Source of the DNA: Saprospiraceae bacterium
GTDB lineage: Bacteria > Bacteroidota > Bacteroidia > Chitinophagales > Saprospiraceae
Length of the DNA: 32,070 nt
NCBI GenBank assembly: GCA_015490715.1
Contig: WFXH01000068.1
Coordinates: forward strand, 1 to 32,070
Direction of reading: 5' to 3'
The translations under genes were made by a program, and so were the position numbers. Position 1 is the first letter of the stretch. The number at the start of each line of letters is the position of its first letter. Below are positions 1 to 32,070 of this stretch, piece after piece. Below the pieces are notes generated by a model. That model saw only the letters and a program-made list of their open reading frames with translations, searched no databases and was not told the origin of the DNA.

Positions 1-1214
1 AGGGCGTTTTCGATGCTGTCGCTCATACTGTATACGAAAAGGCTATCGCCCGGAAGAAGGGGGAAGTTTTTGCCCTCTCGGCGAAGCTCTTGCCACGGAA
101 TATCGCTCTGCATGCGCTTGCCTCCTTGATAGCGCACCAACACGATCCAATCGCGATACGCGCGCGGCGAAAATCCCCCTGCGTACTCCAACAAATCAGC
201 CAGGCCCTCTCCACTGCGCAACTCATACCGCATCGGCCGCACTACGGCACCTCGAATGTCTACGATGTATTCCGACGCCGGCACGTAGATCACATCGTGG
301 TCTTGCAAATAGAGCTCGTTCGCATAGGCCGGATTGCGAATCCAACGATAGAGGTCGATGTCGATCTCTTCGCCCGCCCGATGAAGACGGATGTTTCGGA
401 CGCTTCCCAGGCTGTCGATGCCTCCGGCGGCTGCCAGGGCATTGAGTGCCGTGTTGACTGCCGAAAGCCGATAGGCACCCGGCGCAGGCACTTCCCCATA
501 GATGTGCACAGTGAGCATGCGCGGCTGCACGACCTGCACCTCAAAATGCGCCGCATCGACCTTAAAAAACTTCTCAAATGCCCGTAAGAGGATTTGCCTC
601 GCTTCCTCCAACGTCTTGCCCTGTAGGTACACCCGACCCACACGCGGGACATCAATATATCCGTCGGTGCGTATTTCATACTGCCCATCGTGTTGGGATA
701 CCCCCCACACTCCGATGTGTAGCACATCGCCGGGGCCGAGCACGTAATAGCCCGGCACATTGCCCCCTTCACGTACACTGATGGGTTGGATAGCCCGGGC
801 AAAATACGCACGTCCAAAGACTGCATCCTCACGCTGCATACGACGAAGGGTATCCGCATCGGTTTGGCCGAGGTCTACTTCCGCACGCTTGGGAGGGACG
901 GTATCTTTGAGCTGCGCACGCCTTTGAGGTGGTGCACTGTACTCCTCCCCTGGCGACATCGGTTGCTGCAGCTCTTCGAGTATCTCCTCCAACTGTGGGC
1001 GGTAACGCTGCAGCTCTTGCGGACTGAGCCGCGCAAGCTGCTCCGGGTCCAATCCGCGTTGGCGCAGCTTTTGCACAAACTGGGACTCATCGATGCCCCT
1101 TTTAGCGAGCTCGTCCTGAAGGTCGGTCCAAAGATACGGCTGCTGGCCCATCGCCAAAAGACCCCATGCCAGCATCCACACAATGGCAAGCCACCGCAGA
1201 CTACCGATGTGCAT
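1..1214 (-). CDS. SLBB-domain polysaccharide export protein (partial, C-terminus beyond left edge)
   Basis: The frame is open from ATG at 1214 to the window edge, giving 404 residues without a stop. The N-terminus has a signal peptide (hydrophobic residues about 7-21, likely cut near AMG-QQ) with no lipobox Cys, so it is not an obvious lipoprotein as Wza is. A charged helical stretch (about 30-80, with LSPQELQRYRPQ) follows. A polysaccharide-export domain starts around residue 150 (GYYVLGPGDVLHIGVWG), followed by two SLBB-like repeats, one beginning LTVHIYGEVPAPGAYRL and one beginning VDIRGAVVRPMRYEL. Family members form or gate the outer-membrane channel for capsule or exopolysaccharide. The start overlaps the end of rmlB by 14 nt, so the two are probably translationally coupled, and the preceding sugar-nucleotide genes fit an export role. 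The substrate is unknown. Homologues in this phylum can be much longer, so a good part may lie outside. Confidence 0.85.
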   Translation of the reverse strand, partial: MHIGSLRWLAIVWMLAWGLLAMGQQPYLWTDLQDELAKRGIDESQFVQKLRQRGLDPEQLARLSPQELQRYRPQLEEILEELQQPMSPGEEYSAPPQRRAQLKDTVPPKRAEVDLGQTDADTLRRMQREDAVFGRAYFARAIQPISVREGGNVPGYYVLGPGDVLHIGVWGVSQHDGQYEIRTDGYIDVPRVGRVYLQGKTLEEARQILLRAFEKFFKVDAAHFEVQVVQPRMLTVHIYGEVPAPGAYRLSAVNTALNALAAAGGIDSLGSVRNIRLHRAGEEIDIDLYRWIRNPAYANELYLQDHDVIYVPASEYIVDIRGAVVRPMRYELRSGEGLADLLEYAGGFSPRAYRDWIVLVRYQGGKRMQSDIPWQELRREGKNFPLLPGDSLFVYSMSDSIENA

Positions 1215-2256
1215 AATGCCTTTCATAGTACTCGCGATATTCCCCAGAGGTGACGCGCTGAAGCCATTCGGCATTGTCCAAATACCAGTCGATTGTGCGT
1301 CGTAGCCCTTCGTCGATGGGCGTGCGCGGCTGCCAACCGAGCTCTCGCTTTATCTTGCTGATGTCGATGGCATAGCGCTTGTCGTGGCCGGGGCGGTCTT
1401 TGACAAACCGGATGAGGGAGCGCGACTCCCCTGCCGGCCTCCCCAGACGCTGGTCCATCAAATCGCATAAGAGCTGCACCAATTCGACGTTTTTCATCTC
1501 GGCATTCCCTCCGATATTGTAGGTCTCACCCAGTACGCCATGATGGTAGATGCGGTCAATGGCGTCGACGTGATCGAGCACCCACAGCCAGTCCCGCACA
1601 TTCGAGCCATCACCGTACACAGGGATCTCCCTCCGATGCAAGATGTTGTTGATGACCAGGGGGATGAGCTTTTCGGGAAACTGATACGGGCCGTAATTGT
1701 TCGAGCAATTGCTGATGATCACGGGCATGCCGTACGTGTGGTGATAGGCGCGGACGAAATGGTCGGCACTCGCCTTGCTCGCCGAGTAGGGCGAACGCGG
1801 TGCATACGGCGTCTCTTCCGTAAAATACCCCGTTTCGCCAAGGCTTCCGTACACCTCATCGGTCGACACCTGATAAAAGCGCTTCCCCTCATAATCATCT
1901 CCCCATACCTTGCGCGCGGCATAGAGCAAGTGCACCGTGCCGAGCACATTGGTGTGCACAAAGGCGAGGGGATCCTCTATGCTCCTGTCGACGTGCGATT
2001 CGGCCGCTAAGTGAATGACCCCATCGAAGCGGTGGGTCTCAAACAGCTCGACCACGCGGGCCATGTCCCGCAAGTCCATATGTATGAAATGGTAGTTGGG
2101 CGCATTCTCGACATCGGCGAGGTTTTCTAAGTTGCCCGCATAGGTGAGCGCGTCGAGGTTGTAGATTTCATACTGCGGATAGCGGCGCACAAAATGGCGT
2201 ACGACGTGGTTGCCTATGAATCCCGCTCCTCCCGTGATGAGTATTTTATGCGACAT
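1201..2256 (-). CDS. rmlB: dTDP-glucose 4,6-dehydratase
   Basis: This 351-residue extended short-chain dehydrogenase converts dTDP-glucose to dTDP-4-keto-6-deoxyglucose, the second step toward dTDP-rhamnose and other deoxysugars. Visible motifs are the NAD-binding GGAGFIG at 9-15, HLAAESHVDRS at about 82-92, the catalytic STDEVYG at 131-137 (Asp/Glu pair) and the active-site YSASK at 157-161. GPYQFPEKLIPL and GDGSNVRDWLWV are typical of RmlB rather than of UDP-glucose epimerase. Length matches the family. The ATG at 2256 lies directly before the Rossmann strand. It follows the decarboxylase-like gene by 11 nt and overlaps the export gene by 14 nt, so the three form an operon. rmlA, rmlC and rmlD are not in the window. 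Confidence 0.95.
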   Translation of the reverse strand: MSHKILITGGAGFIGNHVVRHFVRRYPQYEIYNLDALTYAGNLENLADVENAPNYHFIHMDLRDMARVVELFETHRFDGVIHLAAESHVDRSIEDPLAFVHTNVLGTVHLLYAARKVWGDDYEGKRFYQVSTDEVYGSLGETGYFTEETPYAPRSPYSASKASADHFVRAYHHTYGMPVIISNCSNNYGPYQFPEKLIPLVINNILHRREIPVYGDGSNVRDWLWVLDHVDAIDRIYHHGVLGETYNIGGNAEMKNVELVQLLCDLMDQRLGRPAGESRSLIRFVKDRPGHDKRYAIDISKIKRELGWQPRTPIDEGLRRTIDWYLDNAEWLQRVTSGEYREYYERHYAHR

Positions 2257-2267
2257 AGATGGAGCTT

Positions 2268-3251
2268 TTACGGTGTATGAAATGGTTGACCGCTATGGAT
2301 TGTTTCGCCACTGCTTTGTAACGCCTGCCGGAAATACTCTATGGTGTGCATAAGACCATCATGGAGCGATACCCTTGGCTCCCACTGGAGCACTTGCCTG
2401 GCAAGCGAAATGTCGGGCTGGCGACATTGGGGGTCGTCTTCGGGTAGGGGGTGATAGCGTATTTTCGATCGGCTGCCGGTGAGTCGGATGATGTATTCGG
2501 CCAGTTGTTGGATGGTCATTTCTTCGGGATTGCCGATGTTGACGGGTTCGGGATAATCGCTCATGAGCAACTTGTAGATGCCTTCGACCATATCGGAGAT
2601 GTAGCAAAACGAACGCGTCTGCTGGCCGCTGCCGTACACGGTCAGGTCTTCGCCGCGGAGGGCTTGACACAAAAAGGTCGGTATAGCTCTGCCGTCGTCG
2701 ATGCGCATGCGCGGACCGTAGGTGTTGAATATGCGTGCAATGCGCGTCTGGACACCATGCACGCGGTGATAGGCCATGGTCATGGCTTCGAGGAAGCGTT
2801 TGGCCTCATCGTACACGCCACGCGGCCCAATGGGATTGACATGCCCCCAGTAGTCTTCGCTTTGAGGATGCTCCTTTGGATCGCCGTACACCTCAGATGT
2901 CGAGGCTACCAATATGCGCGCGCTCTTGGCGCGGGCAAGTCCCAACAGGTGGAGCGTGCCCAGCGAGCCCACCTTCAAGGTGTGAATCGGCATGCGAAGG
3001 TAGTCCGCCGGACTGGCCGGCGAGGCAAAGTGCAAGATGTAGTCCAGAGGACCCGATACATGGACAAAATTGGTCACGTCGTGATGCAAAAAGCGAAAGC
3101 GCGGATGCCCGAAGAGATGCTGGATATTGTCCAAACTGCCCGTCGATAGATTGTCTAAGGCAATGACCTCATATCCCTCAGCGATAAATTTGTCGCACAG
3201 GTGTGAGCCGAGAAAGCCCGCCGCTCCCGTTATCAAGACGCGCTCTGCCAT
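2268..3251 (-). CDS. UDP-glucuronate decarboxylase-like NAD-dependent epimerase/dehydratase
   Basis: This 327-residue extended SDR enzyme most resembles UDP-glucuronic acid decarboxylase (UXS), which makes UDP-xylose. It shows NAD-binding GAAGFLG at 9-15, LDNLSTG at about 32-38, HFASPASP at about 74-81, STSEVYGDP from about 118, and [14 protein letters not shown] with the catalytic Tyr147 and Lys151. The NPIGPR-x-x-YDE-x-KR block is the main reason for preferring UXS over a UDP-glucose 4-epimerase. The product could be another UDP-sugar, so the exact reaction is inferred. It is the first gene of the run leading to rmlB and the SLBB export protein. No clear TAnnTTTG promoter is seen in the 129 nt upstream gap, and the run may be read through from the foldase gene. 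Confidence 0.85.
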
Positions 3252-3380
3252 GGCAGTTGTGACATATCCCTACTACTGTTTAACGCAAATAAAATACCAC
3301 TTTCTTACTTCACCACGCAAAAAGCGGCACCCCCATCCACCGAGAGCTTCCCTCTCCTATTCGCATCGACCGTCAACAGT

Positions 3381-5492
3381 TTAATAAAACTTAAAGCGAT
3401 TGTCCTCCACATCGGCCTTGTCGACGAGGGAGGGGAGGAGGTATTTGCTGACGCGTGTAGGATATTGCGAGGTGTTGATGCGTCGCCATGTGGCGAGGTT
3501 GTCGGGATCGGGGGCGATGTATTCTTCCACCTTTTTGATGACGTAATAGCCGCCGACTCCTTGCGAACCGCGTTGAGCGCCCTTAGCCAATCCGAAGAGG
3601 TTGCCCACCACGCGTGGTTCTTTGCCTTCTTTGCCAAAAAACTCAAACAGGAAAGTCACCTGATTGGCCGTGTCGATGGGTAGCTCAAACTTGTCGGCCG
3701 CTACTTGAAGATCAGCCGCACCGAGCTGCTCGGCAATGCGCTGGGCCTTCTTGCGATTGATGAGGATGGGCACTACCGATTCGCGCACCTCATCGACCGA
3801 GGCTTGCCCTTCGGGATAACTACCCGTCAATGCCGCAACGACAAATTTTTCGCGAAAGTTGAGGGGTGAGGTGAAAATGTACACCTCTGGAGATACATCG
3901 CCTACCTCCGTAGAGGGATCAAACGCCCAGCGCACGATTTCACGCGAAGACGACTCCGAACCAAGGGATCCAAGGCTGTGATCGTTCTTCTTCACCCCTT
4001 TGACGAGCTCGGTGCGTATGTCGTCCCTGTTGGCCAGGGCACTCTTGAGCGAGCTGTAATCTCGGTACTGCGTCATCAAGTCGACCATCAGGTCGTAAAT
4101 CGAATCTTGCGTGTGCTCACTGGGAATGATGTTTTCACGAATATAGGCCACGCGATAGCCCGTGTTGTCGTCGAGGGTGTACTTTCTATCGGTCACCTGT
4201 ACGAGGTGGAGGGCCTGATCCGTAGGCAAGATGTAGGTTTCACCGGGTTTGGCCTTAAAAAACACGATATTGGCTATGTTGGGATGGAGCTCGTTGTAGG
4301 CCTTAAAGCCCAAGTCGCCACCCTTGCCCAAGCCTTCGGGATTTTGGCTATAGCGGTTGGCAAGGCTGTCAAAGCGCTCCTTGCCTTCGTCGATGAGCTG
4401 TTTGAGGCTATCCAGCGTCGCTACGACGCGCTGATAATCCTGTTGGGTACGCACCGACATCGAGATTGCGCGCAAACGCACCGAGTCTGGAACCTTTTTG
4501 ACGTCGACGAGCTTGGCCAGGACGAAGGCGTTGTTGTGCTGGTACGGCCCCACCACATCGCCCACCTTCATGTGCCGAATCGAATCCCGCAAGGGCGGGT
4601 CGAGATAGTCGATGTAAAAGTAGCGCAGGGGATATTCGCCGTAATGGGTCGTCACAAAGAGCGAATCCTCTTCGGCCTGTATAAAATCGTTCTTGAGATC
4701 GAGCATGTGCTGGTACAGCTCCGCCGTATCCTTTGCTGTCGGTACGGCGACGTTGATGAAGAGTTCGACATCGCGCGTGGGATCTTTTTTATAATACAGC
4801 CCCGGGTTTTCTTCAATGTATTGCTGGATATCGTCGTCCGTCACCTGTACCTCAGCATCAGGGATGCGATCGTACGGCACTTTGACGTAGAGGGCGTCTG
4901 CTTTGTCGTTGTTTTGGTGAAAACGCCGCAATACGCGCCACCGGGGCATGTACATCCCTTTGGCGACGAGCTGGTTGAGCTTTTCTTCCAGGCGCTCTTT
5001 GATGATTTGTTTTTCCTGAAAGGCCCAGAAATTGCGAAACGTACCGGTGAGCGTGCCCTCTTCAATGCGTCGGCGATATTCCTCCAACAACTGGCGATCG
5101 ACTTGCCCTGTCTGTGGATTGCCAAGGTTTCGGATAACCACAGGGCTCAGGCGAGTACCGAATTGAAGCTCGCGCAACTCGTCCCTACCCACAGCCAGGC
5201 CTTCTTCATCGGCGATTTCATCCAAGATCGCCTTTTCAACCAAAAAGGAATAAATGTAATCCCTCGTCTGATAGATGTCTTGCGAGGAGCGGCTTAGCAC
5301 ATCTTCTGCCATCTGAAACTCTCGATAGTCGATCCGCTTGCCATCGACCTCAGCAAGGGTAAAATCCGTTCTTCCTCCGCCACCTCCAAAAAAATTGGAT
5401 TGGATGTCCATGATGATAAAACCCGCCAATCCAAGGCCCAGCAGAACGATGAGTATCCAGACGTTTTTTCGAATCTTACCAATGACTGCCAT
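3381..5492 (-). CDS. PpiD/SurA-type membrane-anchored peptidyl-prolyl isomerase
   Basis: About 703 residues. A short basic N-terminus (MAVIGKIRKN) leads into one transmembrane helix (about 10-29), a Gly-rich linker, a SurA_N-like helical chaperone region (about 45-200), a parvulin/rotamase domain at about 335-433 (with SLANRYSQNPEGLGKGGDLGF) and a long C-terminal part. Proteins built this way sit in the inner membrane facing the periplasm and help fold outer-membrane and secreted proteins. I chose ATG 5492 over GTG 5498: it gives the family-like MAVIGKIRK start and lies about 30 nt after a strong promoter at 5528-5558. A second isomerase domain is possible in the C-terminal half but I could not confirm one. 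The gene is divergent from fdhD. Confidence 0.9.
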   Translation of the reverse strand: MAVIGKIRKNVWILIVLLGLGLAGFIIMDIQSNFFGGGGGRTDFTLAEVDGKRIDYREFQMAEDVLSRSSQDIYQTRDYIYSFLVEKAILDEIADEEGLAVGRDELRELQFGTRLSPVVIRNLGNPQTGQVDRQLLEEYRRRIEEGTLTGTFRNFWAFQEKQIIKERLEEKLNQLVAKGMYMPRWRVLRRFHQNNDKADALYVKVPYDRIPDAEVQVTDDDIQQYIEENPGLYYKKDPTRDVELFINVAVPTAKDTAELYQHMLDLKNDFIQAEEDSLFVTTHYGEYPLRYFYIDYLDPPLRDSIRHMKVGDVVGPYQHNNAFVLAKLVDVKKVPDSVRLRAISMSVRTQQDYQRVVATLDSLKQLIDEGKERFDSLANRYSQNPEGLGKGGDLGFKAYNELHPNIANIVFFKAKPGETYILPTDQALHLVQVTDRKYTLDDNTGYRVAYIRENIIPSEHTQDSIYDLMVDLMTQYRDYSSLKSALANRDDIRTELVKGVKKNDHSLGSLGSESSSREIVRWAFDPSTEVGDVSPEVYIFTSPLNFREKFVVAALTGSYPEGQASVDEVRESVVPILINRKKAQRIAEQLGAADLQVAADKFELPIDTANQVTFLFEFFGKEGKEPRVVGNLFGLAKGAQRGSQGVGGYYVIKKVEEYIAPDPDNLATWRRINTSQYPTRVSKYLLPSLVDKADVEDNRFKFY

Positions 5493-5527
5493 ATACACTC
5501 AAGGATTTATTCGCGCTATGAGACCTG

Positions 5528-5558
5528 CAAAGGTACGCTTTTTACGCGTTTAGGCCAA
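5528..5558 (-). promoter_or_regulatory. Bacteroidota-type promoter of the PpiD-like gene
   Basis: On the minus strand TTG (5558-5556) is followed by exactly 20 nt and then TACCTTTG (5535-5528), a full match to the Bacteroidota -33/-7 form. Transcription would start near 5521-5524, about 30 nt before ATG 5492. Confidence 0.7.
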
Positions 5559-5643
5559 CACACCACCTCTGTCAACCGATTTCATTATCGCGCTTCATGG
5601 AGTTGCTGTATTTTCCCCACATCACCGCAATTGTATTTTTTTC

Positions 5644-5651
5644 TAAATTTG
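5644..5651 (+). promoter_or_regulatory. Probable -7 promoter element of fdhD
   Basis: TAAATTTG matches TAnnTTTG and lies 17 nt before the preferred fdhD ATG. No TTG stands at the usual 19-21 nt spacing (the nearest is only 10 nt upstream), so the -33 half is weak. The element makes starts upstream of about 5655 unlikely. Confidence 0.45.
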
Positions 5652-5668
5652 GCTATTGTCGAAAGCCC

Positions 5669-6508
5669 ATGCCATCAACGATGACTGCGACGCGCAAATG
5701 GATGCAACGACCGATCTGGACACTTAAGTACGGCAATGCTATTGAGTCGACCACCGACACCATTGCTGTCGAACGCCCCCTTCAGATTTTACTCGACGAC
5801 AATGGGCACTATCGCGAGTTTGCAGTCTTGATGCGCAGCCCCGACGACGACGCCGAACTGGTAATGGGGCTCCTCTTTACCGAAGGGCTTATCCATAGTG
5901 CCGATGAGCTGTCCTTACAACCATTGCCCTCTACCGATAGCGATGCGATCGACAGGATGGTGGTGTACTTCAAAGGCGATAGTACAGTGGCATCCACGCA
6001 TTTTCGCCAACTGGCTGCGCATGCCGGCTGTGGCATATGCAGTGCTTCGACGCTTGAGCACTATTTGGAGTTTGCATACCCCGTACTGCCGATGCGCAAA
6101 CACTCCTACCACTGGGGCGTCATTGCCTCCGTCTTAGATCAAATCGAGGATCTCCACACTGCCTTTCGCCTCACGGGAGGCACTCACTGGGCGCTCTTTG
6201 CCAATGCCCAGGGGGAATTGCTCACTTTGCGCGAAGATGTCGGCCGCCACAACGCCATGGACAAAGCTATAGGTTGGGCCCTTGCGCACGAAGTATTCGA
6301 CCAGGTAGATATGGTCTTCGTCAGCGGACGGCTGAGTTTCGAGCTCGTACACAAAGCCCTTTGCATAGGCGCATCCGTCATGGTGGGACTCGGAGCGCCG
6401 TCGACTCAGGCCGTCGACCTGGCTGAGCAAAACGGCTTGACCCTGATGGGATTTTGGAAAGCACAACGCATTAACATCTACACCCACCCCAGCCGGATCC
6501 AGACTTGA
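5669..6508 (+). CDS. fdhD: FdhD-family sulfurtransferase for formate dehydrogenase maturation
   Basis: From ATG 5669 the protein has 279 residues. FdhD passes sulfur from a cysteine desulfurase to the molybdenum/tungsten cofactor of formate dehydrogenases and related enzymes in the cytoplasm. Visible family marks are ERPLQILLDD near the start, ELVMGLLFTEG, the catalytic CGIC at 121-124, LTGGTHWALF, the hallmark EDVGRHNAMDKAIG, and VFVSGRLSFELVHKA. The frame is open back to 5597, but the -7 element at 5644-5651 argues for 5669 or the in-frame ATG 5681. No formate dehydrogenase or molybdopterin gene is present in the window, so the client enzyme is unknown. The next gene has its own promoter overlapping the end of this one. 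Confidence 0.92.
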   Translation: MPSTMTATRKWMQRPIWTLKYGNAIESTTDTIAVERPLQILLDDNGHYREFAVLMRSPDDDAELVMGLLFTEGLIHSADELSLQPLPSTDSDAIDRMVVYFKGDSTVASTHFRQLAAHAGCGICSASTLEHYLEFAYPVLPMRKHSYHWGVIASVLDQIEDLHTAFRLTGGTHWALFANAQGELLTLREDVGRHNAMDKAIGWALAHEVFDQVDMVFVSGRLSFELVHKALCIGASVMVGLGAPSTQAVDLAEQNGLTLMGFWKAQRINIYTHPSRIQT

Positions 6509-6536
6509 GCGTTTTAGCACATATGACGTACCTTTG
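6505..6536 (+). promoter_or_regulatory. Bacteroidota-type promoter of the ABC ATPase/permease pair
   Basis: TTG (6505-6507), 21 nt, then TACCTTTG (6529-6536). The TTG lies at the fdhD stop codon. The expected start of transcription is near 6541-6543, about 15 nt before ATG 6558, which rules out a TTG start at 6534 inside the promoter. Confidence 0.7.
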
Positions 6537-6557
6537 CCCCGGCGCGAACTTCTACAG

Positions 6558-7460
6558 ATGGAAGTACTTCACATCGAGGGTCTGACGAAGCGATACGGTC
6601 ATATTAAGGCCATTGACAGCTTGTCTCTGACGGTACAATCGGGACAGGTCATGGGCCTATTGGGTCCTAACGGTAGTGGCAAGACCACCACGTTGGGCAT
6701 CATTTTAGACATCTTGAAAGCCGACGCAGGCAGATATGTGTGGTTTGAGGGAAAATACGCGCAAGCAGAGGCGCGCAAGCGCATTGGCTCCATCCTCGAG
6801 CGTCCCTATTTTTACCCACATCTCACCGCCGACGAAAACCTCGACATCGTACGGCGCATCAAGGACCTGCCTCCGATGTCGTTTGACGAGGTGCTCGACA
6901 CGGTCGGTCTGCTGAAGCGTCGCCATTCGCCGTATCGCACCTATAGCTTAGGCATGAAACAGCGACTGGCCGTGGCCTCCACCCTCCTCGGCGATCCTGA
7001 AGTGCTAATCTTTGATGAGCCAACCAACGGCCTCGATCCCGAAGGAATCATCGAAATGCGCGAAATCATCCTCAACCTCCGTCATCGCGGCAAAACGGTC
7101 TTCCTCGCCTCGCACATCCTCGACGAGGTAGAAAAAATATGCACCCACGTGACCGTACTGCAGCGCGGCAAAGTCCTCGCCTCCGGCCCGCTCGGTCATA
7201 TCATCACCAACAATAAGTTTGTCATCGTGTCGGCATCGCAGCCCGACGAGCTTCAACAACTCCTCCAGACGATGGAGGGCGTACTCCACATCACACGCGA
7301 AGGGCCCAAACTCATCGTCGAAGTTCGCGAGGACCTCCGTCCCGAAGCAATCAACCGCATTGCCGCACAAAACGGCATCTGGCTCAGCCACCTCGAAGAG
7401 CGGCGCATGTCCTTAGAAGAGGAGTTCCTCAAGTTGGTGAAAGCGCAAAATACTCGGTGA
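6558..7460 (+). CDS. ABC transporter ATP-binding protein
   Basis: 300 residues from ATG 6558. It is the ATPase of an ABC-2 type exporter. Motifs in order are Walker A GPNGSGKTT at 36-44, a Q-loop region around GSILERPYFYPHLT, signature YSLGMKQRLA from 129, Walker B VLIFDEPTNGLDP, and the switch histidine in FLASHILDEV. The C-terminal 80 residues form the small accessory domain common in drug, antibiotic or Nat-type ATPases. The stop is one nucleotide before the permease ATG, so the two are one transcript and presumably one transporter. The substrate cannot be read from the sequence. The start follows from the promoter at 6505-6536. Confidence 0.92.
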   Translation: MEVLHIEGLTKRYGHIKAIDSLSLTVQSGQVMGLLGPNGSGKTTTLGIILDILKADAGRYVWFEGKYAQAEARKRIGSILERPYFYPHLTADENLDIVRRIKDLPPMSFDEVLDTVGLLKRRHSPYRTYSLGMKQRLAVASTLLGDPEVLIFDEPTNGLDPEGIIEMREIILNLRHRGKTVFLASHILDEVEKICTHVTVLQRGKVLASGPLGHIITNNKFVIVSASQPDELQQLLQTMEGVLHITREGPKLIVEVREDLRPEAINRIAAQNGIWLSHLEERRMSLEEEFLKLVKAQNTR

Positions 7461-7461
7461 T

Positions 7462-8289
7462 ATGAGTTCCATAGGAAAATACCTCTACCTCGAATGGCTC
7501 AAATTTCGCCGCTTTCGCCCCTTTGTGGTTTTGAGCATTGCCTATGTAGTCTTACTTCCAAGCATGCTGTTTAGTTTTCACAGCATGGTGCAATTTGCAA
7601 AGCTGCGCTTTCGCACGCCAGAGGCGTATTTTAAGTTTCCACACGTGTGGGAATACTTGGCCTACGGCGGAAGCTGGCTGGCCTTCTTCCTCCTGGGATA
7701 CCTCGGCGTGGCGCTCGTCACGTACGAGTTTCAACATCGCACGGTCCGCCAAAACATCATGGCCGGCCTCTCGCGACGCGATTACTATGCCGCAAAACTC
7801 GCCTTTATCACCGGCTACGCTCTCTTTGCTACAGCTTACTTCCTACTCCTCGGCTTCATCTTAGGCATGATCTACACCGGCCCCAACGAATACCACAGTT
7901 TTTTTCAAGAAATGGAAAGCATGCCCTTTCGGTACTTCCTGATGATCTTCTCGTACATGCTCTTCGGCATGTTTATTGGCTTTATCTTCCGAAAGAGCGC
8001 GCTCTCCGTACTGATTTACTTTTCGTACGTGTTTTTTATCGAAAAGATTTTTCGATGGGTCGTCCATCGCGACATATTGTACATTCAGGAGAAGTACAAC
8101 TTATACTATCCCATCAACGCGATGAGCGATTTGACGCCTCTGCCGTTTGGGCATCTGATGCGGGAGATGAGCGTGCCGTTTACGCAGTACCATGCCCTTT
8201 CGCCGACGCAGGCCATTGTGACTTCGCTATTATGGGCAGTGTTATTTATCGGTGTAGGATATTATCGCTTTGTGCGCTCTGATCTATAG
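7462..8289 (+). CDS. ABC-2 type transporter permease
   Basis: 275 residues, with about six hydrophobic segments: FVVLSIAYVVLLPSMLF near 21-37, WLAFFLLGYLGVALV, ALFATAYFLLLGFILGMI, YFLMIFSYMLFGMFIGFIF, LSVLIYFSYVFFI and a C-terminal TSLLWAVLFIGVGYY. The QHRTVRQNIMAGLSRRDYYAAKL block is the cytoplasmic coupling motif typical of ABC-2 permeases paired with a separate ATPase. It starts one nucleotide after the ATPase gene. The 3' end overlaps the convergent gldH by 28 nt. Substrate unknown. Confidence 0.88.
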   Translation: MSSIGKYLYLEWLKFRRFRPFVVLSIAYVVLLPSMLFSFHSMVQFAKLRFRTPEAYFKFPHVWEYLAYGGSWLAFFLLGYLGVALVTYEFQHRTVRQNIMAGLSRRDYYAAKLAFITGYALFATAYFLLLGFILGMIYTGPNEYHSFFQEMESMPFRYFLMIFSYMLFGMFIGFIFRKSALSVLIYFSYVFFIEKIFRWVVHRDILYIQEKYNLYYPINAMSDLTPLPFGHLMREMSVPFTQYHALSPTQAIVTSLLWAVLFIGVGYYRFVRSDL

Positions 8290-8786
8290 ATGGTCGTCTT
8301 TTGCGGCGGGTGGACTTCCTCAAGGCGCAATTGCAGAGCTTGGACATCTCGAACGGGGTTGATGCGCATGTGTTGATCAATCTCGATGCGGTACTGTCCC
8401 GTGTCCGGAAAGTAAAAGCTATCCTGCAGCAGGATAGGAGCGCGTATGATTTTACCCCTCTGATGACCCTGCCAGTGGCCCGATTCGTCGGCCAGCTCGA
8501 GGCTGAGGACCTGGGTATCGATCTTCCCATCGGGGAGATATGAGCGAATTTGCACGTAGAGGTTTTGCCATGCGTATTGTGGGCTGTGTTCGACGTCGAG
8601 CCAGAGGTTAAAGATACGCGCAGTGTCATCAATGCGAAAGGTAAAGCGCGCCGTCGAGTCGTAATACCACCCTTGTGGTGCGATTTCATACCGATGGACG
8701 AAATAATAGCTCTCTTTTTTACAGCCTATAGCCACACTGATTCCGACGATGGCTATCAACACAAAGGGAAAAGAGAGGACACGCAT
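8262..8786 (-). CDS. gldH: Gliding motility lipoprotein GldH
   Basis: 174 residues. The N-terminus is a lipoprotein signal peptide with lipobox AIGC and acceptor Cys22. The body matches GldH: an RFTFRIDDTARIFNLWLDVEH stretch, YAWQNLYVQI, ELADESGHWQGHQRGK and YRIEIDQHMRINPV. GldH is an accessory lipoprotein needed for gliding in Flavobacterium johnsoniae and is widespread in Bacteroidota with type IX secretion. This agrees with the T9SS sorting domains found at 25878-27988. The ATG shares its A with the dnaJ stop (TGATG), so it is translationally coupled to the chaperone gene. Its last 28 nt overlap the convergent permease gene. Confidence 0.88.
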   Translation of the reverse strand: MRVLSFPFVLIAIVGISVAIGCKKESYYFVHRYEIAPQGWYYDSTARFTFRIDDTARIFNLWLDVEHSPQYAWQNLYVQIRSYLPDGKIDTQVLSLELADESGHWQGHQRGKIIRAPILLQDSFYFPDTGQYRIEIDQHMRINPVRDVQALQLRLEEVHPPQKTTIYRSERTKR

Positions 8787-9922
8787 CAGCTCATGTGTTC
8801 CTTAATGCGCTCGAAAAAGGATTTTTTGGCGCGCTTTTGTCCGGCTTTGAAATTTTCCATCTCGTGCATCTTTTCGAGCAGCTCGCGCTCTTCGCGGTTG
8901 ACCTTTTTGGGTACCCAAATCTGGGGAATGACGATGATATCCCCGCGGTGGGAAGAATGGACGTCGGGAAGCCCCTTGCCTTTGATGCGCAACAAACTAT
9001 TAGGTTGGACGCCCTTGGGAATTTTGAGTTTGACCTTCCCCGTCAAGGTGGGTATTTCTCTCTCTCCGCCGAGGACTGCTTCGGGATACGAGAGCAGAAG
9101 TTCCATATACAGGTCTTGCCCTTTGCGCGTAAAGACGGGATGCGGTTTTTCACGGATGACGACGTAGAGATCGCCAGCGGGTCCTCCGTATTCGCCGTAG
9201 TGGCCGTGACCGCGTAGGGTGAGTTGCATATCCTCTTCCACTCCGGCGGGTATATCGATAGTGATGGTCTGTTCGCGCTCGACGAGGCCTGAGCCCTGAC
9301 AGGTAGTGCAGAGCTGCCGGATGACGTGCCCTGTACCGTCGCAATGGCTACAGGGGCGCGTCGTCTGCATGTATCCCAGGAAGGTCTGTCGAATCTGCTG
9401 GATGTAGCCCGTGCCACCACAGTGGGCACATTCGACCATGTCGGCACCGCGACGCGTGCCGCGACCGCTACAATCCTCGCAGTGTACGCGCCGGGTGAGC
9501 TGGATCTTCTTGCGCACCCCTTGAGCGATCTCCTCCAGCTCTAACTCCATGACGATGCGTATATCTCTTCCTCGACGCGGTCTGCGGCCACTCCTTCGAC
9601 GGCGGTCGCCAAAAAAGGCTCCAAAGGTGCCTTCCCCAAAGATGTCGGAAAAGGTCTGAAAGATGTCTTCCAGGTCGATGTTCCACTGTGCTTGACCGTC
9701 CAAACCGCTATGCCCGTAGCGGTCGTACTGGCGCCGCTTCTCCGGGTCACTCAACACCGCATACGCCTCGGCCGCCTCTTTAAACTTTTCGGCCGCATCG
9801 GGATCGTCGGGATTTCGGTCAGGATGATATTTCAGGGCCAAACGACGATAGGCCCGCTTGATGACCTCTATATCGGCATCGCGCGGCACTCCCAAAATCT
9901 CGTAGTAATCGCGTCTTGGCAT
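8786..9922 (-). CDS. dnaJ: Chaperone DnaJ (Hsp40)
   Basis: 378 residues, the usual length. The J domain has the HPD motif at 33-35. It is followed by a Gly/Phe-containing linker, a basic [13 protein letters not shown] segment, and a zinc-binding domain with all four CxxCxGxG repeats ([32 protein letters not shown]). The C-terminal substrate-binding domains follow. DnaJ delivers unfolded clients to DnaK and stimulates its ATPase. It follows grpE by 42 nt and overlaps gldH by one base. The spacer upstream holds TACTTTTG, so dnaJ may also have its own promoter. dnaK is not in the window. Confidence 0.97.
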
Positions 9923-9944
9923 CTACTTTGCTCATTTTTCTGGA

Positions 9945-9952
9945 CAAAAGTA
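9945..9952 (-). promoter_or_regulatory. Possible internal promoter element before dnaJ
   Basis: The minus strand reads TACTTTTG, matching TAnnTTTG, 22 nt before the dnaJ ATG and in the grpE-dnaJ spacer. No TTG is seen at the normal -33 distance, so this may be weak or depend on an activator. Confidence 0.4.
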
Positions 9953-9964
9953 CGCAGAAAACGC

Positions 9965-10477
9965 TCAGTGCCCTACGATGACCTTCGGATGTCGGATGAT
10001 CTTATCCTTCACCCGATAGCCCTTCTCCACCGTTTCGATGACTTTGCCCTTGCGCTCTTCGTCGTCTACTTGAACGCGCGTAATGGCTTCGTGTTCGTCG
10101 GGGTTGAATGTCTCACCGGTTGGGACTATGCGCTCTACGCCTAGCGACTTGAGCACGTCCTGGAGCTTTTTATACACCAGCTCTACACCTTCTGAAAAAG
10201 TCTCGGGAGAGTTTTCGTCATCGGCCAGCTCCTTAGCCCTATCGAAATCGTCAAACACGGACAGCAACTTGCCGATGACCTCCTCGACGGCCTGGTTGCG
10301 CATTTCGAGCTTCTCCTTGGCCGTACGCTTTTTATAGTTGTCAAACTCCGCCATCAGGCGAAGATACTTGTCCTTCATCTCCTCGAGTTCGGCACGTACT
10401 TGTTCGAGTTCTTTTTCCAATTCCTTGACCTTTGATCTGGACGTCTTTTTCTTCGTCTCTTTTTTATTTTCTGCCAT
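9965..10477 (-). CDS. grpE: Nucleotide exchange factor GrpE
   Basis: 170 residues. A Lys-rich N-terminus (MAENKKETKKKTSRSK) leads into a long heptad coiled coil (about 15-60, VKELEKELEQVRAELEE). The GrpE core follows, with LRLMAEFDNYKKRTAKEK, LLSVFDDFDRAKE and the signature GVERIVPTGETFNPDEHEAI, and the usual C-terminal EKGYRVKDKIIRHPKVIVG. It releases ADP from DnaK. Gene order grpE-dnaJ is common in this phylum. The 208 nt between this start and the opposite btuF-like gene hold an inverted repeat at 10548-10564. I found no clean promoter for grpE. Confidence 0.96.
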   Translation of the reverse strand: MAENKKETKKKTSRSKVKELEKELEQVRAELEEMKDKYLRLMAEFDNYKKRTAKEKLEMRNQAVEEVIGKLLSVFDDFDRAKELADDENSPETFSEGVELVYKKLQDVLKSLGVERIVPTGETFNPDEHEAITRVQVDDEERKGKVIETVEKGYRVKDKIIRHPKVIVGH

Positions 10478-10547
10478 AAGTGCCTACCGTTTTATACACT
10501 TTGTGCTCTACAAATAGTACCTCAACTCTCGAGCCAGTCGTATATTG

Positions 10548-10564
10548 TATGCCAATATGGCATA
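10548..10564. repeat. Perfect 7-bp inverted repeat, possible operator
   Basis: TATGCCA, a 3-nt spacer, then TGGCATA, in the divergent region between grpE and the btuF-like gene. The size and symmetry suit a dimeric regulator, but only one copy is seen and no regulator gene is adjacent. Confidence 0.35.
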
Positions 10565-10637
10565 ACAATTGGACTACACATTGGTTCTACTGTCACATTG
10601 TTGGTCCAAGAGGTGGCCATCAAAGCACGAGATGAAG

Positions 10638-10645
10638 TATTTTTG
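10638..10645 (+). promoter_or_regulatory. Possible -7 element of the btuF-like gene
   Basis: TATTTTTG fits TAnnTTTG and lies 40 nt before ATG 10686, but no TTG is found at the normal spacing. If real, it excludes the upstream ATG at 10632. Confidence 0.35.
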
Positions 10646-10685
10646 CACAAATGCCGATGAGCCATTTCATACAGATTCCAAGCAG

Positions 10686-11495
10686 ATGAAGGGCGATGAT
10701 CTCTTGCCGCATCGTATCGTCTGTCTGACCGAAGAGACGACGGAGATGCTCTACCTCCTGGGAGCTTCGGACTGCATCGTTGGCATATCGGGGTACACGG
10801 TTCGTCCGCCGCAAGCTCGGCGCGAAAAGCCCATGGTCAGCGCCTTTACCACGGCCAACATTGGAAAAATACTCGAGCTGGAGCCCGATCTCGTCCTGTG
10901 TTTTTCAGACTTACAGGCAGACATTGCGCAGCAGCTCATCCGTCACGGCGTAGAAGTACACGTGTTCAACCAGCGAAGCATCGCGGAAATCTACCGCATG
11001 ATCCGTCAGCTTGGATGTATGGTCGGCAAGGAAGCCGAAGCCCTCGCCTGGATCGAGCGCAATCGCGCAAAACTCGACCAGGTAGCGCGCACTTCGCAAG
11101 ACCTCCCGCGTCGACCACGAGTGTATTTTGAAGAGTGGTACGACCCTCTCATCAGTGGCATTCGATGGGTCAGTGAGCTGATCGACATTGCCGGGGGTAC
11201 GGATATTTTCCCCGAGCTCGCCGCCCAACCACTGGCTAAAAACCGCATCATCCGGGATCCCGACGAAGTCGTCCGACGCAATCCCGACATCATATTCGTC
11301 TCCTGGTGCGGGAGGAAGTTTAAGAGGGATAAAATCGTACAGCGTCCCGGCTGGTCACGGATTGCAGCCGTCCAAAACGGTCACATCTACGAAATCGATT
11401 CATCCATCATCCTGCAGCCCGGCCCTGCCGCCCTCACAGATGGTGTGGACAAACTTCACCAAATCATCTCCGCCTGGGCAGCTTCCCAGACGTAG
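10686..11495 (+). CDS. BtuF-like corrinoid (cobalamin) binding protein, no signal peptide
   Basis: 269 residues from ATG 10686. It has the helical-backbone metal/vitamin receptor fold (BtuF/FhuD class): RIVCLTEETTEMLYLLGASDCIVGIS at the N-terminus (first lobe), ILELEPDLVLCFSDLQ, a long connecting helix around residues 110-140, then YFEEWYDPLISGIRWVSELIDIAGG and NPDIIFVSWCG in the second lobe. The EEWYDPLISGIRWV block is what I associate with the cobalamin-binding subgroup. No signal peptide appears with this start, nor with the ATG at 10632 or the longer reading from 10569. The start chosen gives the family length and places the conserved Arg-Ile-Val block near the N-terminus. The B12 operon at 23.7-29 kb is on the same strand. 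It could be a cytosolic corrinoid carrier; an iron-siderophore ligand is less likely. Confidence 0.75.
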   Translation: MKGDDLLPHRIVCLTEETTEMLYLLGASDCIVGISGYTVRPPQARREKPMVSAFTTANIGKILELEPDLVLCFSDLQADIAQQLIRHGVEVHVFNQRSIAEIYRMIRQLGCMVGKEAEALAWIERNRAKLDQVARTSQDLPRRPRVYFEEWYDPLISGIRWVSELIDIAGGTDIFPELAAQPLAKNRIIRDPDEVVRRNPDIIFVSWCGRKFKRDKIVQRPGWSRIAAVQNGHIYEIDSSIILQPGPAALTDGVDKLHQIISAWAASQT

Positions 11496-11504
11496 GGTAG
11501 TTAC

Positions 11505-11527
11505 GACAAGGCAAACCGTTTATTGTC
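11505..11527. terminator. Weak hairpin between convergent genes
   Basis: GACAA (11505-11509) can pair with TTGTC (11523-11527), and AAA with TTT inside it, in the short gap between the btuF-like gene and tatD. The stem is AT-rich with an internal bulge and no T-run, so a terminator role is only suggested by position. Confidence 0.25.
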
Positions 11528-11551
11528 TCATCACTACACGAGTGGGATGTG

Positions 11552-12343
11552 TTATAGATCAAGGGGATACACCTTTCGGGCATTAGTCGTCGTTTTTTCG
11601 GCGATCTCTTCGACGGGCACCTCATAGAGCATAGCCAGTTTAGCCGCTATCATGGGAATGCGGGCCGGCTCGTTGCGGCGCCCGCGCAGGGGATGCGGGC
11701 TGAGATACGGCGCATCGGTCTCTAAGACGATGTACTGCAAGGGCACCCGGCAAACCACATCGGCCACCGTGGCATTTTTAAAGGTCACCAGCCCTCCAAT
11801 GCCGAGCTTGAAGCTCTTCAAAGCGATGATGCGCTGGGCATCTTCGATGCTGCCATCAAAGCAGTGAAAGATGCCGCGCAGCTGAGGGTATCGCGACCGA
11901 TAGTCGGCCACGATGTCGATGCACAATGAAAGGCTGTTCCGCGCGTGAATATTGATGGGTAGATCGCGTTCGAGCGCCCATTCGATCTGGATGCCAAAGG
12001 CCTCGATCTGCTCGCGTTCGTAGGTGGTATCCCAATACAGATCAATGCCTATTTCGCCAATGGCCACGTACGTCCCACTGCGAAGGGCACGCTCTGCCTC
12101 GGCAAGTTTCTTGCCATAGTCTTTTTTGATCGATGTCGGATGAATGCCCATCATCGCCCTACAGTGGGAAGGATAGATACGACACAGCTCTTGGATGGGC
12201 TCGATGGTATCGACATCGACATTGGGTATAACCATCATAGCGACATCTGCCTGGACGGCGCGGTGAATGACTTCATCGCGGTCGGGATCAAATTGCCTGG
12301 CGTTGAGATGGGTATGTGTGTCGATATACATACGTCGCACCAT
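11552..12343 (-). CDS. TatD-family metal-dependent hydrolase (DNase)
   Basis: 263 residues from ATG 12343. Starting at ATG 12331 would give MYIDTHTHLN, which fits the family equally well. TatD proteins are TIM-barrel metal-dependent nucleases of the amidohydrolase superfamily. Visible motifs are the metal-binding HTHLN, GIHPTS, the conserved GEIGIDLYWD, a later histidine in FHCFDGS, and ETDAPYLSPHPLRGRRNEP near the C-terminus. The reading extends to 12361 only through a TTG. It immediately follows the DUF5606 gene. One copy of the GTATGAAAT word overlaps its start. Housekeeping gene; the native substrate of many TatD proteins is unsettled. Confidence 0.92.
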   Translation of the reverse strand: MVRRMYIDTHTHLNARQFDPDRDEVIHRAVQADVAMMVIPNVDVDTIEPIQELCRIYPSHCRAMMGIHPTSIKKDYGKKLAEAERALRSGTYVAIGEIGIDLYWDTTYEREQIEAFGIQIEWALERDLPINIHARNSLSLCIDIVADYRSRYPQLRGIFHCFDGSIEDAQRIIALKSFKLGIGGLVTFKNATVADVVCRVPLQYIVLETDAPYLSPHPLRGRRNEPARIPMIAAKLAMLYEVPVEEIAEKTTTNARKVYPLDL

Positions 12344-12361
12344 TTCATACTCAGCACCCAA

Positions 12362-12760
12362 CTACTCATCCAACGAAATATAGCCGTGCTCTTTGAGAAA
12401 ATGGTACCAACGGATGATTTTCCGTATATCGCCAGCACTCACACGGTGCGGGTCGTAGTCGGGCACAATTTCTTCAAAATACGCGCGCAGCGTCTCTTCA
12501 TCGGTATCTATGCTTGGAGGGGGATTGTCTTCGTACTGTTCGGCCATGCGGCGAAAGACAGCTTTGAGCTCTACGGCGTCGCGATTGGTAAAGATGGAGA
12601 TGGAGTGGAGCGGGACGATATTGTACCTGCGCATGGATACAAAGCGCTTCTTTCCGCTGATGGGATCCCGGACGATCACTCCATCGACGCGTGGCGTGAT
12701 GATTTCATACAGACCGGGAAGCTCGGAGACGTAGACGATTTTACTGATATCCAAAGCCAT
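12362..12760 (-). CDS. DUF5606-family protein
   Basis: 132 residues, acidic and soluble, with no signal peptide. The N-terminal half reads as a small beta domain (IVYVSELPGLYEIITPRVDGVIV, then KKRFVSMRRYNIVPLHSISIFT) and the C-terminal half is helical, ending YDPHRVSAGDIRKIIRWYHFLKEHG. The order of a short beta domain with a LPGLY block and a C-terminal YD-x-x-RV-x-x-x-DI-x-KI-x-x-WY motif is that of the Bacteroidota-specific DUF5606 family, whose function is unknown to me. It lies 16 nt after the E1 gene and directly before tatD, so it is probably co-transcribed. Confidence 0.75.
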   Translation of the reverse strand: MALDISKIVYVSELPGLYEIITPRVDGVIVRDPISGKKRFVSMRRYNIVPLHSISIFTNRDAVELKAVFRRMAEQYEDNPPPSIDTDEETLRAYFEEIVPDYDPHRVSAGDIRKIIRWYHFLKEHGYISLDE

Positions 12761-12776
12761 ATTGTAAAGAGGTATT

Positions 12777-14783
12777 TTAGTAGCTCATCAAGTGTTTTAT
12801 TGCAGATTCCAGGCGGGCAGAAGCCATGTACTGCTTTTCGAGTGGAGCGGCAAAGGGTATGGGAGTATCGAGGCTGCCCACGCGCACCGGCGGTGCGTCG
12901 AGATATTCGAACAAATGCTGCGCAATGTACGCAGCGACCTCTGCTCCAAAACCCATAAAGCCGCTGTCTTCGTGTAAGATCAATGCGCGCCCAGTCTTTT
13001 GTACCGTCTGTGCTATGGCTTCGGTGTCGAGCGGCACCAGAGTGCGCAAATCGAGCACGTCGGCGCTCAGCTGGAGTTTTTCAACGACCTGCAGTGCCCA
13101 ATGTACGCCCATCCCATAGGTGATGATGGAGAGGGCCTCTCCTCGAGCTCGAAAAGCCGCCTTGCCAAAGGGCAAGGTGTAGTAGCCCTCGGGTACCTCC
13201 TCGCGCACGGAGCGATACAGGCCCTTGTGTTCGAAAAACATGACGGGATTTGGATCTTCAAAGGCCGTGAGCAATAGTCCCTTGGCATCGGCCGGCGTAG
13301 AGGGATAGACGATTTTCAATCCGTGCACCTTGGCAAACCACGCCTCATTGGTCTGTGAGTGAAAGGGGCCAGCGCTCATTCCCCCGCCACAAGGCATGCG
13401 GACGACCGTGTCTGCCGGCTGTCCCCATCGATAGTAGCTTTTGGCTAAGTTGTTGACGATTTGATTAAACCCCACCGAGACGAAGTCCGAAAACTGCATT
13501 TCGACCATCGACTTGTAGCCCTCGATGGCCAACCCCAAAGCCATGCCCAAGATGGCACTTTCGCAAAGGGGCGTGTTGCGTACGCGCTCAGGGCCGTATT
13601 TTTCCAACAATCCCTCCGTCACCTTAAACACGCCGCCGTATTCGGCGATATCCTGCCCCATGAGCACGAGCTTGTCGTGGCGTTGCATGGCCTGGTCAAG
13701 CCCATCGCGTATGGCCTCGACGAAGCGCATGGTGCGCTTAGTGCCTTGGGGCTGCACGGGGCGAAAGTAAAAGGGCGCATACACATCGGAGCGCTCGCGT
13801 TCGGGATCTGGATGTACCTGCGGAAGTGCCAGAGCCTCGCTCCATGCGCGCTTGATTTCCTGTCGGTAGATCTGCCTTCTTTCCTCGATGCGATCTTCGG
13901 TGAGTAGTCCTTCTTCGACGAGGTATTGCTCGTAGTTGCGCAGCGGATCGCGCTTGCGCCAGTATTCCATCAGCTCGGCGGGGACGTACTTCGTGCCCGA
14001 AGCCTCTTCATGGCCGCGCATGCGAAAGGTCATGCACTCCAGGAGAAAGGGCTCGGGACGACTGCGCATCTCGGCAGTGATCGCCTTGACCATCTTGTAT
14101 ACTTCGAGCACGTTGTTGCCGTCAATGGTTTGGCCTTTCACGCCGTAACCGACGGCTCGATCGGAGAGCTGTGCACATTTGTACTGCTGCGATACGGGTG
14201 TGGACAGGCCGTAGCCGTTGTTTTCGATGACGAAGAGTACCGGCAGCTCCCACACCGCTGCCGTGTTGAGCGCCTCGTGAAATTCACCTTCGCTGGTGCC
14301 TCCTTCCCCCGTAAAAGCTGCCACTGCCATGCCCTTTTGGGATAGCCTGTAAGCCAGGGCCACTCCGTCGGCTACCGAGAGCTGTGCGCCCAAGTGCGAA
14401 ATCATCCCGATAATGTGGTACTCCAGCGTGCCGAAGTGAAAGGAGCGATCTCTACCCTTAGTGAATCCCTGCTCCTTGCCGAGCCACTGGGCGAAGAGGC
14501 GCACGAGCGGCACCCCTCGCGTGGTAAACACCCCGAGATTGCGGTGCATGGTGAAGATCTTCTCCTCCGGCAGCATTGCCGAAGCCACCCCGACCGCTAT
14601 GGCTTCCTGGCCAATGCCGCTAAACCACTTGCTGATATTGCCGCGCCGCAACTCCAATAGCATTTGCTCTTCGATCAGACGTGGCAGGAGCATGCGCTCC
14701 CACAACATCAATAGCTCCGCCTCACTCAAGCCCGAGCGATCGTATTCGATGACGCGCTGCGTGATTTCTGTCGTGCGCTTCAT
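12777..14783 (-). CDS. 2-oxoacid dehydrogenase E1, fused alpha and beta subunits
   Basis: 668 residues. The N-terminal half (about 1-340) is the thiamine-diphosphate-binding E1 alpha domain, with SGIGQEAIAVG, RSFHFG and the TPP motif from GEGG (159-162) to NN (188-189). The C-terminal half (about 350-668) is the E1 beta domain (VLMGQDIAEYGGVFKVTEGL, RVRNTPLCESAILGMALGLA, FSDFVSVGFNQIVNN, MPCGGGMSAGPFHSQ, and a transketolase C-terminal part with LDLRTLVPLD). Enzymes of this type decarboxylate branched-chain 2-oxoacids or pyruvate and pass the acyl group to lipoyl-E2. Fusion of alpha and beta in one chain is common in Bacteroidota, often annotated as 2-oxoisovalerate dehydrogenase; substrate choice cannot be read here. 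I prefer ATG 14783 over TTG 14807. No E2 or E3 gene is nearby. Confidence 0.9.
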   Translation of the reverse strand: MKRTTEITQRVIEYDRSGLSEAELLMLWERMLLPRLIEEQMLLELRRGNISKWFSGIGQEAIAVGVASAMLPEEKIFTMHRNLGVFTTRGVPLVRLFAQWLGKEQGFTKGRDRSFHFGTLEYHIIGMISHLGAQLSVADGVALAYRLSQKGMAVAAFTGEGGTSEGEFHEALNTAAVWELPVLFVIENNGYGLSTPVSQQYKCAQLSDRAVGYGVKGQTIDGNNVLEVYKMVKAITAEMRSRPEPFLLECMTFRMRGHEEASGTKYVPAELMEYWRKRDPLRNYEQYLVEEGLLTEDRIEERRQIYRQEIKRAWSEALALPQVHPDPERERSDVYAPFYFRPVQPQGTKRTMRFVEAIRDGLDQAMQRHDKLVLMGQDIAEYGGVFKVTEGLLEKYGPERVRNTPLCESAILGMALGLAIEGYKSMVEMQFSDFVSVGFNQIVNNLAKSYYRWGQPADTVVRMPCGGGMSAGPFHSQTNEAWFAKVHGLKIVYPSTPADAKGLLLTAFEDPNPVMFFEHKGLYRSVREEVPEGYYTLPFGKAAFRARGEALSIITYGMGVHWALQVVEKLQLSADVLDLRTLVPLDTEAIAQTVQKTGRALILHEDSGFMGFGAEVAAYIAQHLFEYLDAPPVRVGSLDTPIPFAAPLEKQYMASARLESAIKHLMSY

Positions 14784-14816
14784 TGACACATATGCTTCAA
14801 GCTGCAAATATGCACA

Positions 14817-15521
14817 TCATTCGAGTATCTGGCGAAGAATCTCCACGGATTTCGGCCGCTGAAAGTGGGAGACATGCATGGTGTAGTAATCCATCAACAT
14901 TTCATACAGCCATCGGCGCTCCGCCTTTGAAAACCTCCGCCCACGGTCGCCCTCCAGCAATGCGCGAAAGAGCTCTGCCTCCGCCTCGCGCAAATAGGCT
15001 TCGTGGGACGGACGTTCGTCGACAAACACGCCGTTGCGCAAGTCAAAGTACTGCCCCTGACGGTCCAACGACGGTTGAATGCCTAAGTACTTCGTCAATC
15101 GGACCAAAAACCGCAGGTGATAATCCGGCTCTATGGTCTTCGAAGTGTCCAAGTGTATGAATGTCTTTCGTATGAAATCGTACAGGCTCTGGTGGCTATC
15201 TCCCTCGGTGAGCACCCGATTGAGCACATCGACTAAAAAAATGCCGACTGCACGTCGGACGGGATCAAACGGCAGGTACTGGTATACATAGCTGAAGCAT
15301 ACGTCTTTGATGCGGTGTAATACCGGTCGATCGCTGTAGTAGCAAGTTATCTCTACCCAGTTCATCACCTGGGCGATGGCCCTTCGGGAGCCGGCTCTGG
15401 GCTTGCGCACCCCGCCAATGATGCCGCGAAATAGGCCCACATCGCGCGTATAGAGGTGTACGATCAGACTCGTCTCTCCGTATTTAATCGTCTTCAACAC
15501 CAATCCCTCGGTGTGCAGCAT
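14817..15521 (-). CDS. recO: DNA repair protein RecO
   Basis: 234 residues from ATG 15521. RecO loads RecA with RecR in the RecF pathway. The OB-fold N-terminus is recognisable (MLHTEGLVLKTIKYGETSLI, VHLYTRDVGLFRGIIGGVRK), followed by the helical domain with LRFLVRLTKYLGIQPSL and a C-terminal helical region. The Cys4 zinc site found in some RecO proteins is missing: the middle region (about 150-175) has no CxxC pair. The frame is open further upstream, but the family start is unambiguous. It begins 1 nt after the preceding small gene's stop. Confidence 0.9.
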   Translation of the reverse strand: MLHTEGLVLKTIKYGETSLIVHLYTRDVGLFRGIIGGVRKPRAGSRRAIAQVMNWVEITCYYSDRPVLHRIKDVCFSYVYQYLPFDPVRRAVGIFLVDVLNRVLTEGDSHQSLYDFIRKTFIHLDTSKTIEPDYHLRFLVRLTKYLGIQPSLDRQGQYFDLRNGVFVDERPSHEAYLREAEAELFRALLEGDRGRRFSKAERRWLYEMLMDYYTMHVSHFQRPKSVEILRQILE

Positions 15522-15522
15522 T

Positions 15523-15864
15523 TCACCAGCACATTTCGGGGGGAATATCGTCGTCGACGACTTCAATGCGTCGTCGCGTGTACATGCGCTGTTTCTGGCG
15601 TTGCCAGATGAGCGCAGCCAGAGCTTGTGAGACCGTCTGATCCGCTGGCGGGCGATCGAGGAGGGCACGGACCACTCCTTCGTCGATGTCCATACGGTAC
15701 AGATGGGAAAAGAGCAGGGAGCAATTGGTGTCGAGCAACTCCTGTACGCGCTGCTCGATCATGGCCAAAATCTCCCTTTCGTCGTGGGCCTTTTCCACAC
15801 CAGCTACAAAGGCCTTGAGTGCATGGTTGACTGGATGGGTCTGCTCAGGGGGTAGCTTTTTCAT
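15523..15864 (-). CDS. Small unrecognised protein in the GH3-recO operon
   Basis: 113 residues from ATG 15864 (ATG 15867 is equally possible). I do not recognise the family. It is soluble, mostly helical and acidic, with HALKAFVAGVEKAHDEREI, LFSHLYRMDIDEGVVRALLD and a C-terminal QALAALIWQRQKQRMYTRRR helix ending in an acidic tail, VVDDDIPPEM. No signal peptide or membrane segment is seen. It overlaps the 3' end of the GH3 gene by 20 nt and ends 1 nt before the recO ATG, so it is tightly coupled to both. The frame extends to 15939, but the upstream part lies entirely within the GH3 gene and looks like a shadow. Confidence 0.65.
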   Translation of the reverse strand: MKKLPPEQTHPVNHALKAFVAGVEKAHDEREILAMIEQRVQELLDTNCSLLFSHLYRMDIDEGVVRALLDRPPADQTVSQALAALIWQRQKQRMYTRRRIEVVDDDIPPEMCW

Positions 15865-17386
15865 CATGGATAAAATTGAGGATATCGTCGATAATAGCCC
15901 GGTCGTTGGACAGGCGTGGCACTTTGGCCTGCGCGCCAAGTTTGCCGCGGTATTTCAACCAACGCTGGAATGTACCTCGCGGGGCTGCGGTCAGGCTCAA
16001 CCGTTTTAAAGCCATGTCGCCCTCGCGCTTGGCATTGTAGTCGGAATTGACCCGCCGCAGATTGTCGTCCAGCTTTTGAGCAAAATCCTCTAAATCCGAA
16101 GGAGCTACTTTAAACTCAACGATCCACTCATGGCCACCGGGCTGGCCTTCCTGAAAGTAAATCGGTCCTGCTGTGTATTCGGCTACGACGGCCCCCGTCT
16201 GCTCACATGTAGCCGCAAGGGCTTTTTCAGCATTTTCGACCATCAATTCCTCACCAAACACGTTGATAAACTGCTGCGTACGCCCCACCACTTCAATGCG
16301 AGGCGGACGAGTAGACACAAACTTCACCACATCGCCCAACCAATACCTCCACAATCCCGCCGCCGTACTCATGATCACAGCGTAATTTTTGCCCTCCTCT
16401 ACCTCTTCAAGGGTCAGCGTAGGGGGATTGGCCTCGTCGACGTGCTCCTGGGGGACAAATTCATAGTATATGCCGTGATCAGCCATCAACGCCATGCCGC
16501 GATGCGGAAACTCATCCTGAACGGCTATGAATCCCTCCGAGGCGTTGTACACCTCCTGATAGACAAAATCCCCCTCGGGAATCCAGCGTCGAAATTGCTC
16601 GCGATATGGCTCAAAGCGCACTCCCCCGTGGATGTAGGCCTTAAAGTTGGGCCACACCTCCCGTAGGTGCTGCTTGCCGCTCAGCGCAAGCACGCGACGG
16701 ATGAGCACGACATTCCAAGTGGGTACTCCGCCGATCGTCACGACATTTTGCCCCTTCGACAGACGGGCCGTCCGCTCAATCTTTTCTTCAAAGTCTTCTA
16801 TAAAAGCCGTATCAAAATCAGGTGTAAAAAACCACCGAGCCACTCGCGGCATGTGGTACGTCATGATGGCCGATATATCGCCAATGCGTATGGAGGGATT
16901 GGGTTTGTATGGATAAAAGGTGCCAGGGATGACGAGATTTTTACCGCCAAAGACGTGAACTTCAGGATGAAAGTACAGCAAGGTAGACAGGGCTAAGCGC
17001 GAGCCCATCAGGTGATTGCCCCAGAGGTACTCCTTGCTCACGGGGATGTATTTACTCTGATCCGAGGTAGTACCAGCCGATTTGGCAAAAAGCGTAATGC
17101 GCTCGGGCCAGATCACGCCCTGTTGGCCATCCATGGTACGCTTGATGTAGGGCTTGAAATCGTCGTACCGAAAGATGGGCACCCGTGCAGCGAATTCCTG
17201 CGGAGAGGTTTTGCCGCGGATATGAAATTGTGCACCCAGCTCCGTGTGTTCGAACCTGCGCATCAGATACCCAAAGACGCGCTGTTGGGCAATGTACGGC
17301 CTCTCCAACGATCGGACAAAGGCACTACGATACCTGTTGAGTATCGATCTCGCTATGTATTGTGCCAGTGACAGTATCAACGTCAC
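15845..17386 (-). CDS. GH3-family acyl-adenylating protein
   Basis: 513 residues from GTG 17386. It belongs to the GH3 family (plant auxin-responsive GH3 and bacterial relatives), ANL-superfamily enzymes that adenylate a carboxylate and, in plants, join it to an amino acid. Supporting features are the P-loop-like TLFAKSAGTTSDQSKYIPVS at about 100-120, the RWFFTPDF and VTIGGVPTWNVVLIRRVL middle region, YNASEGFIAVQ, NYAVIMSTAAGLWRYWLGDVVKF and GRTQQFINVFGEEL near the C-terminal domain hinge. The start rests on a TATGTTTG promoter element about 19 nt upstream; there is no in-frame ATG there. Bacterial members are common in this phylum but their substrates are mostly unknown. It overlaps the next small gene by 20 nt. 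Confidence 0.85.
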   Translation of the reverse strand: MTLILSLAQYIARSILNRYRSAFVRSLERPYIAQQRVFGYLMRRFEHTELGAQFHIRGKTSPQEFAARVPIFRYDDFKPYIKRTMDGQQGVIWPERITLFAKSAGTTSDQSKYIPVSKEYLWGNHLMGSRLALSTLLYFHPEVHVFGGKNLVIPGTFYPYKPNPSIRIGDISAIMTYHMPRVARWFFTPDFDTAFIEDFEEKIERTARLSKGQNVVTIGGVPTWNVVLIRRVLALSGKQHLREVWPNFKAYIHGGVRFEPYREQFRRWIPEGDFVYQEVYNASEGFIAVQDEFPHRGMALMADHGIYYEFVPQEHVDEANPPTLTLEEVEEGKNYAVIMSTAAGLWRYWLGDVVKFVSTRPPRIEVVGRTQQFINVFGEELMVENAEKALAATCEQTGAVVAEYTAGPIYFQEGQPGGHEWIVEFKVAPSDLEDFAQKLDDNLRRVNSDYNAKREGDMALKRLSLTAAPRGTFQRWLKYRGKLGAQAKVPRLSNDRAIIDDILNFIHDEKATP

Positions 17387-17404
17387 CCAGATTGTCTCAA
17401 CAAG

Positions 17405-17412
17405 CAAACATA
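17405..17412 (-). promoter_or_regulatory. Promoter element of the GH3 gene
   Basis: The minus strand reads TATGTTTG, matching TAnnTTTG. A TTG lies 25 nt upstream, a little farther than usual. Transcription would start near 17400, leaving a leader of under 20 nt to GTG 17386. Confidence 0.45.
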
Positions 17413-17462
17413 CTAAAACTCTAACGATGCAGGAATGCAATCATTTCTTTGGGTGTGCAATG

Positions 17463-17999
17463 CTACCTTCGCAATACCACGACATGGGGCCTCCACGTGG
17501 TCGAATCACCCGTGTAGCCGCGGCTGACGTCGATGAGCTCCAGACTATCGGGCACAAAGCGCAAGAGCATGTAATCGGCTTTGGTGCGGTAAAAAGCCGA
17601 CCAGGACGGCATCCAGAAACTATCCTTCATCTGCTCGTCCTCGACAATCTCAATCCTCCCGTAAAGGCTGACATAAGCAGGCAGCTGCCGCGCAAAAAAG
17701 TGTAGAGTGCCGATGGGATAAAATCGTATTTCATCCAACTTCCGCGTACGGCGATGTGTACCCAACCACACCACCATTGCGCTGTCGGGTCGAAAGGGCT
17801 CCATCACCCTCGCTTTGGGCACCCCTCCGCGAAGGGTGACCAGCGTCCCGTAATACGCACTGTCGATAATCGCCCGCGCAACTTCCAGAAGCTGCTGTTC
17901 ATGCTCAGTAAAATCCTCCCGATAGGCACGCTGCGACGGCTCCGGTGGTGCACAGCCTATGAGCACCGCTCCCATATGAAAGGCAACCCACCATTTCAT
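17463..17999 (-). CDS. Putative lipoprotein with a PNPOx-like FMN-binding split-barrel fold
   Basis: 178 residues from ATG 17999. The N-terminus MKWWVAFHMGAVLIGC is a lipoprotein signal with acceptor Cys16. The mature part resembles general-stress-type pyridoxamine phosphate oxidase-like proteins: ARAIIDSAYYGTLVTL, KARVMEPFRPDSAMVVWLGTHRRTRKLDEIR, VSLYGRIEIVEDEQMKDSFW and a C-terminal YMLLRFVPDSLELIDVSRG. Such domains bind FMN, F420 or heme; most relatives are cytosolic, so the lipoprotein signal is unusual. The frame runs back to 18032 in the NatB spacer, but the ATG at 17999 leaves a clean signal peptide. A copy of GTATGAAAT overlaps the start codon. Confidence 0.65.
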   Translation of the reverse strand: MKWWVAFHMGAVLIGCAPPEPSQRAYREDFTEHEQQLLEVARAIIDSAYYGTLVTLRGGVPKARVMEPFRPDSAMVVWLGTHRRTRKLDEIRFYPIGTLHFFARQLPAYVSLYGRIEIVEDEQMKDSFWMPSWSAFYRTKADYMLLRFVPDSLELIDVSRGYTGDSTTWRPHVVVLRR

Positions 18000-18045
18000 A
18001 CCGAAAACTCGCCATAATGCCTTGCGCCGCATCGATATAGTCCTT

Positions 18046-19374
18046 TTACGGAGTACGCAGCCAACGCCAGAGCTCTTTCAGACTCGCTTTCTTGCCGTAC
18101 ATGAGTATAGCGACTCGATAGATGCGCGCCGATACCCACGTGAAAAAGACAATACCCAACGCGGTCAAAACCATCGACAGCAAGACCTGCCACAAGGGAG
18201 GCTCGAAGATAATGCGCCCCGGCATGATCACCGGCGCCGAGAGGGGAAAGATCGAACTCCACACAGCCAAACTGCCGTGCGGCTCGCGTACCACCGCCAT
18301 GGCCAAATACAGCGATAAAATCACAGGCAGACCGATGATAAAACTGAAGGCGTTGTTTTCCTGATGCTCTTGCCCCACCGCCGAGCCCAGCGCCGCAAAC
18401 AATGTGCCGTAAAGGAAATAACCCGCAAGAAAGTAAAACAAAAACACCGGCAAGATCAACCACCAGTTGAGCCCCATGAGCTCCTGTAGGATCAATTGAA
18501 TCGTATCATTGTCCATCGCTGGACCACCCTCGTACATCTCTGTCGAAACAAATGTCGCCGCCTCACCCGAGCCGAGCTGTATACCAAAATACGGCAACAC
18601 CAGCATCGCCCCAAACAATATAATGGGTATCGTCACGATCCAGATGAGCAGTTGCGTCAGTCCAACAGCTCCTACTCCTATAATTTTACCCATCATCAAC
18701 TGAAAGGGCTTAACCGTCGATATCAATATCTCCACAATGCGGTTGATCTTCTCCTCCGAAACGCTCATCATGATCATACTGCCGTACATGAAGATGACGA
18801 TAAAGATGATATAACCTAAGGCCATGCTCAACAGCGAAGCAATGGTCGTAGCTACGCTGGATTTGTCCTTCTTGCCCTCCGTCACCGGCTCGGGATCGAT
18901 CTCTACATTCGTGTTCAACAAACTGACGACTTGTCGATTGAGTCCAAGTGTCTGGATCTTGTATTCCTTAATCCAATTTTTTATCCTCATCTCAAGCTCA
19001 ATCGAAAGAGCCAAATCGGGATCTTTATCCGCATAGAGGAAGGCCGTGTACTGCCGGACATTGGGAGTGTCGAGCATGGGCAAGTACAACACCCCATCGA
19101 TGAGCTTGCGCTGCACTTTACGCTTGAGCGTATCTAAAGGCTCCGTCGTCGGCTGCATGGTAAACTTTTCCGTCTTGACGGTGCTGTCTACCACCCCCAA
19201 CTCATCGACCACGACCAGCTGCCAATGATCCCCCCCAACATAAGATGCACTCCAAAGGGCAAATACGATTAAGACGAGAAAAACCAACGGCGCCGCTATC
19301 GTCGACAGAATAAATCCCTTCGAGCGTACGCGCGTGATGTACTCCCTCCAGATGATGAGCAAGATCTTCTTCAT
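18046..19374 (-). CDS. ABC transporter permease, NatB-like
   Basis: 442 residues. The N-terminus MKKILLIIWREYITRVRSKGFILSTI followed by a membrane segment (about 22-45) is the typical start of NatB-type ABC-2 permeases. A large extracytoplasmic domain of about 130 residues follows, then a run of membrane segments from about 180 (YIIFIVIFMYGSMIMMSV, LLIWIVTIPIILFGAMLV, LPVFLFYFLAGYFLYG, FSFIIGLPVILSLYLAMAVV, VLLSMVLTALGIVFFTWVSA). The loop motif SEEKINRIVEILISTVKPFQLMMGKIIGVG is the coupling helix. Its ATG overlaps the ATPase stop by 4 nt. NatAB of Bacillus exports sodium; here the substrate is unproven. Confidence 0.88.
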   Translation of the reverse strand: MKKILLIIWREYITRVRSKGFILSTIAAPLVFLVLIVFALWSASYVGGDHWQLVVVDELGVVDSTVKTEKFTMQPTTEPLDTLKRKVQRKLIDGVLYLPMLDTPNVRQYTAFLYADKDPDLALSIELEMRIKNWIKEYKIQTLGLNRQVVSLLNTNVEIDPEPVTEGKKDKSSVATTIASLLSMALGYIIFIVIFMYGSMIMMSVSEEKINRIVEILISTVKPFQLMMGKIIGVGAVGLTQLLIWIVTIPIILFGAMLVLPYFGIQLGSGEAATFVSTEMYEGGPAMDNDTIQLILQELMGLNWWLILPVFLFYFLAGYFLYGTLFAALGSAVGQEHQENNAFSFIIGLPVILSLYLAMAVVREPHGSLAVWSSIFPLSAPVIMPGRIIFEPPLWQVLLSMVLTALGIVFFTWVSARIYRVAILMYGKKASLKELWRWLRTP

Positions 19375-20273
19375 GCCGTAACAGCTTTTTGCGTGACCGT
19401 CTCGATAAAGATTTCGTTCAAGGTAGGTAAGATCTCCTCAAAGCGGCGGATGGGTATGCGATGTTCCACGATGGTCGAAAGCACCGAAAACACATCATCC
19501 CCCTCCACTCGTACGATGATCTCGTGGGGCTTTTCCTCCACCACATTCAGCCTGACGGTGACCTCCGCGGGCAAGAACATCTCGCCGTGCACGATGCGGT
19601 ACAAGTGTTTTTTAAAGCGATTTTTCACTTCCAACACACCGCCTTCGAGAATTTTTTTGCCCTGATGGATGAGCACTATGCGCTCGCAGATTTCTTCCAC
19701 TTGCTCCATGCGATGCGTGGAAAATACGATGGTCACCCCCCGCTCCTTTAAGCGCATGATCTCCTCCTTGATGCGATTGGTGTTGACGGGATCCAGACCG
19801 GAAAAGGGCTCATCCAAGATGAGCAATTCCGGTTCGGTGACGACGGTAGCGATAAACTGAACCTTTTGCTGCATGCCCTTCGACAACTCCTCCACCTTGC
19901 GATTCCACCATCCATCGGCCTCTAAACGCTTCATCCAATAGCGCAAATTGCGACGCGCCTCTGTGCGACTTAATCCCTTCAACCTCGCCAAATACATCAA
20001 GTGCTCCCCCACACGCATTTTTCGGTATAACCCCCGCTCCTCGGGCAAATATCCGATCTTGTGATACCTCATCCCGACAATAGGACGTCCGTGCAATCGT
20101 ATGTCGCCCGCATCGGGCATAAAAATACCTGTGATGATCCGTATCAACGTCGTCTTGCCCGCACCGTTCGGGCCCAACAAGCCAAAGATGGTGCCCTGTG
20201 GCACCGTAAAACTCACCGCATCAAGTGCCTTGTGTCCGCGAAAGATCTTCGTAATCCGATTGACTTCCAGCAT
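19371..20273 (-). CDS. ABC transporter ATP-binding protein, NatA-like
   Basis: 300 residues. Walker A GPNGAGKTT is at 34-42, then GYLPEERGLYRKMRV around the Q-loop, signature LSKGMQQKVQ, Walker B LLILDEPFSGLDP and the switch histidine in VFSTHRMEQVEEICERIV. The C-terminal domain (about 215-300) is of the type seen in NatA and other ABC-2 ATPases. It is the first gene of a long minus-strand run to tatD. Upstream on the minus strand, TTCCTTTG is one base from the TAnnTTTG form and may be the promoter. Confidence 0.92.
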   Translation of the reverse strand: MLEVNRITKIFRGHKALDAVSFTVPQGTIFGLLGPNGAGKTTLIRIITGIFMPDAGDIRLHGRPIVGMRYHKIGYLPEERGLYRKMRVGEHLMYLARLKGLSRTEARRNLRYWMKRLEADGWWNRKVEELSKGMQQKVQFIATVVTEPELLILDEPFSGLDPVNTNRIKEEIMRLKERGVTIVFSTHRMEQVEEICERIVLIHQGKKILEGGVLEVKNRFKKHLYRIVHGEMFLPAEVTVRLNVVEEKPHEIIVRVEGDDVFSVLSTIVEHRIPIRRFEEILPTLNEIFIETVTQKAVTA

Positions 20274-20410
20274 GTACCCTCGATTTTATCCCCAAAGGAA
20301 CACCATTTTTGCCATTTGTCGAAGGAATTTTCGACCAGCTTCAATAGAGCTACGACAATCACACTTCTACGCAAGATTAGAGGCAACAAAAATTGCGCCC
20401 TCCCAACATC

Positions 20411-21157
20411 ATGGGATATCTCAATTTTTACTACCTTGCTCTTTTGAAAGTAAAAAATCACGTGGTGAAGCGCATATCCTATGTATTCTCAAAATTCCTG
20501 CCCTCCAAGGCCCTCCTACTCCTATTGCTCCTTGGAGGAACGACCATTCAAGGACAAGATACTCTGCGTTTCAACAAGCGCATGACCAGTTTTGGCCCCC
20601 AGCCTGTCGTCGAGCTCCCTCTTCCCCATGCCCCGAAGGACCTCATCGTCGACGTGTGGAAGTCGTATTTACGCCCCTACGGCAAGGTGCGCTACAATAA
20701 AAAAGCCGGCGAATACTACCTCGAAGACGCCGAAATTCCCTCTATCCACCCTTCGAGCAAGGTCGATCTCTATTTCATCGCCGAAGACAGCGCTGCGATC
20801 GCCTTCGCCTTTGTCGACAAAGACTTCATCGACCAACAATCGCCCCATGCCTCCCGCTTCGTTCAATTTCTACAGAGCTTTCGACGAGAGGTCGAACTCG
20901 AACGCCTCAGGCGCACCATCCTGGCGGCCGAAAAAGAGCTCAAATCCCTCCAACGCAAGCTGCGGAAGCTCGAAAAGCGCGAGCGCAAACTCCACCGCAC
21001 CATCCAACAGGCCGAACAAACCCTGCGCGAAGCCAGAGAAGAATTGCCCATCAATAAAAAACACCAGCGCGAAACCCTTCAAGCCATCCAAGCCCAACAG
21101 CAGCGGATTAAAAATCTGCTCCAACAACTTGATTCTGTGAAGCAAAACGCCCCGTAG
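20411..21157 (+). CDS. Secreted protein with C-terminal coiled coil, family not recognised
   Basis: 248 residues from ATG 20411; GTG 20465 is an alternative that places a hydrophobic segment (ALLLLLLLGGTTIQGQ) nearer the N-terminus. The signal peptide ends at about IQG-Q. A globular part of about 115 residues follows (KDLIVDVWKSYLRPYGKVRYNKKAGEYY and LYFIAEDSAAIAFAFVDKDF), then a long charged coiled coil from about residue 155 to the end, rich in Glu, Lys, Arg and Gln (ELKSLQRKLRKLEKRERKL). No lipobox is present. It would be periplasmic or on the cell surface. The function is unknown. It lies immediately upstream of the cytochrome set, but that set has its own promoter element, so the link may be only positional. 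Confidence 0.6.
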   Translation: MGYLNFYYLALLKVKNHVVKRISYVFSKFLPSKALLLLLLLGGTTIQGQDTLRFNKRMTSFGPQPVVELPLPHAPKDLIVDVWKSYLRPYGKVRYNKKAGEYYLEDAEIPSIHPSSKVDLYFIAEDSAAIAFAFVDKDFIDQQSPHASRFVQFLQSFRREVELERLRRTILAAEKELKSLQRKLRKLEKRERKLHRTIQQAEQTLREAREELPINKKHQRETLQAIQAQQQRIKNLLQQLDSVKQNAP

Positions 21158-21183
21158 CACGCATCTATTTCATCCGCAATTCC

Positions 21184-21191
21184 TACTTTTG
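21184..21191 (+). promoter_or_regulatory. Possible -7 promoter element of the cytochrome set
   Basis: TACTTTTG matches TAnnTTTG. No TTG is seen at the normal -33 spacing. It overlaps a TTG that would otherwise be the first possible start codon of the next gene, so that start can be dismissed. Confidence 0.45.
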
Positions 21192-21224
21192 CCCATCGTA
21201 GAGATGTCGACTCAATCCTCCTGC

Positions 21225-21617
21225 ATGCGCAGACTACGGACCCATATCTACCCTATCCTCATAGGCATTGCTTTCGCCAGCATTACTGTTTTAATGAGCT
21301 ATTGCACCTTTGATCAAGTGGAGGCGGTTCCGCTTGAATGCGATCACCCTTACACCTTTGAGAGTAACGACAGCTTCAAAGTGCGGCCCATCTTTGAGTT
21401 GACCTGCTCGTATCAGGGATGTCATGAGCGCAACGCCTCCATCGGCGATTTTACCCAGTACCGCACCCTAAAGCCCTTTATCCGCAACGGCAAGATCTTC
21501 CGACGCGTCATCGAAAACAAAGACATGCCCCCGCCTTATGCAACGGGGCCAAAGACCTTGACCACCGAAGAGCTACAGGTGATCGAATGCTGGCTCGCCG
21601 CAGGTGGACCGCCATAG
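21225..21617 (+). CDS. Small c-type cytochrome lipoprotein with CX4CH heme motif
   Basis: 130 residues from ATG 21225 (ATG 21204 is also in frame). The signal segment ends in VLMSYC, a possible lipobox. The heme site is CSYQGCH at 61-67, a CX4CH variant common in planctomycete-type and Bacteroidota cytochromes (the usual form is CX2CH). The sequence before it (FKVRPIFELT) and after it (IGDFTQYRTLKPFIRNGKIFRRVIENKDMPPP) follows the single-domain cytochrome pattern, and the Met in DMPPP is the likely second axial ligand. ELQVIECWLAAGGPP ends the domain. It probably sits in the outer membrane or periplasm. It is the first gene of a three-gene set. Confidence 0.7.
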   Translation: MRRLRTHIYPILIGIAFASITVLMSYCTFDQVEAVPLECDHPYTFESNDSFKVRPIFELTCSYQGCHERNASIGDFTQYRTLKPFIRNGKIFRRVIENKDMPPPYATGPKTLTTEELQVIECWLAAGGPP

Positions 21618-21638
21618 ACACAGACAAACTCCATCGCC

Positions 21639-22502
21639 ATGAAAGGTCTACACATATTGCTCGTCGTCGCCTTTTATCTCCCTGCCAGGTCCCAAGAGAT
21701 CGTCTACCAGACGTTCAAACACGGCCGTATCGTCACCACCCAGTCGACCGAAACCCTCAAGACCTGGGATTGGGACTTCTACGTCATGCACCGCTTTGGA
21801 GACCTCGTCGGTCCCAATGGCGGCACAACCAACACCTTCGGCCTCGCTAACGCAGCCGACGTCATCATCGGTTTTCGCTATGGCCTCAACGACAACCTCG
21901 AAGTGGGACTCTCGCGCAACAAGGGCGGCAGCCCACTGGCCCTGGATAAAAATTTCAACCTCCACCTCAAATACCGCATGCTTCGCCAAAAGCACCGCGG
22001 CACCCCCTTGAGCCTCAGTGTCTTTAGCCTGACCTCGTTTTCTACCGCACAGCGCTCCCTCAATCCCGCCTCCCTCAAGTACTTCGCCAAGTTTATCCAC
22101 CGATTTACGTACCACTTCCAAATAATGGCTGCTCGCAAGTTTTCGCATCGCTTCTCCCTACAGCTGGGCGCCGGCTACACACATCGCAACATCGCCTACT
22201 CGGGCGAGAGCAACGGCATCGCCTCTGCCCTCTTCGGCATGCGCCTCCAGCTGAGCAAGATTTACGGCATCGTCGCCGACGCCGCTTTCCCCTTTGCATC
22301 CCATATCCGCCTCTTCGACACCCACCAGCCCTACCTCGGCATCGCGCTCGAAATCGAAACAGGTGGCGGACACATCTTTAACATCAGCCTCACCAATGCG
22401 CGCGGCACCATCGAAACCGATTTCATCCCCTACACCATCGAACGGATTGATCAGGGCGAATTTCGACTGGGATTCACACTCTCGCGTTATATGCGTTTTT
22501 AA
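21639..22502 (+). CDS. DUF5777-family beta-barrel-like protein
   Basis: 287 residues with a signal peptide (MKGLHILLVVAFYLPARSQ). The mature sequence alternates in short amphipathic strands (DFYVMHRFGDLVGPNGGTT, ADVIIGFRYGLNDNLEVGLSRN, FNLHLKYRML, FSLQLGAGYTHRN, GMRLQLSKIYGIVADAAFP, HIFNISLTNARGT) and ends in an aromatic, RYMRF, as outer-membrane barrels do. The HRFGD and GLNDNLEVG motifs point to DUF5777, an uncharacterised Bacteroidota family often next to cytochromes. It stands 21 nt after the cytochrome lipoprotein and 23 nt before the di-heme cytochrome, so all three are one operon. A pore or scaffold for electron transfer is possible but unproven. Confidence 0.7.
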   Translation: MKGLHILLVVAFYLPARSQEIVYQTFKHGRIVTTQSTETLKTWDWDFYVMHRFGDLVGPNGGTTNTFGLANAADVIIGFRYGLNDNLEVGLSRNKGGSPLALDKNFNLHLKYRMLRQKHRGTPLSLSVFSLTSFSTAQRSLNPASLKYFAKFIHRFTYHFQIMAARKFSHRFSLQLGAGYTHRNIAYSGESNGIASALFGMRLQLSKIYGIVADAAFPFASHIRLFDTHQPYLGIALEIETGGGHIFNISLTNARGTIETDFIPYTIERIDQGEFRLGFTLSRYMRF

Positions 22503-22525
22503 TATGGTATGAAACCGTACGTGCT

Positions 22526-23605
22526 ATGAAATGGTGGTACTTTCTGTTGATCGCCCTCAGCATTGGTCTCTTCCCGACCTATTTGCTTCGACCGCTATCC
22601 TCCACATCGGAGTACGTCGCCCCCATGAATGCCATGGATCCAGAAGAGCTGCTTCGCCAAAACGTCTACACCGTACTCCACAATCTCGGGGATTCGGCAC
22701 CACCTCATGTGGTCAATGATTCCAGTGCGACTTATGCCTCTAAGCAGCGTGGTAGAGACTTGTTTTTCAAGGGGATGACCATCGGACCCGATGGCTCTAC
22801 CACGCCCGTACAGAGCAAGATGTTCAAGTGTTGGGCCTGCCACAATACGGTGCGTGAAGATCCAGACCTTCGCAAGCACGACCCCGAAGCACGCCTCCAA
22901 TACGCCAAAGAACACGGCATCCCCCTCCTGCCGGCTACGACCGTCTACGGCATCGTCAACCGCCAGAGCTTCTACAACGGCGATTGGAGCAAAAAGTACG
23001 GACCAGATATCGTCGCCAAAGTGCGACACAACCTGCGCCAAGCCATCCAGCTCTGCGCCATCGGCTGTGCCCAGGGGCGCCCCCTAAAAGATTGGGAAAT
23101 CGAGTCGATCCTCATGTTTTTTTGGGACCTCCAGTATAAAATGGCGGACCTCGACTGGACTGCCGACGAATTGGAGTTTGTCCACCGTGCCCTCCAGCGT
23201 CCGCACGACCAAGCGATGCGCGATAGCGCCATCCACCTGATCAAATCCAAATACGCCCCCTTTTCGCCCGCCACTTTCAATCCCCCACCTGCCGATCGAA
23301 AGGCCGGCTACGGCTTACAGGGACGCCCCGAAGTCGGCCGAGATGTCTACCGCATGAGCTGTCTGCACTGCCACAAAAACGGCCGCTTTGCCTACCTCTA
23401 CCTCGACGAAGACCCCTTCAGCCTCAAATTACTCCGCAAACACTTCCCGCGCTACTCGCGCTACTCGGCATACCAGGTCATCTGCTGGGGCACCGAACCC
23501 CTGCCGGGCAAGCGCTTTTACATGCCCCAATACACCAAACAGCGCATGAGCCCCCAGCAAATCGAAGACCTGCGTGCCTATCTGGAACAACAAGCACAAC
23601 CCTGA
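22526..23605 (+). CDS. Di-heme c-type cytochrome
   Basis: 359 residues. The N-terminus MKWWYFLLIALSIGLFPTYLL is a signal peptide or anchor. Two heme-binding motifs are present: CWACH at 102-106 and CLHCH at 279-283. The second one follows GRPEVGRDVYRMS, the usual cytochrome c lead-in. A further Cys pair (LCAIGCAQ) lacks the His and is not a heme site. The stretch YMPQYTKQRMSPQQIEDLRAYLEQQ at the C-terminus is a typical cytochrome domain end with a Met ligand. It would act in the periplasm. Together with the CX4CH lipoprotein and the barrel-like protein it suggests an electron path, but the donor and acceptor are unknown. The ATG overlaps a near-copy of the GTATGAAAT word. Confidence 0.8.
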   Translation: MKWWYFLLIALSIGLFPTYLLRPLSSTSEYVAPMNAMDPEELLRQNVYTVLHNLGDSAPPHVVNDSSATYASKQRGRDLFFKGMTIGPDGSTTPVQSKMFKCWACHNTVREDPDLRKHDPEARLQYAKEHGIPLLPATTVYGIVNRQSFYNGDWSKKYGPDIVAKVRHNLRQAIQLCAIGCAQGRPLKDWEIESILMFFWDLQYKMADLDWTADELEFVHRALQRPHDQAMRDSAIHLIKSKYAPFSPATFNPPPADRKAGYGLQGRPEVGRDVYRMSCLHCHKNGRFAYLYLDEDPFSLKLLRKHFPRYSRYSAYQVICWGTEPLPGKRFYMPQYTKQRMSPQQIEDLRAYLEQQAQP

Positions 23606-23679
23606 AGCGGGCTATCGCACCTTTGTACATTGCAACACTTTTGTGAAGCTCCTCATCCCCACAATTGAAAAGGTTGTCC

Positions 23680-23687
23680 TACCTTTG
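23680..23687 (+). promoter_or_regulatory. Promoter element of the B12 uptake operon
   Basis: TACCTTTG matches TAnnTTTG. The only nearby TTG is 12 nt upstream, too close for a normal -33. Transcription would start near 23691-23694, exactly where the riboswitch P1 stem begins. Confidence 0.6.
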
Positions 23688-23692
23688 CATTT

Positions 23693-23929
23693 GCGACAGT
23701 ACCTGCCTTCGGACAGGTGGAGCTCAACCGAAGGGACGAGCGAAGAGGGAAATCCGTGAAAATCGGATACTGTACCCGCAGCTGTAAGCCCGCCGACAGC
23801 AGTCGGTGCGCATGCATTCAACCACTGTTCGATCTCGAACGGGAAGGGCATGCCAAGGGGCAAGTCAGAAGACCTGCTGTCGCACTGTTGTATCACCGCG
23901 CTTTCGGGAGTTAAGGCTCGGTGAGGTAC
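23693..23929 (+). promoter_or_regulatory. Cobalamin (adenosylcobalamin-type) riboswitch
   Basis: A 7-bp P1 stem closes the aptamer: GCGACAG (23693-23699) pairs with CTGTCGC (23877-23883). Inside are a hairpin at 23701-23718, the conserved core AGGGAAATCCGTG with the AATCGGA arm (from about 23746), CCCGCAGCTGTAAG, and the B12-box-like AGAAGACCTGCTG at the 3' end. The order matches the E. coli btuB leader. Downstream, a second stem can form between TCACCG (23893-23898) and CGGTGA (23919-23924), extended by GTA/TAC; it has no T-run. This stem may be the expression platform. B12 binding should lower expression of the uptake operon. Confidence 0.88.
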
Positions 23930-24031
23930 GGGAATAGACCACTCGTCGATCGCTTATTCTTTCGTCCCTTCCCTACACTCACCCTTGACTCTCCGACAGG
24001 CACAAAGACCGAAGAAAAAACCAGCGCACAC

Positions 24032-25870
24032 GTGTTGCGACTTTCGACATATTGGCTGGCTCTATGCATCTGCCTCGCTGTGCAGCTCCTCACCGCCCAG
24101 CGAGCAGATACTACCATATCGCTCCCCCAGGCCGTGGTCCGTGCAGAGCGCACCTCACCTCTTGTCGCTAAATATCCCCTCCACCCATCTGCCAATCCCC
24201 AACACGGCCTGTCCGAACTCGCATCCAAAGGCCTCTTCACTATGCCCAGCTACGGCCCAGGCCAGCTCACAGGACTACGTGCCTATGGCCTTCCGTCCGC
24301 ACACACCACCGTCCAATGGATGGGGCTCACCCTCAACGACCCGCTCACAGGCCAAACCGACTTTTCCGAAGTCTATCCCATTCTCTTCAGCGACGAGCTA
24401 CAAATCCAATCCATCGGCCAACGAGGAGGCCTGCAGCTCGATCTGACACCGCGCCTGGCGTTTTCAAAATCCTCCATCAAGGGAAGCGGACACCTCACCG
24501 AGCGCTTCGGCCTCGGATGCTTCTCATCCGCCGACATTCGTCACCACAACAGCCGGGGAAGCATTCGATTCCTCAAGCTCACCAACACCAACCGTTATCG
24601 CATACCCCATCCTCAAGGTCCGCGCTATCAACGACACGCATCCAAAAACCTCTTCGGTGTCAGCGCGGCCATCTCTACGCCCATCGGCACCCGATCCCAT
24701 AGCACCGTGGCCGCCTTCTCCAATTCCGACCACCGTCAGATTCCGCCCACTATCGACCAAGAGGAAAACTCTTCGACCCTTTCCACCCAGCGCAAGGCCA
24801 TCGCCTTCGCCCTGCGACACGATGCCACAAGTGTTGCGACCCTTTCGCTTCAGGCCGGCACCATACACTACCGCATACGCTACAACGACACACCGCGACA
24901 AATCCGCTATCAAGCCCAGACCTTCGAGCAACAGCTCACCCCAGCCGTACGCCTCCAGCTCGGCAGACACATCTACACTCGCATCGAAATACCATGGCAA
25001 TATCAGCGGGCCCGATCGACGGGCTTCGTCGATGCGGCCACGCGATGGATTGCACGTCCAAACGCACACTTGACTATCGACCAGAAGAAATTTACCATGC
25101 ACATCACGGCTGGCGGGCTTATAACCACTCGTCAGCGCTTCCAATGGATAGGCCAATGGGACTTGTCTCGGTCTGTACTCCGCCATTGGTCCATCGCCCT
25201 GGGCATCAACCGCACGGTACGCCTGCCGAGCTTCAACGACCTATATTGGTTCGAAGGCGGCAATCCCGACCTCCAGACCGAACACGGCTTTGGCTCCAAT
25301 CTCGCCCTCGACTACCGCCCTGGTGAGCAATTGCACCTCCATGTCAACGGCTTCTTTCGACAGATCAACGATTTCATACAGTGGATCCCCCAAAGAGGCA
25401 TCTTCCGCGCCACACAAATACCGAGCATCCGCTCCTGGGGCGCTACCACCACCGCCACATCTCAAATCCATCCCAACCTGCGAATATCCGCCGTCTGGAC
25501 GTACACGCGCTGCATCTTTCTGCATAACCGCTTACCCAACGACGACATTCGCGGCAAACAACTCCTCTATGTGCCCTTGCATCAGGGAAGTGTCGAGGTA
25601 GAGACCGCGTTCGAGGATTGGACCTTCCAACTGTTGGTCACTGGTGCCACCGAACGATACATCACCACCGACAACAGCCGCGCTCTTCCTCCCTACCTGC
25701 TGGTACACGCCTCTGCCGAGTATGCCTTTCAATGGCGGAAAATCCCCATGCGAGCCACATTCTATGTCGAAAACCTGACCGATAGGTATTACGAACTCTA
25801 TTCGGGATGGCCCATGCCGGGACGTCGACTGCATGTTCGAATAACAGCTGAGTACGATTTTAAACACTAA
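24032..25870 (+). CDS. btuB: TonB-dependent outer-membrane receptor for cobalamin (BtuB-type)
   Basis: 612 residues from GTG 24032. The signal peptide (LSTYWLALCICLAVQLLTAQ) is followed by a short N-terminal tail with TonB-box-like TISLPQAVV, a plug domain (about 45-140, with PGQLTGLRAYGLPSAHTTVQWMG split by turns) and a 22-strand-type barrel with the closing strand RLHVRITAEYDF. Length fits BtuB, which is smaller than SusC-type receptors, and there is no carboxypeptidase-like N-terminal domain. The riboswitch upstream and the downstream DUF4465 and BtuG-like genes identify the ligand as B12. The frame extends back to GTG 23921, but that start would lie in the riboswitch stem and add a 37-residue tail before the signal peptide. 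Confidence 0.88.
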   Translation: MLRLSTYWLALCICLAVQLLTAQRADTTISLPQAVVRAERTSPLVAKYPLHPSANPQHGLSELASKGLFTMPSYGPGQLTGLRAYGLPSAHTTVQWMGLTLNDPLTGQTDFSEVYPILFSDELQIQSIGQRGGLQLDLTPRLAFSKSSIKGSGHLTERFGLGCFSSADIRHHNSRGSIRFLKLTNTNRYRIPHPQGPRYQRHASKNLFGVSAAISTPIGTRSHSTVAAFSNSDHRQIPPTIDQEENSSTLSTQRKAIAFALRHDATSVATLSLQAGTIHYRIRYNDTPRQIRYQAQTFEQQLTPAVRLQLGRHIYTRIEIPWQYQRARSTGFVDAATRWIARPNAHLTIDQKKFTMHITAGGLITTRQRFQWIGQWDLSRSVLRHWSIALGINRTVRLPSFNDLYWFEGGNPDLQTEHGFGSNLALDYRPGEQLHLHVNGFFRQINDFIQWIPQRGIFRATQIPSIRSWGATTTATSQIHPNLRISAVWTYTRCIFLHNRLPNDDIRGKQLLYVPLHQGSVEVETAFEDWTFQLLVTGATERYITTDNSRALPPYLLVHASAEYAFQWRKIPMRATFYVENLTDRYYELYSGWPMPGRRLHVRITAEYDFKH

Positions 25871-25877
25871 AAACTTA

Positions 25878-26873
25878 ATGCGTATGAAATGGTGCATTTA
25901 CTTACCACTGCTTGTCCTTTTCACCACTACGGGGTTACTTCGTGCCCAGATGGTAGCCGATTTCGAATCCCACGGGCTCGGCTTAGACACCTTTGCCAAC
26001 GGTGCAGACAGCAGCCGCGGGTTTTGGGAGCCATCCGAGCAAGACAGCACTTTGTGGTTTCCGACCGAGTACAATTTTGAGTACGGCTACTGGTCTGGAG
26101 GATGGGCTTTATCTACCATGCGCGACGACACCACACGCGGGTATACCAACTTGTATTCCGCCATCACAGCAGGCGGTGTGCAGTCCCCCACGTACGCCAT
26201 CGGCCAGCAAGGATCGAAAATTCACGTGCGCTCCCTCCATGCACTCAAGCCCCTCTCCGTCTACATCACCAACACAACCTATGCCTATTGGAGCATGAAA
26301 GAGGGCGATCAGTTTGCCAAAAAATTTGGCGGCGACGACGGTACCGACCCCGACTACTTCGTACTGCGCATCTACGGATACAAAGACGGCCACAAAGACA
26401 CCGTCCACTACGTCGAATTTTACTTGGCCGACTATCGCTTCGACGACAGCACCAAAGATTACATCGTCGACAGCTGGACGCGCGTGGATTTGTCACCTCT
26501 CGGCTATGTCGACAGCTTAGAGTTTGTGCTCAGCTCGTCCGATGTAGGCCCCTACGGCATCAACACCCCCCTGTTTTTCGCCATCGATAGCCTGACCTTC
26601 CAGGTGCAATCGACCTATGCCAGCAGTGTGGAAAAGCCCTTTGTGCTCCGCAGCTATCCCAACCCCGCCACGGATCAGCTGCAAGTCGAAATACCGCAAG
26701 CAGGTACCCTGATCATTGTCGATGCACAGGGGCAGCGGGTATGGCATAAAATCGTTGGCCCCGGTACACATCGGCTCTCTGTCCATCAGTGGACCAACGG
26801 AATGTACACCATACGATATCGGCCACAAGACGGTCCCCATATCTACGCGAAGCGCATAGTAAAATGGAGGTAA
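25878..26873 (+). CDS. DUF4465 surface protein with T9SS sorting domain
   Basis: 331 residues; ATG 25884 gives MKWCIYLPLL and is equally plausible. After the signal peptide (cut near LLRAQ) comes a DUF4465 domain (about 25-245), with FESHGLGLDTFANG, WSGGWALSTMRDDT, NTTYAYWSMKEGDQF, GDDGTDPDYFVLRIYG, VEFYLADYRF and the closing DSWTRVDLSPLGYVDSLEF. The C-terminal 70 residues are a T9SS type A sorting domain (SYPNPATDQLQVEIPQAG to RIVKW). DUF4465 proteins are regular members of Bacteroidota B12 uptake loci and are thought to be surface B12-capture factors; direct B12 binding here is inferred. It starts 7 nt after btuB. Confidence 0.85.
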   Translation: MRMKWCIYLPLLVLFTTTGLLRAQMVADFESHGLGLDTFANGADSSRGFWEPSEQDSTLWFPTEYNFEYGYWSGGWALSTMRDDTTRGYTNLYSAITAGGVQSPTYAIGQQGSKIHVRSLHALKPLSVYITNTTYAYWSMKEGDQFAKKFGGDDGTDPDYFVLRIYGYKDGHKDTVHYVEFYLADYRFDDSTKDYIVDSWTRVDLSPLGYVDSLEFVLSSSDVGPYGINTPLFFAIDSLTFQVQSTYASSVEKPFVLRSYPNPATDQLQVEIPQAGTLIIVDAQGQRVWHKIVGPGTHRLSVHQWTNGMYTIRYRPQDGPHIYAKRIVKWR

Positions 26874-26935
26874 TGTTCCACCGTGTCCGAATATCAAACG
26901 TCTATCAGGTAGAGGAACTAAGCGCCATTATTGGG

Positions 26936-27988
26936 ATGAATTATCGGCTCGCCTCCCTCAAAGTGAGGGTGGGCGGGCTATTCTCTTATGGTAAGGCCGT
27001 GTGGTGGAACATCCTCCTACTTTTGTTTGGTACGGTCTCCACGTATGGGCAATATCCCCCGCCGGCAGGACAGCCGGGCAGTACGGCCATCTACAAGGAC
27101 AGCATCATTATCGAGCGATGGGCCACTGCGTGTACCGTCCAGCGCGGATGGCGCGACATTCGGACCAAAGACGACACGACTTCCTTTGGCACGCCTGCCA
27201 ATGCCTTAGGCCCCGCCGACGGCACCATCGTCTCCTTAGGGGACAGCGGCATTGCACTTCTCTTCTTCGACCCGCCCATTAGCGACCGCCAGGGGCCCGA
27301 TTTTGCCGTGTTTGAAAACGCCTTTAACGACTCCTTCCTCGAGCTGGCCCATGTTGAGGTCAGCAGCGACGGTATCCACTTTTTGCGCTTTCCCTCCGTG
27401 TCGCTGACCGATACCGGCCAGCAGGTGGGCAGTTTTGGCACCGTAGACGCGCGCAAAATCCACAACCTCGCGGGCAAATACCGCGTCTTTTACGGCACCC
27501 CCTTCGACCTCGCCGACTTGCCCGACAGCTCCATCTGGGATCGATACGCCGTGCGCTACATCCGCCTCATCGACGTCGTCGGTGTCGTGCGCGGCCCACA
27601 TGCCACTTTTGACAGCCGAGGCGTACCCATCAACGATCCCTTCCCCACGCCCTACCATACGGGTGGCTTCGATCTCGATGCCGTGGCTGTACTTAATCCC
27701 GAAATCATCGCAACACAACAGCCCTCCTACTCCTATAGCCTCAAACTATACCCCAGTCCCAATGGCTACCTACACATCCACACCCAAAATCTCAACATCC
27801 TCAAAATGATGCTCTGCCATACAAGTGGATGGTCCATCGATGTCCACCCCTCCCACATCATTGCGACTGAGGATCACACCACCGAATGGCTCGTCGATAG
27901 TCGCTACTTACCTCCGGGTCATTATTTTATACTCGCCTACACACGCGACAATCAAATCATCCGACGATCATGGATAAAACTCCGTTAA
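26936..27988 (+). CDS. Surface protein of the B12 locus with T9SS sorting domain
   Basis: 350 residues from ATG 26936; GTG 26999 (MWWNILLLLFG) is an alternative. The signal peptide ends near TYGQ. The main domain (about 45-280) has GTPANALGPADGTIVSLGDSG, GPDFAVFENAFNDSFLELAHVEVSSDGIHF, GTVDARKIHNLAGKYRV, GTPFDL and the closing GGFDLDAVAVLN. This arrangement is that of secreted proteins regularly found next to DUF4465 in B12 loci; it looks like a carbohydrate-binding-type jelly roll, but the ligand is unknown. The C-terminus (LYPSPNGYLHI to SWIKL) is a T9SS sorting domain. It overlaps the BtuG-like gene by 19 nt. A GC-rich hairpin at 26950-26975 falls in its first codons. Confidence 0.75.
   Translation: MNYRLASLKVRVGGLFSYGKAVWWNILLLLFGTVSTYGQYPPPAGQPGSTAIYKDSIIIERWATACTVQRGWRDIRTKDDTTSFGTPANALGPADGTIVSLGDSGIALLFFDPPISDRQGPDFAVFENAFNDSFLELAHVEVSSDGIHFLRFPSVSLTDTGQQVGSFGTVDARKIHNLAGKYRVFYGTPFDLADLPDSSIWDRYAVRYIRLIDVVGVVRGPHATFDSRGVPINDPFPTPYHTGGFDLDAVAVLNPEIIATQQPSYSYSLKLYPSPNGYLHIHTQNLNILKMMLCHTSGWSIDVHPSHIIATEDHTTEWLVDSRYLPPGHYFILAYTRDNQIIRRSWIKLR
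26950..26975 (+). repeat. GC-rich hairpin between DUF4465 gene and next gene
   Basis: CCCTCA, loop AAG, TGAGGG, flanked by CGCC and GGCG with a small bulge, give a 10-bp stem. No T-run follows. It could be a partial terminator or an RNA-stabilising stem after the DUF4465 gene. Confidence 0.45.
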
Positions 27989-29049
27989 GAGCCCTACTTT
28001 TCCGTACGTTGGCGGCCGCCATGGCGTCTTTGCTCCTCGTCTATGGCTGCATAAAGCCTAAGCCAAATCCGCCGCAAACAGCAGTCGCAGCCGTCATCTT
28101 GGTGGGTAATGAGGGGACGTTTCAATTCAACAACGCCTCCATAGGCGTATGGGATGAGACCACCAATCAATACCTCGGTGAACGCTTCCGCCAGGCCAAT
28201 CAGGCACAGCTTGGCGACATACTCCAACACATGTGGATCGACGGCGATCGACTGTGGCTGGTGGTCAACAACAGCCAGAAGATCGAAATCGTCGACCGCC
28301 GAGACTTTCGACGCATCGCCACCATTCGTCCCATCCACTCACCGCGATACGTCGCACCCGCTTCCGATACGACCGTTTGGGTGTCCCAAATCTGGGAAGA
28401 CAGTATCGTCGTCGTCCATCGACAGCGCTTCGAAGTTATGTACAAACTTCCCTTTCCACCGGGTTGGAGCGAAGACCTCCTCCCCATCGACCAGTGGATG
28501 TGGATCTCGAGCCCGTCGCTCTACACGGGCCCTGCTCAGCACCATCTCTACCGCATGCATATCGATCCACCCCATACCTTGGACAGTATTGCCGTCGGAG
28601 CATCGCCTACTCGACTCCTTCAGAGCGATGACACGACCATATGGGTGCTCTGCACAGGTCACTCCAATTCGCGCCTTCCGCCTAGCCTCTACGCAGTACA
28701 TGCCCATACATTTGAGGTGATGCACGAGCACAGCTTGCCCGTCCACACCGGTGCATTAGGCTCTGGTATGTGCTTCGACCCCAATAGTGGTAATTTGTAC
28801 ATCCTCTACGGCGATGTCTTCGTTTTAGGCACTTTGGCATCATCACCACAAATCAAAGAATGGCTACCTGCTCGAGGGAAGAGCTACTACAGCATCGGTT
28901 GGCTCACCGATATGGGAATTTTGCTCCTCGGCGACGCCGTCGACTTCGTCCAGCGCGGTGTTGTGGAAATGCGCAAGCCCCCCGATACGACACTACTCAA
29001 CAGCTTCAGAGCCGGCATCATACCATCACTATTCATTCCACACCAATAA
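27970..29049 (+). CDS. BtuG-like surface lipoprotein (YncE/DUF5074-type propeller)
   Basis: 359 residues. The lipoprotein signal ends in LLLVYGC with acceptor Cys27. The rest shows repeating blades of a seven-bladed propeller: LVGNEGTFQFNNASIGVWD, RLWLVVNNSQKIEIVDRRDFRRIATI, SPRYVAPASDTTVWVSQIWEDSIVVV, WMWISSPS, TTIWVLCTGHSN, GSGMCFDPNSGNLYILYGD. The NEG-x-F-x-x-x-NASI opening and VVNNSQKIE block are shared with DUF5074 proteins and with BtuG, which in Bacteroides thetaiotaomicron binds B12 very tightly and caps BtuB. The operon context fits this. It overlaps the previous gene by 19 nt. It is the last gene of the operon. Confidence 0.82.
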   Translation: MDKTPLRALLFRTLAAAMASLLLVYGCIKPKPNPPQTAVAAVILVGNEGTFQFNNASIGVWDETTNQYLGERFRQANQAQLGDILQHMWIDGDRLWLVVNNSQKIEIVDRRDFRRIATIRPIHSPRYVAPASDTTVWVSQIWEDSIVVVHRQRFEVMYKLPFPPGWSEDLLPIDQWMWISSPSLYTGPAQHHLYRMHIDPPHTLDSIAVGASPTRLLQSDDTTIWVLCTGHSNSRLPPSLYAVHAHTFEVMHEHSLPVHTGALGSGMCFDPNSGNLYILYGDVFVLGTLASSPQIKEWLPARGKSYYSIGWLTDMGILLLGDAVDFVQRGVVEMRKPPDTTLLNSFRAGIIPSLFIPHQ

Positions 29050-29179
29050 AACCGTAGGAATGTATGATACGCTCTTTTCCGATGAGGATACACGACAAAA
29101 ATTTTATACTCCCAACACCGTTAAAACAGACTGAAAATTGCGCTATCTTTACAGTGGAAAAACACCAAAACACTGTGGT

Positions 29180-29569
29180 ATGATGAATAGAAGAGCTACA
29201 CTTTTCAAAGCTGGTCTGCTATTGATGCTCATGACGCCTCTGCTTTACACCTCATGCAAGAAGGACAAGTGCATCGACGAGGTGCTCGGCACGTACAAGG
29301 GGACGGAATCTTGTCCTGGGGTTAACTCCAACCTGACCTTTATCGTCACGATAGGAGCGGAGGAAAACTCTGTCGTCTTCAATGTCCAGGGGACATCCAT
29401 CTCCTTTAAGGGTACACTCAACGAAGACTGTTCGGTTATCAACATTCCGAGCCAAAACATCCCTGGCATAGGCTCCGTCAATGGTTCATTTAGCATATCC
29501 GGTATCAACATGACAGGTAACCTCACATATCCCCTGGGTACCTGCTCGTACAGCATGACCAGGCAGTAA
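29180..29569 (+). CDS. Small lipoprotein, lipocalin-like size, unrecognised
   Basis: 129 residues from ATG 29180 (ATG 29183 also possible). The signal ends in LLYTSC with acceptor Cys26, followed by KKDK, which may act as a surface-export signal as in other Bacteroidota. The mature part is about 100 residues of short beta strands (LGTYKGTESC, NLTFIVTIG, SVVFNVQGTSISFKGTL, VNGSFSISGINMTGNLTY), rich in Gly, Ser, Asn and Thr, with four Cys in all after the acceptor that could form disulfides. No family is recognised. TATCTTTA near 29150 resembles a -7 promoter element. It stands alone between the B12 operon and copA. Confidence 0.65.
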   Translation: MMNRRATLFKAGLLLMLMTPLLYTSCKKDKCIDEVLGTYKGTESCPGVNSNLTFIVTIGAEENSVVFNVQGTSISFKGTLNEDCSVINIPSQNIPGIGSVNGSFSISGINMTGNLTYPLGTCSYSMTRQ

Positions 29570-29623
29570 AGCCACCATCCAAACGACATTGCCCTTTTTC
29601 AGGACCGCCCTTAAGGGAGGGAT

Positions 29624-29639
29624 GGGTACATCTTTACCC
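29624..29639 (+). terminator. Short hairpin after the small lipoprotein gene
   Basis: GGGTA, a 6-nt loop, TACCC, preceded by the 10-bp palindrome CCCTTAAGGG (29608-29617). No T-run. The 152 nt between 29569 and 29722 hold nothing else I recognise and no clear copA promoter. Confidence 0.3.
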
Positions 29640-29721
29640 TAATGCTTGAGGATGTAAAACAAGTCCCTGCTACGTGTCGTTGCTATAGAGGTATGCCGTA
29701 GTGGATGACACATTCAGAGCC

Positions 29722-31803
29722 ATGAAAAATCAATACCAGATTACCGTTGAAGGCATGAGCTGCACCAGCTGCGCTGCCAGCGTCAAAAAGCAGCTCGAAA
29801 AGATGGGGCTTCAGCAGATCAAAGTAGATTACCTGACGGGGGACGTCGTGTTCGAATCGGAGTCCGAACCCGATTACAAGCGCATCGAAGAGGGTCTCTC
29901 AGCCCTGGGATATCGCCTGAAGTCGACCGACAAGGATACTCCCTACCACGAAGTGCTCAAGCGCTATGCCCTCATCGCTGGCATACTCACCTTGCCGCTC
30001 CTCTTGCCGATGTTTGGCATCCAAGGATGGATCACCCATCCCGCCGTTCAGGCCGTTTTGTCGACCATAGTCTTTGGCTTCGGCTGGTACGTATACGGCA
30101 AAGGGGCGTGGGAGTCGCTTCGCTCAGGTAGTCCCAACATGTATGTGCTCATCCTCCTTGGTGCTACCGCTGCCTGGGTATACAGCCTCATCGGCTGGTA
30201 CTTAGGTCGCGAAGATATGATCTTCTTCGAGACGACCGCCACGATCATCACACTGGTGATCGTAGGCAGTTGGGTCGAAGCATCGGCCGTGTTTAAGACC
30301 TCCCAGGCCATCGAAAGTCTCGCTCTGCAATCGATCAAAAAGGTCAAAGTGCTCGTAGGCGGACGCGTCGAAGAGCGCGATCTCGACGAGGTCCGCCCGG
30401 GTGACCTGGTCATCGTCGAAACGGGAGAAACCATCCCCGTCGACGGCATCATCGAAAGCGGCGAAGCCGTAGCCGACGAAAGCCTCCTCACCGGCGAATC
30501 GCGCCCCGTCCCCAAGCGCAGAGGCGACAAGGTCTACGCCGGCTCCATCCTAAAAAGCGGTAGCCTACAAGTCACCACCCTCCATACGGGAGAGGGCACC
30601 GTACTATCGCAAATTGTCCAGAGCCTTCGCCAAGCGCGCCAAAACAAGAGTAAGGTCCAAAAACTGGCCGATCGCATCAGCGCCATCTTCGTGCCGACCG
30701 TGCTCGTCATTGCTGCCCTAACCTGGGCAATCAACTACTTCGCCGTCGGGACGACGATGGAGCAGGCTCTCTTGCGCGCCGTGGCTACCCTCGTCGTCGC
30801 CTGCCCCTGCGCCCTCGGACTGGCTACCCCTACTGCCGTGGCCGTAGGACTCGGTAAAGCCGCCACCAAGGGCATCATCATCAAAAACGGACTCATCTTC
30901 GAACGCATCCCCCACATACGCAAGTGGTTTTTCGACAAAACCGGCACACTCACCATGAGCTCCGACCAACAAGTCCACATCGAAATCACCCCTGAAAGTC
31001 CCGTAGACCAACCCACGCTCCTCCAGCTAATCTACACCTTAGAATCGCATTCTACCCACCCGATTGCACGCGCCATCGCCCAAAGCATCAAAGACGCCAC
31101 GATCCTGCGAGACAAAGTACGCGACATCCAGGAGATCAAGGGAAAGGGCATCACAGCTACCTATGAAGGCACTCCCATCTACATCGGCAAAGCAGAACAA
31201 AACGGCACCCTGCCGCCCAATCTCGTCGCCATCGTCAAAATCGGCGACCAGGTCGCTGCAAAGATCTTCCTCGACGAAGTCCTTCGACCCGGAGCAAAGG
31301 CCCTCATGCGCTACCTCCGTCAAAAGGGCATCGGCGTAGGACTCCTCTCCGGCGATCGCGCTGACCGCGTCGCCCATATAGCGCGTACCCTCCAAATAGA
31401 CGAATGGAAGGCCGAGCTCACCCCAGACAAAAAGATGGAAATCATCCGATCCGAACGCAAACACCACGTCGTCGCTCTCACAGGTGACGGCATCAACGAC
31501 GCTCCAGCACTCGCCGAAGCCGATGTCGGCATCTCCTTTGGCCAGGCATCCGAGCTGGCAAAATACGCCGGCGAAGTCGTCATCATCAACGAACGACTCG
31601 ACACCCTCATCCACGCCCACCGCATATCGCAAAAGACCTACCGCGTCATTCGCCAAAATCTCTTCTGGGCATTCTTTTACAATGTCTTGGCCATACCCAT
31701 AGCAGCCGCTGGCTATTTGCATCCCATGATGGCCGCACTGGCCATGGTCTTCTCCGATGTCATCGTCGTCGGCAATTCGCTCTTGCTCTACTACCGCAAG
31801 TGA
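29722..31803 (+). CDS. copA: Copper-translocating P1B-type ATPase
   Basis: 693 residues from ATG 29722 (GTG 29701 would add seven residues). One N-terminal heavy-metal-associated domain carries GMSCTSCAAS, with metal ligands Cys14 and Cys17. Membrane helices follow (about 90-245), then the actuator TGES loop (LLTGESRPVPKR), the CPC metal site at 361-363 in the sixth helix, the phosphorylated Asp405 in DKTGTLT, the HP motif in SHSTHPIARAI, and GDGINDAPALAEADVGI from 588. Two C-terminal helices end with SNS-type VVGNSLLLYY. The CPC motif and the NVLAIPIAAAGYLHP region with N and MA residues fit Cu(I) export rather than zinc or cadmium. No copper regulator gene is adjacent. Confidence 0.94.
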   Translation: MKNQYQITVEGMSCTSCAASVKKQLEKMGLQQIKVDYLTGDVVFESESEPDYKRIEEGLSALGYRLKSTDKDTPYHEVLKRYALIAGILTLPLLLPMFGIQGWITHPAVQAVLSTIVFGFGWYVYGKGAWESLRSGSPNMYVLILLGATAAWVYSLIGWYLGREDMIFFETTATIITLVIVGSWVEASAVFKTSQAIESLALQSIKKVKVLVGGRVEERDLDEVRPGDLVIVETGETIPVDGIIESGEAVADESLLTGESRPVPKRRGDKVYAGSILKSGSLQVTTLHTGEGTVLSQIVQSLRQARQNKSKVQKLADRISAIFVPTVLVIAALTWAINYFAVGTTMEQALLRAVATLVVACPCALGLATPTAVAVGLGKAATKGIIIKNGLIFERIPHIRKWFFDKTGTLTMSSDQQVHIEITPESPVDQPTLLQLIYTLESHSTHPIARAIAQSIKDATILRDKVRDIQEIKGKGITATYEGTPIYIGKAEQNGTLPPNLVAIVKIGDQVAAKIFLDEVLRPGAKALMRYLRQKGIGVGLLSGDRADRVAHIARTLQIDEWKAELTPDKKMEIIRSERKHHVVALTGDGINDAPALAEADVGISFGQASELAKYAGEVVIINERLDTLIHAHRISQKTYRVIRQNLFWAFFYNVLAIPIAAAGYLHPMMAALAMVFSDVIVVGNSLLLYYRK

Positions 31804-31858
31804 TCGCTCGACTTAGGCTGTGTTGTGCGCTTTGCTTGCATCCGTATCAAACGGTGCA

Positions 31859-32070
31859 CTATTTCATGCCCTTCAACTTTCGTACGATATCTCCTACGAT
31901 GAGCACGCCGTGATGGCGCGTGTTTTCGATAAAATAACGCGAAGTGTACAGCCCCCCTAAGACGGAACCGGCGAGGTAGAGATTGGCCACATTGCTCTCC
32001 AGCGTTTCGGGATCATGTACGGGCACGCGATGTACGCCCTCAAACTGCAGCCCTATGCCCTCCAAAAAGG
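31859..32070 (-). CDS. YpdA-like FAD-dependent thiol-disulfide reductase (partial, C-terminus only)
   Basis: About 70 C-terminal residues, open to the right edge, stop at 31859-31861. The visible part has DPETLESNVANLYLAGSV and YTSRYFIENTRHHG, the closing FAD-binding segment of YpdA-type flavoproteins (proposed bacillithiol disulfide reductases in Firmicutes, with Bacteroidota relatives). It is convergent with copA, with 55 nt between them that show no clear terminator. The N-terminal Rossmann domains are outside the window, so the assignment rests on this segment alone. Confidence 0.65.
   Translation of the reverse strand, partial: FLEGIGLQFEGVHRVPVHDPETLESNVANLYLAGSVLGGLYTSRYFIENTRHHGVLIVGDIVRKLKGMK

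Follow-up and report, generated by a model that had tools for sequence, protein, structure and literature searches.

The closest described counterparts of the locus analysed here are the B12 systems of B. theta, which include BtuB-BtuG transporters (8bmx, 8blw; PMC10404256) and for which the available part of PMC12751083 proposes a relay of BtuJ, BtuH, and BtuBG. BtuH is a surface lipoprotein. According to the accessible sections of PMC8941943, it is unevenly spread among gut Bacteroidetes, its B12 domain is without known structural homologues, and residues Asn399 and Phe401 of BtuH2 contact B12. Published work already covers B12 binding by DUF4465 as well as DUF4465 proteins with sorting tails; for IPR027828 (DUF4465), the part of PMC12751083 at hand counts 229 of 824 sequences with IPR026444 and a further 88 with IPR013424. 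The new part of the present analysis is the third protein of the operon, here called P3, and its relationship to BtuH.

The window is a 32,070-nucleotide stretch of DNA from a Saprospiraceae bacterium, and a first-pass annotation had placed a riboswitch-led B12-capture operon in it. The operon is real, and the RF00174, BtuB, DUF4465, and BtuG identities are supported (Table 1). Its order is riboswitch, BtuB, DUF4465 protein, P3, and BtuG propeller; the four genes run head to tail on a single strand. Intervals of 7 and then 62 bases separate the first three, whereas P3 and the propeller gene, the final pair, overlap by 19 bases. The RF00174 model is matched over its full length (positions 1-189 of 189), and this is its single match in the 2.45-Mb genome. 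A scan for promoters and terminators gave no usable excess over shuffles.

As in the B. theta transporters, both BtuB and BtuG are encoded here, within a single operon. The BtuB frame is open from 23921, and the GTG start was picked by eye for its signal peptide. The protein scores 29.6 bits against NCBIfam TIGR01779, under the cut-off of 599.7, and takes its name from the context and from the closest PDB relatives of its barrel, which are Bacteroides BtuB chains (8bmx_C, 8.4e-30). The propeller has BtuG chains as its top PDB matches and, by eye, a lipobox-like LLVYGC; it reaches 21.7 bits against Pfam DUF5074, under the cut-off of 27.2. In contrast to B. theta BtuBG, this BtuG lacks an obvious acidic export signal after the lipobox Cys (CIKPKPNP, by eye), and no BtuC-type permease was detected in the genome. 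The T9SS gene tested, sprA, is present (TIGR04189, 2128.7 bits versus 200).

The second gene encodes a DUF4465 protein, in common with BtuJ1, BtuJ2, and the DUF4465 family (9fct, 9i2l, 9hmu); the domain scores 161.8 bits against PF14717 (cut-off 25), and the protein matches the solved chain 9hmu_A (2.8e-20). A T9SS tail replaces the lipid anchor of BtuJ1 and BtuJ2, a difference already published for part of the family. This tail is recognised both by Por_Secre_tail (30.3 bits versus 27) and by TIGR04183 (2.7e-7; 30.5 bits versus 23).

Table 1. Features of the B12-capture operon, in coordinates of the window
Feature	Position	Strand	Evidence
Cobalamin riboswitch aptamer RF00174	23698..23894	+	cmscan 88.4 bits vs cut-off 31.5
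BtuB-type TonB-dependent receptor	24032..25870	+	PF00593 2.1e-19
DUF4465 (BtuJ-type) protein, T9SS type A tail	25878..26873	+	PF14717 2.7e-47
HI loop of DUF4465 domain, NTPLFF	26562..26579	+	alignment to 9fct/9qpm
T9SS sorting domain of DUF4465 protein	26655..26840	+	Por_Secre_tail, residues 260-321, 5.2e-7
P3, BtuH-related protein with signal peptide	26936..27988	+	no lipobox Cys (by eye)
P3 N-domain, BtuH-like	27050..27706	+	AF2 pLDDT 96.6; VIA; profile matches
P3 F-E-N-A-F motif	27311..27325	+	Asn90/Phe92 (domain numbering) align with BtuH2 Asn399/Phe401
P3 C-terminal beta domain, at the place of the relatives' T9SS tail	27734..27985	+	relatives and model
BtuG-type seven-bladed propeller lipoprotein	27970..29049	+	8bmx_D 6.9e-36, residues 39-355

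The P3 sequence alone has no match in Pfam, NCBIfam, or the PDB. By profile comparison and predicted structure, P3 is nevertheless a distant relative of the BtuH B12-binding domain, and so is not a protein without a known relative. A profile of 32 P3-superfamily domains, searched against 177,635 PDB sequences with E allowed up to 10, matched just two of them: 8blw_B (2.8e-5), which is BtuG1 and includes a BtuH domain, and 7biz_A (0.0021), which is BtuH2. In the PDB, the first P3 profile, A1, had picked up only T9SS tails, besides a pair of weak matches to unrelated chains. In hhalign, 12 BtuH domains aligned to the P3 profile at 94.3% (1e-7) and to the near-family P3 profile at 63% (7e-5), against 0.06-0.49% for four control comparisons, and a search with a BtuH2 fragment found a P3-superfamily protein in another genome (G400) at 4.7e-4. 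The idea that P3 is a DUF4465 variant, prompted by TP[FY] near the C-terminal ends of both, was dropped because hhalign gave only 0.49% and 0.18%. Locus L196, taken for a BtuG1-type fusion that might lead to BtuH sequences, turned out otherwise.

Structural comparison by VIA agrees with the profiles. Two AlphaFold models of P3 align with 7biz at Z 12.2 and 12.4 and with 8blw_B at 11.1 and 11.3, and the rows after both BtuH chains stand at 9.6 and 9.9; the N-domain model superposes on 7biz_A over 157 residues (Z 12.4, rmsd 3.4), with the next unrelated row at 9.9. The VIA ranking covers the chains proposed by Foldseek, so it compares BtuH only with families on that list. Foldseek itself reported nothing under 0.001 for the domain model, with BtuG1 at rank 15, and placed both BtuH chains outside the top 50 for the whole P3 model.

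The B12-contacting pair of BtuH2 is kept. In the profile alignment, P3 Asn90 and Phe92 align with Asn399 and Phe401; Asn90 is invariant (68/68 and 32/32 in the two conservation counts) and Phe92 nearly so (64/68 and 31/32). By sequence, P3 aligns with BtuH over the first half of the domain and not over the second; the alignment stops short of BtuH2 His476, Tyr510, Trp511, and Trp577, which are unplaced in P3, and Gln333 lands in a badly aligned stretch of the near P3 members. The family alignments comprised 64 of 73 sequences offered (A3, with four long fusions and three near-duplicates already skipped) and 67 of 79 offered (A4; L082 lacked the motif). A further one, A5, was picked by hand and combines 14 near sequences with 17 of the 22 remote ones.

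P3 also departs from BtuH in several respects. Its domain is shorter (about 220 residues versus about 250-280), no PKD domains were seen, and P3 is called BtuH-related rather than BtuH because its signal peptide region, by eye, is without a Cys. Unlike BtuH, most P3 relatives terminate in a T9SS tail: a recognisable Por_Secre_tail occupies the position of the P3 tail in 17/22 aligned family members, which makes a divergent T9SS tail on P3 likely. The first-pass annotation had assigned sorting domains to two of the three surface proteins, and this stands for the DUF4465 protein; P3 carries no sorting domain recognisable in Pfam (E up to 1) or NCBIfam (E up to 0.1), and a tail can be attributed to it only by way of its relatives. 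An HMM built from the relatives' tails gives the P3 tail 4.7 bits; when this tail was shuffled 2000 times, at least 8 of the shuffled versions scored higher.

Like BtuH, P3 is encoded in riboswitch-led loci together with BtuB and BtuG. Among 80 named P3 loci, 74 are linked to a cobalamin riboswitch, BtuB, BtuG, or DUF4465; in the other six, the sequence covered shows no B12 gene. Riboswitches occur at 57/80 (one weak), all on the strand of P3; they were found with a covariance model that replaced an earlier pattern search and that has 19 pairs only, so it acts mainly as a sequence profile. A phylum search with A1 counted 188/296 genomes, but many of those matches are to the T9SS tail only; used from it were 8 matches under 1e-100 and 22 remote ones. 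BtuB or BtuG lies inside about 1.5 kb of 18/22 remote homologues, and the stretch seen holds no B12 gene for the other 4/22 and for 6/21 related loci. Eleven loci with BtuG have no clear P3. Seven proteins join P3 with DUF4465, in both orders, and these fusions fit a prediction of the proposed BtuJ-to-BtuH-to-BtuBG relay.

The explanation we consider probable is a riboswitch-run B12 capture system in which P3 takes cobamides from the DUF4465 protein to BtuG-BtuB. It draws on the gene content, the P3-BtuH relationship, the conservation of the contact pair, the linkage across genomes, and the P3-DUF4465 fusions computed here, and extends them, by inference, to cobamide binding by P3, its export, and the direction of transfer. 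From riboswitch biology, enough cobamide in the cell would shut the operon; when cobamide is scarce, the cell would produce BtuB with BtuG as its lid, along with another pair of surface proteins. The BtuJ-type DUF4465 protein would be exported by T9SS, and P3 most likely as well. P3 would then most likely bind cobamides on the nucleotide-loop side, by way of the conserved Asn-x-Phe pair, and would probably deliver to BtuG-BtuB the cobamides caught by the DUF4465 protein, in line with the B. theta relay. Weighing against this explanation are the half-length sequence alignment with BtuH, the weak Foldseek result, the unrecognised P3 tail, the loci with no B12 gene, the absent HI-loop tyrosine of the DUF4465 protein, and the undetected BtuC-type permease. 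At the sequence level, homology and context thus give good support to the first-pass suggestion of P3 as an additional B12-binding component, and its part in cobamide handling is backed by the BtuH homology and by the linkage to B12 genes.

That the operon serves, instead of cobalamin, some other cobamide or a precursor (e.g., cobinamide), with P3 setting the preference, is unlikely: P3 adjoins cobT and cobS genes in L032, with similar genes in L040 and L124, but sequence separates no ligands, and in the available part of PMC8941943 the BtuH2 contacts are mainly to parts common to all cobamides. It is rather improbable that P3 is a BtuH relative that no longer binds cobamides and instead partners BtuBG or the DUF4465 protein in docking or lid opening; strong linkage and fusions are also expected from such a purely structural role, and the aromatic contacts of BtuH2 are not placed in P3, but the Asn-x-Phe pair is retained in near and remote members alike. 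A carbohydrate-binding surface module (CBM32 or F5/8 type C) co-regulated with B12 genes by chance is very unlikely, for although such domains top the Foldseek list and come after BtuH in the VIA list (Z 8 to 9.9), BtuH chains align at higher Z and over more residues (157-160) than the CBM rows (about 120-140), the sequence profile matches BtuH only, the gene is linked to B12 genes, and BtuH itself shows a CBM-type resemblance (AlyQ, in the accessible part of PMC8941943).

Cobamide transfer by P3, the preferred reading, has a broader and more doubtful extension. P3 may, tentatively, represent a so far unannotated BtuH-related family across much of Bacteroidota, a cobamide carrier released or displayed by T9SS-bearing species; the P3-DUF4465 fusions would be a one-chain BtuJ-to-BtuH relay, and another inner-membrane importer, with a DUF6580 protein as candidate, would operate here. 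A BtuH-related family that adjoins BtuB and BtuG in many environmental Bacteroidota, in some cases joined to the BtuJ-type domain, would imply that BtuH-type capture is general among them. The gene, blank in Pfam and NCBIfam, would gain its first annotation, and the single-chain fusions would offer a direct test system for the proposed hand-over.

The DUF4465 protein also varies in its HI loop. The tyrosine of this loop is present in 97% of DUF4465/BtuJ homologues (PMC13398666) and is described as universal in the part of PMC12751083 at hand. In contrast to BtuJ1, the present protein lacks it, having Phe at the aligned position of Tyr245 (NTPLFF versus NTPSYF). By pattern count, with one mis-hit put right (the first L044 domain reads NTPLFF), the 38 DUF4465 domains of P3 loci have 18 Tyr, 19 Phe, and 1 Leu.

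The operon is a variant of an already known system. After the cobalamin riboswitch, the single copy found in the 2.45-Mb window genome (completeness 98.58%; the window is one entire contig), four closely packed genes encode a BtuB-type barrel, a DUF4465 protein, P3 (which carries no annotation), and a propeller of the BtuG type. The riboswitch and identical gene order are also present in six loci from other genomes (L025, L026, L031, L034, L035, and L038); over P3, the same-genus relative, Saprospiraceae MAG JALWKB010000188.1, is 91% identical. DUF4465 proteins that carry T9SS tails and bind B12 are known kinds, because extracellular sorting tails (229 of 824 proteins with IPR026444 and 88 with IPR013424; PMC12751083) and B12 binding by eight divergent members (PMC13398666) are already published. 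The new part is the relationship of P3 to BtuH, the spread of P3, and its fusions; the open-licence literature yielded no paper on P3, T9SS-borne BtuH relatives, or DUF6580.

As a single sequence, P3 has zero matches in Pfam, NCBIfam, or the PDB. Searched against the PDB with E up to 10, a profile built from 32 P3 domains, both near and remote, returned two matches only: chain 8blw_B of BtuG1 (2.8e-5), a protein that contains a BtuH domain (PMC10404256), and 7biz_A, BtuH2 (0.0021). An hhalign comparison of the P3 profile with 12 BtuH domains drawn from genomes gave a probability of 94.3% (1e-7, 95 columns); for the near-family P3 profile alone it was 63% (7e-5). Four controls (DUF4465 against BtuH and against two P3 profiles, and BtuH against BtuG) gave 0.06 to 0.49%. 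A BtuH2 fragment also directly matches a P3-superfamily protein in another searched genome, G400 (4.7e-4, 31% identity).

This sequence evidence agrees with the structural evidence. AlphaFold models of mature P3 and of its N-domain alone are confident (pLDDT 91.6 and 96.6), and when 997 and 991 PDB chains proposed by Foldseek were structurally aligned to the two models with VIA, 7biz (Z 12.2 and 12.4) and 8blw_B (Z 11.1 and 11.3) ranked first and second for both. The best entry after this pair reached Z 9.6 and 9.9, the latter being the CBM32 of AlyQ, a protein whose modest similarity to BtuH was noted in the description of BtuH2 (PMC8941943). Plain Foldseek gave a weaker signal: it returned nothing below 0.001 for the domain model, with BtuG1 at rank 15, and neither BtuH-holding chain among the 50 rows shown for the whole model. 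The FENxF motif of P3 aligns to 7biz_A chain positions up to 301 (Asn at 299, Phe at 301), which a numbering offset of +100 (also placing a Gln at 333) converts to Asn399 and Phe401, residues reported to contact the phosphate side and lower ligand of B12 (PMC8941943). These are the BtuH2 contacts placed in P3; the others could not be mapped. In two alignments of the P3 family, the Asn is kept in 68/68 and 32/32 sequences and the Phe in 64/68 and 31/32.

A search of named genomes gave at least 568 confirmed P3 candidates, the best 80 of which were retained by similarity to P3 only. A covariance model built from 14 riboswitches found 57 matches in 57 of these 80 loci, all on the strand of P3 and one of them weak (L053, E 0.017); for background, the 2.45-Mb window genome has one riboswitch, and the P3 loci have 57 in a total of 1.07 Mb. 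BtuB or BtuG is present in 62/80 and DUF4465 in 26/80. Counting the 56 strong riboswitches, 74/80 have a riboswitch or BtuB, BtuG, or DUF4465 on the P3 strand, and six, in a set with many loci cut by contig ends, have none of these. Among 119 related genomes, 22 (the window's own included) have a P3 match; excluding the window, 15 of 21 loci are linked to B12 genes, twelve through a riboswitch, L041 through a BtuG-like gene, and L032 and L040 through cobT and cobS (by Pfam and by similarity, respectively). No such link was recognized in L027, L028, L033, L036, L042, and L043. In the remote subfamily gathered by a phylum search, BtuB or BtuG lies within ~1.5 kb of P3 in 18/22.

Seven proteins join P3 and DUF4465 domains in one chain, with DUF4465 N-terminal in L044 (two copies), L076, and L103, and P3 N-terminal in L099, L112, L113, and L123; all except that of L076 end in a recognized T9SS tail. 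For B. theta, ligand orientation and a BtuG-BtuH fusion led to the proposal of a relay that starts at BtuJ, a DUF4465-type B12 binder, and runs through BtuH to BtuBG (PMC12751083); each of these four kinds of component has a counterpart in the window operon. The link added by the DUF4465-P3 fusions is the one that the proposed BtuJ-BtuH relay predicts. P3 would be a BtuH-like middle station between the DUF4465 protein and BtuBG; we infer both the binding and the direction of hand-over.

The first-pass annotation gave sorting domains to two of the operon's surface proteins. That of the DUF4465 protein exceeds the Pfam and NCBIfam cut-offs, and SprA, the T9SS gene looked for, is encoded in the genome. 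The P3 tail has no recognized sorting domain and scores no better than its own shuffles. Recognized tails occur in 17/22 P3 relatives at the matching position, which suggests that the P3 tail was or is a T9SS tail. P3 is most likely secreted rather than lipidated, presumably by this route. In the window's DUF4465 protein, Phe replaces the B12-binding HI-loop tyrosine, as in about half of 38 DUF4465 domains from P3 loci; the tyrosine is otherwise near-universal, and the variant does not fit expectation.

Coordinates of features in the window and in other loci
Feature	Location	Strand	Remark
HI-loop segment of DUF4465 protein	window, 26562-26579		
P3	window, 26936-27988	+	N-domain 27050-27706
Small lipoprotein-like gene	window, 29180-29569		downstream of BtuG; no Pfam family; among 21 related loci only in same-genus L025
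DUF6580 membrane protein	L216:6836-7840	-	window genome; Pfam 9.6e-42
Propeller with T9SS-like tail (by eye)	L120:459-1784		with relatives, largest cluster of further genes near P3 (32 loci in all)
Small Cys-rich DUF5522/CWC gene	L032:10358-10705; L029:8949-9275; L037:1828-2163		adjoins P3
DUF5522 domain and P3	L139:1438-2478		one open frame
Acido-Lenti-1 RNA, two matches	L041:3844-3889 and 4879-4924	-	flank P3

No FecCD or BtuC-type permease (PF01032) was found in the window genome (98.6% complete), and the same search was positive in 13/14 control genomes. Five matches to B12-binding domains suggest that the cell uses cobamides. DUF6580 or similar genes sit near P3 in five loci (L032, L080, L112, L113, and L123), which makes the DUF6580 protein a candidate cobamide importer at most; no B12 genes were recognized around the window genome's own copy. 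In L190, L192, L193, and L194, a gene of ~1200 residues near BtuB-BtuG may, by its sequence, encode a B12-dependent ribonucleotide reductase. L090 and L091 are titled Alphaproteobacteria and Saccharospirillaceae; the loci resemble Bacteroidota P3 operons and are perhaps mis-binned.
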